64,000 bases of DNA from Natronoglycomyces albus (GTDB lineage: Bacteria > Actinomycetota > Actinomycetes > Mycobacteriales > Micromonosporaceae), in contig NZ_CP070496.1 of NCBI RefSeq assembly GCF_016925535.1, positions 186,001-250,000 of the forward strand. The letters are read 5' to 3'. The translations under genes and the position numbers were made by a program. Below are positions 1-64,000 of this stretch, piece by piece. The notes beneath the pieces were generated by a model. The model saw nothing but the letters and a program-made list of their open reading frames with translations, was not told the DNA's origin and did no database searches. The first letter of the stretch is position 1. Each line of letters opens with the position of its first letter.

Positions 1-2449
1 AGGTGCGGCCGATGAGGTCGCCGCGCTGGTCGCCCACAGTGGATGCGGCCTGCGGGAGAGCGGCGGCGAACAGGCGTACCGGCATGCGACGGACGTATCC
101 GGTCGAAGCCACGGGCTCGCCGGGAATGAACTCGCGGGCCAGCCAGTCCTGATTCTTCGGATGCTGCAGACTAATGCGCAATTCCCGCTGGTACATCTGC
201 ATAAGGGTGCGGGCCCGCTCCATGCACTCTTCACGGGTGTCGGCGGTGACGGCCATGCGGTGCCAGCCGTGGGCGCGAGCGGCGTCAATGGGTAGCCCGG
301 TGGTCATCTCATCACCGACGTTGAGCGCCCGCTCGGCTAGACGTTGTAGCTCTGGTGGGGCATCCAGGGCGTGTTCGTCGTAGTCGTGCTGCTGGGAGCG
401 AATCATGCGCAGCCGATGGTCCAGGTCCCTAAAAGCCTCGCCCGCTCCCAGAATGTCTACCCGGCTGGACAGCTCCAGCGGCCACGGCGCACGTTCGTGG
501 AAGTGCAGCCATGGTTCGTGGATCTGCGGGATTTCGAGCTCTTCCATGCGACCCACGGTCAAGACGGCGGTGTGCTTCTCCTCGCCGGTGAGCCGGTTGA
601 CCAGCTTCACCGTCGAGCCATACGGCGTGCGGTAACGCTCGATTTGCTCGGTCAGGGCAAGGATGTCGCCGGGCTCCCAGTCGTTGGGGGAACCGGACAG
701 CAGTTGCGGCGGGTCCATACCCAACGCCACGGAACGAAATAGCAGCCACTCCACTTCCTGTGTGGTGGCGCGTTTGGCACGCACCCCGAACGACCCGAGA
801 ACTTCGTCGAACTGTTCGGCTTTGCGGGCGACCTTCTCCCGTTCGCTGAAGCGGGTGCCCCCGCCAAACCAGCGACCGAACTTCTCGCCCAGCGAGTCGG
901 TCAAGGTGCGGCGCGAGAAGGATATGCCCAGGAAGGTTTGGCCCTCGGCGTGGTAGAGCTTGTGCAGATGCTGTTGGGCGGCAACGAGGTGATCGGCCCA
1001 AGAGTTCCCGCCGGGCACGGCCCGCAGCGGCTTGGGCGTGTGGAAGTCGACCGTCTGGGCCCACTTGTCGGCCGGGAACGGCCTGGTGGTGCGGCGCAGA
1101 TGCAGCCGCCAGCCAGCGAGGCCAGCGAACTGTTCGGAGATCGCCGTGATGAGCGCTTCGCGCTCCGGATCGGGACGGAAAGCCCAGCGCAACTCGGGCA
1201 GGACATACCACAAGGTGATCGAACCGGGCGTGAACGTGGCGTGCCCGGAGATCTCCGAAATCGTCAGCTCCCGCGTGGGGGCCTTCTCTTTGACCTTCGG
1301 CGGCTTGGGCAGTCGGTACGGACGCGGCTCCTTCAAGCCCTTCTTGTCGCGTTTACGACGCGGGTCTTTGGCACGGTCCGGCTCGACGGGGACTAGCGCT
1401 TGCCGAGTCGAGGGAGTTGGCGCGACGTTGGGGCCCTGCGGATGCGACATCGGTGAGGGCGGCGCCGACGGCAGCTGGTTGGGCGGTCGTACCGGGGCCT
1501 GATGGCGCGATTGTGCAGCGTGCGACTGGGTTCGCGGCCCAGCCGCGTGCGCACCGGTGCCCAGCGGGTGCGTATCGCGGGGCGGCACAGTGGCATACGC
1601 GCCGCTATCCTCCCTGCCCAGGCGGGGCTGGGAGCCGGTGTGTTGCGTTCCGGCCCGGTAGGCACCGGTCAGGCGAGCGCCCTGCGGCTGGCTGGTCGGC
1701 GCTGGCGAGCGTGGATGACCTTGTGCCTGAGCGCTGCCCCCAGCGGTGGCCGCTGGGGGTGCGGATGGGCCGGATTGCGGACCTGGCGCGGCAGGGCGCG
1801 GTGGTTCTGCGGGCCCTGCCGCAGGCGGGGGCGTCACTATCGGGTGCGCGCCGGAGTGTTGGCTAGTCGCGGGCGGCGCGCTGGGACGAGGCGGACCCAC
1901 ATCGAGTGTGTCGCGCGCTGAACCGGGGCCGCCAGGCAGTGGGTAGGTGTCGGCCTGCGGGGGCCTTGCCTGTGTGTTTTGGCCCTGTGGAGGCTGTGCA
2001 TAACTCGTCGCATCCTGTGGATAACCCTGTGGATAACGCTCTGAGCTGCCGCTGGGACCAGCCTGTGGATAACTGGGCCCTTCCTGTGGATGAGCCTGTG
2101 GATAAGGTGGGCGTGTCTGTGGATGAGCCTGTGGATAACTCTGTGGACGAGCGCCCCCAGAGCCGGGTGTCTGGGCAGGTTGAACGGCGTGTTGCGACTG
2201 CGGAGGCGGCGAACTTTGAGGGTTGCTTCCAAAGACCGCGTCTGCTAGTGCTGTGGCGTCGTCAAGGTCGTCCGGCTTTTTCTGGGCAGGCCGGGAACCA
2301 GTCGCGGGCTTCGTAGGCTCGGCGGTCTGCGTGCCCGTGGCCCGTTTCCGCGATCGGGTGCCCGAGCCAGGGCGTGGCGCCGAGAACTTCGCAACCGGCT
2401 GCGCAGCAGGCTGCGCCGCCTGCTGCTCGGACGAGTGTTCCTCAGTCAC
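1..2449 (-). CDS. VirB4/TraC-like type IV secretion ATPase, N-terminal part (runs off the left edge)
   Basis: The frame is open from a GTG at 2449 to the window edge (about 816 residues, no stop), so the gene is truncated here. Residues 1-390 are disordered and rich in Pro, Gln and Ala, with Tyr-Pro-Gln repeats at about 100-153. A folded region follows (ISEISGHATFTPGS, then RWAFRPDPEREAL and GISFSRRTLTDSLGEKFGRW), which resembles the actinobacterial VirB4-like proteins of SCO6880-type conjugation loci. The Walker motifs would lie further left and are not seen. The start sits 6 bases after the stop of the PrgI-like gene upstream, so the two are probably co-translated. Expected role: energising a membrane secretion or DNA-transfer complex. 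The family call is by recognition of the N-terminal half and neighbours only. Confidence 0.68.
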   Translation of the reverse strand, partial: MTEEHSSEQQAAQPAAQPVAKFSAPRPGSGTRSRKRATGTQTAEPTKPATGSRPAQKKPDDLDDATALADAVFGSNPQSSPPPQSQHAVQPAQTPGSGGARPQSYPQAHPQTRPPYPQAHPQEGPSYPQAGPSGSSERYPQGYPQDATSYAQPPQGQNTQARPPQADTYPLPGGPGSARDTLDVGPPRPSAPPATSQHSGAHPIVTPPPAAGPAEPPRPAAPGPQSGPSAPPAATAGGSAQAQGHPRSPAPTSQPQGARLTGAYRAGTQHTGSQPRLGREDSGAYATVPPRDTHPLGTGAHAAGPRTQSHAAQSRHQAPVRPPNQLPSAPPSPMSHPQGPNVAPTPSTRQALVPVEPDRAKDPRRKRDKKGLKEPRPYRLPKPPKVKEKAPTRELTISEISGHATFTPGSITLWYVLPELRWAFRPDPEREALITAISEQFAGLAGWRLHLRRTTRPFPADKWAQTVDFHTPKPLRAVPGGNSWADHLVAAQQHLHKLYHAEGQTFLGISFSRRTLTDSLGEKFGRWFGGGTRFSEREKVARKAEQFDEVLGSFGVRAKRATTQEVEWLLFRSVALGMDPPQLLSGSPNDWEPGDILALTEQIERYRTPYGSTVKLVNRLTGEEKHTAVLTVGRMEELEIPQIHEPWLHFHERAPWPLELSSRVDILGAGEAFRDLDHRLRMIRSQQHDYDEHALDAPPELQRLAERALNVGDEMTTGLPIDAARAHGWHRMAVTADTREECMERARTLMQMYQRELRISLQHPKNQDWLAREFIPGEPVASTGYVRRMPVRLFAAALPQAASTVGDQRGDLIGRT
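1995..2150. repeat. In-gene repeat carrying five perfect DnaA-box sequences
   Basis: Within the VirB4-like gene, the 9-mer TGTGGATAA (reverse complement TTATCCACA, the classical DnaA box) occurs exactly at 2016, 2028, 2064, 2097 and 2130. Near matches lie at 1995, 2085, 2118 and 2142. On the coding strand these read as Tyr-Pro-Gln / His-Pro-Gln repeats. Spacings are 12, 36, 33 and 33 bases. The repeat is explained by the protein sequence, but the codon choice is uniform enough that DnaA binding is possible. Confidence 0.85.
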
Positions 2450-2455
2450 GGTGGC

Positions 2456-2842
2456 CTACCGTTCCTTCCTGGCCGGGTGTTCGAGCAGCTGCGGACGAAT
2501 GCGCACCGTCTGTGAAGTGAAGGCGCGATCGCGGTTTTCTTTATCTGACTCGCGAGTATGCCGCCAGTCGGTCATGAGCGTGCGCAAAACCGCGCGCGCG
2601 GGCCGGTCTGGGTCGACATACCGATAGATCAACGACGTCGCCACGAGCGCAAGTGAGATCTCGATGGCGGGAAAGAGATCGATTTCGAACGTGATGAGCC
2701 AACGGATGAACATGAACAGCGCCAAGAGCGCCGCGAACACGCCATATTGCGCGTAGGGCAGGTGAATGGGCAGCGTGTATCCGGGCGGACCCAGATACAG
2801 AAGCTTGGCGCGATAGATGTCGTCATCAGTGCGGAGCCTCAT
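2456..2842 (-). CDS. PrgI/VirB3-like inner-membrane protein of the secretion locus
   Basis: A 128-residue protein with an N-terminal cytosolic stretch (RTDDDIYRAKLLYLGPPGYT) and two hydrophobic segments at about residues 32-50 and 55-72. The C-terminus is basic and hydrophilic (DWRHTRESDKENRDRAF). A small two-helix protein directly before a VirB4-type ATPase is typical of PrgI/VirB3 proteins, which dock the ATPase to the membrane. The stop is 6 bases from the ATPase start. I cannot name the exact subfamily. Confidence 0.6.
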   Translation of the reverse strand: MRLRTDDDIYRAKLLYLGPPGYTLPIHLPYAQYGVFAALLALFMFIRWLITFEIDLFPAIEISLALVATSLIYRYVDPDRPARAVLRTLMTDWRHTRESDKENRDRAFTSQTVRIRPQLLEHPARKER

Positions 2843-2951
2843 CGTCTTCTCTTACTCCTCCTCCCGAGTCGTTCGGGCATCGACGGTGTCGAGCCGCGGC
2901 GGTGGGGCTGAGCGACCAGAATTTGAGCCGCGCAGCCTCCTCTGGTCATGG

Positions 2952-3281
2952 TTAGTCTTCGGTGGTGAACAGAACGTCAACGAGGCCGCCACCAAAGGCG
3001 ACCAGCACGACTGCCCCCGCGATGAAGGCAATACCGAGGATGGCAATAGTCGAGGAGGTCAGCACGCGGCTGACTTCGCCTCGGTTGGCACGGGCGATGA
3101 AAATCAGCCCGAGGATGGCCAGCAGAATGGGGGCGATCTTGGAGAGGAAGAATCCAATGATCCCTTGCGTGTCTATGCCGGTGGTTTCGTTTTGCGCCAG
3201 ATGGGACACCATGCCGTAGGTCAGGTTGTCGACCACGGTGTGCGCCTGCATGGCGACCGTCCACAATTGTCCTAGGATCAT
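2952..3281 (-). CDS. VirB2/TrbC-like small two-helix membrane protein
   Basis: About 109 residues with two hydrophobic helices (about 43-64, FFLSKIAPILLAILGLIFIA, and about 76-100). The topology resembles VirB2/TrbC pilins or the small membrane subunits that precede PrgI in actinobacterial conjugation loci. No clear signal peptide is seen. ATG at 3281 is preferred over the in-frame GTG at 3284 because GAGG lies about 7 bases upstream of the ATG. It is the first gene of the minus-strand cluster, with 109 bp to the next gene. The function is inferred from position and topology. Confidence 0.55.
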   Translation of the reverse strand: MILGQLWTVAMQAHTVVDNLTYGMVSHLAQNETTGIDTQGIIGFFLSKIAPILLAILGLIFIARANRGEVSRVLTSSTIAILGIAFIAGAVVLVAFGGGLVDVLFTTED

Positions 3282-4190
3282 CACCCGACCTCACAGTTCA
3301 TCAATAGTCTCGTGTTTCGCATTGGTACCATCGTCTTCATGTTCGCTTCCGGCCCAACTCAAACGGGTCGGCTTCACGGTTCATGGCCGTCACCGCGCAT
3401 CGATCCTGGGCGATGTTCCTGACCTGCCACAGTGTCGCGCCGCAAGCCCGTGAAATGGGTTGCTTCTATATTAGGGGCAAAGCTCTCCCCCAGGCTCTAC
3501 TCTATGGGGCCGGATTAACTAGGCAAAGAGGCGACAGACAGTCAATTTTTCACTTCGCTGGGTACTGAAGCGTATAGAGACCGATTATCGGCGATATCGG
3601 CGCGGGCTCAAGTCCCCACGGCCGCAACAACCTTGGCCCTTGTGGCACTCAGCGAGACATGAGAAGGTTTCGCTTCTTTCATTGTCGCTGAATGGCTACG
3701 CTAGGCAATAAGGTGATGTCGCATATCGGACACAAGCCTGGGTGTCTGGGCGGTCGTGGAAGCAGCGGCACCCGCCAGGATGGCCAACCGGCACGGTGCC
3801 CGCACGGCGATCCGGGTGCGTGGGACTAGCGTCAAGCTGGGCCGAGGATGATACTGAACAGTGACGCAAGACCACCACACTTGTGATGAGGTGGAGTTGC
3901 ATGAGAATCTCATCAACCATGTCAGTGGGCTACGTACGGTCGGTGGGTTCGACCGAACCGGCGAGCGTCATAACGGTTCGGCGCAAAGCCGTGAGGTGAC
4001 AACAGGTTTCGCCGCCGAAGCGGTACTGTCACACCTCAGACCTAAACTTACCCACAGCGACGAAATAACTACACAAAGACGATGGCGCAGCACATGCGGT
4101 CGATGGCAGACAGTCACCACCACGCGGCACATGGCCGTGTCATCGATGACATTGCTCAGCGGCGATGTCGTCAAATGAGAGGAGGCAAGA
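3282..4190. other. Divergent intergenic region of about 0.9 kb, no gene supported
   Basis: This separates the minus-strand secretion genes from the plus-strand proline-rich protein and is more AT-rich than its surroundings. No convincing coding frame was found. It contains an imperfect hairpin at about 3648-3692 (AGCGA...TCGCT ends, TTTCG loop) and an imperfect inverted pair around 3991-4041 (GAGGTGACA against TGTCACACCTC). Promoters for both sides must lie here, but I cannot place them. Confidence 0.5.
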
Positions 4191-5837
4191 ATGGATTACC
4201 GCATGGCGATCGCCGCCGTCGCGTTTGCCCTTGCTGGAGGAGTCCTCACCTCTCTGGCGGCCATTGCCCTAGGCAGCGTGCGCGCTGCCGAGAAATGGCC
4301 CTCCGCCCCCAAACCCAAGATCGCGCGACCCGTCTCCCTCATCGGCGTTACCCTGGGCCTCCTGCTGTGGCTGGGCGGAGCCGCACTCGCGGTGTGGTTC
4401 TTTGTGCCAGCCAACACCAGTGACACCCTCCGGCTCGTCTACGCCGCCGCCGCAGGTGCGACCGCGCTGGTGGTGGGCGTTGTCGCGTGCCAGAAGATCG
4501 CCAACGGGATCGAACTACGCGAACTCATCGAACTACCCGAGCATCCTTCCCCTCCTCCCCCGGTCCCGGTGAGCTCGACCCAATACGCCCAGCCCGACGA
4601 CATCGGCGCACAGCACGATGCCGCACCTTTGCAAATCGAGTCGGCACGGCCTCCCGGAGTTCCCGAATACGCCCCCGAACTGCAACCCTCTGACCCGCGT
4701 CCGGGGCCGTTCTTGCCCGGTGGTGGGGAAGTATCCGTATCGCCTCCACGGGCACCGGCCCCGCGCTGGGCTGACGCTCCCACCTACATGCCTATCCGGC
4801 ACGACGAGCCCGAAACCCGGCCGGGCGACGCATGGCCAGCGCCAACCCAAGGGCCACAGCCAATGCCGCCCTACGTCTCGCAGCCTCCTCAGGGGCCTCA
4901 CAATGACGTTCCCATTGCTCAGGCCGGCCGGTGGCCTTCCGATGCGCCCCGTGAGACCGGCCTACCGCAACAAAGCCATCCTCTCGGTGGCCCGCAAGAA
5001 CACCAATCGCCGCCGCCAGGCTCTCAGGCGCAACCCTGGCAGGGGATTGACCCGCATCAGCAGGGGCCACCTGCGCCGATGGAGCCTCAGCGGGCGATCG
5101 ACCCCCTTGCCGACCAAGGCCATCCCCTTCCGGGCGAGGCCGCCGGTGCCGACGCTTCTACAGTCGACCCAGCGGGGGACGGCAGAGTCCACAGCGACCT
5201 TGATTCGTTCCAGCCAGTTGGCGAAAGCGCGCTAGGCGACGTCGGATTCAAAGACAGTGGCCTGCCCGAGCCAAACCTTGCCAGCCCAGGACAGCCGATA
5301 GGCCCCGCCGTCAGTCCTCCACCAAGCCAAGGCGAAGCGCCTCCGCAGCCAGGGGAGAGCGAGAATCCCCACGGCGGCGAGGCGGCCAGTTCGGAAGATA
5401 CAGACTCCGAACCATCCGACCTGCCGCGACTACAAACTCAACAACAGGCCCCGAACCCGCTGCTTGAGGCATCTACTGAGATGCCGCCGACGGCCGTGGC
5501 AGCAGTGGCACCCCCGGCTACTGAGTCGCGCTCATCCGATGCGGACAAAGCCCCGGGAGAGGCCGAACTCGCTGGCGTACAAGCCCAGCCGGTCTCGTCG
5601 CAGCCAGTCTCCGGTTCCTCCGTCGAAGAAGTCATCCACGAGGCGGAACCCGGCTGGGTCTACACCGACGAACAAGGCGGGTACTTCGCGGCAGTCGCCC
5701 AATCCAACGGAGGAGTGGGCCTGTTGTCGCTGACCGACTTCACCGTGATTCCAGCCGAACAACACCCCGGGCCGCTAACGCTCGTAGGTAGCGTCGAAGC
5801 CACAGTTTGGCCGATGGGCGGCGAAGAGTCTAGCTAG
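4191..5837 (+). CDS. Proline-rich membrane protein divergent from the secretion locus
   Basis: A 548-residue protein starting at ATG 4191 behind a strong Shine-Dalgarno (GAGAGGAGG, 4178-4186). Three N-terminal hydrophobic segments (about residues 5-27, 46-70 and 83-99) are followed by about 370 residues of low-complexity Pro/Gln/Glu-rich sequence. The C-terminal domain of about 70 residues looks folded (EPGWVYTDEQGGYFAAVAQS, then GLLSLTDFTVIPAEQHPGP). It is probably an envelope protein with a long flexible linker. Its place beside a type IV secretion-like locus suggests a partner role, but that is inference; no family was recognised. Confidence 0.8.
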   Translation: MDYRMAIAAVAFALAGGVLTSLAAIALGSVRAAEKWPSAPKPKIARPVSLIGVTLGLLLWLGGAALAVWFFVPANTSDTLRLVYAAAAGATALVVGVVACQKIANGIELRELIELPEHPSPPPPVPVSSTQYAQPDDIGAQHDAAPLQIESARPPGVPEYAPELQPSDPRPGPFLPGGGEVSVSPPRAPAPRWADAPTYMPIRHDEPETRPGDAWPAPTQGPQPMPPYVSQPPQGPHNDVPIAQAGRWPSDAPRETGLPQQSHPLGGPQEHQSPPPGSQAQPWQGIDPHQQGPPAPMEPQRAIDPLADQGHPLPGEAAGADASTVDPAGDGRVHSDLDSFQPVGESALGDVGFKDSGLPEPNLASPGQPIGPAVSPPPSQGEAPPQPGESENPHGGEAASSEDTDSEPSDLPRLQTQQQAPNPLLEASTEMPPTAVAAVAPPATESRSSDADKAPGEAELAGVQAQPVSSQPVSGSSVEEVIHEAEPGWVYTDEQGGYFAAVAQSNGGVGLLSLTDFTVIPAEQHPGPLTLVGSVEATVWPMGGEESS

Positions 5838-5954
5838 GACGTTGGGCCGCGTCGCGCTTCGACGCACGGCGGCGGGTAACGCTGTTGCGCACCTGGAGCA
5901 CAGACAAGGGCACGGGTCCTTACACAACCAGTACCGGCACCCTGGTAGCTGTGT

Positions 5955-7004
5955 TTACGAGCCGCTGGGATCACATGTGGCGTAGAGGATCGACGACACT
6001 CGAGCCCGCAGCAAGCTCTTCCATTCCTTCGACCGCGCCACCCACACGGGATGAAACGTCGCTGTGGAGATCTCTCCCCTGTCGTGAGCGATGGTGACGA
6101 CGGTAAATGGGGTGCCTTTCGGGCCTTGAGTCGTCACCACCACGGTATGGGCGTGTTCCGGGTGTCGAGTGACATGGAAACGGTGCGAGTCCATTTGGAA
6201 GGTGCCCAACGGGGCGTCCGCCACGCCATTGGAGAGCTCGAACGTGGACATCATGAACACGTCCGGCGTGGCACGGTGTTCGGTGACGTGAGCGGCTTTG
6301 GCCACCCTTGACCGTGCGATCGAGGCCGGTTGCCTCGATCGCCTCCCCTACCGACATAGACGCTCAAAAAACCCCTTCCGAGGTCGCGCGCCTGTGGCGC
6401 GACCGCTACTTGATACCGGCAGCGTGCAGGTGCGGCGTTGGCGCGCCGAGCGAAGTCGCCTCCGGCCACACAGTGCCACCACCTACTGCGGCGGAGGGCT
6501 TCGGTGGCATTGCGGCCGTTCACCCACCGCAACCGGATGTCGCCGACCCGCGTTATGCGCACGCTTTGGGTGCGCTGTGCCGACGAACCCTGTTCCGCTT
6601 GGAGCCAACCGTGGGAATAACTGATCGCCAGTGTGTCCTTGAGCCTAAGCCGCGCACAGACACCGGCGGCGCATTTGCGCGCTTGGCGCTGCGGCGCGCC
6701 CTGGAATGAATCCCACGCCAACCGGGAACCTTGAGATGGGATAACCACGGTCACTTCACTACCGGTGTCTGCGTAGTTCTCGCCGTATGCGGCCCTTGAG
6801 ATGTTGGCGCCTCCGCTGTGGCACGGCGTCGCGCAGCCTCCGGCCCTGGTCTGCCGCGCGGAAACGGCCGAGGGTGTCCCGCATGTGATTGATCGCGTGG
6901 GCCTTGACACCGCTACCAGCTCTGCGCGCCCCGATGACCAGCCTGAGGGCCCCTATCAGCGGCAACAGGACGATCAGTCCGAACGCTATGGCGACAAAGG
7001 TACC
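5955..7004 (-). pseudogene. Frameshifted gene ruin, former single-pass membrane protein
   Basis: Protein-like sequence moves through three minus-strand frames. It begins at ATG 7004 (MGTFVAIAFGLIVLLPLIGA, a transmembrane helix). That frame stops at 6759, while plausible sequence continues in another frame from about 6810 to 6480 (TGSEVTVVIPSQGSRLAWDS, DIRLRWVNGRNATEA). It ends in a third frame at about 6305-5955 (TFQMDSHRFHVTRHPEHAHT, FTVVTIAHDRGEISTATFHP). The simplest reading is one membrane-anchored protein of about 330 residues broken by two or more indels. Sequencing errors or several small genes are alternatives. Confidence 0.4.
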
Positions 7005-7171
7005 CATGAGGCCACAGTAGGGCACTCCTTCAAGAGCGGGCCGCACTTAGTGTCCGGCCCTTCGGTGCCTCGCAATCGCGCACAGGTCGCTTTTCCTCCT
7101 TGAGCCGTGCCTCTTCATGAATCCACCCGAAGCTTGCCCGGTTGTCATACCCGCTCTCTAGCCTGGAAGAC

Positions 7172-7546
7172 ATGAGCGACGACATACTCTCCCGCCTGAC
7201 CACGATCTGCGCTCGCCTGCCTGAGGCACAGGAAAGCACCACCGTGCATCACCCAAGCTTCAAAGTGCGAGGTAAAGCGTTTGTGATGCTGGCTGACCCG
7301 AATAAATGGTCTGAGGTTGAGTCGCTGTGGATCAAGTCCACCCCCGGAGAGCAGCAGGCCCTCATTCAGTCTGATCCCGAACAGTATTTCAAGCCGCCCT
7401 ACGTAGGCCCGAGCGGCTGGATCGGGGTGCGGCTAACTAAGGAGTGCGATTGGGATGAGGTCGCCGAACTGGTGACAGAGGGCTGGAGGCTCGCCGCCCC
7501 CAAACGAGCCATCAAGGCGTTCGACGAAGCCGCCGCCGAGGATTGA
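7172..7546 (+). CDS. MmcQ/YjbR family protein
   Basis: A 124-residue protein matching the MmcQ/YjbR fold: an N-terminal helix (ARLPEAQESTTVHHPSFKVR), then FVMLADPNKW, a mid-segment ending YFKPPYVGPSGWIGVRLTK, and a C-terminal helix with WDEVAELVTEGWRLAAPKR. These are small CyaY-like proteins often called DNA-binding; their cellular role is not established. ATG 7172 is preferred over an upstream TTG at 7142 because the conserved N-terminus starts there. It is monocistronic and converges on ispE across a shared hairpin. Confidence 0.88.
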   Translation: MSDDILSRLTTICARLPEAQESTTVHHPSFKVRGKAFVMLADPNKWSEVESLWIKSTPGEQQALIQSDPEQYFKPPYVGPSGWIGVRLTKECDWDEVAELVTEGWRLAAPKRAIKAFDEAAAED

Positions 7547-7553
7547 CCTTGAT

Positions 7554-7586
7554 ACAGCCTCGCCCGTGGCCCACATGCGAGGCTGT
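7554..7586. terminator. Hairpin between yjbR-like gene and ispE
   Basis: Perfect 9-bp inverted repeat ACAGCCTCG / CGAGGCTGT with a 15-nt loop, lying 8 bp after the YjbR-like stop and 39 bp after the convergent ispE stop. Probably a bidirectional terminator; there is no long T-run on either side. Confidence 0.55.
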
Positions 7587-7624
7587 TCAATGGCAGCGGC
7601 GACGTGTTGCCCAGGAACGATTCA

Positions 7625-8581
7625 CTAGCGTGACCCGGTGAGCTGCTCGGCCGGTCCGGCAACCGGGCCGTGCGCCACATGCAGGGCCTTAGCTGAGGCA
7701 CGTAGCTTCGGGGACTTCGCCAACGACCGCGCGTGCGCCTCGTCGCGAGCCAGAAAGAGGACCGTCGGCCCGGAACCGGAGACGTGTGCCGCCAGCGCTC
7801 CGGCGTCCAGGCCCGCATGCATCAACGAAGAGAGTTCCGGTCGCAGGCTTACCGCCGCTGCCTCCATGTCGTTGACCAAAAGCGGCGCGATCTCTTCGGC
7901 GGGTAGGCCCGCTTCGAGAGCTTTGAGCAGCGGCTGCACGTGGTAGGAGTAGCGTCCAATGTCGTTGGCTCGCAACCGGTCCACTTCGCGGTAGCACTCC
8001 GGGGTCGAAATATGTGCCTGGGAGGTGGCGACGACCCAGTGGTAGGTCGCGGCAGCCTTGAGGTCGTGGTTGAGCTCTTCGCCGCGTCCGGTGCCCAGCG
8101 CGATGCCCCCGCGTAGACAGAAGGGAACGTCGCTGCCTAGCCCGGCGGCAAGTTTTTCTAGCTCGATATCGCTTAGCCGCAGGTTCCACAACTGGGCGCA
8201 AGCCACCAGTGTTGCCGCCGCGTCGGCAGAACCACCGGCGAGGCCTCCCGCAACGGGGATGCGTTTGTCAAGGTGGATGACGGCCGCTGGGGAAATATGT
8301 CCGTATATGCCAAGGAGTTTCGCGGCCTTGAGTGCGAGGTTGCGCTCGTCAGTAGGGACCTGGTCCGCTCCCTCACCGGTCACGGTGATGCGTAGGCCGC
8401 TTCGGTCCGAGGTCGACACGGTCACGGTGTCATACAACGAGATCGCCTGGTAGACCGTTGTGAGGTCATGGAATCCGTCAGCGCGCAAGTCCCCGACGCC
8501 TAGATGCAAATTGATTTTGGCGGGCACGGTCACTCTCACCGTGCCGGTGGGCCTGCTGTGGCGGGCAAGGGCCTCGCTCAT
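7625..8581 (-). CDS. ispE: 4-diphosphocytidyl-2-C-methyl-D-erythritol kinase
   Basis: A 318-residue GHMP kinase of the non-mevalonate (MEP) isoprenoid pathway that phosphorylates CDP-methylerythritol with ATP. The N-terminus has the substrate motif VRVTVPAKINLHLGVG, and the ATP-binding GHMP loop is PVAGGLAGGSADAAATL at about residues 109-125. The C-terminal glycine motif is HVSGSGPTVLFLA. Length is normal. It lies downstream of rsmA as in many actinobacteria, where rsmA-ispE is conserved, but a 340-bp gap separates them, so it may have its own promoter. Confidence 0.96.
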   Translation of the reverse strand: MSEALARHSRPTGTVRVTVPAKINLHLGVGDLRADGFHDLTTVYQAISLYDTVTVSTSDRSGLRITVTGEGADQVPTDERNLALKAAKLLGIYGHISPAAVIHLDKRIPVAGGLAGGSADAAATLVACAQLWNLRLSDIELEKLAAGLGSDVPFCLRGGIALGTGRGEELNHDLKAAATYHWVVATSQAHISTPECYREVDRLRANDIGRYSYHVQPLLKALEAGLPAEEIAPLLVNDMEAAAVSLRPELSSLMHAGLDAGALAAHVSGSGPTVLFLARDEAHARSLAKSPKLRASAKALHVAHGPVAGPAEQLTGSR

Positions 8582-8921
8582 GCGCGTCTCTCCTTAGCGG
8601 TTGGTCAACTGCGCTGTGGCAGCGGCCCAGCGGTTCTCTCGGGCGAGCCCGGCCGCGGAGTTCCGGTATGTCGTGGGCCACCGGACGGTCTCCCTTGAAG
8701 CCACCTGGGTGTTTACTCCTTGGCGGCAGTTATGCCGCGCCGGTTGCGCACCAGCCGGTTTCGGTTCACCTGTGCCTACCGGCCGGTTTGCCACTGGCGT
8801 TTGTCATCCGCGTCGGGCCGACATTCACTCTAGTGAATCTCGGGCCCCCTGGGAGGGCATATGCCCTCGTGTACGGCCGCAGATATTCCAGGTGCGCATA
8901 TGACGTTCGCGGGCGTGGGCC
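8582..8921. other. Gap between rsmA and ispE
   Basis: A 340-bp stretch. A 66-codon frame on the minus strand (8594-8794, GTG start) ends just before ispE, but it has no recognisable domain or clear ribosome site, so I do not call it. An ispE promoter or leader is likely here. Confidence 0.4.
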
Positions 8922-9773
8922 TCAGGCGTCCAAGGCGGCCTTCGCATCGGCCAAAGCCACGAACTGGTGGACGTCGAGCGCCTCTCCCCGCTGGGTGGGT
9001 GGGATTGCGGCCGCTTCGCAGATGGCTTCAGCCCGCGCGACTGATCCGGCCCACTCTTTGAGAGCTTGGCGTAGCATTTTGCGGCGCTGGCCGAACGCGG
9101 CGTCAACGGCTTTGAACACCTCGACGCGGTCGGCCTGCGGCGGCTCGATGCGCTCGAACGCCACCAAACCAGAATCCACATTAGGCACAGGCCAGAAGAC
9201 GGAGCGAGACACCGAACCAGCGCGCTTCGATCGCGTATACCAGGCCATCTTCACACTCGGAGCCCCGTAGATCTTGCTACCCGGAGACGCCGTCAACCTG
9301 TCAGCGACCTCCTTTTGCACCATGACCAGCCCCCGACGCACCGACGGAATATTGGTCAAAAAATGCAGCACCACGGGCACCGCGACGTTATAGGGCAAGT
9401 TCGCGATCAACGCCGACGGCGGCTCGTCGAAATCCGAAGCCTTGATTCGCATGGCGTCACAGTGGATAACCGACAGCTTCGCTGCCTCCTGCGGAGCCTT
9501 ATGCTCCACGGTGCTGCCCAGCGCAGTGGCGAGCTTTGGGTCAATCTCGACCGCGAACACCCGTTTAGCCTGCTCCAACAACCCCAGCGTCAGCGAACCC
9601 AAACCCGGCCCCACCTCCACGACGACATCGTCCGGCCCGACCTGGGCCGTGGCCACAATCCGACGCACAGTGTTGCCGTCGACCACGAAATTCTGGCCCC
9701 ACTTCTTCGTGGGTTTGATACCAAGCCCGCCAGAGATCTTCCGAATCGCCGTGGTCGTCAAAAGTTGTACCAT
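8922..9773 (-). CDS. rsmA: 16S rRNA (adenine1518-N6/adenine1519-N6)-dimethyltransferase (KsgA)
   Basis: About 283 residues. It dimethylates two adjacent adenines in helix 45 of 16S rRNA late in 30S assembly. The SAM-binding motif I is VVVEVGPGLGSLTLGLL, and the catalytic motif IV is NLPYNVAVPVVLHFL. The N-terminal substrate helix KKWGQNFVVDGNTVRRIV is present. ATG 9773 is chosen: it follows the prfC stop with one base between (TGA-G-ATG), which implies coupled translation. An upstream start would overlap prfC by 11 codons. Confidence 0.96.
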   Translation of the reverse strand: MVQLLTTTAIRKISGGLGIKPTKKWGQNFVVDGNTVRRIVATAQVGPDDVVVEVGPGLGSLTLGLLEQAKRVFAVEIDPKLATALGSTVEHKAPQEAAKLSVIHCDAMRIKASDFDEPPSALIANLPYNVAVPVVLHFLTNIPSVRRGLVMVQKEVADRLTASPGSKIYGAPSVKMAWYTRSKRAGSVSRSVFWPVPNVDSGLVAFERIEPPQADRVEVFKAVDAAFGQRRKMLRQALKEWAGSVARAEAICEAAAIPPTQRGEALDVHQFVALADAKAALDA

Positions 9774-9774
9774 C

Positions 9775-11394
9775 TCAGCCCTGCCCGCCAGCCAAAAGCG
9801 CCACAAGCTTCACATCCGGGTAATCAGACTGGATCGTCTGCAACCGCCACTTGTTGGGAAACGCCGCCAGGATCGCGCCGTCCCGAGGCCGCGTGAAGAT
9901 CTCCACCCCCGGCGCGGTCTTCAACGCCTTCGCTCCAGCCGCATCAGTGACGCGCGCCAGCTGGTAGGGCAAATTATCCACATGAGCGGGCGCGTCGAAC
10001 TCCGCGCGCAGCCGAGCAATCGTGACCTCGAACTGGAGCGGACCGACCGCCGCCAAGACCGGAGTCGCATCGCCTCGCCGCTCCGAATACAAAACCTGCA
10101 CCACGCCTTCGGCATCCAGCTGCGCGATACCCCGCCGGAACCGCTTAGCCTTGGACGTGTCAGTCATGACCAGAGCACCAAAGTGCTCGGGCGCGAACGC
10201 CGGCAAGGGCGGATAGGTGATCTTCTTACCGGCATAGATCGTGTCGCCCACTCGCAGACCCGTCGCGTTGACCAGGCCAATGATGTCACCCGGCCAGGCC
10301 TCCTCCACCGTGTCCCGGGAAGAACCGAACATCGTCTGGGCATACTTGGTCGACATCGTGCGGCCCGACTCAGCCTGAGTCACCTGCATCCCGCGCTCAA
10401 ACCGGCCCGAACAAATCCGCACGAACGACAACTGGTCGCGGTGCGAAGAATTCATGTTCGCCTGCGACTTGAAGACAAACCCGGAGAAATCCGAATCCAC
10501 CGCGCGCCGCTGCCCGGCATCAGACTCCCGATCAAACGGGGAAGGAGCAATATCCACCAACAGGTCAAGCAGCTGACCGACCCCGAAATTGGCCAACGCC
10601 GCCCCAAACAGCGTCGGTGTCGTCGCACCGGCTTCGAACTTCTCCTGGTCGTGATTCGCGTCGGTCTCCGCCAACAGTTCAGACTCTTCGACAGCCTGCG
10701 CGTAGGCGTCCCCGAAACGCGACGCGGCCTCCTCGGCACTCAACTGCTCGGAAACGGCCAAAGTCGCGCCACCCGGGGCGCGCTCGAAACGCACCATGCC
10801 CTCCTCGGGTTTGGAAGCCAAACGCTCCACCACCCCCTGGAAGTCCCCGCCGATACCCACCGGCCACGTCACCGGTGTCGGCTTGATGCCGATGCGGTTC
10901 TCGACCTCTTCCAACAGCTCCAGCGCGTCCTTAGCCGGACGGTCCCACTTGTTGATAAACGTGATAACTGGAATGCGACGCGCCCGGCACACCTCAAACA
11001 GCTTCAACGTCTGCGGCTCCAAGCCCTTGGCCGCGTCCAACAGCATCACCGCCGCGTCCACAGCCGTCAACACCCGGTAGGTGTCCTCCGAGAAATCGGC
11101 GTGGCCAGGGGTGTCGAGCAAATTGATGACACAGTCACGGTAGTCAAACTGCAACGACGCCGAAGTGATCGAAATGCCGCGATCCTGCTCCATCGACATC
11201 CAGTCCGAGACCACGCCGCGACGACTGCCCTTGCCATGCACCGCACCCGCCGACGAGATCGCCTGACCATGCAAGGCCAAAGCCTCAGTCAACGTGGACT
11301 TACCGGCGTCGGGGTGAGAAATGACAGCGAACGTGCGGCGGCGAGCCGCCTCAGACGTTACCTGTGAGGTGGAGGTGGACGGGTTTTGCGACAT
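9775..11394 (-). CDS. prfC: Peptide chain release factor 3 (RF3 GTPase)
   Basis: About 539 residues. RF3 is a translational GTPase that removes RF1/RF2 from the ribosome after termination. G-domain motifs are visible: G1 VISHPDAGKSTLTEALAL, switch II DTPGHADFSED, and G4 FINKWDRPAKDALE. Domains II and III follow (RFRRGIAQLDAEGVVQV, PLQFEVTIARLRAEF). ATG 11394 (MSQNPST) is preferred over an upstream start at 11427. RF3 is patchy in actinobacteria; here it is coupled to rsmA. Confidence 0.94.
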   Translation of the reverse strand: MSQNPSTSTSQVTSEAARRRTFAVISHPDAGKSTLTEALALHGQAISSAGAVHGKGSRRGVVSDWMSMEQDRGISITSASLQFDYRDCVINLLDTPGHADFSEDTYRVLTAVDAAVMLLDAAKGLEPQTLKLFEVCRARRIPVITFINKWDRPAKDALELLEEVENRIGIKPTPVTWPVGIGGDFQGVVERLASKPEEGMVRFERAPGGATLAVSEQLSAEEAASRFGDAYAQAVEESELLAETDANHDQEKFEAGATTPTLFGAALANFGVGQLLDLLVDIAPSPFDRESDAGQRRAVDSDFSGFVFKSQANMNSSHRDQLSFVRICSGRFERGMQVTQAESGRTMSTKYAQTMFGSSRDTVEEAWPGDIIGLVNATGLRVGDTIYAGKKITYPPLPAFAPEHFGALVMTDTSKAKRFRRGIAQLDAEGVVQVLYSERRGDATPVLAAVGPLQFEVTIARLRAEFDAPAHVDNLPYQLARVTDAAGAKALKTAPGVEIFTRPRDGAILAAFPNKWRLQTIQSDYPDVKLVALLAGGQG

Positions 11395-11515
11395 AATTCC
11401 CTCTACGTGTGCGTTATACAGCGCCAACGCCCAACTCTAGCTGTTCAAACCTGCGGCGACGCAGCCCGAGGCCACCCCCGGACTGCCCCGACACAGCAAG
11501 CGGCACCAAACAGAC

Positions 11516-11971
11516 CTAACCGGCCAGCTTCGCCCGAACGATCGAAGAGACGACCTTCCCATCGGCGCGACCGGCCACCTGCGGCTGGAGAGCTTTCATG
11601 ACCTTTCCCATATCCTGCGGGCCAGCGAAACCGCCCTCACTGATCGCCTGGGCCACCAACTGCTCCAACTCATCCTCGCTCAGCTGTTTAGGCAGGTAGA
11701 GAGCCAGAATTTCCTCTTCGGCGCGCTCTAGGTCGGCCTGCTCGGTCCGGCCAGCCGCATCGAACGCCTCAGCGGCTTCACGACGTTGCTTGGCCTGCTT
11801 GGTCAGCACCTTCACCACCTCAGCGTCATCCAGCTCGCGCGCCTGCTTCCCCGCGACCTCCGCATTACGAACAGCCGTCAACGCCATCCGCAAAGTGTTC
11901 AGTTTCACCTTCTCGCCGGACTTCAGGGCTTGACGCATATCAGTTTCTAGGCGGGTCTTTAGTTCACTCAT
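11516..11971 (-). CDS. GatB/YqeY domain protein
   Basis: A 151-residue YqeY-like protein: MSELKTRLETDMRQALKSGE, then TLRMALTAVRNAEV and the C-terminal tRNA-binding-like tail (QDMGKVMKALQPQVAGRADG). It is related to the tail domain of GatB of the tRNA amidotransferase, but its own role is unknown. ATG 11971 is chosen from family length. It is divergent from the metallophosphoesterase gene with only 24 bp between starts, so the two promoters must overlap or reach into the genes. Confidence 0.93.
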   Translation of the reverse strand: MSELKTRLETDMRQALKSGEKVKLNTLRMALTAVRNAEVAGKQARELDDAEVVKVLTKQAKQRREAAEAFDAAGRTEQADLERAEEEILALYLPKQLSEDELEQLVAQAISEGGFAGPQDMGKVMKALQPQVAGRADGKVVSSIVRAKLAG

Positions 11972-11995
11972 AGATAACAAAACTACAGTGGGGGA

Positions 11996-12895
11996 ATGAA
12001 GATAAGTCGAGCTCTCACCGCCGTGGCGGGCATAGGTGCTGGCGTTGGCGCGCTGGCGATCCTCTACGCCGCCACCTATGAGCGGGTTCAGTACACTTTG
12101 CGGCATTTCGCGGTGCCCGTGTTGCCCTCGGGTGCGGAGCCGGTGCGGGTTTTGCACATCTCGGACCTGCACTTCACCCCCGGCCAAGTCGGCAAGCAAC
12201 ATTGGGTGGCGTCACTGGCGGCGCTCGACCCGGACCTGGTCTTGCTGACCGGGGACAATCTGGCGCACAAGTCAGCCGTCCCCACGGTCGCGACCGCGTT
12301 GTCGCCGCTGTTCAAAGCCCCGGGGGCTTTCGTGTTCGGCTCGAACGACTATTTCGGGCCTGTCATCAAGAACCCATTTACCTACTTCAACCCCAATCGC
12401 AAGCACAAGTACGGCGACGCTCTTCCCGTCGAAGACTTGCGCAAAACCCTCATCGATGGGGGTTGGGCCGATTTGAACAACGCTTCGGCCGACCTGGATG
12501 TCGCGGGAATGAAGATGCACTTCGCGGGCGTGGACGATCCGCACTTTGAGCTGGACGACTACTCGGCCGTTGCCGGGCCGGTGCCAGCTGAGGCGGATGT
12601 GTCGATCGCCTTGACGCACGCGCCGGAACCCGACGTGCTCGACGAGTTCGCCGCCGACGGATACCAGCTGATCGCGGCAGGCCACACCCACGGTGGGCAA
12701 GTATGCGTGCCGGGGTATGGGGCGCTGGTGACCAATTGCGGGATCGACCGTGAACGGGTCAAGGGCCTCCACCAGTGGAGCGACAGCGCATGGTTGCACG
12801 TGTCGGCTGGCTTGGGAACGTCTCCATATGCGCCAGTGCGCTTCGCGTGTGCGCCTGAGGCAAGCCTGTTGACGCTGGTCCCGCGCGAACTGTAA
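11996..12895 (+). CDS. Membrane-anchored calcineurin-like metallophosphoesterase
   Basis: A 299-residue phosphoesterase with an N-terminal signal anchor (AVAGIGAGVGALAILYAATY). The two-metal motifs occur in order: ISDLHFTPGQ (DxH), LTGDNL (GDN), GSNDYF (in place of GNHD/E), ALTHAPEPD and AGHTHGGQVCVPG (GHTHGGQ). This matches the YkuE/YaeI-like group. The His of the third motif is replaced (GSND), as in some actinobacterial members. Its substrate is unknown; the active site probably faces outside the cytoplasm. Confidence 0.92.
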   Translation: MKISRALTAVAGIGAGVGALAILYAATYERVQYTLRHFAVPVLPSGAEPVRVLHISDLHFTPGQVGKQHWVASLAALDPDLVLLTGDNLAHKSAVPTVATALSPLFKAPGAFVFGSNDYFGPVIKNPFTYFNPNRKHKYGDALPVEDLRKTLIDGGWADLNNASADLDVAGMKMHFAGVDDPHFELDDYSAVAGPVPAEADVSIALTHAPEPDVLDEFAADGYQLIAAGHTHGGQVCVPGYGALVTNCGIDRERVKGLHQWSDSAWLHVSAGLGTSPYAPVRFACAPEASLLTLVPREL

Positions 12896-12943
12896 GCCGC
12901 GTTTAGGGGCAGGCCGCGCTTGAGTTGAGACTGGGGCCACCCG

Positions 12944-12977
12944 CTGACCCTGCCTGGATGCTTTTCGGCAGGGTCAG
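12944..12977 (+). terminator. Hairpin after the metallophosphoesterase gene
   Basis: Perfect 11-bp stem CTGACCCTGCC / GGCAGGGTCAG with a 12-nt loop, starting 48 bp after the stop codon and followed by a short ATTTT stretch. Likely an intrinsic terminator separating this gene from the tRNA region. Confidence 0.75.
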
Positions 12978-13029
12978 GTACCATTTTCAAGCGGTGCAGG
13001 GCATATCCTGCACGCGAAAAATTCAACAT

Positions 13030-13100
13030 CGGGTTGTGGCGCAGCTTGACAATGTTCAAGTTCGCTTCGCGACGGCACTTCGTTCGGGACGAAGGGGTCG
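13030..13100 (+). pseudogene. Broken copy of the adjacent tRNA-Pro
   Basis: The first 19 bases match the 5' end of the intact tRNA (CGGGTTGTGGCGCAGCTTG). After 26 unrelated bases replacing five D-loop bases, 26 bases match its anticodon arm (13075-13100, with CGTTCGGGACGAAG). The T-arm and acceptor 3' half are missing. The insert contains an imperfect palindrome (CTTGACAATGTTCAAG). It is a partial tandem duplication remnant that cannot fold as a tRNA. Confidence 0.8.
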
Positions 13101-13128
13101 GGGCCAGCCCAGATTTACAATTTCACAT

Positions 13129-13205
<77 letters not shown>

Positions 13206-13606
13206 ATAATCCCCAGGTCGCAAGGGTGTTTCTGGATACATGCCGTATTCGGAAATGCCCTTGATCCGTTGTTTGTCCGTGGGCTTGCTCTCCCGCCTTA
13301 ACACTAACCGATACGAGCTCGTGGGCTCGGTCGCCTTGGGATGGGCCGTCAGTATCCGCGAAGTGACAGGGACAACCATGGCGTGCGGTGCTGGTCCAAC
13401 GAGCCAGCATTCCGATGTGTGTCAACGCGCTTGGCAGCTTCCGTGGTGATTGCGCTCCCTATCGCCGTTTGGGCGATGGCAGGAGGAGATGAATACTGTC
13501 TTCACGTTGTTTAGAATCGCCGAGTGTTGCCGCCGAGTCAGCGGGGTGGCTAGGGATGGTCGATGCTCGGTGTCGCGGGCAGCCGTTAGGGGTTTCTTGG
13601 CTCCAT
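13206..13606. other. Gene-free stretch after tRNA-Pro
   Basis: About 400 bp with only short, non-convincing frames on both strands. I see no tRNA 3'-end repeat here. It may be the eroded edge of a former insertion. Confidence 0.4.
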
Positions 13607-14025
13607 TTAGATGACCTCTCTGTTCAATGCGACGAATGAAAGACGTTGAACAGAGGTTTGGTTTAGCCGCATGTGCACACCGTCCTTTTGCGCCGGGGCT
13701 AGCAACCGATGCACAAGCCACGCAGACGGCATAAGTAGTGGAATCAAAACCCGGCACCGCTGATGAATCTCCGCCTGCACCGCCCAAGCAGCGAGGATGA
13801 TCACTAGGGATACCACTAGGATCTGGTTTAGCCGGTAGTAAAAGACGGCTCCATATGCCCCAGCGGCATACTCAAGTAGCAGGCGATGAGCGACCCAACA
13901 ATGGTGACGGCAAAGAATCCGCGTAGCGAGCGACCTCGGCATCCAATGTGGGTAAACCCGGTTAGTAGTTCCTCATCCCACTCTGGGTCGTTGGGACGAT
14001 GGGAGTTCTCGGGTGTTTCAGGCAT
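13607..14025 (-). pseudogene. Frameshifted small membrane protein downstream of rpmF
   Basis: The N-terminal half reads from ATG 14025 (MPETPENSHRPNDPEWDEEL, then FFAVTIVGSLIACYL). Beyond about 13875 the protein-like sequence continues in another frame (LEYAAGAYGAVFYYRLNQIL, VVSLVIILAAWAVQAEIHQR) to the stop at 13607. One indel near 13875-13880 would restore a protein of about 139 residues with two hydrophobic segments. It lies 67 bp downstream of rpmF on the same strand, so it may once have shared the Zur-like control. Confidence 0.55.
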
Positions 14026-14092
14026 GCCCTGAGCAATACCAGTTGGGATACCAACTGCCGCACTACGACGCTAGCGTTACTACGGTTCCGCC

Positions 14093-14278
14093 TCAATTGT
14101 CGTTGCCCGAGATCACCTGGCGCCCACGATAAAGACCGCAGTGAACACAGGCGCGGTGTTGCGGAACCAGTTCCTTCCGTGGGCAAGGGCAGGGGGAGAG
14201 CGCAGGTGGCTGCGCCTTCCACTGAGACCGGCGGTGTCGGGTGCGGGAGCGAGATTTACGTCGTTTTGGTACAGCCAT
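14093..14278 (-). CDS. rpmF: 50S ribosomal protein L32 (Zur-type paralog)
   Basis: A 61-residue protein with the L32 signature MAVPKRRKSRSRTRHRRSQW at the N-terminus and HRACVHCGLYRGRQVI near the C-terminus. The first zinc-ribbon Cys pair reads CPC rather than CxxC, while the second (CVHC) is intact, so zinc binding may be altered. ATG 14278 lies 8 bp from a palindromic Zur-like box, suggesting a short or leaderless mRNA. Duplicate L32 genes are known Zur targets that spare zinc in actinobacteria. It appears intact amid pseudogenes. Confidence 0.85.
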   Translation of the reverse strand: MAVPKRRKSRSRTRHRRSQWKAQPPALSPCPCPRKELVPQHRACVHCGLYRGRQVISGNDN

Positions 14279-14280
14279 AT

Positions 14281-14310
14281 TGATAATGATAACGGTTATC
14301 AATATTGATA
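14281..14310 (-). promoter_or_regulatory. Zur/Fur-type operator upstream of rpmF
   Basis: A 15-bp palindrome TGATAAC-G-GTTATCA at 14287-14301 is flanked by further TGATAA half-sites (14281, 14305) and overlaps ATCAATATTGAT. It sits 8-22 bp from the rpmF start. The AT-rich TGATAAY-type dyad resembles Zur boxes of ribosomal-protein paralog genes. The regulator is inferred from the target gene. Confidence 0.6.
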
Positions 14311-14455
14311 ACGGCACCCCCCTTACGCGCCACCATCGCCCGCATCCTCACCCGCCAGGGCCGGACCAATCCCGAACCTAAAAAACGCCCCAAAGCCTCA
14401 CTGAAACGCTTCGAAGCCGATTTCCCCAACGGATGCTGGCAATCCGATCTACGGC
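14308..14455 (+). pseudogene. IS481-family transposase fragment
   Basis: About 49 codons match the middle of IS481-type DDE transposases: TIARILTRQGRTNPEPKKRP, followed by SLKRFEADFPNGCWQSD, which contains the first catalytic Asp region (FEA..PN..WQSD). Homology stops after QSDL and the start is missing. No inverted repeats remain. It is a dead fragment abutting the Zur-like box. Confidence 0.8.
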
Positions 14456-14538
14456 GACATCCTTACCAGGCTTTCGTGCTTCCGGTCGTCGGCGGGTTTG
14501 GCACACATGTCAGCTCATTGGGCGGGCCGCTTGTTTCC

Positions 14539-15237
14539 TTAACCAAGCTCGATGGCGGTTCGATTGCCGGTAGTTTTTCCCCGGTCAGGTTTGACCTGTG
14601 TCGGTTGGTTTGGGTGTCGTTGATCGATGACGCGCAGGTGCGGCGCGAACTGGGCCACCGCAGCGGCCACTGCCGGAGCCCGCCGGTGGGAGAGCCGGAC
14701 GCTGTGCTTTTGAATTCCCCCCGGAAGCCATGCGGGCACGCCATTGGCACGCAAATCTTTGGCCTCCCACCGCCTGGCGCTGGCAGCCATATCAAAATTC
14801 CTGGTCCGTTCGCTTTTATTCACGATCCCGATCTGCGGCTCCCATATCGGGATGACACCGAGTCGCTTCACGCGTTTGTTCCACAGGACGACCCGGTCTA
14901 CCTCTTCCCACTTGGTCTGGCTTTTTATCTTGCCGCGTAGCCTGGCTTGCTCCCGATTGGCTCTAAATGCCTTGGTCGGATGCAAGATCAGGACCGCCGA
15001 GATCAGCAACAGCGCGAGAGCAGCCACGCCGATTTCGAGCGGAAGCGCCCAAGCCCAGGTCGTCTTGTCTTTTTGGTAGGTGATCGGGTTCCAGACCTGA
15101 ACGCGCTCGGTCCCCGCCGCGGCCATCAGCACTGGTGTGACGAAGACCAGCCCGGTGCACACCAGCAGCCCGATCCACGCCAACAGTGGGGGTTTGTCCT
15201 TCACAGTGACCTCGGAGTTGGGGTCTATGTCTGTCAT
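14539..15237 (-). CDS. Two-helix membrane protein of unknown function
   Basis: A 232-residue protein starting at ATG 15237 (MTDIDPNSEVTVKDKPPLLA). Hydrophobic segments lie at about residues 20-42 (LAWIGLLVCTGLVFVTPVLM) and 68-90 (EIGVAALALLLISAVLILHP). They are followed by about 140 mostly basic cytosolic residues (REQARLRGKIKSQTKWEEVD). The frame is open and codon use looks coding, but I recognise no family. It sits in the debris region between an IS481 fragment and truncated regulators, so it may be accessory. Confidence 0.65.
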   Translation of the reverse strand: MTDIDPNSEVTVKDKPPLLAWIGLLVCTGLVFVTPVLMAAAGTERVQVWNPITYQKDKTTWAWALPLEIGVAALALLLISAVLILHPTKAFRANREQARLRGKIKSQTKWEEVDRVVLWNKRVKRLGVIPIWEPQIGIVNKSERTRNFDMAASARRWEAKDLRANGVPAWLPGGIQKHSVRLSHRRAPAVAAAVAQFAPHLRVIDQRHPNQPTQVKPDRGKTTGNRTAIELG

Positions 15238-15377
15238 GAGAGGTCCTTCGGTCTGGGCATGCGACCCAAGTGGCGGGGTCGTTGCCGATCTTAAATCCCC
15301 CGTGCGAGGAGGCTCGCGTTTGACTTCCCCGCCCTGAACCCAATAATTAATCACATGGTTAATTAAGGAGATTATTA

Positions 15378-15557
15378 ATGACAGGGAAGGACCCACTGAG
15401 TCTGATCTTTGCGGCACTGGCCGACCCGACCCGCCGCGACATCCTCACCAGGCTGTCGCAGGCCCCGGCGACAGTCGGCGATGTCAGCAAACACTTCGAC
15501 ATCAGCGCACCCGCGATCTCCCAGCATGCCCCGGAAACGCCCTCTACAATTTCCTGA
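15378..15557 (+). pseudogene. Truncated copy of the ArsR regulator gene at 20901
   Basis: The first 52 codons are nearly identical, in DNA and protein, to the intact ArsR gene at 20901 (GKDPLSLIFAALADPTRRDI, then DVSKHFDISAPAISQH). The match runs through the ribosome-binding region and stops abruptly at about 15534; seven unrelated residues and a stop follow. The recognition helix is cut before its end, so it cannot work. The dyad upstream is only partly kept. Confidence 0.85.
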
Positions 15558-15574
15558 GACTTCTTTTTGATGGG

Positions 15575-15892
15575 ATGGGTCTTCCCGGTCGAATTCCCCC
15601 AGGCCATGACCACGGAAATGGAGGTGACCCCTTTGCAAACTGGATGGAGCAACTCATCATGTCACTACCGACACTTCAGCAAGGAAGCACTGGGGCAGCC
15701 GTCCGCCGTGTGCAAGGACTGTGCGTCGCCCATGGTGGAACGGCCCGTCATGAAATCGAATCTACCGGTGGCATCGACAGGCATTTTGGCCCGGGAACTG
15801 ATCGTGCAGTTCGTGCCGTTCAGTCGGATGGCGCACCGACAGTCGATGGAATCGTAGGAAGAATCACCTGGACTAAGCTCACCACCGGATAG
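15575..15892 (+). pseudogene. Peptidoglycan-binding domain fragment
   Basis: The C-terminal 75 residues form a PG_binding_1 repeat: LPTLQQGSTGAAVRRVQGLC, then GGIDRHFGPGTDRAVRAVQS and PTVDGIVGRITWTKLTTG. The preceding 20 residues (DPFANWMEQLIM) look like the interior of a larger hydrolase, and protein-like text shifts frame further upstream. The gene seems to have lost its 5' part at the junction with the truncated ArsR copy 18 bp upstream. Confidence 0.65.
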
Positions 15893-15971
15893 TCCCTCAC
15901 AGAAACCTGCATCAAGTGCCACATTCTCAGGGGGTTGGATTCATAATTCCAGCTCCAGCCCCCTGAGGATT

Positions 15972-16442
15972 TCAAGCAGATGCTATATCTGGATTAACAC
16001 ACCCATTACTCGGGAATGAATAGTTAATAATGCCCTTCAAATCGTCGACACCGGAATCCCATTCAATATCACCGAGAACCGAGTATCGCTTGAAGTGACT
16101 GTCCTGGACATCGCACAGAATTATCGTCACTGGATATGGATCTTCATGGCACTCTGGAAAGCACCACCTTCCCCATACGTAACCTGTTGCTGTGGCAGTG
16201 TCAGGACCCCACGCAGACCATTCAAGCCCTTTGGCATATATGGTCTCCTGTAGACGCAATTTTTCGGGCTCCTGCACGCTCGGGATTTCACCTTCATAAT
16301 GTTCAAGTCTGGGTATTCCAGGTACAAACAATTCATCAGTATTGGCCGGGGAGCTGGAATCATCTGCGCTTTTTCCTGTGCAAGAGGTGACCAGTGATCC
16401 CATGACAACGACGACTGCGAGCTTGAGGAGATTGTTGGCCAT
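15972..16442 (-). CDS. Putative lipoprotein
   Basis: A 156-residue protein with a lipoprotein signal peptide (MANNLLKLAVVVVMGSLVTS, lipobox LVTS-C at residue 21). The mature part is acidic with four further Cys residues (WCFPECHEDPYP, ILCDVQ, NGCVNPD) that could form disulfides. No family was recognised. Base composition is more AT-rich than the core genes, suggesting acquired DNA. The ribosome site is weak. The gene looks intact. Confidence 0.65.
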   Translation of the reverse strand: MANNLLKLAVVVVMGSLVTSCTGKSADDSSSPANTDELFVPGIPRLEHYEGEIPSVQEPEKLRLQETIYAKGLEWSAWGPDTATATGYVWGRWCFPECHEDPYPVTIILCDVQDSHFKRYSVLGDIEWDSGVDDLKGIINYSFPSNGCVNPDIASA

Positions 16443-16519
16443 ACATCACAGTATCCCAATGAGATTTTCCGGGCAAGTTAGTGGTTACTTTGTGTGAGGT
16501 GTCGGAGCTATTCGATGTG

Positions 16520-16925
16520 GTAGAAGGCTGGATGGGTGCGGGTGATGGTGCCTATCTTCAGGCGTAAAGCTGACTCTTTGTAGGCAGCGGTAGCGCATTT
16601 TCAAGTCGCGTTGGCGTTTTGGCTAAGGCTCGGTAGGAGCCGATATATTGGATCGATTCTTTTTGGGTTGTGTGAGTTTGCGCCGGTGGGTTTCTTGTGG
16701 GGAAAAACCACCTGGGATCAGGAACGATACTTTTCATAACCTAAATCTGCCAGGATAAGCAGGTTTTCCTCCTGGAGTATGCCGGTATTGCTCAAAGCGA
16801 GGTCACCTTCGATGCCGGTGTTCCCGGCGACGGTGACATCGTGTTCACGGCCCGGGCGGGTTTGGGAGATCCATAGCGGTAGCCATCAGGAGCTGACAGC
16901 ACTTGCCCCTTTATGTCGTGACGGT
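16520..16925 (-). pseudogene. Decayed IS5-like transposase remnant
   Basis: Minus-strand translation in shifting frames recalls the C-terminal half of IS5-type DDE transposases: HDIKGQVLSAPDGYRYG, a DVTVAGN-like stretch, ENLLILADLGYEKYRS (the LADxGY motif) and VVFPHKKPTGAN. A terminal RLLPSLSQNANLKMRYRC resembles the LK-RYR tail. There are stops and frameshifts and no ends are visible. The boundaries are approximate. Confidence 0.55.
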
Positions 16926-16930
16926 GGTGT

Positions 16931-17125
16931 TTACACCTTCACCTTTGAGCATGGGTTATCCACGATGACGTCGTCCCTCACGGCACTATTCATGATCGTG
17001 GGAAAGAGGATCTTACATTGAATCCTGTAATTCGATTTCATGCCCTGATCTTTAAGGCTCTTAAGCCATCGTCGGATGTCATTGGCTCGGATGTGGAGCA
17101 TCTTAAGCGGACCGAAGAAGTCCAT
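16931..17125 (-). pseudogene. Tyrosine recombinase (phage integrase) fragment
   Basis: About 64 residues match the SAM-like core-binding domain of actinobacterial integrases: HIRANDIRRWLKSLKDQGM, then KILFPTIMNSAVRDDVIVDN and NPCSKVKV. The catalytic domain with its R-H-R-Y residues is absent. With the tRNA-Pro 3.8 kb away, this suggests a largely deleted integrative element. Confidence 0.7.
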
Positions 17126-17145
17126 GAGCTTCCATTAGCTATCAA

Positions 17146-17247
17146 TGAGGCTTATGCAAAAGGCACTTTCAGTGTTCTCGTTGGCTCGTTTACCTGTGTA
17201 AACTTCGCCTCCTGCGGCCTTGAACTTGCACTTTTGCATAAGTCTCA
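17146..17247 (+). repeat. MITE-like 100-bp element, copy 1
   Basis: The left end TGAGGCTTATGCAAAAGGC and right end GCACTTTTGCATAAGTCTCA form imperfect terminal inverted repeats. Internal blocks CAGTGTTCTCGTTGGCTCG and CTCCTGCGGCCTTGAACTT are shared with the other copies. It lies next to the integrase fragment. Confidence 0.85.
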
Positions 17248-17374
17248 ATAACTTTCCCGCCTGTCTTTGGTCCTTCAACAGCACTGGCCGCAGCTTGTGC
17301 AGTGTGTGGGGCCATGGGGTGTGCTCGCTGTTGGTTGCGAAAACTGTCTCGGTATAGGGCCGCAGGCCAATTTT

Positions 17375-18163
17375 CTAGTGCGACATTTTTTCGAAGAGCC
17401 TTCGCGCCCATAGGTAGCCGATGAGGGCGATGGCGACACACCAGCCAACTGCCAGCCAGAGTTCATTGCCTAGCGTCTCGCCAGCCAGAAGGCCCCGAAC
17501 GCTGTCGATCAATGGCGTGAATGGCTGGTATTGGGCGAACCATCGCAGGCCCAGCGGCATACTGTCCACCGGCACGAACCCGCTTCCGAAGAAGGGCAGT
17601 AGCAGCAATGGCATAGGTGTGTTGCTGGCTGTTTCCACTGATGCGGCGGCCATTCCCAGGGCCACCGACAGCCACGATAGGGCGATATTGGCCAGAATGA
17701 GTAGCCCGATAACGGTGAACCACCCTGCTACCGAAGCGGTGGGTCGATAACCCAATGCGGTAGCCAACGCCAAGAACAGCACGCAAGCAATAGCGGTTTG
17801 AAACAGGTTGCCCAGAACGTGAGCCGACAAAATTGAGGACCGGGCAATGTCCATGGTGCGGAAACGCGCCATGATTCCTTCTTCTTTATCCCGCGCTACT
17901 AGGATTGCGACTCCTTGCGCGGCAGCAGCCAAGGTGAGAACCAGCATCCCTGGAGTGAGGAAGTCAAGGTATTCGGTTCGGCCAGCCTCAGCTCCGGCCA
18001 GCCCGGTCCCCATCACGTCTCCGAATACGTAGACGAACAACAAGAGGAATACGACAGGCATACCAACGATCATTGCCGTCAAGCTTGGGTAGCGGCGAAG
18101 GTGAACGAGGTTTCGCCGCAGCATGGTGTTGGTGTCACGCACCGTAGAAGTTATAGAGGTCAT
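17375..18163 (-). CDS. ABC-2 type transporter permease (DrrB-like)
   Basis: A 262-residue integral membrane protein with about six hydrophobic segments (MIVGMPVVFLLLFVYVFGD; LVLTLAAAAQGVAILVA; FQTAIACVLFLALATALGY). The ABC-2 motif region is MPLLLLPFFGSGFVPVDSMP. It forms the channel of an efflux ABC exporter with the ATPase encoded immediately upstream; the start overlaps that gene's stop by 4 bp (ATGA). The DrrAB class exports lipophilic drugs or lipids; the substrate here is unknown. It is the last gene of the operon. Confidence 0.9.
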   Translation of the reverse strand: MTSITSTVRDTNTMLRRNLVHLRRYPSLTAMIVGMPVVFLLLFVYVFGDVMGTGLAGAEAGRTEYLDFLTPGMLVLTLAAAAQGVAILVARDKEEGIMARFRTMDIARSSILSAHVLGNLFQTAIACVLFLALATALGYRPTASVAGWFTVIGLLILANIALSWLSVALGMAAASVETASNTPMPLLLLPFFGSGFVPVDSMPLGLRWFAQYQPFTPLIDSVRGLLAGETLGNELWLAVGWCVAIALIGYLWARRLFEKMSH

Positions 18164-19116
18164 GCGAGGGCCCTTTTCGTTTGGTTCGGCTGACTTGTCA
18201 ATTCGAGAAAGACGTCGTCGAGATCCGGGGAATGAATGCTGAGATTCGCCACCGGCACGGACGCTTCATCGAGTTTTTGCAGGATGCCGCGCAGATGGGT
18301 GATGTCGTTTCCGCCGGATACGCGTAGTGCAATCTCGCTGTCAAAACGTTCGCTGCCACGCAAGGTATTCTCAGCGATCGTCAGGTCAGATTGGGTGTTG
18401 AATCGAAGTTCGATATGGCCTCCGGGGATGCTTGCTTTCAACTCCTCAGGGGTGCCTTCGGCGACGATGTGGCCATCATCGAGTAGTGCGATGTGGTCGG
18501 CTAGCTCGTCGGCTTCCTCCAAATATTGAGTGGTGAGAAAAACGGTGATGCCGTCTTCAGCGAGGTTGCGCACTATGTCCCACATTGTTTTCCGGCCCCG
18601 GGGGTCGACTCCGGTGGTGGGTTCGTCGAGGAAGATGATTTGTGGCGAACCCATGAGGCCCATTGCCACATCGAGTCGCCTCCGCATCCCTCCCGAATAG
18701 CTCGATGGCTTCTTCTTCGCTGCTGAAGTCAGGTCAAATCGTTCCAGCAGGTCGCTAATTCGAGTGCGAGCCGTGGAGCGATCGAGATGGTGGAGGTCGG
18801 CCATGAGCCGCAGGTTCTCTTCGCCGGTGAGCAGGTCATCGATGGCTGAGAATTGGCCGGTGACGCCGATGGCTGATCGCACGGCCTTCGGGTTCGAGAC
18901 TGGATCGGCACCGGCCACGCGAATTCTCCCGGAGTCGGGAGAGGCCAGGGTCGACAGAATTTTCACTGTAGTCGTTTTCCCGGCTCCGTTCGGGCCCAGC
19001 ATTCCAAAAATGGCACCCGGCTCTACTGAGAAGTCGATGCCTCTGAGAACATGCTGTTGGCCATATTTCTTCCGGAGGCCACTGACCTCAATGGCTAGGT
19101 TTGAATGTTGATTCAC
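18160..19116 (-). CDS. ABC transporter ATP-binding protein (DrrA-like)
   Basis: A 318-residue ATPase of the daunorubicin-resistance class. Walker A is GMLGPNGAGKTTTVKIL, the signature YSGGMRRRLDVAMGLM, and Walker B IIFLDEPTTGVDPRGRK. The H-loop is in FLTTQYLEEADELAD. A C-terminal regulatory extension of about 85 residues (LRFNTQSDLTIAEN...) is typical of DrrA. It is coupled to the permease downstream and lies 50 bp from the DUF4097 gene upstream. Confidence 0.95.
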   Translation of the reverse strand: MNQHSNLAIEVSGLRKKYGQQHVLRGIDFSVEPGAIFGMLGPNGAGKTTTVKILSTLASPDSGRIRVAGADPVSNPKAVRSAIGVTGQFSAIDDLLTGEENLRLMADLHHLDRSTARTRISDLLERFDLTSAAKKKPSSYSGGMRRRLDVAMGLMGSPQIIFLDEPTTGVDPRGRKTMWDIVRNLAEDGITVFLTTQYLEEADELADHIALLDDGHIVAEGTPEELKASIPGGHIELRFNTQSDLTIAENTLRGSERFDSEIALRVSGGNDITHLRGILQKLDEASVPVANLSIHSPDLDDVFLELTSQPNQTKRALA

Positions 19117-19166
19117 TATCTCTCCTTGGTGGGTTTAGTTCCGCAATCGTTTGGAAGTTTTCGACG

Positions 19167-20018
19167 TCACGCATGGTGAATGGTTATGTCTCCGTGAGTG
19201 GTCCGGGCTGTTACTGACACGCTGTCTGATTCGGGATCGGGTTGGTTGGATTCGTCCATAGAGTTTTCGATACGGCCAAATCCGGTGTTGATGTCCAGCC
19301 ACGCGGCCGTGCCGTGGCGAATACCGAGACTGATGTCTCCGTACCCCGACCTGATTTGTGATTTGCCGGTCATCACCTCGCCTATGGCGACGTTTCCGTT
19401 GGCGGTGGAAACATCTAGGTCTCCACGAGCCTGTTCGACGCTGATATCCCCATTGGATGACTTGATGCGGGAGGCTTTGCCCAGCTGCCCAACGTGCGTG
19501 GCTCCGGTGACGTTATGGATGCTGCTACGTCCCTCGATGGTTTTAATGTCGATGCGTCCAGCGGTTTTTAGTTCCGCATTTCCCGCGATGTGACCGACGC
19601 GAATGCGGCCGGTGCTCGATTTCGCCGCCACGGAGGAAGCGTGATCGATATCGATGTCTCCGACTCCGGTGCGCACCTTGGTTTCTCCCAAGTCGCCTTT
19701 GGCGCAGAAGTTGGCAACCGCAGTCGTCACCGCCACTGAGCTACCGGTGGGAACCGTGAGCGAGATGTCGATCCATCCGGTTCGCTTCCCGGTAAAGACC
19801 GCGCCGACGCCACTTGCGTTGGGGCCGATAACGGTGAGTACGCCGTCGGTGAACTCGACGGTGGTTTTCGCAGCCGCGTCCACATCGGCTTTTCTGTCTT
19901 CGTTGCTGGGTAGAACCTCGAGCGTGGTGTCGGTGGTGTCAGTCGCGGTGATGTCGACGCGTCCGCACGCGCTCTTTACCTCTACGCGAACCGGCTGTGG
20001 TGTGGGGAAGGTTTGCAT
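19167..20018 (-). CDS. DUF4097 beta-strand repeat protein
   Basis: A 283-residue protein made of short beta repeats with recurring G-D-I/V-x-I units (GDIDIDHASSVAAKSSTGRI, NGDISVEQARGDLDVSTANG, THGDITIHHA). This matches the DUF4097 adhesin-like right-handed beta fold. There is no signal peptide or helix, so it is probably cytosolic. Such genes sit between a HicB/RHH-type regulator and DrrAB-like transporters in many actinomycetes, as here; the biochemical role is unknown. Confidence 0.85.
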   Translation of the reverse strand: MQTFPTPQPVRVEVKSACGRVDITATDTTDTTLEVLPSNEDRKADVDAAAKTTVEFTDGVLTVIGPNASGVGAVFTGKRTGWIDISLTVPTGSSVAVTTAVANFCAKGDLGETKVRTGVGDIDIDHASSVAAKSSTGRIRVGHIAGNAELKTAGRIDIKTIEGRSSIHNVTGATHVGQLGKASRIKSSNGDISVEQARGDLDVSTANGNVAIGEVMTGKSQIRSGYGDISLGIRHGTAAWLDINTGFGRIENSMDESNQPDPESDSVSVTARTTHGDITIHHA

Positions 20019-20046
20019 GGTGGCTCCTGTGAGTGAAGTGTTGTGG

Positions 20047-20541
20047 TTAGTTGACCCAGCCCGTAAAGCGCTGAGGGCCGTTGTGGCTGGTTGTTGATGC
20101 CGATCGGCTACCGCTTTGGCTGAGTCGGGAGGCTGCGGCTTGCAGTAGCCAGGCGTTGAGAGACAGGCCGTCGGTACGCGCGGCCTCTTCGAGTCGCGTC
20201 TTGAACTTGTCGGACATGCGCAAATTGAGGCGCGCGGTCTCCCCCTCGTCGATGGGAAGCGCCGGAGGGGCCGTCTGGCTTTGTGGCAGTGGCGCGGAAT
20301 CGGTTCTGGTGACTGCGAAGCCCAACTGTCCTTGGCGAATGCGCAGTTCTACATAGTCCGGTGCCATCTCGCCGGAAATTTCCTCTGCCGCCTCGCTGAG
20401 AGCGTCGAGCAGGGTGAGTTGTATCGAGGCCGCCAGTGGCTCCAGGAGCTTTTCGGTCAGTTCATCGGCTTCACCGCCGAACACTTCAGCTCTGGTTTCG
20501 AATTGTTGTCGCAAGCGGTCGACATATTCCGTGATATCCAT
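20047..20541 (-). CDS. Ribbon-helix-helix (HicB-like) regulator of the ABC operon
   Basis: A 164-residue protein. The N-terminal 90 residues are helical and acidic (MDITEYVDRLRQQFETRAEV). The C-terminal part has a ribbon-helix-helix signature: ARLNLRMSDKFKTRLEEAAR, then DGLSLNAWLLQAAASRL. No HicA toxin gene is adjacent, so it is probably a transcription factor rather than an antitoxin. ATG 20541 begins 6 bp after a TATAGT -10 box, pointing to a leaderless transcript. A palindrome just upstream is the likely autoregulatory site. First gene of the operon. Confidence 0.78.
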   Translation of the reverse strand: MDITEYVDRLRQQFETRAEVFGGEADELTEKLLEPLAASIQLTLLDALSEAAEEISGEMAPDYVELRIRQGQLGFAVTRTDSAPLPQSQTAPPALPIDEGETARLNLRMSDKFKTRLEEAARTDGLSLNAWLLQAAASRLSQSGSRSASTTSHNGPQRFTGWVN

Positions 20542-20547
20542 GGCGCA

Positions 20548-20578
20548 ACTATAGCAGGTTAGGTGCCAAAATGGCACC
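20548..20578 (-). promoter_or_regulatory. Promoter and palindromic operator of the RHH-ABC operon
   Basis: On the minus strand a -10 box TATAGT (20553-20548) ends 6 bp before the start codon, consistent with leaderless mRNA. Upstream lies the perfect palindrome GGTGCCA-AAA-TGGCACC (20562-20578), covering the spacer and -35 region. The binding protein is inferred to be the RHH product. Confidence 0.55.
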
Positions 20579-20842
20579 ATGGCTCGAATTTGGGAATAGT
20601 GGGGGTGTGACCTGCGGTAATGTAAGAAATTATGTGGGGATTGGTTTTGCTGTTGGCGCAAAATGTGCCATCGAGGGTATGCAGCGGATCAGTATGGCAC
20701 CTACGGCGGGCCACAGTGGCTCGAATGGGTTCCAGGCCCGCTCGTGAGCGGAGGGGGCAATCTGCGCTAGCGGGAGCTACGTTCCGGTTCCGCGCCGTGG
20801 TGGGGCTCGTGGCATCGGCGGGGCCGGAAGGGGTGCCGTCGT

Positions 20843-20901
20843 TTGACATCGACGCAATCTGCCGTATATTTAATAATACCCTTAATTAAGGAGTTTATTA
20901 A
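20843..20901 (+). promoter_or_regulatory. Promoter and 32-bp dyad operator of the ArsR gene
   Basis: -35 TTGACA (20843-20848), 16-bp spacer, -10 TATATT (20865-20870). From 20870 to the start codon runs a near-perfect dyad: TTAATAAT outside, CCTTAATTAAGG in the centre (Shine-Dalgarno AAGGAG included), TTTATTAA at the other end. Binding would block both RNA polymerase and the start site. Autorepression by the ArsR protein is inferred. Confidence 0.75.
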
Positions 20902-21239
20902 TGGCAGGGAAGGACCCACTCAGTCTGATCTTTGCGGCACTGGCCGACCCGACCCGCCGCGACATCCTCACCAGGCTTTCGCGCACTCCGGCAACAGTCG
21001 GCGACGTCAGCAAACACTTCGACATCAGCGCACCCGCGATCTCCCAACATCTCAAAGTGCTACAGCGAGCGGGCCTCATCGAACGCACCACGCGAGCCCA
21101 ATGGCGGACCCTGTCGATGCGCACCGAACCCCTTGACGAGGCATCGGCCTGGGTTGAGAAACACCGCCGCGAATGGAACCAACGCTTCGACGCTCTAGAG
21201 AAACATCTCGAAACCATGACCACACAGGAGGACCAATGA
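20901..21239 (+). CDS. ArsR family transcriptional regulator
   Basis: A 112-residue winged-helix repressor: ALADPTRRDILTRLSRTPAT, recognition region VSKHFDISAPAISQHLKVLQ, wing GLIERTTRAQWRTLSM. There is no cysteine metal site, so it belongs to the non-metal group usually paired with SRPBCC/AHSA1 genes, as here. The downstream gene starts inside its stop (ATGA), giving a two-gene operon. A truncated copy of this gene lies at 15378. Confidence 0.93.
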   Translation: MAGKDPLSLIFAALADPTRRDILTRLSRTPATVGDVSKHFDISAPAISQHLKVLQRAGLIERTTRAQWRTLSMRTEPLDEASAWVEKHRREWNQRFDALEKHLETMTTQEDQ

Positions 21240-21670
21240 ACACCTCAACACCGGAGTTCACCATCAGCCGCACCTTGCACGCACACCGAGACCAGGTGTG
21301 GCGCGCCTGGACGACGGAGAAAGAACTCGCCGGCTGGCTCCCTTCAACCCCACTGGAAACCATCGCCTTTGACGTTCGCGAAGGAGGCCACTATCGCTAC
21401 ACGATGATCAACTCCGAGACTGGCGAGGAGTACCCCACCGGCGGCGTATTCCTGGAAGTCGTTCCCTGCGAACGGCTCGTCTTCACCTGGGGAAACCCAC
21501 AGGACCCCGTCGAGTCCTCGCCCGTCATCACCCTCACCTTGGCCGAGGATGGCGATCGCACCGAAATGACCTTTCACATGCGTGGATTCGCCGGTCACCC
21601 CGGCGACGGGTACGTCTATGACGGCTGGGTCGACGCCTTGGCCGACCTCGCAAAACACGTGGGCGACTAG
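21236..21670 (+). CDS. SRPBCC (AHSA1-like) domain protein
   Basis: 144 residues of the START/SRPBCC fold: FTISRTLHAHRDQVWRAWTT, WLPSTPLETIAFDVREGGHY, VVPCERLVFTWGNPQD and a C-terminal helix WVDALADLAKHVGD. These form a hydrophobic ligand pocket; ligand and role are unknown. Encoded with ArsR in one operon (4-bp overlap), the common AHSA1-ArsR pairing. Confidence 0.93.
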   Translation: MNTSTPEFTISRTLHAHRDQVWRAWTTEKELAGWLPSTPLETIAFDVREGGHYRYTMINSETGEEYPTGGVFLEVVPCERLVFTWGNPQDPVESSPVITLTLAEDGDRTEMTFHMRGFAGHPGDGYVYDGWVDALADLAKHVGD

Positions 21671-22059
21671 GCGCGCCGCCAACCTTAAAGCGGTCCTGAA
21701 CAGTCGAGTGCCAGGAGAAGGAAGCCTGGCACTCAACCCAAACCCCGCCAAGTCGACCACGACGATCCCGTGCCACCCCACAGAGCCAACTAAGCCCGGA
21801 GGTAGCCCCTTACCGCACCCGCGAAAATGCGCCACAAAGCGGACGAAAGCCTTGACCTCACCAAGGTGAGCCCGGTGTAGTAGCCACTGGACCGACGCAC
21901 AATTCCCCGTCCTTAGCGCGCCCCCCTCCCCCGAAAGGGCCGATTTACAGCAAGAACGAACCCCACCGGCCCAGTCTCTGCCACGATTGACCTACGGCGG
22001 CAATACCGCCCGAGGCCAGCGATGGGACGAATAAGCAGCCAGCCGAAAGGGAGGCGGCA
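21671..22059. other. Intergenic region before the NUDIX gene
   Basis: 389 bp without a supported gene. An 11-base repeat-like pair (CGAGTGCCAGG / AGCCTGGCACTC, 21704-21737) could form a hairpin behind the ArsR operon. No other structure seen. Confidence 0.4.
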
Positions 22060-22734
22060 ATGCGAGAAGTCTCCGAAGGGCAACTGTGGGACGAAGGCCG
22101 CTTCGGCCGCCTCGAACCAGTCGCGCTCACCGACGGCAAACCCTTCACCGCTGGCGTGATCCTCCAGCGTGACGACGCGGTACTCACCTCGCTCACCGCC
22201 CGCACCTCTGCGGCACATGAACCAGAGGGCGAACACTGGTATGTGGGCGGCATCGGCGGAGGCCAAGAACCCGGTGAGGACGTGTGGGAATGCGCCCACC
22301 GCGAAGCGCGCGAAGAAACCGGCGTGCCAATCCAGCTGACCAAGGCCGACATCACATACATGAACGATGTCGACGCCGGTGAATCATGGATGACCTGGAC
22401 AGCCGGGATCTCTCCACTGTTGATACGCCGCACCCGCAACACCGACTCCCGGACCCCGATCAAACCCGGACTCCCCAGCGGGCGATACACCTACCATTTC
22501 ACGTTTCTGGGACAACTAGCCGACGAGAGGCCCTTTGCCATCGCAGGCGAGGACATCACCGCGCTGGCCTGGGTGCCACTGTCCCAATGGGACAAGCTTT
22601 ATGACAACCCGACAATGGGCCAGATGCGCCGCGGAGGAATGAATATTGTGGCCGGTGATTCCATTGCCGACTCCGCCCGGTTGCGAGTACGCCAAACAGA
22701 GGCGCTGCGCCTGGTCATCGCCCTGCTGGCCTAG
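22060..22734 (+). CDS. NUDIX hydrolase
   Basis: A 224-residue protein with a clear Nudix box: GGGQEPGEDVWECAHREARE followed by ETGV (GX5EX7REUXEEXGU). The beta strands around it include HWYVGGIGG and TYHFTFLGQLADERPF. NUDIX enzymes hydrolyse nucleoside diphosphates linked to another moiety; the substrate cannot be predicted. GAAAGGGAGG precedes the start. It stands alone between an ArsR operon and a membrane protein gene. Confidence 0.92.
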   Translation: MREVSEGQLWDEGRFGRLEPVALTDGKPFTAGVILQRDDAVLTSLTARTSAAHEPEGEHWYVGGIGGGQEPGEDVWECAHREAREETGVPIQLTKADITYMNDVDAGESWMTWTAGISPLLIRRTRNTDSRTPIKPGLPSGRYTYHFTFLGQLADERPFAIAGEDITALAWVPLSQWDKLYDNPTMGQMRRGGMNIVAGDSIADSARLRVRQTEALRLVIALLA

Positions 22735-22869
22735 GGCTAACGAGTAGACCAAAGTAGACCTAGCCCGCGTGGCCGGTAATACATTTCGCCGCTGGCAAAG
22801 ATGGCAAACCACCTCACCCTGTGGGAGCATAGGGCTCGTACTCGCACCCCAACGGTGAGGAATAAATCT

Positions 22870-23757
22870 GTGAACCTGTGGGATTCCATCCAGGTCGCCA
22901 TAGGTATCGGCTGCGCGGCCGCATTCGTGCTTCTGGTGCTAGCTGGCCTGGTGTTCTATATCCGGGATTCCCTGCGGCGAGGCGGGTGGCGCAACGAGCT
23001 ATCCGAGCAAGCGCAACGCCTGCCCGAGTTCGCTGCCGAACGCGGCTGGCGATATTTGGCCCGTGACGACCGGTGTATCGGGATCATCAACGTCTTGCGC
23101 CGAAGTCTGGACGAGTCGACCCCGCCCCCGCCCCCGCCCGGCCCCCCACACATTGCCCGCAATGCCGCCGAGGTACATGCGGCTGTGCGTTCCGGGCGAG
23201 CCGTCTACGGAACCCGATTCCCATGCAACCCGACCACGGCTGCCGAACATGTCATGACGTTTGTCGAAAATGATCAAGACTTCGTCCTTTTCCAACACCG
23301 ATGGAACGAATCCACGTGGACCAAGGACCGAGCCGACCAGTGGCAATTCCATTGGAACGAGGATCCCGACAAAGCCGACTACGCCACCACTGTGGCGCTC
23401 AAGCTGCCACGGGAAACCCCGTTTGTCTGCGTCTCCAAGAAAGGCTTCGGGCAGAAGTCTGCCCTGGTGGACAACAACATCAACCTGGAATCTCACGATT
23501 TCAATCGACGCTATTTCGTCTACTTTGAGAACCGACGCTTTGGCTACGACATCGTCAACCCTTCCATGATCGAGTGGATCGACGCGCTAGACCCCGAAGA
23601 GAATGACAGTTTCGTGGTCACCGGCCAGTGGTGTTTCATCACCATCCCCGACATCATGCGGGCCGAGGAAATCGAAGACCACCTGCACCGTTTGCGTGAG
23701 TTCGCCGCGCACATCCCCGACCACGTGTGGAGCGTTGACTACGGCACTGAGCGCTGA
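22870..23757 (+). CDS. Single-pass membrane protein of unknown function beside WXG100-like genes
   Basis: About 295 residues from GTG 22870, which has GAGGA at the right distance; an in-frame ATG at 22801 is an alternative. One transmembrane helix lies near the N-terminus (IGCAAAFVLLVLAGLVFYI). The cytosolic domain begins ELSEQAQRLPEFAAERGWRY, a wording typical of DUF3137-like or actinobacterial 'GWxY' domains, then a polyproline stretch, then a mixed alpha/beta domain (RYFVYFENRRFGYDIVNPSM). It lies 106 bp before a WXG100-like gene. Confidence 0.75.
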   Translation: MNLWDSIQVAIGIGCAAAFVLLVLAGLVFYIRDSLRRGGWRNELSEQAQRLPEFAAERGWRYLARDDRCIGIINVLRRSLDESTPPPPPPGPPHIARNAAEVHAAVRSGRAVYGTRFPCNPTTAAEHVMTFVENDQDFVLFQHRWNESTWTKDRADQWQFHWNEDPDKADYATTVALKLPRETPFVCVSKKGFGQKSALVDNNINLESHDFNRRYFVYFENRRFGYDIVNPSMIEWIDALDPEENDSFVVTGQWCFITIPDIMRAEEIEDHLHRLREFAAHIPDHVWSVDYGTER

Positions 23758-23863
23758 GTCTCTTCGATTGGTAAGTCACCTCAATCCGATCCACCTGTGC
23801 TGCGACAACCGACCGATGCGGCCGCGCCGGCGGCTGGCATGACACAACCGGAAAGGAGTTCAC

Positions 23864-24199
23864 GTGTCATCTGGAATCAACCTTGATCCGGCCGCGTTGG
23901 AGAACGCGGCAACAGCGATCCGAGGAACCGCCAGTGAAGTGAAGAACGTTGCCGACTACGCACGCGAAGCCGACCCGGATGTCTGGATCTGGGGCATCCC
24001 CGGAACCCTTTTGGCGGCACCGTACTACTTCATGTTCTCCGAAATGCTGCACGAATCCATAGCGGGAGCCCAAGAAACAGTGGAGGGTTTCGCCGAAATG
24101 TTGGACGAGTGCCGCCGCAACCAGGTCGAAGCCGATGAGGACATGGCCAAAGTGTTCCTCGACCTTGACGGCGAGCTAGAAGGGAAGTTCAAGGAATGA
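23864..24199 (+). CDS. WXG100-like / EspB-type helical hairpin protein
   Basis: 111 residues, two long helices (NLDPAALENAATAIRGTASE; MLHESIAGAQETVEGFAEML) joined by a WIWGIPG turn resembling the W-x-G loop of ESX substrates. GTG 23864 has a good Shine-Dalgarno (GGAAAGGAG). It overlaps the next gene by 4 bp (ATGA). Candidate type VII secretion target; no ESX machinery genes are in the window. Confidence 0.65.
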   Translation: MSSGINLDPAALENAATAIRGTASEVKNVADYAREADPDVWIWGIPGTLLAAPYYFMFSEMLHESIAGAQETVEGFAEMLDECRRNQVEADEDMAKVFLDLDGELEGKFKE

Positions 24200-25077
24200 A
24201 CCAGCCCCAGGCACCCGACTGGCAAGACAACGCCCCTAGTCAAGGCGCGACCGCCAACACTCTCGAAGGATGGAAACCCGACGTCCTGGGAGCCGCGACT
24301 AAGGTCGGTCACTTCAAGGGCGTCGAGGGAATGCTCGACGTGACGGGCAAAGCGAGCAATATCGAATCGTTGACCGATTGGCCCAAGGCCGCGATGTTGG
24401 CAGAGTCCATCATCAATAAAGGCGAAGCCATCATGAACGCCGCCGAAGGGTTCGAGAAGGCAAACGAAAAGTTCGGCAAGGACCCGTTGGCGTGGGTGTC
24501 GGGCACGCTGGTCAGCTTTGTGATCGACCTATGCCAGCCGCTGGAAGACCTGCTCGGATTGGTCACCGGCAACGAAGGCCGCATGAAGACCTCATGCGAA
24601 ATGTGGCTGACGGTGATCGAAGGAGCCCGCCAGACCGGAAACTACATTGGAGAGACCGGGCTGGCCGCAATGGAGGGCTGGGAGGGCGACGACGCCGATG
24701 CCGCCCGCGAGCGCATTGTGGAGATCGGGCGAAGTCTGCAATACATGAGCCTGTGGTCGGTCGGCCTAGCCGCCGCCTTGCGTGGCTACGCGATCATCGC
24801 CAAAAAACTCGAAGACAAGGTGAAGGAATTTCTAGGCAAGATTGTTAAGAAAGCCATCACCCAATGGCTGCCCAAGATGGCATCCGGAGTAGCCACCTTC
24901 GGGGCCACGACCGCCGCCACGATCGCCTTCGCCGCGATAACGATCGCCAGCTACATCATGATGGCCTACAACCTCATTCAGGTTGCCATCAACATCTTCA
25001 ACATGATGGGCGAACTCATCAACCTGGCCCAGGAAGGGCTGGACGACCTCAATGGCGTCCTCAACTTCTTCAAGTAA
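24196..25077 (+). CDS. WXG-motif protein with hydrophobic tail, partner of the upstream gene
   Basis: A 293-residue protein. The central helical region carries a W-x-G turn (GLAAMEGWEGDDADAARERI), as in PPE/EspA-like and polymorphic-toxin N-terminal domains. A hydrophobic stretch of about 45 residues follows (TFGATTAATIAFAAITIASY, IMMAYNLIQVAINIFNMMGE). No toxin or nuclease domain is attached; it ends soon after. It is coupled to the WXG100-like gene and followed by a strong terminator. Confidence 0.7.
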   Translation: MNQPQAPDWQDNAPSQGATANTLEGWKPDVLGAATKVGHFKGVEGMLDVTGKASNIESLTDWPKAAMLAESIINKGEAIMNAAEGFEKANEKFGKDPLAWVSGTLVSFVIDLCQPLEDLLGLVTGNEGRMKTSCEMWLTVIEGARQTGNYIGETGLAAMEGWEGDDADAARERIVEIGRSLQYMSLWSVGLAAALRGYAIIAKKLEDKVKEFLGKIVKKAITQWLPKMASGVATFGATTAATIAFAAITIASYIMMAYNLIQVAINIFNMMGELINLAQEGLDDLNGVLNFFK

Positions 25078-25097
25078 AGAGCAGCCGAGTCAGAAAT

Positions 25098-25137
25098 GGG
25101 GTTAGACGGTGGCTCACCATAGCCGCCGTCTAACCCC
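25098..25137 (+). terminator. Strong hairpin after the WXG-like operon
   Basis: 17-bp arms (left GGGGTTAGACGGTGGCT, right AGCCGCCGTCTAACCCC; one G-U pair) with loop CACCAT, starting 21 bp after the stop. No T-run follows because a MITE-like element starts at the next base. Confidence 0.85.
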
Positions 25138-25237
25138 GAGGCTTACGCAAAAGGCGCTTTCGGCGTTCTCATCGGCTCGTTGAGGAGCCCAAACTTTGCC
25201 TCCTGCGGCCGTGAACTTGCACTTTTGCGTAAGCCTT
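25138..25237 (+). repeat. MITE-like 100-bp element, copy 2
   Basis: Ends GAGGCTTACGCAAAAGGC and GCACTTTTGCGTAAGCCTT; the inner GGCTTACGCAAAAG arm is exactly inverted at the other end. Core blocks CTTTCGGCGTTCTC and CTCCTGCGGCCGTGAACTT are present. It abuts the preceding terminator. The next 340 bp to aceB contain no gene apart from the aceB terminator. Confidence 0.9.
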
Positions 25238-25461
25238 CCCAAGTGTCGCGAAAGCGAGATCGTCTACCAGGAGCACGATCGCGGTAGAGCCCTCGCCCGC
25301 GACGTCACCCATTGACGGCTCGGCTTCCCTAGCCGAGGAGAGTGGCATTGACCGACGCCAACCGCACACCAGGGACACCGGATGCGTAGCCATCAATGAG
25401 TTACCCCGAGCCCGCCTGCTGCCAGCACAGGTCGAGCCCGTATCCAGCGATGCTCACACAA

Positions 25462-25495
25462 GAGTCGGGCCCACGAGCGCTTGCACACCCGACTC
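25462..25495 (-). terminator. Possible aceB terminator
   Basis: Inverted repeat GAGTCGGG / CCCGACTC with an 18-nt loop, 84 bp downstream of the aceB stop. On the minus strand TTGTGTG follows the stem. A weak but plausible terminator. Confidence 0.4.
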
Positions 25496-25578
25496 GGAGA
25501 AGGACGGACGCGCCCCTTCGGCGAAGGTAAACGAAGAGACGCGCCCGTGTGAGCAGGCCAGCTGGTCTAGGCGCGCGA

Positions 25579-27216
25579 TCAGGCTGTAGCCGGTTCGCGC
25601 TGCGGGGCGCACAAATACTGCGCGTAGGCGGGCAAGGTCAGGAATGTCGGATAGTCCTCGCCCAAAGCGCATTCGGTGAAGATCTCATGCGCCTCATCGA
25701 AACGGTCACCCTCGAAACGCTCCATCTTGGCGAACTCCTCGGCCATGAGCTGTGTAACCCATTCGCGGGTCACCGTACGCCCATCGTCGGTCTTAGACCC
25801 GGCGTGAATCCACTGCCAGATCTGCGACCGCGAGATTTCGGCCGTAGCCGCGTCCTCCATCAAGTTGTTGATCGCCGCCGCGCCGTTACCGCGCAGCCAC
25901 GACTCGATATAGCGCACCCCGACTTCCAGATTGGCGCGGATGCCCTTCTCGGTGATGAAACCGGAGGTCGACTCGATGTCGAGCAACGCCTTGCCGTCGG
26001 GCACCACGTCTTCACGCAAGTGATCGATCTGGTTGGGCTTATCGCCCAAGACCCCATCGAAGACCTCCATGGCAATACCGACCAGGTCCGGGTGCGCCAC
26101 CCAGCTGCCGTCGAAACCGTCGTAGGCCTCCCGAGTCTTGTCGGCCCGGACCTTCGCCATGGCCGTCGCGTTGGCCTCCTCGTCACGGCGGTTGGGAATG
26201 TTCGCCGCCATCCCACCAATGGCCGAGGCCCCGCGCCGATGGCAGGCCCGCACCAACTGTTCGGTGTAGGCGCGCATAAACGGCGAGGTCATCGTGACCA
26301 AATGCCGGTCAGGAAGCACGAAACGGCTGCCACGATTGCGGAAGTTCTTGATCACCGAGAAGATGTAGTCCCAGCGGCCGGCATTCAGCCCCGCGCTGTG
26401 GTCGCGCAGCTCGTAGAGAATCTCCTCCATCTCAAACGCGGCCGTGATCGTTTCGATGAGCACCGTAGCCCGGATGGTGCCCTGTGGAATGCCCAGCAAT
26501 TCCTGGGCCAGGACGAACACGTCATTCCACAGTCGCGCCTCCAGGTGCGACTCCAGCTTCGGCAGGTAGAAGTACGGCCCCCGCCCCTGATCGATCAGGC
26601 GCTGCGCGTTGTGGAAGAAATACAGCCCGAAATCCACCAGGCCACCCGAGACCGGCACCCCCTCCACGCGCAGATGCCGCTCGGCCAAGTGCCAGCCCCG
26701 CGGACGAACAATGATCGTCGGCAGATCAGTGAGCTTGTCACCGTTCAACGCATACGACTTGCCCTGCTCAGAGGTGAAGTCAATGCGCCGAAGGAGCGCA
26801 TCGGTCAAGTTCAACTGCGCGTTGATGACGTTGTGCCAGCTAGGAGTAGAGGAATCCTCCATATCCGCCAGCCAACACTTCGCCCCCGAATTAAGGGCGT
26901 TGATGGTCATCTTCTTCTCACACGGGCCCGTAATCTCGACCCGGCGGTCCTCCAGACCCGGCGCCAGCGGAGCCACCCGCCACGACGGATCCTCCCGCAC
27001 CCCCGCGGTTTCGGCCAAGAACTGCGGGTCAGCGCCGTTCGAAATCTGGTTGCGACGAATTTGGCGCGCCTGCAACAGTTCCTGGCGGCGTCCCACGAAA
27101 GCGTGGTGCAGCTTGCCCAGAAACTCCAGGGCCTCAGGGGTGAGAACTTCGTCTTGGCGGTCAATGGTCGGGCCGCTCACGGTCACGGCCGGAGTGGTCT
27201 CGGCGAACAGGCTCAT
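25579..27216 (-). CDS. aceB: Malate synthase A
   Basis: A 545-residue glyoxylate-shunt enzyme that condenses glyoxylate with acetyl-CoA to malate. The malate synthase signature RDHSAGLNAGRWDYIFS is present, as are ITGPCEKKMTINALNSGA near the N-terminus and GTIRATVLIETITAAFEMEE. Length and order fit the A isoform, not the longer G isoform usual in mycobacteria. A clear Shine-Dalgarno (GAGGAGG) precedes ATG 27216. It lies downstream of aceA on the same strand with 237 bp between. Confidence 0.97.
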   Translation of the reverse strand: MSLFAETTPAVTVSGPTIDRQDEVLTPEALEFLGKLHHAFVGRRQELLQARQIRRNQISNGADPQFLAETAGVREDPSWRVAPLAPGLEDRRVEITGPCEKKMTINALNSGAKCWLADMEDSSTPSWHNVINAQLNLTDALLRRIDFTSEQGKSYALNGDKLTDLPTIIVRPRGWHLAERHLRVEGVPVSGGLVDFGLYFFHNAQRLIDQGRGPYFYLPKLESHLEARLWNDVFVLAQELLGIPQGTIRATVLIETITAAFEMEEILYELRDHSAGLNAGRWDYIFSVIKNFRNRGSRFVLPDRHLVTMTSPFMRAYTEQLVRACHRRGASAIGGMAANIPNRRDEEANATAMAKVRADKTREAYDGFDGSWVAHPDLVGIAMEVFDGVLGDKPNQIDHLREDVVPDGKALLDIESTSGFITEKGIRANLEVGVRYIESWLRGNGAAAINNLMEDAATAEISRSQIWQWIHAGSKTDDGRTVTREWVTQLMAEEFAKMERFEGDRFDEAHEIFTECALGEDYPTFLTLPAYAQYLCAPQREPATA

Positions 27217-27264
27217 GGCTACCTCCTCGGAGGCGTCGTAGGTGGAAATCGACGGAAGTTTCGC

Positions 27265-27294
27265 GGTGGCATTGACAGCATCGTCAATGCCACC
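27265..27294 (-). terminator. Perfect 12-bp hairpin between aceA and aceB
   Basis: GGTGGCATTGAC - AGCATC - GTCAATGCCACC, 49 bp upstream of the aceB start and 160 bp after the aceA stop. It could end the aceA transcript, attenuate aceB, or be an operator; no T-run follows on either strand. Confidence 0.5.
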
Positions 27295-27453
27295 GGTGCG
27301 TGCGTGTGGTCAGTTGTGCGAGTCCCATATCAGGGTCCAACAGGATTGCCCTCAACGGAACCATTTGCCGCAACCGCGCTTAGGGCCGCCCGGTCGGCTA
27401 TACGGTTCACTAGCCGCCCTTGGAACTGGGTTACCGCGCTGGCCGGAGGCGCT

Positions 27454-28767
27454 TTAGTGGAACTGACCTGCCTCGGTCGAGCCCGCTAGGGCCAGGGTGG
27501 AGCCCGTCGGGTTCAACGCGGTGGCCACTTCGTCGAAGTAACCGGTGCCGACTTCCCGCTGGTGTTTGGTAGCGGTGTAGCCGCGCGATTCGGCCGCGAA
27601 CTCGCGTTCTTGCAGGTCCACATAGGCCGTCATGCCTTCCTTCGCGTACTTGTGGGCGAGGTCGAACATGGAGTAGTTCAGGGCGTGGAAGCCCGCCAGG
27701 GTGATGAACTGGAAGGTGAAGCCCATCGCGCCTAGCTCGCGCTGGAACTTTGCGATGGTCGCGTCGTCGAGGTGACGCTTCCAGTTGAACGATGGCGAGC
27801 AGTTGTAGGCCAACATTTGGTCGGGATATTCGGCCTTCACCGCTTCGGCGAAACGGCGCGCGACCTCCAGGTCGGGGGTGCCGGTTTCCATCCAGATCAG
27901 GTCGGCGTATGGCGCGTAGGATTTCGCGCGGTCGATACATGGCTCGATGCCGTTGTTGACCCGGTAGAAGCCCTCGGCGGTGCGTTCGCCGGTGAGGAAC
28001 TTGGCGTCGCGTTCGTCGATGTCCGAGGTGATCAGCGTGGCGGCTTCGGCGTCGGTGCGGGCGACGATGAGGGTCGGCGTCCCGGCGACGTCGGCGGCCA
28101 GACGGGCGGCGTTGAGCGTGCGAACGTGCTGGCTGGTGGGGATGAGCACCTTGCCACCCAGGTGGCCGCACTTCTTTTCGCTGGAGAGCTGGTCTTCCCA
28201 GTGGACTCCGGCGGCTCCGGCGTCGATCATGCCTTTCATGAGCTCGAAGGCGTTGAGCGGGCCGCCGAATCCGGCTTCGGCGTCGGCGACGATCGGCACC
28301 AACCAGTCCTGGACCGACTGGATACCTTCGGCGAATTCAATCTGGTCGGCGCGCAGGAGGGCGTTGTTGATGCGGCGCACGACCTGCGGGACCGAGTTGG
28401 CCGGGTACAGCGACTGGTCCGGGTAGGTCTGGCCGGAGATGTTGGCGTCGGCGGCCACCTGCCAGCCCGACAGATAGATGGCGCGTAGGCCAGCTTTGAC
28501 CTGCTGGACAGCTTGGTTTCCGGTCAGGGCGCCCAAGGCGTTGGTGTAGCCGCCGTTGGGGGCTTCTTCGGTCAGCTGCTTCCACAGTTTCTCGGCGCCG
28601 CGCTTGGCGAGGGTGCGTTCCTCTTGCACTCGTCCGCGCAGTTTGATGACGTCCTGCGGCTGGTAGTCACGGGTGACGTTTTCCCAGCGCGGGTTCGCGG
28701 CCCATTCGAGGCTCAACTGCTCGGCGGTGAGTTGCTTGTCATCGTGGCTAAAGGTGTGGTCGGTCAT
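27454..28767 (-). CDS. aceA: Isocitrate lyase
   Basis: A 437-residue enzyme that splits isocitrate into succinate and glyoxylate, allowing growth on acetate or fatty acids. The active-site motif KKCGH is present ([20 protein letters not shown]), with [12 protein letters not shown] and DADTGFGG-like text ([20 protein letters not shown]). The C-terminus has [20 protein letters not shown] 28767 is used; a frame extension upstream to 28866 lacks conserved sequence. It is divergent from ramB. Confidence 0.97.
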
Positions 28768-28897
28768 CTCGATCTCCTGTGAGTCGCCGGGCCGGTCGCT
28801 GGCGCGGTGGCCGGTATGTGTGCCGTGGAGACGTCTTGTCGTTAGGTCGCTGCCTCCTGCCTTCAATGTTTCTCTCCTGACAAGCAGAAATCAGCAT

Positions 28898-28934
28898 AAG
28901 TTACTGGAAAGTTCGGCAGTTCTTCGCTTACAGT
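28898..28934. promoter_or_regulatory. Putative RamB-site region and ramB promoter
   Basis: Tandem AAGTTACTGG (28898) and AAAGTTCGGCA (28908) resemble the AAAGTTTGCAA-type RamB site of corynebacteria. A -10-like TACAGT (28929-28934) ends 6 bp before the ramB ATG, suggesting near-leaderless mRNA. The site assignment is by resemblance only. Confidence 0.4.
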
Positions 28935-28940
28935 AAAAAA

Positions 28941-30581
28941 ATGAAAAAGAACCCACTGACTGATCTGAGCCCTGAAAGCGGCGCTGCGCGGCCTGATCCT
29001 GCAGCTGCGCGAGGTAAGAAACTGGCATCATCGCAGGAAAATGGCCATAACATGGCTCACAGTCCGTGGGGAGCGGCTGAGGCGGCCCAGTTGAGTTCCG
29101 AACAGGATGAGGCCATCGACCTCATCGCGTTGGGGAAAAGAATCCGTTTTTTGCGCAAACAGCAATCTCTGACGCTGGACTCCTTGGGGGAGGCGGTCGG
29201 GACTGCCGCCTCGCAACTGTCGCTGATAGAGAACGGCAAGCGGGAGCCCAAGCTGTCGATGCTGCGTGCATTGGCCCATGAACTGGGTGTTTCCACCGAT
29301 GAACTCTTGGGAACGGAGCCTCCCAGCCGGCGGGTGGCGCTGGAGATAGAGCTGGAGCGGGCCCAGCGCTCGGCTCAGTATCAATCGTTGGGGCTGCCAA
29401 CCGTGCGGGTCTCCTCGCGGTTGCCTACCGAGGTGCTAGAAGCGCTGATCGGTCTTCATCATGAGGTCGACAGGCAGGTCAATTTGCACGCGGCCACCCC
29501 CGAAGAGGCGCGCCGGGCGAACACGGAGCTACGGCGGCGTATGCGCGACAAGGACAATTATTTCGAGTCGATCGAAAAGGAGGCACATCGGCTGTTGACC
29601 GCGGTGGAGTACCGTTCGGGGCCGCTGTCGCAGCACATGATTTCGCACTTGGCCTCGTATCTGGGCTTTACTCTGCATCATGTCAACGACTTGCCGCACT
29701 CGACGCGGTCGGTGACCGACCTGCGGAATCGGCGGATCTACTTGACGCAGAACAAGGCCAGTTCGCACGATCCACGCACGGTGTTGTTGCAGGCCATCGC
29801 CAGTCAGGTGTTGGAGCTAGAGGTGCCCTCGACCTACCTGGAGTTTCTGGGGCAGCGGGTGGCGACCAACTATCTGGCGGCGGCGCTTCTGGTGCCAGAG
29901 TCCAGCGCGGTCAAGTTCTTGCGGCGAGCGATGGACGCCAAGCAAATCGCGGTGGAGGATTTGCGCGATAATTTTGCCGTTTCTTACGAAACGGCCGCCC
30001 ATCGCTTTACCAACTTGGCCACGCATCACCTCGGGATTCGCACGCACTTTCAGAAGGTTCACAAGTCGGGGATCATCTTCAAGGCCTACGAGAACGACGG
30101 GGTGACGTTTCCGCAAGACCCCACTGGCGCTATCGAGGGGCAGCCGGTGTGCCGGTTCTGGACCAGTCGCGAGGTCTTCGACGTTCCGGATAAATTCAGC
30201 GCCTATAACCAGTACACCGACACGCAGGCGGGTACGTACTGGTGCACGGCGCGCACCGAGCGAGGCCCTGATGGGGAATTTTCGTTGAGCATCGGGGTCC
30301 CCTATGAGTCGGCCAAGTGGTTCCGAGGCAAGGAGACCACTGAGCGTTCGGTGTCGCGGTGTCCGGACCCCGACTGTTGTCGACGGCCGCCGCCGGATCT
30401 GGCCGCCGCCTGGGCCGGTCACGCCTGGCCCAGCGGGCGGGCGACCTCCTCGCAGCTGGCGGCCATGCCTCCGGGTTCGTTCCCGGGCGTGGACGAAACT
30501 GAGGTGTACAGGTTCCTGGAGGCGCATTCGCCCAAGAGTCAGCCGGGGCGTCGCGGGCATCGGCAGGGTTCGGCGGGCTGA
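28941..30581 (+). CDS. ramB: RamB-type regulator of acetate/glyoxylate metabolism
   Basis: A 546-residue regulator. An N-terminal XRE helix-turn-helix lies at about residues 60-120 (LGKRIRFLRKQQSLTLDSLG, AASQLSLIENGKREPKLSML). A metallopeptidase-like IrrE/ImmA region follows (LVPESSAVKFLRRAM), then a ScfR-type C-terminal domain with Cys residues (CPDPDCCRRPP). This is the RamB architecture; RamB controls aceA and aceB. The first 40 residues look unconserved, so an internal ATG (29035 or 29050) is possible. The final 20 residues are basic and low-complexity. It is divergent from aceA. Confidence 0.9.
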   Translation: MKKNPLTDLSPESGAARPDPAAARGKKLASSQENGHNMAHSPWGAAEAAQLSSEQDEAIDLIALGKRIRFLRKQQSLTLDSLGEAVGTAASQLSLIENGKREPKLSMLRALAHELGVSTDELLGTEPPSRRVALEIELERAQRSAQYQSLGLPTVRVSSRLPTEVLEALIGLHHEVDRQVNLHAATPEEARRANTELRRRMRDKDNYFESIEKEAHRLLTAVEYRSGPLSQHMISHLASYLGFTLHHVNDLPHSTRSVTDLRNRRIYLTQNKASSHDPRTVLLQAIASQVLELEVPSTYLEFLGQRVATNYLAAALLVPESSAVKFLRRAMDAKQIAVEDLRDNFAVSYETAAHRFTNLATHHLGIRTHFQKVHKSGIIFKAYENDGVTFPQDPTGAIEGQPVCRFWTSREVFDVPDKFSAYNQYTDTQAGTYWCTARTERGPDGEFSLSIGVPYESAKWFRGKETTERSVSRCPDPDCCRRPPPDLAAAWAGHAWPSGRATSSQLAAMPPGSFPGVDETEVYRFLEAHSPKSQPGRRGHRQGSAG

Positions 30582-30654
30582 GACCTGCGGCGCATGCATG
30601 CCCGCAAGCCACCGCCCGCCTGCCCAGCCGCAAGGCGAACCTGAAACGACCTGC

Positions 30655-31824
30655 CTAGGTCAGCCGGGTGATGCTGGCGTCCCAGCGGGGCGTGCGGCCG
30701 ACCCACTTGGCCACGTCGTCCACGGCAGCGCGCAAATGTTCCTCGTCGGCGATCGCTGAGTTCCATTCGGCCGCCTCGACCACCAACTCATCTTTCACCC
30801 GCCGCAGTGCCACGCGGCCGGGAACCCGCGCCCCGACATAGATCGGCAGGCAATAGTAGCCAAATGTCCGCTTAGCTTGTGGCACATAGATTTCGATTTT
30901 CCAGTCATGGCCATGTAGGCGCCGTAGTCGTTCGCGGTACCACACCAGCGGGTCGAACAATGACACCGCGACCGCGTGATCCTCATCGACGGTCGGCACG
31001 TCCGTCAGGTCCGGGTCAATCCACACTTCTGGGCCCCATCCTTCGATCGCGACCTGTGGAAGCGCCAGCTGGGCGATGGCTTGTCTAGCTGGGGCGACGC
31101 GCATCCGAAAGTAGTCGGCCAGGTCAGCGGTGGTAGCCACGCCCAGGGCCTTGATGGCACGCAGGAGGAGGACCCGACTGCATTCGTCGGCCTCCGCATC
31201 CCATTGGTGCGCAGATGGAATCGTGTCCTCGGCCAGCCGATAGACCCGCTTGAAACCGGCCCGGTCAGCACAGACCGCCTCACCTGTCCACAACATCCAT
31301 TCCAGTGCCCGCTTGTGCTCCGAAGGCGAGCCCCATCCGGTCTCCTCAGCCAGGCGGACTGGCGCGGAGGGGAAGTCGGAGACGGTGGTGAAACCCCGAT
31401 CCCGCAAAACCGCTCGAGCTTCGGCGAGCGCCTTTGGGTTCGGGTCGGAGGGTCCTTTGTCTGGCAGGCGGTATAGGGCGCGGCGGGAGGCGAAATACGG
31501 CCATAGCTCGACGGGGACCAGTGACATCGCGTGGGCCATGAACTCGAACGAGGCGGCCTCCTCGCGCTCTTCGAGACACGTGGTGGCCGCCTCGACAGTG
31601 GCACCACGGGCCAGCATCGTCAGTTCGTGAGCACGACGGACCGAGGAAATCGTGTCCAGCTGGATGCAGCCCAGTTGGCTGAGCAAGTGCCGATAGGCGT
31701 CGATCTGCCCGCCAGCGTCGGCCTGATCGGTGGGGCGGTCGCTGCTGTCGGGCACACGGACGGACTGTAGCTGCGCGTGGGCGGCGATTCGCCGGGCTTC
31801 GTCGACAGACAGGTGATCAAGCAT
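30655..31824 (-). CDS. YcaQ/AlkX-like winged-helix DNA glycosylase family protein
   Basis: About 389 residues of the HTH_42 (YcaQ) family, whose members unhook interstrand DNA crosslinks. The N-terminal motif LGCIQLDTISSVRRAHELTM matches the QxD-TI-V-R-H-L signature. FDPLVWYRERLRRLHG and GYYCLPIYVGARVPGRVALR mark the conserved C-terminus. A short Asp/Ser/Pro-rich insert (DSSDRPTDQADAGGQ) sits near residue 25. ATG 31824 has AAGGA upstream. Confidence 0.9.
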   Translation of the reverse strand: MLDHLSVDEARRIAAHAQLQSVRVPDSSDRPTDQADAGGQIDAYRHLLSQLGCIQLDTISSVRRAHELTMLARGATVEAATTCLEEREEAASFEFMAHAMSLVPVELWPYFASRRALYRLPDKGPSDPNPKALAEARAVLRDRGFTTVSDFPSAPVRLAEETGWGSPSEHKRALEWMLWTGEAVCADRAGFKRVYRLAEDTIPSAHQWDAEADECSRVLLLRAIKALGVATTADLADYFRMRVAPARQAIAQLALPQVAIEGWGPEVWIDPDLTDVPTVDEDHAVAVSLFDPLVWYRERLRRLHGHDWKIEIYVPQAKRTFGYYCLPIYVGARVPGRVALRRVKDELVVEAAEWNSAIADEEHLRAAVDDVAKWVGRTPRWDASITRLT

Positions 31825-31969
31825 GGAGTGTTCCTTCGGCCGGAGTGGGTTTTTCACGGTAACGCGCGGGTATGACGCGATGGTGCGGCCAGTTCGAATT
31901 TAGGACCAATTTCGGAGCGCAAGGGGTATCGCTGCTGGTGAAGGGAGCAAGACGCGCGGAAACGATTAT

Positions 31970-32019
31970 TTCATCACCCGATGAATAACTGTGCTACATT
32001 GAATTCATCAGATGCTGAA
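31970..32019 (+). promoter_or_regulatory. Two TetR-type operators ahead of the ABC transporter operon
   Basis: Operator 1, TTCATC-ACCC-GATGAA (31970-31985), is a perfect dyad. Operator 2, TTCATC-AGAT-GCTGAA (32004-32019), has one mismatch. Starts are 34 bp apart. A -10-like TACATT (31996-32001) lies between them. The TetR gene at the end of the operon is the likely binder. Confidence 0.6.
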
Positions 32020-32033
32020 TTAAGGAGAGGGTC

Positions 32034-32759
32034 ATGACACCCGCCGCCACCATCAACCACCTCAACGTCGACCGCGGAGGCCGCCCAGTCCTCCGCGCAC
32101 TCAACACCCACATCAACACCGGATCCATAACCGGCCTACTCGGGCCCTCCGGCTCGGGCAAAACCACGCTGATTCGCGCCATCGTCGGAGTACAAAAAAT
32201 CCGCTCAGGCTCCGTCAGCGTCTTCGGCCTCCCCGCAGGCAGCACCGAGGTGCGCCGCCGCGTCGGCTACGTCACCCAACACGCCGCGATCTATCCCGAC
32301 CTCACCGTCGAAGCCAACGTGCGCTACTTCGCCGCCCTCTACGGGGCGAACACCCACGACGCCGACCGTGCCATCACCGAGGTGGGAATGACCGACCACG
32401 CGAAACAACTGGCCGCCAACCTCTCCGGAGGACAAAAAACCCGCACCTCCCTGGCCTGCGCCCTCGTCACCAACCCGGAAATGCTCGTCCTCGACGAGCC
32501 GACAGTAGGCCTCGACCCGGTCTTGAGAGAAGAACTGTGGGACCAATTCCGGGCGCTGGCCGCCTCCGGTAAGACGCTGGTGATTTCCAGCCATGTCATG
32601 GACGAAGCCGAACGCTGCGACCGGCTGTTGTTGCTGCGGCAAGGGCGGTTCCTCGCCGATGACACGCCTCAGCGGCTCCTAGAAACCACCGGAGAGGCCA
32701 CCATGGACCAGGCATTCTTGTTCCTGGTCCGCCAACGTGCGACCGAAAAGGAGGCCTGA
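32034..32759 (+). CDS. ABC transporter ATP-binding protein
   Basis: A 241-residue ATPase. Walker A GLLGPSGSGKTTLIRAIVG, signature NLSGGQKTRTSLACAL, Walker B MLVLDEPTVGLDPVLRE and H-loop VISSHVMDEAERCDRLLLL. Typical of two-component ABC-2 exporters. Strong Shine-Dalgarno (TTAAGGAGAGG). It is followed by the permease with one base between stop and start, then a TetR gene, forming a self-regulated export operon. Substrate unknown. Confidence 0.95.
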   Translation: MTPAATINHLNVDRGGRPVLRALNTHINTGSITGLLGPSGSGKTTLIRAIVGVQKIRSGSVSVFGLPAGSTEVRRRVGYVTQHAAIYPDLTVEANVRYFAALYGANTHDADRAITEVGMTDHAKQLAANLSGGQKTRTSLACALVTNPEMLVLDEPTVGLDPVLREELWDQFRALAASGKTLVISSHVMDEAERCDRLLLLRQGRFLADDTPQRLLETTGEATMDQAFLFLVRQRATEKEA

Positions 32760-32760
32760 G

Positions 32761-33498
32761 ATGAACCTCCGGCACACCCTCGTATGCGCGGCCCGCGTGC
32801 TGCGCCAGATTAAATCCGATCGCCGCACCATCGGCATGATGCTGGCCGTGCCAGCCCTGCTCATGACATTGATGTACTTCATCTTTGAGTCCTCGCCAGA
32901 AGTGTTCAATCGAGTCGGGCTCATCATGCTGGGCGTGTTCCCCTTCGTGCTGATGTTCTTGGTTACCAGCGTGACCATGCTGCGTGAGCGCACTGGCGGC
33001 ACGCTGGAGCGGCTCATGACCACCCCCTGTGGCAAATTCGACCTCATCGCCGGTTATGCCATCGCCTTCGGGCTGGCCGCCGCCGCGCAATCGTCGATTG
33101 CCGCCGCGGTCGCCTATTGGTTTCTGGGGTTGGAAACAGTCGGCTCCGTGGGCCTGGTGGTTCTCATCGCTGTCGTGACCGCCCTACTGGGAATGGCGTT
33201 GGGGCTGCTGGTGTCGGCCTTCGCGCGCAGCGAGTTCCAAGCCGTACAGTTCATGCCGGTGGTCGTGGTTCCGCAATTGCTCTTGTGCGGCCTGATCTGG
33301 CCGCGCGAGGAAATGGCCGGTTGGCTCCAAGCGGTATCGGACCTCTTGCCGCTCACCTATGCCATCGAAGCGCTGGGCGAGGTGCAGGTCAACGCCGAGG
33401 CCACGGGAACGCTGTGGTTCTCTTTGGGCATCGTCGGCGGTGCCGCGATCGTGGCCGTGATCGCGGGGGCATTGACACTGCGCAGACGAACGGCCTAA
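32761..33498 (+). CDS. ABC-2 type transporter permease
   Basis: 245 residues with six predicted helices (IGMMLAVPALLMTLMYFIF; IMLGVFPFVLMFLVTSVTML; VVLIAVVTALLGMALGLLV; WFSLGIVGGAAIVAVIAGAL). The ABC-2 loop has RTGGTLERLMTTPCGKFDLI and PLTYAIEALGEVQVN. ATG 32761 directly follows the ATPase stop (TGA-G-ATG), so translation is coupled. It forms the membrane part of the exporter. Confidence 0.93.
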   Translation: MNLRHTLVCAARVLRQIKSDRRTIGMMLAVPALLMTLMYFIFESSPEVFNRVGLIMLGVFPFVLMFLVTSVTMLRERTGGTLERLMTTPCGKFDLIAGYAIAFGLAAAAQSSIAAAVAYWFLGLETVGSVGLVVLIAVVTALLGMALGLLVSAFARSEFQAVQFMPVVVVPQLLLCGLIWPREEMAGWLQAVSDLLPLTYAIEALGEVQVNAEATGTLWFSLGIVGGAAIVAVIAGALTLRRRTA

Positions 33499-33520
33499 TC
33501 CATAGGTACGCTTCTGAATC

Positions 33521-34138
33521 GTGGATTCCGACATGAAACGCAGCGGACGCAGGCCCGGTAAGCCCGATACTCGCGAAGAAATCCTTGTCTCGGCGCGGGA
33601 ACTCTTCGCCACGCTCGGTTTCGACCGGGCCTCCGTCCGCCGCATCGCCGCTGAGGCAAACGTCGACCCGGCGTTGGTCCACCATTACTTTGGTTCGAAA
33701 AACGACTTGTTCTTGGCGGCGGTCGATCTGCCCTTTGACCCGGCGGTGAAGGTACGCACGGTGGCCCAGCCGGGAGTGGAAGGGCTGGGGGAGCGGCTGA
33801 TCCACATGTTTGTGACGATGTGGGATTCCCCGGCCGCAGAGCGGCTGGTGGCTCTATTTCGGGCCGCGCACGGTGAGGAACAGTCGGCGAACTTGGTGCG
33901 CAAGGTGTTCGAATCGCGCATCATGGATGTCCTCAATGGGGTTTTGGGGCAGACGGTCGACCACATTGACATGCGGGCGAATCTGGTGGCCTCGCAATTG
34001 TTTGGACTGGCCATGACGCGCTACATCTTGCGTTTGCAGCCATTGGCGTCACTGTCGGTCGCGGCTTTGGTAACGATTTACGCACCAACGGTTCAGCGGT
34101 ATTTGACGATGGATTTGTCCGCAGTTGTGAATGAATGA
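33521..34138 (+). CDS. TetR family transcriptional regulator
   Basis: 205 residues with an N-terminal TetR DNA-binding domain: TREEILVSARELFATLGFDR, RRIAAEANVDPALVHHYFG, SKNDLFLAAVDL. The C-terminal ligand domain is of the TetR_C type common in actinomycetes. GTG 33521 or ATG 33533 could be the start; neither has a clear ribosome site. It lies 22 bp after the permease and probably represses the operon through the dyads at 31970-32019. Confidence 0.93.
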   Translation: MDSDMKRSGRRPGKPDTREEILVSARELFATLGFDRASVRRIAAEANVDPALVHHYFGSKNDLFLAAVDLPFDPAVKVRTVAQPGVEGLGERLIHMFVTMWDSPAAERLVALFRAAHGEEQSANLVRKVFESRIMDVLNGVLGQTVDHIDMRANLVASQLFGLAMTRYILRLQPLASLSVAALVTIYAPTVQRYLTMDLSAVVNE

Positions 34139-34325
34139 GCGCTGTGGCACGGCACCCCGACGCCGCTTCCGGTCGCTAAAGCCTTTCGAATCAGCCGCCA
34201 GTGGGCTTGGGGTGGCCGTTTTCGCAGCGGGCGGTCGGGGGCTTGGATACGCTGAAGGGTGACCATTTCCGGCAGATTCGCCTAGAGCGGACCCTGTCGC
34301 AGCGACCGCGGCCGAAGGGTGGCCC

Positions 34326-35294
34326 ATGTCAGACCCCAACCAAAATCCGTCGCAACCTCAGCAGCCAGACCAACCCCCATGGCCCGGCCAACCTTCGCCG
34401 CCGTCTGAGCCGCCAGCTGCGGGCCCTACCCAGCCAAACCTCCATCCACCTAGCCCACCCCAGCCTCCGCCGGGTCCACCGCCGCCGGGCTACCAGTCGC
34501 CTGGATACCAGCAACCCGACTATGGACAGGGTCCGCAGCAGGCATACCAGGCCCCCGCCTACCAGCAGGGGTATCAGCGCCCCGAATACCAAGAGCCCGG
34601 ATATCAATACGGCTATCAGGGCCATGCCTCGCAACAGCAACAGCAAAGGTCAGGTTCGGTCGCGACCATCGCGGTCGTGATCATGCTGGTCTTGCTCTTG
34701 ATCGGTGGTGCGGTAGGCGCGTGGTGGTACTTCAGCGAGCGCCATGACGGCGACAGTGCGGTCCTACCGACGATCACCGGCCAAGAGGACGACCAGGCCG
34801 ATGAACCCGAGGAGGAAGAGGCTCGCATCGAAGACACCGAAGCGGGTCTTTCCTATGAGATGCGCGAGGGTTGGACGTTTACCGGCAGCGAAGAGCTGAT
34901 CGACGAGTTCTCCTCTGAATACATGATCAACGGGGACGGCACAAACGAAGACGTCGGCGTCATCTATGGAGCCTGGGGCGAGCCGACAAACGAGCTGGCC
35001 TTGGCCCAACGCGCGGAGGATATGGTCCTCAACAACGCCTACTACTTCTTCCCCAATATCGAATCGGTTGAGGAGCTGTCCTCGGAGTCGACCATGGTCA
35101 GCGACATCCCGGCTCATGATTCGCGCATTCTCATCAATGATCCCAATGAACCACAGATGTATGTGCGGGTGTTCGTGGTCGAAAACCAGGGCCGTCTCGC
35201 GGCCCTGATCGGGTTTTCGGACGACGGCAACGATGAGGTCACCGGTCAGCTCAACGAGATCATGGACTCCATGGAAGTCATTGACCACGACTGA
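34326..35294 (+). CDS. Proline/tyrosine-repeat single-pass membrane protein A
   Basis: 322 residues. The first 105 are disordered with GY(Q)xP/QPxY repeats (PPGYQSPGYQQPDYGQGPQQ). One transmembrane helix follows (TIAVVIMLVLLLIGGAVGAW, then WYF), and an extracellular domain of about 180 residues (AGLSYEMREGWTFTGSEELI, then VEELSSESTMVSDIPAHDSR and [15 protein letters not shown]). The next gene is a paralog of the same layout. It resembles actinobacterial proteins with cytosolic repeat tails and a PsbP/LpqN-like outer domain, an uncertain guess. Confidence 0.85.
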   Translation: MSDPNQNPSQPQQPDQPPWPGQPSPPSEPPAAGPTQPNLHPPSPPQPPPGPPPPGYQSPGYQQPDYGQGPQQAYQAPAYQQGYQRPEYQEPGYQYGYQGHASQQQQQRSGSVATIAVVIMLVLLLIGGAVGAWWYFSERHDGDSAVLPTITGQEDDQADEPEEEEARIEDTEAGLSYEMREGWTFTGSEELIDEFSSEYMINGDGTNEDVGVIYGAWGEPTNELALAQRAEDMVLNNAYYFFPNIESVEELSSESTMVSDIPAHDSRILINDPNEPQMYVRVFVVENQGRLAALIGFSDDGNDEVTGQLNEIMDSMEVIDHD

Positions 35295-35435
35295 CAGGGG
35301 CCAGACCCCCTGAACCTGTGGCACAGCGGCCCTGTGGCATCGACTGATTACTCTAGCCTCACATACCGATGAGTGATCAGGGTTGACCTCGAGCAGTGGA
35401 ATCGGGTCGGGCCCAGGACGAGCAGGAGGGTCGCA

Positions 35436-36269
35436 ATGGCGTACTCGAATCCGCACCAGCCCCATCCGCAGCAGCCGGGCTACCCGCAGCAGGGCCACTC
35501 GCAGCCGGGCGGCTATCCCCAAGCTGGTCACCAGCAACCGGGCTATCCCCAACCGGGCTATCAGCAACCCGGTTATCAGCAACCGGGCTATCCACCGCCG
35601 GGATACAGTCCTCCTCCACCGCAACCGAAGGGATCAGGCGGGACGGTCGTCTTGGTCGTGGTGCTGCTCTTGCTCGTCGGTGGAGGTGGGGTCGGGGCGT
35701 GGTGGTACTTCGGTCAAGACGGTGAGGACTCCTCTGTGGTCGCCGACGATGCGACCGATCACGAGGAGGAGGGCCAAGCGGATCTCGATGATTCTCCCCG
35801 CCTGGAGGACGTCGAAGCTGGCCTGACTTACGTGGAGCGCGACGGGTGGGAATTCCACGACGGTGACGACCTGCTCGAGGAGTTCTCTTCGCTGTACATC
35901 GTCGACGGAGGCACTGGCACCAACAACTCTGCGGCCATCTACGGAGTATGGGGCCCAACGGGGGCCGGAACCGACCTGAGATCCGAGACCGAGGCGACCA
36001 TCCACAACAACGGGATCTTCTTTGTGCCCTCAGGTGTGGTGGACCGTGAGCTGGAATCCGGTCCCTCCACTGTGGGGTCACTCGAGGCCTATGACATAAG
36101 CCAAGTGATCACCCACGACGAAGGGCCCGACATCTATATTCGCGTCCTGCTGACCGAGCATGAGGGCAAACTCCGGGGCCTCATTGGCCTATCGGACTAC
36201 AGCGACATGAACCTCACCGACGAACTCAACGAGATCATGGACTCGATGCAGGTGCTCGGAGCCGACTAG
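35436..36269 (+). CDS. Proline/tyrosine-repeat single-pass membrane protein B (paralog of A)
   Basis: 277 residues from ATG 35436. The cytosolic tail has tandem QQPGYPQ units (residues 7-60). The transmembrane helix [20 protein letters not shown] is followed by YF and an outer domain beginning [20 protein letters not shown] and ending [18 protein letters not shown]. These blocks align with protein A, so this is a tandem duplication with divergence. 141 bp separate the genes. A MITE-like element starts 5 bp after the stop. Confidence 0.87.
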
Positions 36270-36274
36270 CCCCC

Positions 36275-36374
36275 GAGGCTTACGCAAAAGGCATTTTCGG
36301 CGTTCCCGTTGGCTCTTTCACGTGCGTAAACTCCGACTCCTGCGCCCTTGAATCCGCACTTTTGCATTAGCCTC
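36275..36374 (+). repeat. MITE-like 100-bp element, copy 3
   Basis: Ends GAGGCTTACGCAAAAGGC and GCACTTTTGCATTAGCCTC. Internal GCGTAAACTCCGACTCCTGC matches the consensus. It begins 5 bp downstream of a stop codon and may serve as that gene's 3' end. Confidence 0.9.
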
Positions 36375-36457
36375 CCCGCGTGGAGTCCCACCCGACTCAG
36401 CGAACCAAACTGGCCCGGCCCCCGAGGCGAAATGCCCCAGCGGCCGGGCCGCAGCGT

Positions 36458-37597
36458 CTAAAGATACTGGCCCACCGGCTGATGGGGCAGCATCTGCGCC
36501 ACGGTTGGCGACGAGTCGCCCCGCTTCGCATACAACTCCGCCAACGTCATCGGTTTGGACGGCGACGAACCGTCGCCCAGCCACGCCGCGGACTCCTCGC
36601 CAGACAGCTCACCGACCTCAATTTGGGCCAGGCACCGGCCCGGTCGGATCACGGCCGGGTGCAGACGATCCAGTGGCTCATTGGTCGTGATCGCCACCAG
36701 AATCTCCCGACCCTGGCCCAACAACCCGTCGGTCAGATTCAGCAAGCGGGCCAAAGACTGCCCCGTCGCGTCCTTGGCCTTCCCACTGATCAGCTCGTCA
36801 CAGTCCTCCACGATCAACAGCCTCCACCGCCGATGTCCGTGCTCCTCCCCGCACAAGCAGTCGATATCGTTGCCGATCACGACCTCCATCAAGTACGAAG
36901 GATCGTTAAAGAACGCCTCAGGGTCCAACACCGTGTCGACCTGACACCACTCCTGCCACTCACGTGCCAGCGCCCGCAGCGCCGTAGTCTTTCCAGTGCC
37001 AGGCGGCCCATGCAGGAGCAGCAACCGTCCGTTGACATCCTCGGCCGTGGTCTTCATGAGCGAACTCAAGGCCGAACCCGACCCGCTCGCATAGTTGTCA
37101 CGAATATCGTCCCACTTTGGGGCCGCGATGGAACGGCCGTTGCGGAACGGTCCACGCGCCGAGCGATACCAAAAGCCCATCTCGACGTTGTCCTCCGAGA
37201 CCTCCTTATCCGTCCCGGCCGCGTCCGCGACCAGATCGGCGATCTCCTCGGCCCGTTCCATCGTCGTCGCCGTCACTTGGATTTGGCCCGACCCGCCCCG
37301 GAAACGCTGCACCCGCAGCGTCCAGTCCTCACCTTGCGACATTTGCGCCCACGTCATTCCGTTCGACGTGCGCAGCACTTCCCCGCCCGCAGGAACCAAA
37401 TCGGCCCGCTCGCTCATATAGTCCAACGAGCGCGAAACCGAGTTGGGTTGCTCACCGGCCAGGTAAGCCTGGAGACTGAGGAGACTGAGCACTCCGGACG
37501 GGTCATCCGTGCTGTCAATGGTGAAATGCATAGAAGTTGAAGAACCACTCTTTCCTACGAAAGTTTCTATCTGTGAGCGTTGCTCGATGCTAGCCAT
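36458..37597 (-). CDS. DUF5925-type AAA ATPase
   Basis: About 379 residues. An N-terminal domain of about 170 residues (FTIDSTDDPSGVLSLLSLQA, TWAQMSQGEDWTLRVQRFRG) precedes an AAA module: Walker A LLHGPPGTGKTTALRALARE, Walker B LLIVEDCDELI, sensor LVAITTNEPLDRLHPAVIRP with the arginine pair PGRC. This matches the DUF5925-AAA proteins of actinomycetes, whose function is unknown. Start chosen at ATG 37597 (GGAG nearby); ATG 37531 is possible. Confidence 0.82.
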   Translation of the reverse strand: MASIEQRSQIETFVGKSGSSTSMHFTIDSTDDPSGVLSLLSLQAYLAGEQPNSVSRSLDYMSERADLVPAGGEVLRTSNGMTWAQMSQGEDWTLRVQRFRGGSGQIQVTATTMERAEEIADLVADAAGTDKEVSEDNVEMGFWYRSARGPFRNGRSIAAPKWDDIRDNYASGSGSALSSLMKTTAEDVNGRLLLLHGPPGTGKTTALRALAREWQEWCQVDTVLDPEAFFNDPSYLMEVVIGNDIDCLCGEEHGHRRWRLLIVEDCDELISGKAKDATGQSLARLLNLTDGLLGQGREILVAITTNEPLDRLHPAVIRPGRCLAQIEVGELSGEESAAWLGDGSSPSKPMTLAELYAKRGDSSPTVAQMLPHQPVGQYL

Positions 37598-38192
37598 TGC
37601 ACTCCAGGATGTCCTGAGGTTTTTAGCCGAAGCGCGCACAGACCCGGTGGTGCTTTCGCGACCCTGAGTCTCCGCCGAGTGCCAATCTGCGGTGTACAAC
37701 GCCAACCACGTGGCGTCCGTGCTGCGTCCACGTTCGCCACGTCCCCCGAGCCGGCGTGCCTCGACAATGTTCGTCTTAGGTATGTGGGGCAATCGTGAGG
37801 CTCATGCAAAAGGCACTCTCTGTGCTCGTGCAGGCTCTTTTGCCAGCGTAAATGTGCCCTCCGGTGGCTTTGAGCCCGCACTCTTGCACATGTGTCTCAG
37901 CAAACCCCGTCACTACAGAGCTGAATTCGGGTCGCACCTGAGAGGCACCCTACGTCACCGCCAGGTGTCCCACCGGCGCCAACCTGAACCCGGCTCATCG
38001 TCCTTACCGCGTCGGCACCACGTGCCAAAGCGCTTGTGGAGAAACTCTGCCCCTATCTAACGCGATGCGGCCCCCGGGCCCACGCTGACCCGAAGCCACA
38101 TCTGAAATGTGCGACTCGCTCAATGCCGCCTGTGGCGCGAAAGGGACCCCCCGACCATAGGTGACCTGCGGCATTGAGTAAGGATCGAAGAT
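37598..38192. other. Divergent intergenic region with one MITE-like copy
   Basis: 595 bp between the AAA ATPase and the copD-ctaG fusion. Apart from the repeat at 37797-37899, I see no gene. The minus-strand frame can be extended to 37792, but that sequence looks non-coding. Confidence 0.45.
37797..37899 (+). repeat. MITE-like element, copy 4 (diverged)
   Basis: Ends GAGGCTCATGCAAAAGGCAC and GCACTCTTGCACATGTGTCTC. Interior matches CCAGCGTAAATGTGCCCTC. The most diverged full-length copy, suggesting an older insertion. Confidence 0.75.
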
Positions 38193-40304
38193 GTGACTAC
38201 CACGTCAACCGACCAAGTACCACTGACAGACACCCGACCGGAAGCACCCCAGGGTGCTTCGGGCTGCCTGCGTTTCGTCGTCCTCCTCACCGCGCTATTC
38301 ACCGCCACCTGCGCGACCGCCGTGGCCCTGCAATGGGGCGGAGCCGTCGACATCGTGGAGCTTCCCGGCCTGTCCACCGCCGACCCGACCGTGGCGTGGA
38401 CCTCAGGCTTCCTAAAACTGGCCGGAAACCTCGCCGCCGTCGCCGCGGTCGGCCTCAGCATGGCCGCAGCGTTCTTCATCTCCGGTCGAGAAAACGCCCC
38501 GACCAGGCTCACCGCGCAGGGATGGCAGTGGATGCGGATGGCTGCCGCAGCAGCTATCGCGTGGGGAATTATCCTACTGATTCGGGTGCCGGTCGATTAC
38601 GCCGACACATTCGCCCGGCCCCTGGGCGAAGTCACCACCGAAGGCGCATGGTCATACGCCACCCAGTCTGATCAGGGCCAAACCCTCCTTTTGGCGGCCG
38701 CGCTCGCCCTTGTGGCTGGAATTCTCGCCGCCACCGCCTTGAGCGTGTCCGGCGCGGTGTGGACCGCCCTCATCGCTCTCGCCGCCGCACTGCCCCCAGT
38801 GTTCACCGGACACTCGGCCTCCTCGGGCAACCACCAAATCGCCATCGACTCGATGCTGCTGCACGTCATCGGCGCAGTGCTATGGACCGGCGGCCTGCTA
38901 GCCCTTTTCCTCGCCCGCGCCGCCACCGGCAAAGCCCCAACCACCACCGGCAAACAACGCCGCCAACGAGCCATACCGCTCCACCTGGCCGCCCGCCGCT
39001 ACAGCCACCTCGCCCTGTTGGCCTTCAGCGTCGTCGCCGTCTCCGGAATCATCAACTTCATCGCCCGCGAACCACTGGAATCACTCCTCACCTCCTCCTA
39101 CGGCGCCATCGCCACCGGCAAAATCGTGCTCATGGCCGCATGCGGCTACCTCGGATGGTGGCACCGACGCCGCACCCTTCCCCAACTGCGGGCCGGCAAA
39201 CCCAGAGCCTTCGCCCGACTAGCCGGGGTAGAACTGGTCATCATGGCCGCCACCTTCGGCCTCGCCAGCGCCCTCGCCCTCACCCCACCACCCGGAGACG
39301 ACACCGGCACCGTCGAGGCCACCACAGCACTGCTGGGCTACTCCCTCGACGAGCCGTTCCGCTGGTCGGCCGTCGCCACCACCTGGTACCCCAACATCAT
39401 GTTCTGCTTCCTCGCCCTCATCGCCGTAGGCTCCTACCTGGCAGGAGTCCGCAGACTACGCAAACGCGGCGACACCTGGTCAGGCGTGCGCACATGGGTA
39501 TGGATAGCCGGATGGGCCCTCATCGTGTTCGCGACCTCCTCGGGCATCGGCAAATACGCCATGGCGATGTTCAGCGTCCACATGGTGCAACACATGGCCC
39601 TCAACATGGCCGGACCAATCCTGATCGTCCTGGGCGCCCCCACGACCCTCGCACTACGAGCCCTGCGCCCCAACGTCGACCGAGGCCCACGCGAATGGCT
39701 ACTGTCGATCCTGCACTCCAAATGGGTCAAGGCAATCTCACAACCACTGGTAGCGCTGGCGATCTACATGTCAAGCCTCTACGTCATGTACCTGACCCCG
39801 ATGTTCGAATGGGCCATGGACTCCCACGTCGGGCACACGTTCATGCTGCTGCACTTCCTCGCCGCCGGATGCCTGTTCTTCTGGGTCATCATCGGACCTG
39901 ACCCGAAACCGCGCGACGTGTCCTACCCAGCCAAAATCCTCATCTTCTTTATTTCGCTGGTCTTCCACGCCATCTTTGGGCTCACCCTCATGATGACCAC
40001 CAGCGTCATCGCCGAACCCTGGTACACAGCGCTGGCGTTGGAGTGGAACGCCGACTTGTTGGACGACCAGCAGACCGGCGGCGGCATTGCCTGGGCCTTT
40101 GGGGAAGTCCCGTCGTTGTTTGTGCTGGCCGCGTTGGTAGCGCAGTGGTCGAAGTCCGAAGAGCGTGAGGCGCGGCGCATCGACCGCGTCGCGCAGCGAG
40201 CCCAAGAGTCGGACTCGCCGGAGGACGACCCGCACGAGGTCTACAACGCCTACCTGGCGCGTTTGGCTGAGGAGGACCGCAAGCGCGCCGAAGCCGGTCA
40301 GTAA
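38193..40304 (+). CDS. CopD-CtaG fusion: copper transport / cytochrome c oxidase assembly protein
   Basis: 703 residues with about 15 hydrophobic segments. The N-terminal half is CopD-like (GHSASSGNHQIAIDSMLLHV, IGAVLWTGGLLALFL). The C-terminal half is caa3_CtaG (FSVHMVQHMALNMAGPILIV, GAPTTLALRAL, HSKWVKAISQPLVALAIYM, HVGHTFMLLHFLAAGCLFFW). The His-rich membrane positions fit copper handling for the CuB/CuA centres of cytochrome oxidase. GTG 38193 has AAGGA 8 bp upstream; the ATG at 38191 is in another frame. The fusion is common in actinobacteria. Confidence 0.93.
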   Translation: MTTTSTDQVPLTDTRPEAPQGASGCLRFVVLLTALFTATCATAVALQWGGAVDIVELPGLSTADPTVAWTSGFLKLAGNLAAVAAVGLSMAAAFFISGRENAPTRLTAQGWQWMRMAAAAAIAWGIILLIRVPVDYADTFARPLGEVTTEGAWSYATQSDQGQTLLLAAALALVAGILAATALSVSGAVWTALIALAAALPPVFTGHSASSGNHQIAIDSMLLHVIGAVLWTGGLLALFLARAATGKAPTTTGKQRRQRAIPLHLAARRYSHLALLAFSVVAVSGIINFIAREPLESLLTSSYGAIATGKIVLMAACGYLGWWHRRRTLPQLRAGKPRAFARLAGVELVIMAATFGLASALALTPPPGDDTGTVEATTALLGYSLDEPFRWSAVATTWYPNIMFCFLALIAVGSYLAGVRRLRKRGDTWSGVRTWVWIAGWALIVFATSSGIGKYAMAMFSVHMVQHMALNMAGPILIVLGAPTTLALRALRPNVDRGPREWLLSILHSKWVKAISQPLVALAIYMSSLYVMYLTPMFEWAMDSHVGHTFMLLHFLAAGCLFFWVIIGPDPKPRDVSYPAKILIFFISLVFHAIFGLTLMMTTSVIAEPWYTALALEWNADLLDDQQTGGGIAWAFGEVPSLFVLAALVAQWSKSEEREARRIDRVAQRAQESDSPEDDPHEVYNAYLARLAEEDRKRAEAGQ

Positions 40305-40309
40305 ATCGA

Positions 40310-41248
40310 TTAGGTGTCGGCCCAGGCCTCGTCCGTGCCGCTTCGGCGAGCTGGAGCGTAGCGCCCTTGTTCGCTCCATGCCGGAGGGGGCAGGGGAACA
40401 AATCGCACGGGAGTTCCCACGCGCGCCTGCGCCGCCTGCGCCATCGCCTCGTGACCCACCACGCCAATGACCGGGTAGCCGCCGGTGGTCGGATGGTCGG
40501 GACCGAACACGATCGGCAGCCCATCGGGCGGCACCTGTACCGCACCGGTGACGATGCCCTCGCTGGGTAGCTCGACCTCATTGACTCTGCGGAGGGTTGG
40601 CCCGGTCAGGCGTAGGCCGACCCGGTTGGAATGCTCTGAAATCTCCCAGGTCTCCCGGGAGAGCACGGCGACCGAATCGGGACTAAACCAGTCGTGTCGG
40701 GGCCCCAAGTGCAGCGGCAACACCAGTTCCGCTGGCATCCCTGGCCACGGTGTCGGCCACTGCGTCTCGTAGGGCGGACGCGCTGGGGCGGGGCCGAGTG
40801 GAATCGTGTCGCCCTGGCGTAGGGGAGCTGGGCCTAGACCCGACAGCAGACACGTCGAATGGCTGCCCAGCACGGCTTTCGGATACAGTCCGCCCGAAAT
40901 CGCGATATAGCTGCGTACCCCTGCCGTGGGCGCTCCAGCCTCCAACACTGAGTTGGCGGGCAGTTTCACTGGCTGGCCCCACGCCACCGGCACGTCGTCC
41001 ACTGTCACTGGACATGGAGCCCCGCCGACCACGACAGTGACGTCTCGGTAGGTGCGAAACGCGCAGCCGGTCAATGTCGTCTCCAACGCGCATGCCCCTG
41101 GCGGGTTACCCGCCAATTGGTTGGCTTGCTTCCACGCGGGCTTGTCGGCCGCGCCCGAGTGTGGCACCGCCAAGTGCGCCCAACCGGGTCGCCCGGCATC
41201 CTGGCAGGTTGTCAGGGCCCCGGCTCTCACGATCTCGATCGAACTCAT
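40310..41248 (-). CDS. pxpC: 5-oxoprolinase subunit C (biotin-dependent carboxyltransferase family)
   Basis: 312 residues. With PxpA and PxpB it opens 5-oxoproline (pyroglutamate) to glutamate using ATP. Motifs: IEIVRAGALTTCQDAGRPGW, VPHSGAADKPAWKQANQLAG, RSYIAISGGLYPKAVLGSHS, FGPDHPTTGGYPVIGVV. The start overlaps the pxpB stop by 4 bp (ATGA). Its stop is 5 bp from the convergent copD-ctaG stop, leaving no room for a hairpin. Confidence 0.95.
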   Translation of the reverse strand: MSSIEIVRAGALTTCQDAGRPGWAHLAVPHSGAADKPAWKQANQLAGNPPGACALETTLTGCAFRTYRDVTVVVGGAPCPVTVDDVPVAWGQPVKLPANSVLEAGAPTAGVRSYIAISGGLYPKAVLGSHSTCLLSGLGPAPLRQGDTIPLGPAPARPPYETQWPTPWPGMPAELVLPLHLGPRHDWFSPDSVAVLSRETWEISEHSNRVGLRLTGPTLRRVNEVELPSEGIVTGAVQVPPDGLPIVFGPDHPTTGGYPVIGVVGHEAMAQAAQARVGTPVRFVPLPPPAWSEQGRYAPARRSGTDEAWADT

Positions 41249-41928
41249 CGGCCATTCCCCTCCTCGTTGGCGGTGCGGGTGGGCACCGCCGGGATGAAAC
41301 GTACTGTCGTCCCCGGCGCCAGTAGCGCGGCTGGCTCGGCGGTGGGGTCGAAGAGCGGTCGTGAACCGACCATGGTGCCGATCAACTGCCAGCCCCCAGG
41401 GGTCTCGCGTGGATAAACACCGCACCAGGGGCCCGCCAAAGCCACCGAGCCAGCGGGGACCCGCGTGCGTGGGCTGGAACGTCGCGGTACGTGCAGCTCG
41501 CTGGGAGCTCCTTCCAAATAGGCAAAGCCAGGCATGAAACCACAAAATGCCGAACGGTAGGTGATGCGGCTGTGCAGATCGGGAACCTCAGCTGGGGAGA
41601 CGCCCCACATGTGCGCGACGTCGGCCACGTCTGGCCCGTCGTACAACACGGGGATTTCCACGTGCCCGGTCGCCTCGCGCGCGGTCTGCTCGATGGCCCA
41701 GTTCCGGATTCGGGCCGCTAGCGCCTCAGTGTCCTCAACTCCGTCGAGCAGCACCGTTGTCGCCCCTGGGATCGCGTCTGTGACATCCAAGGCCCCGGAG
41801 CGGCGGTGCTGTTGCACTTGCTGGTAGCAAGCGGAGGCAGCCTCCGCGGTGCCGCATTCGATGAGGAGTCCGCGTGGCCCCGCAGGCAGTGGTGTGAACT
41901 GCGGCCGGAACGTGTCGTCATTGTCCAC
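41245..41928 (-). CDS. pxpB: 5-oxoprolinase subunit B (allophanate hydrolase subunit 1 family)
   Basis: 227 residues from GTG 41928 (preceded by GGAGA). Family motifs VLYDGPDVADVAHMWGVSPA and AFCGFMPGFAYLEGAPSELH (GFxPGFAYL), PRRSSPRTRVPAGSVALAG and GVYPRETPGGWQLIG are all present. Probably forms the PxpBC complex that phosphorylates and opens 5-oxoproline. Middle gene of the operon. Confidence 0.95.
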   Translation of the reverse strand: MDNDDTFRPQFTPLPAGPRGLLIECGTAEAASACYQQVQQHRRSGALDVTDAIPGATTVLLDGVEDTEALAARIRNWAIEQTAREATGHVEIPVLYDGPDVADVAHMWGVSPAEVPDLHSRITYRSAFCGFMPGFAYLEGAPSELHVPRRSSPRTRVPAGSVALAGPWCGVYPRETPGGWQLIGTMVGSRPLFDPTAEPAALLAPGTTVRFIPAVPTRTANEEGNGR

Positions 41929-41994
41929 GTCAATCTCCTCTGTTCAATTGCGGGTCAGCCAACCGGCCGCCCCGTCTAGGTCATTGCCAGGCCC

Positions 41995-42750
41995 TCATGT
42001 GAAGGCCTCTACGTCGATGTCGTGGTCTTTGAGCGCTTGGCGCACTGAGGCGGCCATGGCCACCGCCCCAGGTGAGTCCCCATGCAGGCACAGAGACCGG
42101 GCTTTGACGTTGACGGGTCGCCCGTTCGTGGCCACCACGGTGCGATGCTGCGCGATCGACAACGCCTGGCTGACCACTACGTGGGGGTCGTGATGCACCG
42201 CGTGCGGTTCGGAGCGGCTCACGAGCCACCCGTCGGGTCCATAGGCGCGGTCGGCGAAGCCTTCCCCGACTGTTGTCATTCCCTCTTCCTGGGCCAACTG
42301 GTCGAGCTCGCCGCCGGTCAGGCACAGCACTACGCGTGGTCCCGCGGCCAGCTTGATTCCCTCCACCACGGCGCGCGCCTGCTCTGGGTCTCGAATGACA
42401 CGGTGATACAGCGCTCCGTGAGGTTTGACATAGGTAACGTCACTGCCCGCCGACTGCGCGAATACGCGCAGTGCGCCAATTTGGTAGGCGATCTCGGCAG
42501 CCAACTCCTCGGAAGGCACGTCCATCTCTCGGCGGCCGAAGCCCGCCAAGTCCCGATAGGACACTTGGGCGCCAATGCGCACGCCGGAGGCGACAGCTTC
42601 CTCGCACACTCGTCGCATGGTGGAGGGGTCCCCCGCGTGAAACCCGCAAGCGACGTTTGCGCTGGTGATGTACTTGAGGAGGCCGTGGTCGTCGGTGAGT
42701 TCCCAGCGGCCGAAGCCCTCGCCCAAGTCAGCATTGAGATCTATCGCCAT
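41995..42750 (-). CDS. pxpA: 5-oxoprolinase subunit A (LamB/YcsF family)
   Basis: 251 residues. The family hallmarks are IDLNADLGEGFGRWELTDDH, ITSANVACGFHAGDPSTMRR, GRREMDVPSEELAAEIAYQI, VKPHGALYHRVIRDPEQARA and ARSLCLHGDSPGAVAMA. It is the first gene of pxpABC with 66 bp to pxpB. The operon recovers glutamate from 5-oxoproline, an unavoidable damage product. Confidence 0.97.
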   Translation of the reverse strand: MAIDLNADLGEGFGRWELTDDHGLLKYITSANVACGFHAGDPSTMRRVCEEAVASGVRIGAQVSYRDLAGFGRREMDVPSEELAAEIAYQIGALRVFAQSAGSDVTYVKPHGALYHRVIRDPEQARAVVEGIKLAAGPRVVLCLTGGELDQLAQEEGMTTVGEGFADRAYGPDGWLVSRSEPHAVHHDPHVVVSQALSIAQHRTVVATNGRPVNVKARSLCLHGDSPGAVAMAASVRQALKDHDIDVEAFT

Positions 42751-42943
42751 GGGATCACGTTACCGAACCGGCACGCCTTGTGGAAGCTGCTTTCCGTTTC
42801 GTGCCCGTCTGCGGCCGGGGTCCAACGCATCGCATTGCGCCCCAAGCCATGCCTTGACCTCACTGAAGCGAAATTGGATGTCACTCACAGTTAATCTCGC
42901 CGAAGTGTCGAACGTCGTTTCGTTGGATACGATTCTTTCCGCA

Positions 42944-42971
42944 AGTGGTTGCCAACGCCAGTGCAACCACT
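42944..42971. promoter_or_regulatory. Inverted repeat in the pxpA / GH43-like intergenic region
   Basis: Perfect 9-bp arms AGTGGTTGC and GCAACCACT separated by 10 bp, in the 364-bp divergent gap (42751-43114). Candidate operator for the sugar-hydrolase-like gene or pxpA. I see nothing else defined in the gap. Confidence 0.4.
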
Positions 42972-43114
42972 CCCCTCCGATCAGGCATCACGGCGAGGCT
43001 TTCGGCCTCGGGCCGAAATTCGAGGTGCTGTGTCGAGCACCTCGCCGGAGGGGGGCGTCGCTCGATGGGGGCGGCGTGACTCACGCTTCGAAGCACAGCA
43101 TCCCGGGAGGATCA

Positions 43115-44038
43115 ATGGCGACCCCACCGGCACCTTTGTACCGCGACCCTACGTTCGATGGACCGGCCGATCCGACGGTCGTCAAGAACGCGGAGACCGG
43201 CCGCTGGTTCATGTACTACACCCAACGACGCGCCAACCGCCCCGCCAAGGGCGCTGAATGGGCGCATGGAACCGATGTGGCCTTGGCAGTCAGTCTCGAC
43301 GGAGCCGACTGGCAATTCAAGGGAACGGTGAGTTTGGACTACGGGGAAGGACGTAACACGTTCTGGGCCCCGGAGGTCATCTTCGAGGGTGGACGTTGGC
43401 ACATGTACGTCTCCTATGTCGAGGGCTGTCCCTCCGACTGGAACTCGCCGGCGCAGCTGCTGCACTTCACGTCGGTCGACTTGGAGGAGTGGACCTTCCA
43501 GTCGGTCATGGACTTCGGGCAGGAACGCTGCACCGACGCCACGGTCGCGAAGCTGCCCGATGGCACGTGGCGCTTGTGGTACCGCAACGAGGCTGGCGCC
43601 ATTTACGCGGCCGACTCGCCGGATCTGTATGACTGGAAGTGCACCGGAGTGGTCATCAGCGGGCGCGTGCAGTCGGCCCCGAATGTCTTCTCACTGCGCG
43701 GCACCTACTGGATGTTGACCGACTCTCCCTCCGGCCAGTTGGTCTACCGTTCCACCGACCTCACCGAGTGGCACCAGCAGCCCATGCCGCTGTTGTCGAC
43801 TCCGGGGCGGCGTTCGTTTGACGAAGCTCTCGGGCACGGCGCGATGGTGCTGCCGCAGGGGCCGGATTCCGGTTTCCTGTACTACTTCACCCAACCTGGT
43901 GGTGGCATCCGTTCGGTCATCCAGGTCGCGCGGGTCTTCGTGCGTGATGGTTGGCTGCGCTGCGACCGTGACGCACCGTTTAAGTACATGCTCACCGCCG
44001 CCAACACTCCGGTTGTGCGGGGAGGAAAGAGCGCCTGA
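43115..44038 (+). CDS. Glycoside hydrolase family 43-like five-bladed propeller protein
   Basis: 307 residues with the GH43/GH117-type propeller pattern: an early DPT motif (YRDPTFDGPADPTVVKNAET), WFMYYTQRR, FWAPEVIFEGGRWHMYVSYV with the WAPE box, CTDATVAKLPDGTWRLWYRN, QSAPNVFSLRGTYWMLTDSP and RSFDEALGHGAMVLPQG. There is no signal peptide, so it acts inside the cell if it is an enzyme. The substrate is probably a glycan fragment, but activity is unproven. The ribosome site is GGGAGG. A powerful terminator follows. Confidence 0.85.
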   Translation: MATPPAPLYRDPTFDGPADPTVVKNAETGRWFMYYTQRRANRPAKGAEWAHGTDVALAVSLDGADWQFKGTVSLDYGEGRNTFWAPEVIFEGGRWHMYVSYVEGCPSDWNSPAQLLHFTSVDLEEWTFQSVMDFGQERCTDATVAKLPDGTWRLWYRNEAGAIYAADSPDLYDWKCTGVVISGRVQSAPNVFSLRGTYWMLTDSPSGQLVYRSTDLTEWHQQPMPLLSTPGRRSFDEALGHGAMVLPQGPDSGFLYYFTQPGGGIRSVIQVARVFVRDGWLRCDRDAPFKYMLTAANTPVVRGGKSA

Positions 44039-44076
44039 TGGCGGGCCTTAGAACCCACTTTTAGCGCTACTGACTT

Positions 44077-44120
44077 AACGCTTGGGGCGGACCTCCAACC
44101 AGAGGTCCGCCCCAAGCGTT
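44077..44120 (+). terminator. Perfect 19-bp hairpin terminator
   Basis: AACGCTTGGGGCGGACCTC - CAACCA - reverse complement, 39 bp after the GH43-like stop, followed by TTCTTTTT. The strongest intrinsic terminator in the window. Confidence 0.93.
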
Positions 44121-44201
44121 CACAGTTCTTTTTGGGTCATCGCCAGGCCTGCGCGTTGTTCGGTGCGCACCGAACACAGAGCCCGCTTGCGCAGCCCGGT
44201 A

Positions 44202-44250
44202 GAGGGTTATGCAAACGGCACTTTCGGCGTTCTCCTCGGATCTCTTTGCC
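44202..44250 (+). repeat. MITE-like element, copy 5 (left half only)
   Basis: GAGGGTTATGCAAACGGCAC followed by CTTTCGGCGTTCTCCTCGG matches the left half of the family; the right half is missing. A truncated or decayed insertion. Confidence 0.75.
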
Positions 44251-44558
44251 TCTGGACTGTCCCACCGCCCTTGTCCTCATCGCCCGCGACGAAGTGAAGG
44301 GCCAGGTAGCTGCCTTGATTGAGCGAATTGAGTTTCCTGGCTGACAGATGTCGCCAGTACAGCGGGCGCGCGTTACTGAGAGCCGGTGATGTCGAGGAGC
44401 TTTCGCGGTGGGCGCGGGCGGCTTTCAGCGCTTTGGGGGTATCCGACATCGTCGAGAGCTCAATTGCGCACACCGCGTCCGGTTCGCGCGCTGAAACCTG
44501 GACGGGGTGCTCCGGTCGACTACGGCTTTGTGCCCATTTAGGGGCACATCCATGCGCC
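44251..44558. other. Gene-free stretch after truncated repeat
   Basis: About 300 bp without a convincing gene. A 96-codon plus-strand frame (44319-44609, TTG start) looks mildly protein-like (AGDVEELSRWARAAFSALGV) but runs into the next gene in the opposite direction, so it is not called. A perfect 18-bp palindrome (GTTCGGTGC and its complement) lies just before the repeat at 44158-44175. Confidence 0.35.
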
Positions 44559-44759
44559 CTACCAGTGAGGTGGGCGCTCTTCCATGAGTTCGAGGTCGCG
44601 CTGCGATAGGCCGCCCTTGCGCGGTTGGGGCGCCTCACCCCAACCGGCGTCAGTGTCCTCAAGCGTTTGTTCGGGTAGGAGATCGTCTCCGGAGAGGTCG
44701 ACCGGTCGATCCGCGTCGCTCGCAGCTGGTTTTCCGGCGAGGTTGTCGTGGATTGCCAT
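44559..44759 (-). CDS. Small conserved hypothetical protein downstream of copZ
   Basis: 66 residues, acidic and probably disordered (ADRPVDLSGDDLLPEQTLED), ending with KGGLSQRDLELMEERPPHW. ATG 44759 is chosen because the sequence upstream is Arg-rich and unlikely to be coding. It follows copZ by 19 bp and may share its copper control. No function known. Confidence 0.6.
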   Translation of the reverse strand: MAIHDNLAGKPAASDADRPVDLSGDDLLPEQTLEDTDAGWGEAPQPRKGGLSQRDLELMEERPPHW

Positions 44760-44778
44760 GGCCGAATAATACCGCGAT

Positions 44779-44988
44779 CTAGTCGCTCGTGACGACCTCG
44801 TAGCCGGCCTCGTCGACCGCCGCCCGGATAGCCGCGTCGTCAAGTGCCGCCTCTGAGGTGACCACGGCGGTTCCCTCGGCGGCCGAAACCTTCACGTCCT
44901 TGACCTCAGGTAGGGCCGAAAGCTCTTCCTTGACGGCGCCTTCGCAGTGTCCACAGGTCATACCAGTGATGCGGTAGGTGGTTTCCAT
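44779..44988 (-). CDS. copZ: Copper chaperone (heavy-metal-associated domain protein)
   Basis: 69 residues, one HMA domain: TTYRITGMTCGHCEGAVKEE with the metal site MTCGHC (Cys12, Cys15). It carries Cu(I) to a P-type ATPase or buffers it. It lies 49 bp downstream of csoR, so both are probably expressed from the CsoR-controlled promoter. No copper ATPase gene is in the window. Confidence 0.93.
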   Translation of the reverse strand: METTYRITGMTCGHCEGAVKEELSALPEVKDVKVSAAEGTAVVTSEAALDDAAIRAAVDEAGYEVVTSD

Positions 44989-45037
44989 GTAAGTGTGTCT
45001 CCTTGCCGAAAGTGAGCTGGTGTGCGGGTTCTATGGG

Positions 45038-45328
45038 TCAGGAACGCAACAGGCGAGAGACAGCGGCGGTGGCTTCCTTCACCTTGGCCGCGGCCTCTTC
45101 TTCGGTGCCCTCAGCTTGGGCATGCGCGACACAGTGGCCGAGGTGGCCTTCCAATAGCTCCACGGCCACTGCCTGGAGCGCTTTGTTGGAGGCTGAAATC
45201 TGCGTGAGGATGTCGATGCAGTAGACGTCCTCGTCCACCATGCGTTGCAGCCCGCGAATCTGACCTTCGACGCGACGCAGCCGCGTTTGCAAGGCCTTCT
45301 TGTCGGTCGAGTACCAGTATTGCGCCAT
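45038..45328 (-). CDS. csoR: Copper-sensing repressor CsoR
   Basis: 96 residues, all-helical. The Cu(I) ligands Cys37 (VYCIDI), His62 and Cys66 (EGHLGHCV) match the C-H-C set of CsoR. RLRRVEGQIRGLQRMVDED is the signature first helix. It represses its own operon until copper binds. The operator lies 26 bp upstream. Confidence 0.95.
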   Translation of the reverse strand: MAQYWYSTDKKALQTRLRRVEGQIRGLQRMVDEDVYCIDILTQISASNKALQAVAVELLEGHLGHCVAHAQAEGTEEEAAAKVKEATAAVSRLLRS

Positions 45329-45353
45329 CGTGCGAACCTCCGCCTGTAACTAT

Positions 45354-45372
45354 ATACCCCTCTAGGGTATAA
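45354..45372 (-). promoter_or_regulatory. CsoR operator
   Basis: TATACCC-CTCTA-GGGTATA, a perfect 7-bp dyad with the GC-rich centre typical of CsoR boxes, 26-44 bp upstream of csoR. Confidence 0.8.
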
Positions 45373-45533
45373 CGGCAACCCCTCGTAGGTGCGAGAACGC
45401 CACCTGTAGCGGTATCTGCCAAGTCACGAAAAACCCTCGTGGATTTTCCGTTCTAGCCTTGCCATTGTGCAATCCAACATCTAACGTAAATCAAGTCGCA
45501 GCGGAGGAATCCGAGCACACCCCCGTGATCGGC

Positions 45534-45765
45534 CGCGCGACACCGCTTAACCGCCGAGGCTTCCAAACTACGGTGGACCGGGGACCCAATCTACCGGGGT
45601 GAATCCTGAGATGGCGCTTGCATATGAGCGCGGCACACTTCTGCGACGCGATCGCACCTAAGTCAAGGTGGCGTATTGCGGTCAACATCACAGGTAGGGC
45701 GACGAGACACTTCTTCCCGCCCGAACCCGTCAGCTAACCCGGTCGGCGGCATATCGGAAGAAGGA
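45534..45765 (+). promoter_or_regulatory. c-di-AMP riboswitch (ydaO-yuaA)
   Basis: Conserved pieces appear in order: CGCTTAACCGCCGAGG (45543-45558), GGGGACCCA (45580), CCGGGGTGAATCC (45594-45606), then the 3' core CCCGCCCGAACCCGTCAGCT (45716-45735) with AACCCGGTCGGCGGC. It ends just before the GGAAGAAGGAG ribosome site of an NlpC/P60 hydrolase gene, the classic target in actinobacteria. c-di-AMP binding is expected to turn the hydrolase off. The boundaries are approximate. Confidence 0.9.
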
Positions 45766-45777
45766 GCGCACTAGCTA

Positions 45778-46704
45778 GTGAAGATGCGGTACGCCGTAGT
45801 CGCACTCGCCTGCGGTATGGCTCTGTTGCCTGCCGGTCAGGCCGCGGCTGACCCCAGCCTGGAGGAAGTCCAGGCCGACTTGCAAGAGCGCGAAAGCGAG
45901 CTTGCCAAAGTCATCGATGACTTCAACGCCAGCCAGGAAGAGCTCAAGGCCGCCGAAGAGACATACGAAGAGCTGCAGGAAGAACTGCCTGAGCTGCAAG
46001 CGGTGGTCGAGGAGAGCTACGACTCGGTCGCCCAGATCGTCTCCACGGTATACACCGGGGGCGAATTCGCCATGATCAATTCCGTCTTGGGTGGGGACCC
46101 CGAAACTTTTGCCGACCGTTTGGGCTACTTGCAGAGCATTACCGAACTGCAAGGCGACGAGCTACGTCATCACATGGATGCCGTCAACGAGCTGGAAGAG
46201 CGGCTCGAAGAGGCCGAGCTACTGCTAGAACAGCAAGACGAAATCGTCAACGAGCTGGAAGAACAGCGTGAGGAGATCGAGGCGGAGATTGCCGAACTCG
46301 AAGATCTGCGCTCCCGCATCACCCCTGTCGAAGAGCCCAGCTATGACGCCCCGCCTGCCTCAGGTGACGCCTCGGTGGTGGTGCAGTTCGCTTACGACCA
46401 GCTCGGCAAGCCCTACCAGTACGGTTCGGCCGGACCGAACGGCTTCGACTGTTCTGGCCTCATGAAAGCCTCGTGGGCGCAGGCGGGTGTCAACCTGCCG
46501 CACAACGTGCAGATGCAGTGGAATCAGGTCTCCAAGGTCAGCCGAGACCAATTGCGACCGGGCGACATCGTCTTTTACGAGGGCATGGGACACAACGCCA
46601 TGTACGTTGGTGACGGCAAGATCGTGCACGCTCCACGCACCGGAGACGTGGTCAAGGTGGCCAGCATCAACATCATGAGCATTGCCGGATACGGACGCCC
46701 CTAG
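45778..46704 (+). CDS. Secreted NlpC/P60 peptidoglycan endopeptidase
   Basis: 308 residues. Signal peptide (YAVVALACGMALLPAGQAAA), long coiled coil (about residues 25-180; LEEVQADLQERESELAKVID), then an NlpC/P60 domain with Cys225 (GFDCSGLMKASWAQAG), His272 (GHNAMYVGDGK) and His284 (KIVHAP) as catalytic residues. It resembles RipA-like hydrolases that cut stem peptides at division or growth sites; the coiled coil usually keeps the enzyme inactive until recruited. Start at GTG 45778 or ATG 45784. Controlled by the riboswitch upstream. Confidence 0.95.
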   Translation: MKMRYAVVALACGMALLPAGQAAADPSLEEVQADLQERESELAKVIDDFNASQEELKAAEETYEELQEELPELQAVVEESYDSVAQIVSTVYTGGEFAMINSVLGGDPETFADRLGYLQSITELQGDELRHHMDAVNELEERLEEAELLLEQQDEIVNELEEQREEIEAEIAELEDLRSRITPVEEPSYDAPPASGDASVVVQFAYDQLGKPYQYGSAGPNGFDCSGLMKASWAQAGVNLPHNVQMQWNQVSKVSRDQLRPGDIVFYEGMGHNAMYVGDGKIVHAPRTGDVVKVASINIMSIAGYGRP

Positions 46705-46825
46705 CACGTCGCCGCCTCTCGTAGAGGTCGCCACTACCGACCCTTCGGGGTCGACCAGAGCCGCCCCTGTCGTTATCGCGAGGACGCCTCGGTGAGGGAA
46801 GCGCCAGCATGTGCCGATGAGAAAA

Positions 46826-46848
46826 GGTCCGTGTTCACGACACGGACC
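46826..46848 (-). terminator. Hairpin with T-run on the minus strand
   Basis: GGTCCGTG / CACGGACC with a 7-nt loop; on the minus strand TTTTC follows. Could be a backup terminator for the GH20 gene. Confidence 0.55.
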
Positions 46849-46999
46849 CTCTGACACGCTGAAGCCTCACCGGATCACCGTTGGCCGAAACCTCGGCGAA
46901 GCCCTCTGCGATCGTGCAACACTTTCTAGTGACAATGCAGGTCATAGCGTAACTTCTCCGCGGCGCTCCGCGTTGGAGAAGACGTGTGACCCACCAGCC

Positions 47000-47073
47000 C
47001 CCCGGCCGGGTCCAGGCAGGCCTATGCTGACCCACAGGTGCTGACCCACCTGGTTTGCCTGGACCCGCCGGGG
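47000..47073. terminator. Large inverted repeat between convergent genes
   Basis: CCCCGG(C)CGGGTCCAGGCA pairs with TGCCTGGACCCGCCGGGG, about 18 bp with one bulge. The 36-nt loop contains a smaller hairpin (CAGGTG/CACCTG). It lies between the NlpC/P60 and GH20 genes and probably ends both transcripts. A tandem GGGGCCTTTGCCG-like repeat follows at 47070-47100. Confidence 0.7.
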
Positions 47074-47131
47074 CCTTTGCCGGTGCGGGGCCTTTGCCGC
47101 GAAGTGTTCCCTGGGACTGGTTGTGAACTGG

Positions 47132-48832
47132 CTAGAGGTCGTCGGCTCCGTGGGCCTTAAAATCAATGCTGCGTCGCGATTTCAGGCCCGTTCCACCCTG
47201 TTGCCACGGGTGCGGGCCCTCCAGCGGCCGGTAGTTGACGCCCAGGGCGTCCAGGCGTTCCAGGTGCGATTCCACCCGCTCCAGAATCGGGTTTTCCTTC
47301 CGGGCGTCCATGTGCGACCAAGCCACGTCCGCCACCGCGCACAGGCGCGGGAACACTGAGTACTCCACGTCACGGCCGGTCTTGAGGTACTCCGACCACA
47401 TTTGACACTGGGTCCCCAGGATCAAGTCCGGGTCGACTCCCAGCGGCACGGGATCATAGTCGCTGAGCTTTTCCAAGGGAGTGTTGCCGTGGATGCGCAG
47501 CGGCTCTTCTGGTTGGTCGCTCTCATAGTGGTCAAGGTAGAGGTAGTGCTCCGTGGCGACGATGACCCGATGGCCTGATTCGGCTGCCTTCGTCACGTAT
47601 TCGGCGTTGCGCCAGACCGTCACCACCGTGTCCTCGGGGGCGCCACCGGCGAGGACCTCGTCCCAGCCGACGGCTATACGCCCGCGCTTGCTCAAGTGTT
47701 CGGTGAGCTGCCGCGTGAACCACGTCTGCACGTAGCGGGCGTTGTTGATGCCCTCTTGGCGCATGAGCTGTTGGGCCAGCGGGCTGCTTTCCCACTGAGT
47801 GGTGGGCACCTCGTCGCCGCCGATGTGGACATAGGGCGCCACGAAGATGTCTTTCAAGGTGTCGAAGACCTCGCCGAAGAACTCGATCACCTCTGGCTTG
47901 GGTTCTAGCACCTCCTCGGAGGTGCCGAAGGTGGTGAGTACCGGCAGCGGCCCTTCATCAGTTCCCAATTCGGGATACGCGGCGAGTACGGCCCGGGAGT
48001 GGCCGGGCATGTTCACCTCGGGCACGACTGAAACGTGCCGTTCCTTCGCAAAGGCGACGATTTCGCGCAGATCGCTTAGGGTGAAGTAGCCGCCATGCGG
48101 GGTGCCGTCGTAACCCTCGGGCGTGAGCGCGTGCGATTGCACGGTCTCTGTGCGCCATGAGGACACCTCGGTCAGTTTGGGACGCGAAGGAATTTCAATA
48201 CGCCAGCCCTGGTCATCGGTCAGATGAAGATGCAGGACGTTAAAGCGGTGCAGCCAAGCGATGTCAATCATGCGCATGACGAATTCCTTGGGATGGAAAT
48301 GTCGCGCCACGTCCATCATGAAACCCCGCCAGCGCAGGCGGGGCTGGTCGACAATCTCGGCACAACCGATGGTCACGTCCCCATCGTGGGTCGGGGCATT
48401 GCGCAATGTGTGGGCTGGAAGGAGCTGGCGCAGAGTGGCTAGGGCGCGTGCTAGTCCGGCGGGGTGGGCAGCGGAGAGTTCGGCTAGGTTTTCGGTGACC
48501 CTCAGCCGGTAGGATTCGGTCGCGGCGTCTTGGGATTCGGCGCTGTTGAGGCTGGTCGAGACCTCAGGGTTCGAGTCTTCGAGGCGTAGCACGATCGCGT
48601 TCGTGGCAATGTGGCTGGCCGTGTCATTCTCGATGCGGACATCGAGGCGGAGGCCGGTTCCGCGCCGCAGCTGGTCGTGCAGGAGCCAAGCGAGGTGGGT
48701 GACCGCGGGTGTCGTCGCGACAATGGTGGTGTCGGGGTTGAGGACAAAGGTGCCTGGTTGTGGGGTGAACGACTGAGGCTGGGGAATGAGGCTGACCGGT
48801 CGATCCGGCGAAGCACTGTGGGTGGCTGGCAC
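47132..48832 (-). CDS. Beta-N-acetylhexosaminidase (GH20)
   Basis: 566 residues. An N-terminal GH20b domain (VSLIPQPQSFTPQPGTF) precedes the TIM barrel: WRGFMMDVARHFHPKEFVMR, LHLHLTDDQGWRIEI, VVPEVNMPGHSRAVLAAYP and the catalytic Asp-Glu pair in HIGGDEVPTTQW, ending LGTQCQMWSEYLKTG. It releases GlcNAc from chitin or peptidoglycan fragments. There is no signal peptide, so it probably acts on imported sugars. It may feed the same amino-sugar pool as glmS. Confidence 0.95.
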   Translation of the reverse strand: MPATHSASPDRPVSLIPQPQSFTPQPGTFVLNPDTTIVATTPAVTHLAWLLHDQLRRGTGLRLDVRIENDTASHIATNAIVLRLEDSNPEVSTSLNSAESQDAATESYRLRVTENLAELSAAHPAGLARALATLRQLLPAHTLRNAPTHDGDVTIGCAEIVDQPRLRWRGFMMDVARHFHPKEFVMRMIDIAWLHRFNVLHLHLTDDQGWRIEIPSRPKLTEVSSWRTETVQSHALTPEGYDGTPHGGYFTLSDLREIVAFAKERHVSVVPEVNMPGHSRAVLAAYPELGTDEGPLPVLTTFGTSEEVLEPKPEVIEFFGEVFDTLKDIFVAPYVHIGGDEVPTTQWESSPLAQQLMRQEGINNARYVQTWFTRQLTEHLSKRGRIAVGWDEVLAGGAPEDTVVTVWRNAEYVTKAAESGHRVIVATEHYLYLDHYESDQPEEPLRIHGNTPLEKLSDYDPVPLGVDPDLILGTQCQMWSEYLKTGRDVEYSVFPRLCAVADVAWSHMDARKENPILERVESHLERLDALGVNYRPLEGPHPWQQGGTGLKSRRSIDFKAHGADDL

Positions 48833-49037
48833 GTTTTTGCTCCTGGGAGTGGTCGCATCCGCAGCGGCGGCGGCTGGGAGCGCCTAAAGGTTAACAAAGC
48901 TGTCTAATTATTAGTTGAGTTTACTTATTATTACGGGGCGTGCCAAGCAGTTTCACAGGATTGTCTCCGCCCGTCACGGCCAGACCACAGCTTGGCGAAG
49001 CTGAACTGGGCATAAGCGCATGAGCGAACACATAGCC
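48833..49037. other. GH20 upstream region
   Basis: Holds an AT-rich block (48900-48940, TTATTAGTTGAG, TTATTATTACGG) upstream of the GH20 start that probably contains its promoter. The gene-free stretch continues to 49227 and includes a hairpin at 49038. Confidence 0.4.
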
Positions 49038-49068
49038 GCAGGGGGTTCGGCAATGCCGAACCCCCTGC
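49038..49068. terminator. Hairpin downstream of the DivIVA-like gene
   Basis: Perfect 14-bp stem GCAGGGGGTTCGGC / GCCGAACCCCCTGC with loop AAT, 160 bp after the minus-strand DivIVA-like stop. No T-run. A likely terminator. Confidence 0.7.
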
Positions 49069-49227
49069 ACAGGACACAAAGGTGGCCACAGCGGGAGCAA
49101 CGCTACCCACCACACCAGGCCAACCTGGCCAAAGGCTCAATTGGCCAGATGCGGCCTGCGAGCCGCGTCGAAAAACCGCGCTACAGCCCGAGATGACGCA
49201 GAGCCGCTGGCCGAGCCATCAAGACAT

Positions 49228-50595
49228 TCACGTCACGACCGGCAGCTGTTGCGTCTCGTCAATATCGGAGCCTTTGCGCTGCTCGTTAATCGGAATCGGC
49301 GAACCTGACGAACTGGCCAGGTCCTCAAACATGGCGCTGGAGAAGGATTCGGACCCGTACGTCTGCGCGGCCAGCGACTCCAGCTCCGGCGACTCGGAGC
49401 GTAGCTTCTCCGTTGTGGCTGCCCGCGGGCTTGACACCGGCGCCTCGGCCTCCATCGAGATCAAGCCCAGCTGCCGTTGCAGGTCGACCAGGTTCGACTT
49501 CGCGCTCACCTGCTGGCGCTCCATCGTCTCGACCTCTTCCTTCAACGGCAGGACGTCCTCGTCGGCCTGATCCTGCGCGACTCGGCGCAGCCGGTCGGCC
49601 TCCTTCTCGGCCTCTAGACGCAGTTGCTCTGCCGAGTCGAGCGCCTTCTTGCGGATCTCCTTGACCTGCTGATCGGTTTGTTCGCAGCGCTCGGCCGCCC
49701 AGGTTTCGGTTTGACGCAGCCGCCGGTCCGCCTCTGACACGCGCTCCTCGGCCTCCTCCACGATCCGCTGCGCGGTCGTGATGGCCTGTTGGTGACGCTT
49801 GGCCTCGTCTTGCTCGGCACGTTCCCGCCGATCCGCCTCGGCGAGAGTCAGCTCCTGGATCTTTTGCTTGCGAACCTCGACGGCCTCCGCTAGCAAACGC
49901 TGAGCGGCGGAACGTTGCTCGTCCGCCTCGCGAGTGGCCTGGGCCTTGACCTCAGTAACCTCCCGTTCGGCAGTCGCTCGCAGCACCGCGATCTCCCGCT
50001 CGGTGCGCTGGCGCAGCTCGGTTGTCTCGCTCTTGATGTGGCTGCGTTGCGCCTCGGACTCTCGCTGCGCGTCGGCGATGGCCATGTCGTGGTTACGACG
50101 GGCGTTGTCGCACAGCTCAGTGGTCTCTGTTTGGGCACGCTGACGCATCTCGGCGACATCCTGTTGGCAGGAGGTGGTGATCTCGGAGGCTTCACCTTGG
50201 GCTTTGCGCATCATGATGTCAGCCTCGTTGCGCGCGTCGGCGATGAGCTTGGCCGAGGCGCGCTTGGTCTCCTCGCGAGTCACGCCGGCGTCGTATTCGG
50301 CGGCGCGCAGAATTTTCTCAACGCGAGACCCCAGCCCGGCCAAGGTGGGCTGTTCCTGTTCGGCCAGTTGGATGGCGTTGTCGTTGAGTCTGCGTTCCAG
50401 AGTGCCGATGCGATCTTCGGCGCGACGCAGCTGGGTCTGCGTGGAGTCCAGGTGGCGCTCCGCCTCTTTCTGGCGTTTCTCGCTAGCCAGGATCTGGTGG
50501 TAGAGCCTCTGTGCGTAATCATCAACCTGGTGCCGGTCATACCCGCGCATGGAAACGGTGAACTCGGGCTCAGTTGAATCGAAGAATTTCGACAT
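49228..50595 (-). CDS. DivIVA/Scy-type coiled-coil protein
   Basis: 455 residues. The N-terminal DivIVA-like domain (FTVSMRGYDRHQVDDYAQRL) is followed by about 350 residues of continuous coiled coil rich in Glu, Arg, Ala and Gln (EREVTEVKAQATREADEQRS). The C-terminal tail is disordered (SPELESLAAQTYGSESFSSA). This resembles FilP/Scy and DivIVA of filamentous actinomycetes, which organise polar growth. ATG 50595 begins the conserved domain; no good Shine-Dalgarno is visible on the minus strand. Confidence 0.88.
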   Translation of the reverse strand: MSKFFDSTEPEFTVSMRGYDRHQVDDYAQRLYHQILASEKRQKEAERHLDSTQTQLRRAEDRIGTLERRLNDNAIQLAEQEQPTLAGLGSRVEKILRAAEYDAGVTREETKRASAKLIADARNEADIMMRKAQGEASEITTSCQQDVAEMRQRAQTETTELCDNARRNHDMAIADAQRESEAQRSHIKSETTELRQRTEREIAVLRATAEREVTEVKAQATREADEQRSAAQRLLAEAVEVRKQKIQELTLAEADRRERAEQDEAKRHQQAITTAQRIVEEAEERVSEADRRLRQTETWAAERCEQTDQQVKEIRKKALDSAEQLRLEAEKEADRLRRVAQDQADEDVLPLKEEVETMERQQVSAKSNLVDLQRQLGLISMEAEAPVSSPRAATTEKLRSESPELESLAAQTYGSESFSSAMFEDLASSSGSPIPINEQRKGSDIDETQQLPVVT

Positions 50596-51531
50596 GTGAT
50601 TCCAAAGGAGGATAGTTATTGCAAAATGTTCGTGAATAAACATCATCCGCAATGACTGCCCGGTATCTTGGCAGTGACGCGCCGAAAATTAAGTACCGCA
50701 AGCAAAAGCGTCTAGTTTGATTCGTGAATCCGAGTCGCAATTTCTCGCACTGATTCCATAAGGGAGGAATCGGTGCGCGTCTCCACTCGGCTCGATTGGG
50801 GGCCGTTGGCGCCCGACCTCGCGGAAGGCAAAGAGGTCTGTGGCAGCAGAGCGGCACGTCCAATGTTGCCGTCGCGTAGACCTTAGGACTTATGCGAAAG
50901 TGCGGGTGCAAGGCCGCGAGAGGTCAAGCTTACGCAGATAAACGAGCTAACGGAAACGCCGAAAGTGCCTTTTGTATAAGCCGCCTTGTTTTCGACCAGC
51001 CTAAAGCGACACATCCAGGCCCAGCGGGCCACAGTGGCGATGGCGCTATGCGTCACTTAATGAGAAACGCTCACTTCGATGGGCGCTGCCTATTGAGAGA
51101 GGGCTACCGCCGCACCGGAGGTCCGAACTGGAATATGTACACAATATGAAACTTTCTCATTCAGGGGTCCCCCGATTCCATCCTCGCAAAGGCCCGGTTC
51201 TGCGTCAACGGGGAGATTTCCTCCTGTGGAAAACTCCCCGCCGCCAGCCCAGCAGCACCGGCGGCCCAACTGTGTCCAGGCCGAAATAAGACGCAGTTAT
51301 CCACAGCGCCGAAAATTCTCCTACCCAAAACGTCCCACACCTGCGAAAATTCGGGTAGGGGTGTCGCGATATCGGCACATACCGATGTGTCGATGAGCGC
51401 CACGCCAGGCTGTCCCCAGTACCCGCAGCGCCTCGCCTCGAGCCGCGCGGCCCCAGCCCGCGCCTATTCATGCTCCCCTCGGCGAGAGCCCACCCCTCGA
51501 GAGAAGCACACGCGGGAGAGAAGCCCGCGTG
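50596..51531. other. 0.94-kb gene-free region with an inverted MITE-like copy
   Basis: Between the DivIVA-like and CNNM/CBS genes. Contains the repeat at 50886-50986, one exact TTATCCACA (51297-51305), and two CGAAAATTC motifs (about 51310 and 51343) next to inverted CTACCC / GGGTAG. No convincing gene on either strand. Confidence 0.5.
50886..50986 (-). repeat. MITE-like element, copy 6 (opposite orientation)
   Basis: Read on the minus strand it starts GGCGGCTTATACAAAAGGCA, continues CTTTCGGCGTTTCCG and TCTGCGTAAGCTTGACCTC, and ends GCACTTTCGCATAAGTCC. The only copy in this orientation. Confidence 0.85.
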
Positions 51532-52599
51532 TCACTTAGGGGTCGACCGGTCCGTCTCGTCATCGAACTCGCCGATAATCTCCTCCAACAAGTCCTCCAT
51601 CGCCACCAAACCGATCACCCGATGCCCAGCCCCGGCCGTATCGGTCGCGCTCACGCTGTCCGACACCAGCGCCAACTGCGCCCGCTGCCGCTGCAAAAGC
51701 GTCACCGCCGCCGACACCGTCTGGTTGGCCGCCACGATCAACGGGGCCACCATCAGCCGGTCTACTCTGGTCGCCGGAGCGGCCTGGATGGCCTCCCGCA
51801 CATGCACCAGCCCCACGGGCCGGCCCAAGTTGTCAACCACCACCAAACGCGAACGCCCCGTCTCCAAACTGACCCGCTCCGCGTCCAACGCGGTCGTCGA
51901 AGCCTGGACCGTCACAAAATCCGCGAACGGAATCATGACCGAGCGCACCTGGGTGCGTTGAACTTCCAGAGCGTGAGTGAGCATCTGATGCTCCGTCTCA
52001 GGCAGGAACCCGGCCGCCGCCGATTCCCGCAGCAGGTAGCGCAGCTCCTGCGGCGAATGCGCATGCGTCACCTCGTCCGTCGGGGTGACCTTAAAGAGGC
52101 GCAGCAGCCGGTTGGCGGAATTATTCAGCACCAACAACAGCGGCTTCGTCACCCACACGAACGCGGCGAAAGGCCAGATCAACAACGCCGCCGACGTCTC
52201 CGGGTGAGTAATCGCCCAGGACTTGGGCATCATCTCGCCAATGACCATGTGCAAGAACACCACAATGGCCAGCGCGATGGTAAAAGCGACGGCGTGAGAC
52301 GCCGCCGGACCGAGGAATCCCAGATCCGCGATGAGCGGTTCGAAGATGCGGGCCACCGCTGGCTCCGCCAGGGCACCCAGCCCGATGGTGCAGGCGGTGA
52401 TGCCCAACTGCGCACCAGCCAGCATCAGCGACAGTTGTTTGACCGAACGCAAGGCCACCTTGGCCGAAGCCGACCCTGCGGCGGCGGCCTGTTCGAGACG
52501 ATGTTGCCGCGACGCGACGAGCGCGAACTCGGCGGCCACGAAAAACGCGTTTGCTATCAGGAGGAACAGTGAGATCCACAGGGCCACAGTGATACTCAT
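51532..52599 (-). CDS. CNNM/CBS membrane protein without CorC_HlyC domain
   Basis: 355 residues. A DUF21/CNNM transmembrane domain (VALWISLFLLIANAFFVAAE; AGAQLGITACTIGLGALAEP; HMVIGEMMPKSWAITHPETS) followed by a CBS pair (VRSVMIPFADFVTVQASTTA; VIGLVAMEDLLEEIIGEFDD). The protein ends just after the CBS pair, so it lacks the C-terminal CorC_HlyC domain its partner has. It overlaps the upstream partner by 4 bp. Such proteins are linked to magnesium efflux or homeostasis. Confidence 0.92.
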   Translation of the reverse strand: MSITVALWISLFLLIANAFFVAAEFALVASRQHRLEQAAAAGSASAKVALRSVKQLSLMLAGAQLGITACTIGLGALAEPAVARIFEPLIADLGFLGPAASHAVAFTIALAIVVFLHMVIGEMMPKSWAITHPETSAALLIWPFAAFVWVTKPLLLVLNNSANRLLRLFKVTPTDEVTHAHSPQELRYLLRESAAAGFLPETEHQMLTHALEVQRTQVRSVMIPFADFVTVQASTTALDAERVSLETGRSRLVVVDNLGRPVGLVHVREAIQAAPATRVDRLMVAPLIVAANQTVSAAVTLLQRQRAQLALVSDSVSATDTAGAGHRVIGLVAMEDLLEEIIGEFDDETDRSTPK

Positions 52600-53969
52600 C
52601 GGTTGCCACCTCCCTCGCCGGTGAGACGCACCGGTCGCAGCTCCACAGCCTGCGGCACGTGCCGCGAGGTGGAGACGACCACCAGTTGCACGGGTACCGG
52701 CGGCTCGCCCGCCTGGCCATAGGTGTCGATGTAGACCCGGTCACCTGGGCGCGCGACGCGGCCCATTTCCTGCATGAACAGGCCAGAAATGGTCTCGTAG
52801 TGTTCGCCTTCTGGTAGCTGCACACCAGTCGCGTCGGCGATTTCGTCGATCCGCCAGCGTCCGGGAATGAGCCAGGCCCCACCGGCGAGCGAGACGGGAA
52901 CGGCCTCAAAACGGTCCTCTTCGTCGCGAATTTCGCCCACGAGCTCTTCGGCGATGTCCTCCAACGTGACGATCCCGGCGAAGCCGCCGTATTCGTCGAC
53001 CACACAGGCTAGTTGCCGGTGTTCGCTGCGCATCCGTTCCAGCAACGTCGGCAGGGGCAGCGAGCCTGGAATCAGCAGCGTCGGTTGGGCGATGTCGGCC
53101 ACGGGCACCACGTCGCGTTCGTGTCGTGGCACGGTGAGGACTTGGCCGATGCCGACGACTCCAATGATGTCGTCGACGTCCTCCCCGACCACGGGGAACC
53201 GCGAGCGGCCCTGTCGCAAAGCCTCCACGGCATCGGCGACCGTGTCGGCGGCGTCCAGTGTCTGCACGGCAACGCGGGGTGTCATCGCTTGCTCGGCGAC
53301 GATCTCGGTGAAGTCGAGCCCACGATCGAGCAGTTCGGAGAGAGTCTCATCTAGGGAGCCTTCGTCGCGAGAGGTGTCGATGATGTGGTGCAGGTCCGCA
53401 GGCGTCGCGTGGTTTTCCAGCTCTTCGACTGGCTGGATACCAATGAGCCGCAATAGCTTTGTCGACATGGTGTCGAAGAACCAGATCAGCGGCCCGGCGA
53501 CGAGTAGATACCACTGAGTGGGGCGTGACAGCGCCAGTGCGACTGTTTCGGCCCGAGCGATGGCGAGGTTCTTCGGGCCGAGTTCGCCGATGATCATCTG
53601 CACGACGTTGGCGATGATGAACGCGATGATGACAGCGACGGCCAGCGACACGGCCGTGGGTATCCCGGTGGTGCCAAAGAGCGCCGCCAGTCCTTGCCCC
53701 AGATATGGCTCGGCGAAGAACCCGACGAACAAAGTGGTGACCGTGATGCCCAGTTGCGCGCCCGAGAGCGTGAACGACAATCGCGAGCAGATCTTGAGCG
53801 CCCGGCGCGCTTTGAGGGCTTTGGGTCCGTCGCCTTCTGCCAGTTCCAGCAGCCGAGTGCGGTCCACGGCGACGTAGGCGAATTCGAGGGCAACGAAGAA
53901 ACCGGTGGCGAGAGTGACGACGATGATGATCGTCAGTCCAGTGGCGATTAGCACGGCTAACTCCAGCAC
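52596..53969 (-). CDS. CNNM/CBS/CorC_HlyC membrane protein (hemolysin family)
   Basis: 457 residues with the full set: CNNM domain (GFFVALEFAYVAVDRTRLLE; SGAQLGITVTTLFVGFFAEP; MIIGELGPKNLAIARAETVA), CBS pair (MTPRVAVQTLDAADTVADAV; CVVDEYGGFAGIVTLEDIAE) and C-terminal CorC_HlyC domain (GRWRIDEIADATGVQLPEGE). GTG 53969 is used. Tandem CNNM genes are common in actinobacteria and may form a heteromeric cation transporter. Confidence 0.93.
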   Translation of the reverse strand: MLELAVLIATGLTIIIVVTLATGFFVALEFAYVAVDRTRLLELAEGDGPKALKARRALKICSRLSFTLSGAQLGITVTTLFVGFFAEPYLGQGLAALFGTTGIPTAVSLAVAVIIAFIIANVVQMIIGELGPKNLAIARAETVALALSRPTQWYLLVAGPLIWFFDTMSTKLLRLIGIQPVEELENHATPADLHHIIDTSRDEGSLDETLSELLDRGLDFTEIVAEQAMTPRVAVQTLDAADTVADAVEALRQGRSRFPVVGEDVDDIIGVVGIGQVLTVPRHERDVVPVADIAQPTLLIPGSLPLPTLLERMRSEHRQLACVVDEYGGFAGIVTLEDIAEELVGEIRDEEDRFEAVPVSLAGGAWLIPGRWRIDEIADATGVQLPEGEHYETISGLFMQEMGRVARPGDRVYIDTYGQAGEPPVPVQLVVVSTSRHVPQAVELRPVRLTGEGGGNR

Positions 53970-54548
53970 CTGCCGATGGCCAGGCCGAAGCGGCCCGCAC
54001 GGGCTGAAGCGTCGCGGGAGGCGAGTCGGCCGGGGCCGCTGGCTGGGCGGAAGTGGTCGGTGGCACGACCGCTGGGTCTATGTCCGGGGCAGTCTTCCGA
54101 ACTGTCCTCGTCACCGCCAGCGGAGCCCCCTGTGGGGTTTTCCGTCATCGCTGTACTCATGGAGTCATGTTAGTGGAACTGACGTCAAGTCTCATCTGAG
54201 TAGACGTGTTCACTTCAACACAATTGGGCTTAGGCGACTGTTTTTCGTTGAGTGGGCATGGGAGAGCTCAATGGCGGCGTCCTGGGCCGGGAAATGTCGA
54301 CGCTGCGGGAGTGCCTTGGCGCGGCTGGGGCAGGGATCGCGACGAACAGGTCGATCTGAGTCGAGGTTTGCGCCAAAAGCGCTTTCGGCGTTCTTCTCAG
54401 CTCGCTTACCAGCGTAAACTTTGACCCTTGCGGTCTTAAATGTGCACTTTCGCTTAAGCCTCGCAGGCGGCGGATCGGCCAGCGGCGCCAGTAGACACTC
54501 TGCGCCGAGGGCTATCGCCCAGTGCCACCTGGCCAGTGAGCGCGACCG
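53970..54548. other. Region upstream of the CNNM pair
   Basis: 579 bp. A 67-codon minus-strand frame from ATG 54160 (MSTAMTENPTGGSAGGDEDS) overlaps the CNNM start by 13 bp, and another frame there also looks protein-like (TAPDIDPAVVPPTTSAQPAA). I cannot tell whether either is an N-terminal extension or a small gene. A MITE-like copy occupies 54362-54463. Confidence 0.35.
54362..54463 (+). repeat. MITE-like element, copy 7
   Basis: Left CGAGGTTTGCGCCAAAAGCG, core CTTTCGGCGTTCTTCTCAGC and ACCAGCGTAAACTTTGACCC, right GCACTTTCGCTTAAGCCTCG. Full length, between hspR and the CNNM pair. Confidence 0.85.
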
Positions 54549-55019
54549 TTAGCGGTCCTCACCACGCCACAACACCAATGCCGTCTCCCGGCTGCGTCGC
54601 GCGAAAGGCCCGGCCACGGCCCGCAGTTGCGCCAGCTCATCTTGCGACTCGCGCAGCTCCTCGGAGGCTTCGGCTAGGCGCTGGTGCATCGACCGCACCT
54701 TGTTTTCCAAATCCATGATGCGTTTGATGCCCGCCAGGTTCACGCCTTCGTCTTGGCTGAGGCGCTGAATCTCCTGTAGCTGCAACACATCGCGCGGCGA
54801 ATAGCGGCGTCCTCCGCCGGGAGTGCGGTCTGGTTGCACGAGCCCGAGCCGGTCGTACTGGCGTAGGGTCTGCGGGTGCATGCCCGCCATTTCGGCGGCC
54901 ACGGAGATGACGAGTACCTTGGCGTCCATGTCTGGAGTCATGTCGGCGGCGCTGGCACGGTTGGAAGATCGCTGTACGGAGACGACGACGGTCGCTGCCC
55001 TCTTTGTCTTGCCGTTCAT
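54549..55019 (-). CDS. hspR: Heat-shock repressor HspR (MerR family)
   Basis: About 156 residues. MerR-type helix-turn-helix (LVISVAAEMAGMHPQTLRQY, DRLGLVQPDRTPGGGRRYSP) and a C-terminal coiled coil (IMDLENKVRSMHQRLAEASE). HspR binds HAIR inverted repeats with DnaK as corepressor and closes the dnaK operon. ATG 55019 is a guess; the first 35 residues are unconserved. 179 bp separate it from dnaJ, so it may have its own promoter. Confidence 0.93.
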   Translation of the reverse strand: MNGKTKRAATVVVSVQRSSNRASAADMTPDMDAKVLVISVAAEMAGMHPQTLRQYDRLGLVQPDRTPGGGRRYSPRDVLQLQEIQRLSQDEGVNLAGIKRIMDLENKVRSMHQRLAEASEELRESQDELAQLRAVAGPFARRSRETALVLWRGEDR

Positions 55020-55198
55020 CGCGAACACTCCCTACGCCTCGTCTGGTCTTAGTGTCTGTGGGCGTTCGGCGTAGACGCCACACAGATGCCTGGTATCGAT
55101 TATTGATGACCGATGGCGTTTGCCGCCAGTGTTTGTGAGTCGATACTTAACATCCCACCGGCTGGCGAACGTGCCGCCGGTTAGTACCGGCAGCGGCC

Positions 55199-56323
55199 TC
55201 ACTTACCGGTACTTGGCAAATAGCTATCCAATTTGGAGCGATCGGCCTCGGGGGCGAGCTGGGCGTACTTCTCCAGCGCCTCCGTGGCCTCGTCGCCAAG
55301 TTCGGTCGGTACCTGCACTTGCACTCGTACCAGCAGGTCGCCCTTGCCGGGCACCCCTCGGCCCTTGATCCGCAGGGTGCGCCCGTTGGGGGTGCCGGGG
55401 CTGATGCGCACGGTCACTGGATCATCGAGGGTGGGGACGCGCACTTGTGCGCCCAAAGTCGCCTCGACGAAGGACACTGGCAGATCGAGAATGAGATTGT
55501 CGCCCTCACGGACGAACAGCTCGTGGGCTCGGCTGCGGATGCGCACATACAGGTCTCCGGCGGGAGCGCCCGTCTGGCCAGGTTCTCCTCGTCCAGCCAG
55601 GCGGATTTTCTGCCCCTCGCGCACTCCGGCCGGGATGCGCACGGTGATGGTGCGGGCCTTCGTCACGCCGCCGGTGCCTTGACATTCAGGGCACTTGTCG
55701 ATGACGACGGTACCCACTCCGTTGCAGTCCGGGCATGGCTCGGCGAAGCTAAATCCGCCCTGGTTGCGGGTGATAAGCCCGTTTCCCGCGCAGCGGCCGC
55801 ATGTTTGTGAGCTGGTCCCAGGTCGCGCGCCCGAACCGTGGCAGGTGTCGCAGGCTCCAGCCGAACGCAGCGACAGCTTCGTGGTGGTGCCCTTGACCGT
55901 ATCGGCGAAATCTAGAGTGACGGCCGTTTCGATGTCGTTGCCGCGCTGGGGGGCCCGTCGCTGCCGTCTAGCACCGCCGAAGATGTCCCCAAACAAGTCG
56001 GAGAAACCACCTTCGGTGCGCGTGAACAAGTCATCGACGTTGAATGGCATTCCGCCGCCACCAGCGGCGCGGCGGAATGCCCCCGCCCCAAGCATGTCGC
56101 GCATCGAATCGTATTCGGCGCGTTTTTCATCGTCGGTCAAAACCGTGTACGCCTCAGAGACGCTCTTAAACTTTTCGGCCGCTTCCTCGTTGCCCGGATT
56201 GTGGTCGGGGTGCAGGTCGCGGGCCAAGGCCCGGTAGGCCTTCTTGATATCGGATTTGGAGGCGCCCTTGTCGACCCCAAGGACCTTATAGAAGTCCTTT
56301 TCCATCCAGTCTTGGGAAACCAC
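55199..56323 (-). CDS. dnaJ: Chaperone DnaJ
   Basis: 374 residues, class I J-protein. J-domain with HPD (YRALARDLHPDHNPGNEEAA), short Gly/Phe stretch, four CxxCxGxG zinc repeats (CDTCHGSG, CGRCAGNG, CPDCNGVG, CPECQGTG) and the C-terminal substrate domain. It stimulates DnaK ATPase. GTG 56323 has a strong AAGGAGG 6-7 bp upstream. It follows grpE by 26 bp. Confidence 0.97.
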   Translation of the reverse strand: MVSQDWMEKDFYKVLGVDKGASKSDIKKAYRALARDLHPDHNPGNEEAAEKFKSVSEAYTVLTDDEKRAEYDSMRDMLGAGAFRRAAGGGGMPFNVDDLFTRTEGGFSDLFGDIFGGARRQRRAPQRGNDIETAVTLDFADTVKGTTTKLSLRSAGACDTCHGSGARPGTSSQTCGRCAGNGLITRNQGGFSFAEPCPDCNGVGTVVIDKCPECQGTGGVTKARTITVRIPAGVREGQKIRLAGRGEPGQTGAPAGDLYVRIRSRAHELFVREGDNLILDLPVSFVEATLGAQVRVPTLDDPVTVRISPGTPNGRTLRIKGRGVPGKGDLLVRVQVQVPTELGDEATEALEKYAQLAPEADRSKLDSYLPSTGK

Positions 56324-56349
56324 TGGGCGCCTCCTTTCCGGCTTGGGTG

Positions 56350-57260
56350 TTACTGCTCGTTTTTCTGATTCTGATTGGTCGAATCCGACGAGGAGTCCTC
56401 TGTGGCCTCGTCGTCGTGCCGCTGGCCGTCCCCGGACGTCTCATCCTGGCCGCCCTCGGGTGGCTCGGCCACGGCCACCATGGCCGCGCGGACGAGCTTG
56501 TCGCCGATCCGATAACCCCGCCGCATCACGTCGATGCAGGTGGGGCCGTCCACGTCGCCGGAGTGCATGTGCGCCACGGCTTCGTGCAGGTTCGGATCGA
56601 ACTCGTCGCCCTTTTCTCCGAAGGCTTCCAGCCCGTGTTTGGACAAGGCCGCAAGCAGCTGCTCGGCGACCGATCCGAACGGGCCGGTCAGGTCGCCGTG
56701 CTCGCGGGCCCGGTCCAAGTCGTCCAGGACTGGCAGCAGCCCCGACAGGATCGCCACGGTCTGCGACTGGGCGGCACGCGCCTTGTCTCGCTCGACCCGC
56801 TTGCGGTAGTTCTGAAACTCCGCCGAGAGTCGCTGCAAGTCCCGCGTGCGTTCCTCGACCGTGGTCTGGAGGACCGCAAGCGTGTCATCGAGAGCTTGGC
56901 CGTTGTTGGTGGCCGCACCGAGGATGTCATCGACGGTCAGCTCGCTGTCGTCTGCGGACTTTTCGTCCTCAGATTCCTCGGCGTCGGTCGTCGACGCCTC
57001 GGAGCTGTCCTCGGGACTGCCCTCGTCGGCGGTGTCGTCATCGGCGCTGCTATCGGTGGCGGGGGACGAGTCCGTCTCCTCGCCACCGTCAGCGGCGGAG
57101 TCGGTGGATGCTGCCGGGGCCGCATCCGCCGACTCGTGGTCGGGCGAAGTCGTACCGTCGGAGTCACCACCGTGCTTGCGCGCTTCGGTGGCGGCGTCGT
57201 CGGCGGCTTTGGCCTCCTGCCTGCCGTTGGGTTCTGAGGAACCGTTCTCTGTCGAACTCA

Positions 57261-57261
<1 letters not shown>
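56350..57261 (-). CDS. grpE: Nucleotide exchange factor GrpE with long acidic N-terminus
   Basis: 303 residues. About 110 N-terminal residues are acidic and Ser/Asp/Glu-rich (ADGGEETDSSPATDSSADDD). The GrpE helix and beta domains follow (LQRLSAEFQNYRKRVERDKA, LLPVLDDLDRAREHGDLTGP, FDPNLHEAVAHMHSGDVDGP, VMRRGYRIGDKLVRAAMV) with another acidic tail. The core is normal; the total is long for the family. The GTG start overlaps the dnaK stop by one base (TAGTG). Confidence 0.95.
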
Positions 57262-59204
<1,943 letters not shown>

Positions 59205-59470
59205 TTAAACTTGCGTGGCTGTGGCCAGACGTGCTCCATGCGGTGCTGGGTCCGCCTTGGCGCGTTGCCCTTGTTTAGCCCTTGTCCCGGGATCTTCTGC
59301 TGGGAAGGAGGATGCCCAGATGGGCGGCTGTGGCTCCCCTGACTGATGGTCCCACCGTGCGGCTTCTCGTGCGGGGCATTCCTGGGAGCATGAGCGTTCT
59401 TCTTCGCTTTGCTCCGTGAGGACTGCGCCGCATCGCGGTGGCCACGTGATGGGAACCATCCCGTCCAAGG

Positions 59471-59571
59471 TTGAGTCTGATAGGCTCAATCTTGATTCGG
59501 ACCTGCGGCTTTGTCAAGTTTTCGCCGGGGTCAGTGACGTAATACATAAAAGTTGAGCGAGTATGACTCAA
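59471..59571 (-). promoter_or_regulatory. dnaK promoter with two HAIR operators
   Basis: HAIR 1: TTGAGT-CTGATAG-GCTCAA (59471-59489). HAIR 2: TTGAGC-GAGTATG-ACTCAA (59553-59571). On the minus strand a -35 TTGACA (59517-59512) and -10 CAAGAT (59494-59489) are 17 bp apart, and the -10 overlaps HAIR 1. This places the transcript start near 59482, leaving a leader of about 360 nt before dnaK. The gene-free stretch 59124-59643 holds nothing else I can support. Confidence 0.85.
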
Positions 59572-59643
59572 CTTCTCGATAGGTCGAACCTACCACGCGG
59601 AAACCATTGGCCTCACCGCCGCGCGAGGCGATAGCGTGAGCCC

Positions 59644-60201
59644 ATGATCCTGAGCGCCGCCGACATCATGAACCGCCTCGACCAGATCGCGGCAGCCTAC
59701 GCCGACATCTTCGCCGAACCACCGTTCAACCGCGACCCGCTCACCGCCAGCGCGCACTACCGTCACCGCCTGCTCAATGATGCCCAGCGGCCCGGCTTCC
59801 GCGCCGCGATCGCACAAACTGACGGGAAGATAGCCGCGTTTGCCACCGGCTGGCAGACCTTGGCGCCGTTTCGCACCGACCGAGCCTACCCCCAGGTCAG
59901 TGAACAGCTCGGCGCTCAGCGAGTGGAGACCTCGCTGGTGGGAGCGTTCGAAGTCGATCAACTTGGGGTGCTCGCCCACTCCCGGGGCCAGGGCCTGGGG
60001 CGCGCCATGCTCGATGAGCTAATCGCCGACGTTCCCCGCCAGCGCGCGTGGCTCCTCACCTGGAGTACCGCGAAGGCAACGATCGACTTCTACCGCCATG
60101 TGGGCTGGAGACAACTGCGGCCGCTGACCGACACCACCGGCGCCGAGGTGAAGAACGACGTCGTGGTCTTCGTATCTCCAGCAGTGCCTGAGGAAAACTA
60201 G
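59644..60201 (+). CDS. GNAT family N-acetyltransferase
   Basis: 185 residues of the GNAT fold: AAYADIFAEPPFNRDPLTAS, VGAFEVDQLGVLAHSRGQGL with the acetyl-CoA loop SRGQGLGRAMLDELI, and TWSTAKATIDFYRHVGWRQL (FYRxxGW). Substrate unknown. It is divergent from the dnaK operon and overlaps the end of the next minus-strand gene by 4 bp (convergent). Confidence 0.9.
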   Translation: MILSAADIMNRLDQIAAAYADIFAEPPFNRDPLTASAHYRHRLLNDAQRPGFRAAIAQTDGKIAAFATGWQTLAPFRTDRAYPQVSEQLGAQRVETSLVGAFEVDQLGVLAHSRGQGLGRAMLDELIADVPRQRAWLLTWSTAKATIDFYRHVGWRQLRPLTDTTGAEVKNDVVVFVSPAVPEEN

Positions 60202-60959
60202 CTGGCCGACACCTCAATGCGGGCGGTCTCGCAGCATTGGGTGATGAGATCGTTCGCGATGTCCCAGGCGCTGCATGGCCACGACTCCTGGCAAGTGTTG
60301 CACTCCACCCCAAGCAGTCGTTCGGGCACATGATCGCGCCACACTGAGGAGGCCAGCGCCCAACCGGTCACCTCTTCCACGCCCAGTGGCGGATGGAACG
60401 GCGGTGGCGCGTCCAACGAATACAAGCTGGTGAACTCTTTTCGCGCTAGGCCACGTGAATGCCTGCCAGAGGGCGAGACGGCGTCGTGGCTACCCGAATG
60501 CTGCGCCGAGCGCTCCATCCGAGCCCGCTTGGCAGTCCCCTCCACCGATTGCGTCGCGGCAGAGCCCAGCTCAGAGGGCGCGCCGCCATTGCGGCGCGGC
60601 GAGTGATCGCGATTCGATTGCGCGGACGACTCCCGCCCGTTCCTCGGCGCCGGGTGCGCGCCGCCACGACGGTTGATGAGACCGAACTCCTTGGTCTTAC
60701 CGTTCTCGATCGGCGCGTTCACGTGATGGCCGCGCTGATAACCACCGGTGCCAGCGGCGTCGGCGCTCGCGGACGAGTTCTCGCGGGCTGCCTCCTGCAC
60801 GTGCCGACCGGTGGTCGTCGCTACCGCGGAGCCACTGGACGAACGCGGTGAGTTCGCACGATGTGTCATCGTCCCTGCCTTTGATGATTGATCAGCTTTG
60901 CGTTGACGTGAACCTTTGCTGCCTCGGAGACGCGTGACCGAGTTGACGGATCGCTGCAT
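60198..60959 (-). CDS. Disordered protein with C-terminal C-x2-C-x4-WPC motif
   Basis: 253 residues. The first 165 are low-complexity Ser/Arg/Asn/Gly-rich. The last 80 look folded: EFTSLYSLDAPPPFHPPLGV, WALASSVWRDHVPERLLGVE, then CNTCQESWPCSAWDIANDLI and QCCETARIEV. The CxxC..WPC box recurs in small actinobacterial proteins of unknown role and could bind a metal. The start is uncertain; only the C-terminal part is well supported. Confidence 0.65.
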   Translation of the reverse strand: MQRSVNSVTRLRGSKGSRQRKADQSSKAGTMTHRANSPRSSSGSAVATTTGRHVQEAARENSSASADAAGTGGYQRGHHVNAPIENGKTKEFGLINRRGGAHPAPRNGRESSAQSNRDHSPRRNGGAPSELGSAATQSVEGTAKRARMERSAQHSGSHDAVSPSGRHSRGLARKEFTSLYSLDAPPPFHPPLGVEEVTGWALASSVWRDHVPERLLGVECNTCQESWPCSAWDIANDLITQCCETARIEVSAS

Positions 60960-61191
60960 TTGTGGGTTCCCTCCACCCTGAGTAACGCCTCAATGCCCCG
61001 CTAGGTCACGGTCTGGGCACAAACTGGACGAGAGCCAGCCTCGGTACCGTTGGCCTGAAACGGGTCGTACACAGCCACGAGCGCTCACCCAAGTGAAGAA
61101 CAATCTTGTTTCTCCACCAGCGCATACACAACCGATAGTCAATTCGGGCGAAACAATCCGCCGCCGCCGAAGCTGAGGTACAACCAAGTAC

Positions 61192-63087
61192 ATGCCAGGC
61201 GGAAATCTACGACGAGAATGGGGACGCCCCCTAGCCCGAACCGCCATGATGGCCGGAGGAGTCACAGCGCTCATAGCCTGGATCGGGCTACTGATCGTCG
61301 CCGTCTTCGACGACCGCACCACGCGTGACTCATCGGGCTCGATCATGATGCTCGGACTCGTCGCCTCCACCCTCGGTGTCGGGCTGGCACTGTCCATCAT
61401 CGCCGCACGATCCGGCCTGACCGTCATCATCACCGGCGTCGTCCTCGCCGTCGGCGCCGCCGCCGGAGGGTGGGCCGTCTACAGCGCCATGCCCGAGGCC
61501 GGACCCGACGCCTTCATCACTCACCGGGCGGGCCTTGCCGCCCTCGCCTACGGATTCGGAGTCATCGGCGGCGGGCTCATCGCCCTCGCCCCATTCACCC
61601 TCCCCGCGCAAACCCACCACACAGAGCTCTCGCAGCGCACTCGCCGCCACATCTGCGTCCTCGCCGCCGCCGTTGTCCTCCTCGCCGCCGCAGCCCTCGC
61701 CCCCGCCATGCAATCGTGGGCCGAATTGGCCAACCTGGAAGCCCGCACCGCCTCGGAGAATCACCAGACCACTCCGGTCGACGTCGACGACTCAGACCTA
61801 GACAGTGCCCATTTCTTCGCCCACTCCGGCGAGTTCATGCCCACCCCCCACGGGCTACTGCGCCTAGACCATCCCGGAGACCGCAGTCCACAGGCCGTCA
61901 CCATGGTCGACCCCCTCCACGACCCCACCGCTGAGCTCGAAGCCGCCGGATTCCTCGGATGGCGCGGCGGCGGCAACGACGACGACGGCGAACGCTGGTA
62001 CCACCGCCGCTGGAACTGGACGATCAGCCAAGAGCCCCTGCTTTCCGACGACCGCAGCCTGTTGGCGTTGACCGGGCAGCGGGCCGACCACTCCGCGCGC
62101 TGGCAGACCCGGGTGTTGGACACGGCCACGGGCCGAGTCGCTGGCACGGTCTCGTCCCAAGGCGGGCCGCCCGGCCAGCTGGTCGCGGTAGGCGAGTCGG
62201 CTTTGGTCTACAGCTCCAACCGTGGCAACGAAGTGGTCTATCGGTCCTTTGCCGGGGGTGGCTCGTGGGAGCTGGACGCCGAGCCCGGGTGCAGCCTGGA
62301 AGCGGCGGGTATGAACTCGACTGTGGTGGCGGCGGCGTTGAGTTGTGCCCCGAGTCCTGACCGTTCCGAGGTCGAAGACCATGTGCTGGGGATCGACGCG
62401 GGCACCGGGGAAGTGGTCTGGGACTGGGTCTCCCCAGAGGGTGCCACCATCACTCAGGAGAACTTCTTGGTCGCTGGCGACATGCTCGTGATCAATAGCC
62501 GGGTGGAGCAGCGGGTTACCGATGGGCCGTTCTCGGCGCGTGGCTTCGAGAACAATCTGCGTGGCATCGACTTGGCCACCGGTGAGGTCGAGTGGACGCA
62601 GCGCCGGCAGCAGTTCGGTCGCACTCACACCTCGGCGTGTGGGGGCACTTTGCATATGGGGTTCGCTCCTTCCAGCGGTGAGGCTGATGCTCCCGCCACC
62701 TTCCACTTGGCGCAGTGCTTTGCCGACCAGGACCGGATTGGTTCCCGGATGGGGGTGCGGACCTACCAGGTCAACGATGGGGATCGGGTGTGGCGCTCAT
62801 CGGTGCGGTTGGGTTTCACGCCCACGGAGATGGACACGGCCCGCTCATGGGTGACGGCGTTGCCCGATGGGCGTGTCTTGACCACGACGGATCGGTCGTT
62901 GGACCGGACGCGACCTGATTGCCGTATCTATCGGATGGAAGACGGAAAGGCGGTGCGGATTCACATTGAGGGGGATGACGCCTTGCCCGCTAACTGGTGC
63001 CATGAGGCTGAGGTTGGCTGGATGCACAATGGCGCGGTGATCAGCTATCGGACCGAGGACGATGGCGGAGTCATCGTCGTGCGGTAG
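61192..63087 (+). CDS. Membrane protein with PQQ-like beta-propeller domain
   Basis: 631 residues. Five N-terminal transmembrane helices (ALIAWIGLLIVAVFDD; IMMLGLVASTLGVGLALSII; VIITGVVLAVGAAAGGWAV; ALAYGFGVIGGGLIALAPF; ICVLAAAVVLLAAAALAP). An outer domain of about 430 residues follows with PQQ-type blades (VLGIDAGTGEVVWDWVSPEG; LRGIDLATGEVEWTQRRQQF; YQVNDGDRVWRSSVRLG). No catalytic residues are evident. Such proteins are common and uncharacterised in actinomycetes. It may be a sensor or surface-binding protein. Confidence 0.88.
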   Translation: MPGGNLRREWGRPLARTAMMAGGVTALIAWIGLLIVAVFDDRTTRDSSGSIMMLGLVASTLGVGLALSIIAARSGLTVIITGVVLAVGAAAGGWAVYSAMPEAGPDAFITHRAGLAALAYGFGVIGGGLIALAPFTLPAQTHHTELSQRTRRHICVLAAAVVLLAAAALAPAMQSWAELANLEARTASENHQTTPVDVDDSDLDSAHFFAHSGEFMPTPHGLLRLDHPGDRSPQAVTMVDPLHDPTAELEAAGFLGWRGGGNDDDGERWYHRRWNWTISQEPLLSDDRSLLALTGQRADHSARWQTRVLDTATGRVAGTVSSQGGPPGQLVAVGESALVYSSNRGNEVVYRSFAGGGSWELDAEPGCSLEAAGMNSTVVAAALSCAPSPDRSEVEDHVLGIDAGTGEVVWDWVSPEGATITQENFLVAGDMLVINSRVEQRVTDGPFSARGFENNLRGIDLATGEVEWTQRRQQFGRTHTSACGGTLHMGFAPSSGEADAPATFHLAQCFADQDRIGSRMGVRTYQVNDGDRVWRSSVRLGFTPTEMDTARSWVTALPDGRVLTTTDRSLDRTRPDCRIYRMEDGKAVRIHIEGDDALPANWCHEAEVGWMHNGAVISYRTEDDGGVIVVR

Positions 63088-63271
63088 GCGCGCTGGGATT
63101 GCGGGGAGTTCACCCGGGCGTGCGAGCAGTCCCGGTGAGTGATTTCTGTCCTCTTCGTGGTGGTTCAGCGGTTTTTCTCAGCAGCGAGTCAGCACTGTGT
63201 GGGTGTTCACGCGAGGCTTTTGTGGCCTTCCGATGGGGCTAATTTTCCAGGTCAAAAGGCAAGGTGCCCTC

Positions 63272-63277
63272 TATAGT
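63272..63277 (+). promoter_or_regulatory. Likely -10 box of glmS
   Basis: TATAGT 81 bp upstream of the glmS ATG. No convincing -35 hexamer at 16-18 bp. The 270-bp gap after the propeller gene holds no other feature I can support. Confidence 0.4.
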
Positions 63278-63357
63278 CGCTTAATGCGCACTGCTCGTGA
63301 TCGAAACAGCAGCAACCGATCAGGGTCAATGATTGAAACTGGGGTAGGGTGGTCCTC

Positions 63358-64000
63358 ATGTGTGGAATCGTGGGATACGTAGGAAAACAAAACACCGTCG
63401 ACGTCGTCATCGACGGATTGCGCCGCCTGGAATATCGCGGCTATGACTCCTCTGGCATAGCGATGGTCGCCGACGGCGCGATCGTGTGCGCCAAGAAGGC
63501 CGGAAAACTCGCCAACTTGGAATCGGAGCTGGACACCATGCAGGTGCCAGAGGCCACGACCGGCATCGGACACACCCGCTGGGCCACCCACGGAATGCCC
63601 TCCGACCGCAACGCCCACCCACACACCAGCAAAGACGGCTCGGTGGCGATCATCCACAACGGGATCATCGAAAACTTCGCCCAGCTGCGAACCGAACTGG
63701 AAAACGACGGCATAGAGTTCGCCTCCGACACCGATACCGAAGTCGTGGCTCATCTGCTGGGCCGCATCCTGCCAGCGGTTGGCGACCTCACCGAAGCCAT
63801 GCGCGCCACCTGTGAACGTCTCGAAGGAGCGTTCACACTGTTGGCCGTCTCCAAAGACCACCCCGACACCGTCGTGGGCGCGCGCCGCAACTCCCCGTTG
63901 GTCGTGGGCGTGGGCGAGAACGAATACTTCATGGGTTCCGATGTCAGTGCCTTCATCGCCCACACCAAGGACGCCATCGAACTGGGCCAAGATCAGATCG
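63358..64000 (+). CDS. glmS: Glutamine-fructose-6-phosphate aminotransferase, N-terminal part
   Basis: Starts at ATG 63358 and runs off the right edge (214 residues seen of about 600). It makes glucosamine-6-phosphate for cell-wall synthesis. The Cys2 glutaminase nucleophile is in MCGIVGYVGK; GLRRLEYRGYDSSGIAMV, GIGHTRWATHGMPSDRNAHP and SVAIIHNGIIENFAQLRTEL are the standard class II amidotransferase motifs. GG(T)GG upstream may act as the ribosome site. No glmS ribozyme is visible. Confidence 0.97.
   Translation, partial: MCGIVGYVGKQNTVDVVIDGLRRLEYRGYDSSGIAMVADGAIVCAKKAGKLANLESELDTMQVPEATTGIGHTRWATHGMPSDRNAHPHTSKDGSVAIIHNGIIENFAQLRTELENDGIEFASDTDTEVVAHLLGRILPAVGDLTEAMRATCERLEGAFTLLAVSKDHPDTVVGARRNSPLVVGVGENEYFMGSDVSAFIAHTKDAIELGQDQI

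Follow-up and report, generated by a model that had tools for sequence, protein, structure and literature searches.

The window, the 64,000-nucleotide stretch of DNA analysed here, carries at positions 14093-14278 a second rpmF gene, which lies behind a predicted Zur-type operator and encodes a ribosomal protein bL32 with an altered zinc ribbon. The same ribbon is conserved in 56 genes of one bacterial family. We consider it probable that the gene encodes an L32 isoform derepressed through Zur, whose metal site has been rebuilt and retained, in contrast to the cysteine-free paralogs. By the usual logic, Zur-controlled ribosomal paralogs do without zinc, and a conserved set in which the metal site is kept and rebuilt would go against it.

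The CPC-type rpmF gene and its genome setting

A preliminary description of this DNA placed an intact rpmF in the interval 14093-14310, which was found to consist of a minus-strand coding sequence and its operator. The protein scored 69.0 bits with PF01783 (cut-off 21.3) and 62.4 bits with TIGR01031 (cut-off 22.6), and is thus a bL32 by the curated cut-offs of both models. A possible GTG start lies upstream at 14317, and homology favours the ATG at 14278. The features of the locus are listed below; the 21-bp box, the 18-bp palindrome and the His beside the fourth Cys are additions to the preliminary description.

14093..14278, minus strand: rpmF paralog (bL32, CPC type), 61 aa, ATG at 14278, stop codon at 14093-14095, matching PF01783 and TIGR01031
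14138..14149, minus strand: codons of C44-V45-H46-C47, the second pair with an added His; H46 is found in 56/56 CPC genes
14183..14191, minus strand: codons of C30-P31-C32, the altered first ribbon pair; both Cys are found in 56/56 CPC genes
14281..14301, no strand: predicted Zur-type operator TGATAACCGTTATCATTATCA (gene strand), 21 bp, at -23 to -3 relative to the ATG, made of two 15-bp motifs that overlap with an offset of 6 bp, 0 mismatches
14286..14291, minus strand: -10-like TATCAT at -13 to -8, inside the 21-bp box
14295..14312, no strand: further perfect 18-bp palindrome GTTATCAATATTGATAAC, overlapping the 21-bp box

The ribbon reads C30-P-C32 followed by C44-V-H-C47, so the first pair is CPC as described before. 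This CxC pair separates the protein from the ordinary zinc ribbon (C+; CxxC or CxxxxC followed by CxxC), and its four retained cysteines separate it from the zinc-free (C-) paralogs that have lost them. It shares one trait with the C- paralogs, being a second gene beside an ordinary copy and behind a Zur-type operator. The ordinary rpmF (CSQC...CGVC, compared with CPC...CVHC in the window copy) was found elsewhere in the genome at C1:1074126, which rules out the window copy as the only rpmF. Its context is presumably the usual one, with a DUF177-like gene, rpmF and rnc (neighbours named by eye).

The window protein is 68-71% identical to eight CPC relatives. In six pairs that include the window gene, pS was 0.63-0.77 and pN 0.17-0.24, indicating purifying selection. 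The gene had been called live, and it looks live because a second rpmF was found and selection is purifying. An AlphaFold model of the CPC L32 (pLDDT 62.5, pTM 0.24) is too poor to judge the metal site.

The neighbourhood had been described as debris, which is fair: nine nearby ORFs were scanned, and six had no Pfam match, two were fragments and one, a metallophosphatase, looked whole. Near rpmF, positions 15378-15557 of the window hold part of an ArsR-type regulator and positions 15575-15892 part of a protein with a peptidoglycan-binding domain. The debris that bears rpmF starts directly after a tRNA-Pro (CGG) gene (13129-13205), the 5' part of which is partially repeated about 100 bp upstream (by eye; region 13027-13205). 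Together, the tRNA-Pro region and the debris have the look of an ancient island located at a tRNA gene. A plasmid search of the rpmF neighbourhood gave no match.

The predicted Zur-type operator

The palindrome TGATAACGGTTATCA at 14287-14301, 8 bp from the ATG, was confirmed as the preliminary description gave it. With up to three mismatches it matched three times in the window (two of these being the rpmF site itself, read on both strands), compared with 0.40 expected, and three matches were reached in 1 of 100 shuffles. Genome-wide, the pattern TGANAANNNTTNTCA was found at five places (two for the reversed control). The pattern TGAWAAYSRNNNYSRTTWTCA, with up to two mismatches, was found at 17 places in the 4.0-Mb genome and at none for the reversed control; two of its places had zero mismatches, the rpmF site among them. 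Both of these patterns were drawn up after the window rpmF site had been seen.

The 15-bp core TGATAACCGTTATCA is identical to the operator core between cg0042 and cg0043 of C. glutamicum, and 19 of 21 positions agree over the published 21-mer. Zn-dependent binding of Zur to that operator (band shift in vitro) and Zur-dependent expression are reported in the part of PMC2823685 that was available. This core identity and the 17 places against none in the reversed control rule out a chance palindrome. The Zur-like box of the preliminary description therefore stands: its core is that of a band-shifted Zur site, and the genome encodes a Zur homologue. Judged by its sequence, the palindrome before the window rpmF is a Zur-type operator, and two marks of a Zur regulon are present at the sequence level, a 21-bp actinobacterial operator at the promoter and an encoded Zur.

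On the gene strand, the sequence leading into the start codon is ...GTTATCAATATTGATAACCGTTATCATTATCAAT-ATG. No Shine-Dalgarno sequence was seen between the box and the ATG, and a sigma-70 consensus scan at the window rpmF found no promoter. Since the -10-like TATCAT lies inside the box and no Shine-Dalgarno sequence was seen, the mRNA is probably leaderless. Leaderless starts are reported for Zur-controlled genes of C. glutamicum in the same available text (PMC2823685). The palindrome at 14295..14312 may offer room for a second Zur dimer.

Zur homologue and other predicted Zur sites in the genome

The Zur-like protein of the genome matched S. coelicolor Zur (2.1e-50) and M. tuberculosis FurB (5.9e-46), and proteins named Fur scored at most 79 bits. 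Its gene is adjoined by a ZnuB/AztB-like permease and by an ArsR-like ORF (the latter by eye). The second Fur-family gene of the genome is closest to PerR.

Another 15-bp palindrome was located before an rpmB-rpmG pair, divergent from an MRF-like COG0523 gene; MRF is the COG0523 protein of the mycobacterial zinc-starvation set. This rpmB encodes one Cys, compared with the usual four, and this rpmG encodes none. Further 15-bp palindromes were found where a FecCD transporter ORF begins and, in two cases, inside ORFs (L008, and L009 within a NUDIX ORF, as listed); these two are probably due to chance. The other zero-mismatch 21-bp box (L157 1501-1521, C1:3864763-3864783) is flanked by an ORF for a FecCD-type permease and one that looks like a helicase (both by eye). 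Together with the site L010 (FecCD plus Peripla_BP_2), this box suggests Zur-controlled uptake of a zinc-metallophore complex.

The CPC form is a conserved class within one family

To collect relatives, we used a profile of two CPC proteins on a 101-genome sample and then a profile of nine on 354 genomes of the family. The CPC form was found as 56 genes in 52 of the 354 genomes and in 10 of 44 genera. This tally started from 58 loci, of which four were repeats, and the remaining 54 were joined by L225 (MSVPKR start) and L233 (MAAPKR start). Scores in the 101-genome sample were bimodal, with 8 genomes at 104-141 bits and no further full-length match above 75.5 bits. The window's genome belongs to this family (f1), which has Glycomyces among its members and, as we infer, genera of the Micromonospora type. 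Among the CPC relatives that bear a name, Glycomyces salinus (L012) is the nearest.

C30, C32, H41, C44, H46, C47 and G48 are invariant in all 56 genes, and P31, R34 and E36 are each found in 55. The exceptions, all of them counted, are L228 with CAC, L234 with a fifth Cys, and L235 without the motif's R and E. First-pair spacing is variable in L32: the 91 ordinary L32s that we collected have CxxC (78) or CxxxxC (13). A His before the fourth Cys was found in one of these 91, from a Myxococcales MAG.

In an order sample of 397 genomes, 28 genomes passed E 1e-22, of which 14, from family f1, have the CPC form and 14 an ordinary L32 with CxxxxC. Six passed in a class sample of 394 genomes, two with the CPC form (the window's genome and another member of its family) and four with an ordinary L32. 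Thus, no CxC L32 from outside the family was found among the matches passing E 1e-22 in the two samples, a threshold below which divergent forms are missed. Among the 46 of 80 kept loci that were read, one (L012) had CPC, and CxC was absent from the three alignments read of 37 distinct PDB sequences matched.

An ordinary L32 is also present in the seven CPC genomes that the 101-genome sample holds besides the window's, and in the genome of L012. One of these genomes (G022) has three L32 genes (L095, L186, L199), an ordinary, a CPC and a cysteine-free one. Four genomes have two CPC copies each (L125/L150, L127/L151, L209/L236 and L210/L237).

Zur-like boxes across the class

We scored the region within 90 bp upstream of rpmF for a box, with a maximum of 18. 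The box pattern was built from the window, L010, L011 and L012 sites, so that the window, L012 and own-genome sites are not independent tests; the 3' half of the box overlaps the -10 element, and part of the score may be promoter. The score was at least 14 (14-18) in 55 of the 56 CPC genes, L219 having 13, and it was 10-13 in 16/16 ordinary rpmF genes. Shuffled sequences gave mean scores of 11.1 for 21 CPC genes and 10.7 for the 16 ordinary genes. For each of these 21 CPC genes, its own score was reached by at most 4 of 100 shuffles; the ordinary gene L172, with a score of 13, was matched by 2 of 100.

As a positive control, the cysteine-free rpmF genes of family f33 scored 15-18 in 12 of 13 cases, and the thirteenth scored 10. 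Since S. lincolnensis (L196) falls within it, we took this family to be the Streptomycetaceae. The cysteine-free rpmF loci of other families scored 9-11 in 17/17 cases, and no box was seen in them.

Origin of the CPC form

To place the CPC form, we built a careful tree with the CPC columns left out. The CPC proteins grouped in a single clade (97/96), and so did, separately, the cysteine-free proteins (100/100). The tree used 55 columns; its rows were 30 of the 55 distinct CPC sequences, 49 ordinary L32s, from which L028 had been dropped for its long branch, and 26 of the 36 cysteine-free proteins. Its bootstrap was not quite settled, and the end branch of the window row was long (0.58). Joint ancestry of the CPC and cysteine-free types was neither shown nor rejected (p-AU 0.441). 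Quick trees were unstable: the CPC proteins were not on one side of a branch in the first (2 changes) and were on one side, with support 90, in the second. In a third quick tree, the likelihood was 46.6 higher when the CPC and C- types were constrained to group than in the free search. The printed cysteine-free rows have Val/Ile-x-Val (Thr-x-Val in L198) where the CPC form has Cys-Pro-Cys, with equal loop length. This likeness in the alignment fits a link between the two types without showing one.

The L32 paralog, the Zur-type operator and the altered ribbon of the preliminary description all held up, and its notion of a half-way form on the way to losing zinc did not. C30, C32, C44 and C47 in 56/56 genes and the single clade rule out an intermediate or decaying form. 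Because the clade keeps all four Cys and adds a second change of its own, the His of CxHC, the CPC ribbon looks like a maintained end state. Of the two suggestions made for it, that it binds zinc differently appears to be the better one.

Linkage with a COG0523 GTPase

A COG0523 GTPase gene with a P-loop directly follows the CPC rpmF in 46 of the 56 loci, and in all 46 a possible GTPase start codon overlaps the rpmF stop. The overlap is GTGA or ATGA in the 12 cases printed, most of which have further in-frame starts downstream. Two linked GTPases were scored and are ZigA-like with an intact P-loop; the ZigA model gave them 528 and 541 bits, below its cut-off of 600, and the MRF model 172 and 204 bits. 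The downstream gene of L222 and L234 is COG0523-like and lacks the P-loop motif.

No COG0523 gene directly follows rpmF in eight loci (window, L012, L232, L233, L235, L095, L150, L229), and the window copy is therefore not part of an rpmF(CPC)-COG0523 operon. For L229, a COG0523-like gene was found on the opposite strand at a distance of about 2.4 kb. The genome of L150 has two copies, and the other one, L125, is linked to the GTPase. No GTPase motif was found next to rpmF in the five Glycomyces-type loci (window, L012, L232, L233, L235); a ZigA-like gene lies elsewhere in the four Glycomyces-type genomes searched (469-490 bits). A methyltransferase-like gene follows the CPC rpmF in L012 (5259-6035), and a similar-looking gene follows the ZigA-like GTPase in L271, also Glycomyces-type (by eye), as if an old order rpmF-GTPase-methyltransferase had since been broken up.

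In the window's genome, no ZigA-like gene was found, and the only COG0523 protein was the MRF-like one (190 bits). Since this genome has no ZigA-like protein and the Glycomyces-type loci are unlinked, loading by ZigA cannot be general. Nothing speaks more strongly against a general loading role than this missing ZigA-like partner.

Proposed function and alternatives

The Zur-type operator and the second, ordinary copy point to a low-zinc isoform. When zinc is ample, Zn-loaded Zur would sit on the operator, cover the -10 region and keep rpmF silent. When zinc is low, Zur would leave and a probably leaderless mRNA would be made, so that the CPC isoform could replace or supplement ordinary L32 on new ribosomes. 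The isoform would keep its metal site as C-x-C...C-x-H-C, probably for zinc, with another geometry and another affinity or lability. Most carriers would produce it jointly with a COG0523 GTPase of the ZigA type, which may be its loader. The constant Cys and the new constant His suggest that the ribbon site is in use, most likely for metal, and we regard metal binding by the CPC L32 as reasonably likely. Zinc ribbons do not usually contain a CxC pair, which counts against this reading.

A further step, which we put forward only tentatively, is that zinc-regulated ribosomal proteins include, besides C+ and C-, a third kind represented by the CPC form. Zinc (or another metal) would be kept in CxC...CxHC and loaded during or just after translation by the coupled ZigA-type GTPase, and in these bacteria the zinc chaperone would treat the ribosome as a privileged client, where otherwise it would be stripped of zinc.

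The observation that the cysteine-free L32 has the same Zur-type box raises the alternative that the CPC L32 is functionally zinc-free. The CxC would then no longer hold zinc in cells, the protein would free zinc by displacing ordinary L32, the same job as Streptomyces rpmF2, and the Cys would be kept for packing, a disulfide or history. The cysteine-free rows have mostly Val at the CxC positions, which may be strand positions needing only a hydrophobic residue. The two types may also be complementary, as no cysteine-free match was found in the three family genomes of the class sample, and matches to the N-terminal part only were found in 3 of 101 family genomes, the one read (G022) being cysteine-free. 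However, G022 carries both types, so there is no strict mutual exclusion. Moreover, four Cys and both His are kept in 56/56 genes, which is hard to explain without metal, and a CxC or CxxC pair was found in 0/36 of the cysteine-free proteins read (6 + 30), L251 having a single Cys. We thus consider a zinc-free function unlikely.

The ribbon could also act as a switch, redox- or metal-labile, with a CxC/CxxC centre resembling the one in Hsp33; it would release zinc upon oxidation or extreme starvation and so tune the ribosome. Hsp33 is described, in the source text available, as binding one Zn through CxC and CxxC and losing it on oxidation. However, the likeness is one of motif, in a different protein, with the pairs spaced by 11 residues compared with 27-32 in Hsp33, and such a switch seems quite improbable. 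Finally, the box covers a -10-like hexamer, and a constitutive gene whose palindrome is just an AT-rich promoter would have this appearance. The core identity with a proven operator, the 17 places against none in the reversed control, and box scores of at least 14 in 55/56 CPC genes compared with 0/16 ordinary rpmF genes leave hardly any room for this explanation. Overall, the Zur-derepressed isoform with a rebuilt metal site is the reading that we carry forward.

Comparison with known systems

Zur control of L32 paralogs is already known in S. coelicolor and has been predicted for Salinispora. The gene rpmF2 belongs to the S. coelicolor Zur regulon and is listed for Enterococcus faecalis too, according to the available part of PMC6103462, and rpmF2 of S. 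coelicolor and relatives is called cysteine-less in that of PMC5472717. The CPC gene resembles S. coelicolor rpmF2 as an L32 paralog behind a Zur box. Unlike rpmF2-type proteins, in which the ribbon Cys are lost (36 proteins read), the CPC form keeps four Cys plus a His and forms a separate clade.

In two other Micromonosporaceae, Salinispora arenicola and S. tropica, a paralogous L32 gene was predicted to have Zur sites upstream (PMC3087516, in the text available). This paralog probably belongs to the same class as the CPC form; in that main text, as available, only C+ and C- forms are discussed and "CXC" occurs 0 times. We found no mention of a CxC form of L32, or of its coupling with a COG0523 gene, in the literature searched, which mostly excluded subscription papers. 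The zinc centre of Hsp33 is similar in having four Cys as CxC and CxxC, which hold one Zn there as far as the available source describes, but it belongs to an unrelated protein with a much longer spacing and serves as an analogy only.

In M. tuberculosis, the four zinc-starvation paralogs listed in the available text are S14, S18, L28 and L33, with no L32 paralog among them. The mycobacterial set is similar in combining Zur-controlled alternative ribosomal proteins with a COG0523 protein, and beside rpmB-rpmG the window's genome encodes an MRF-like protein (271 bits, with a cut-off of 375). Unlike mycobacterial MRF, the two CPC-linked GTPases are ZigA-like with an intact P-loop. A 2026 paper on S. 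aureus ZigA names candidates such as UvrA and states that a high-affinity client was not identified (PMC13339975). The tight coupling of rpmF with the COG0523 gene would offer a candidate client for a chaperone family with few known clients.
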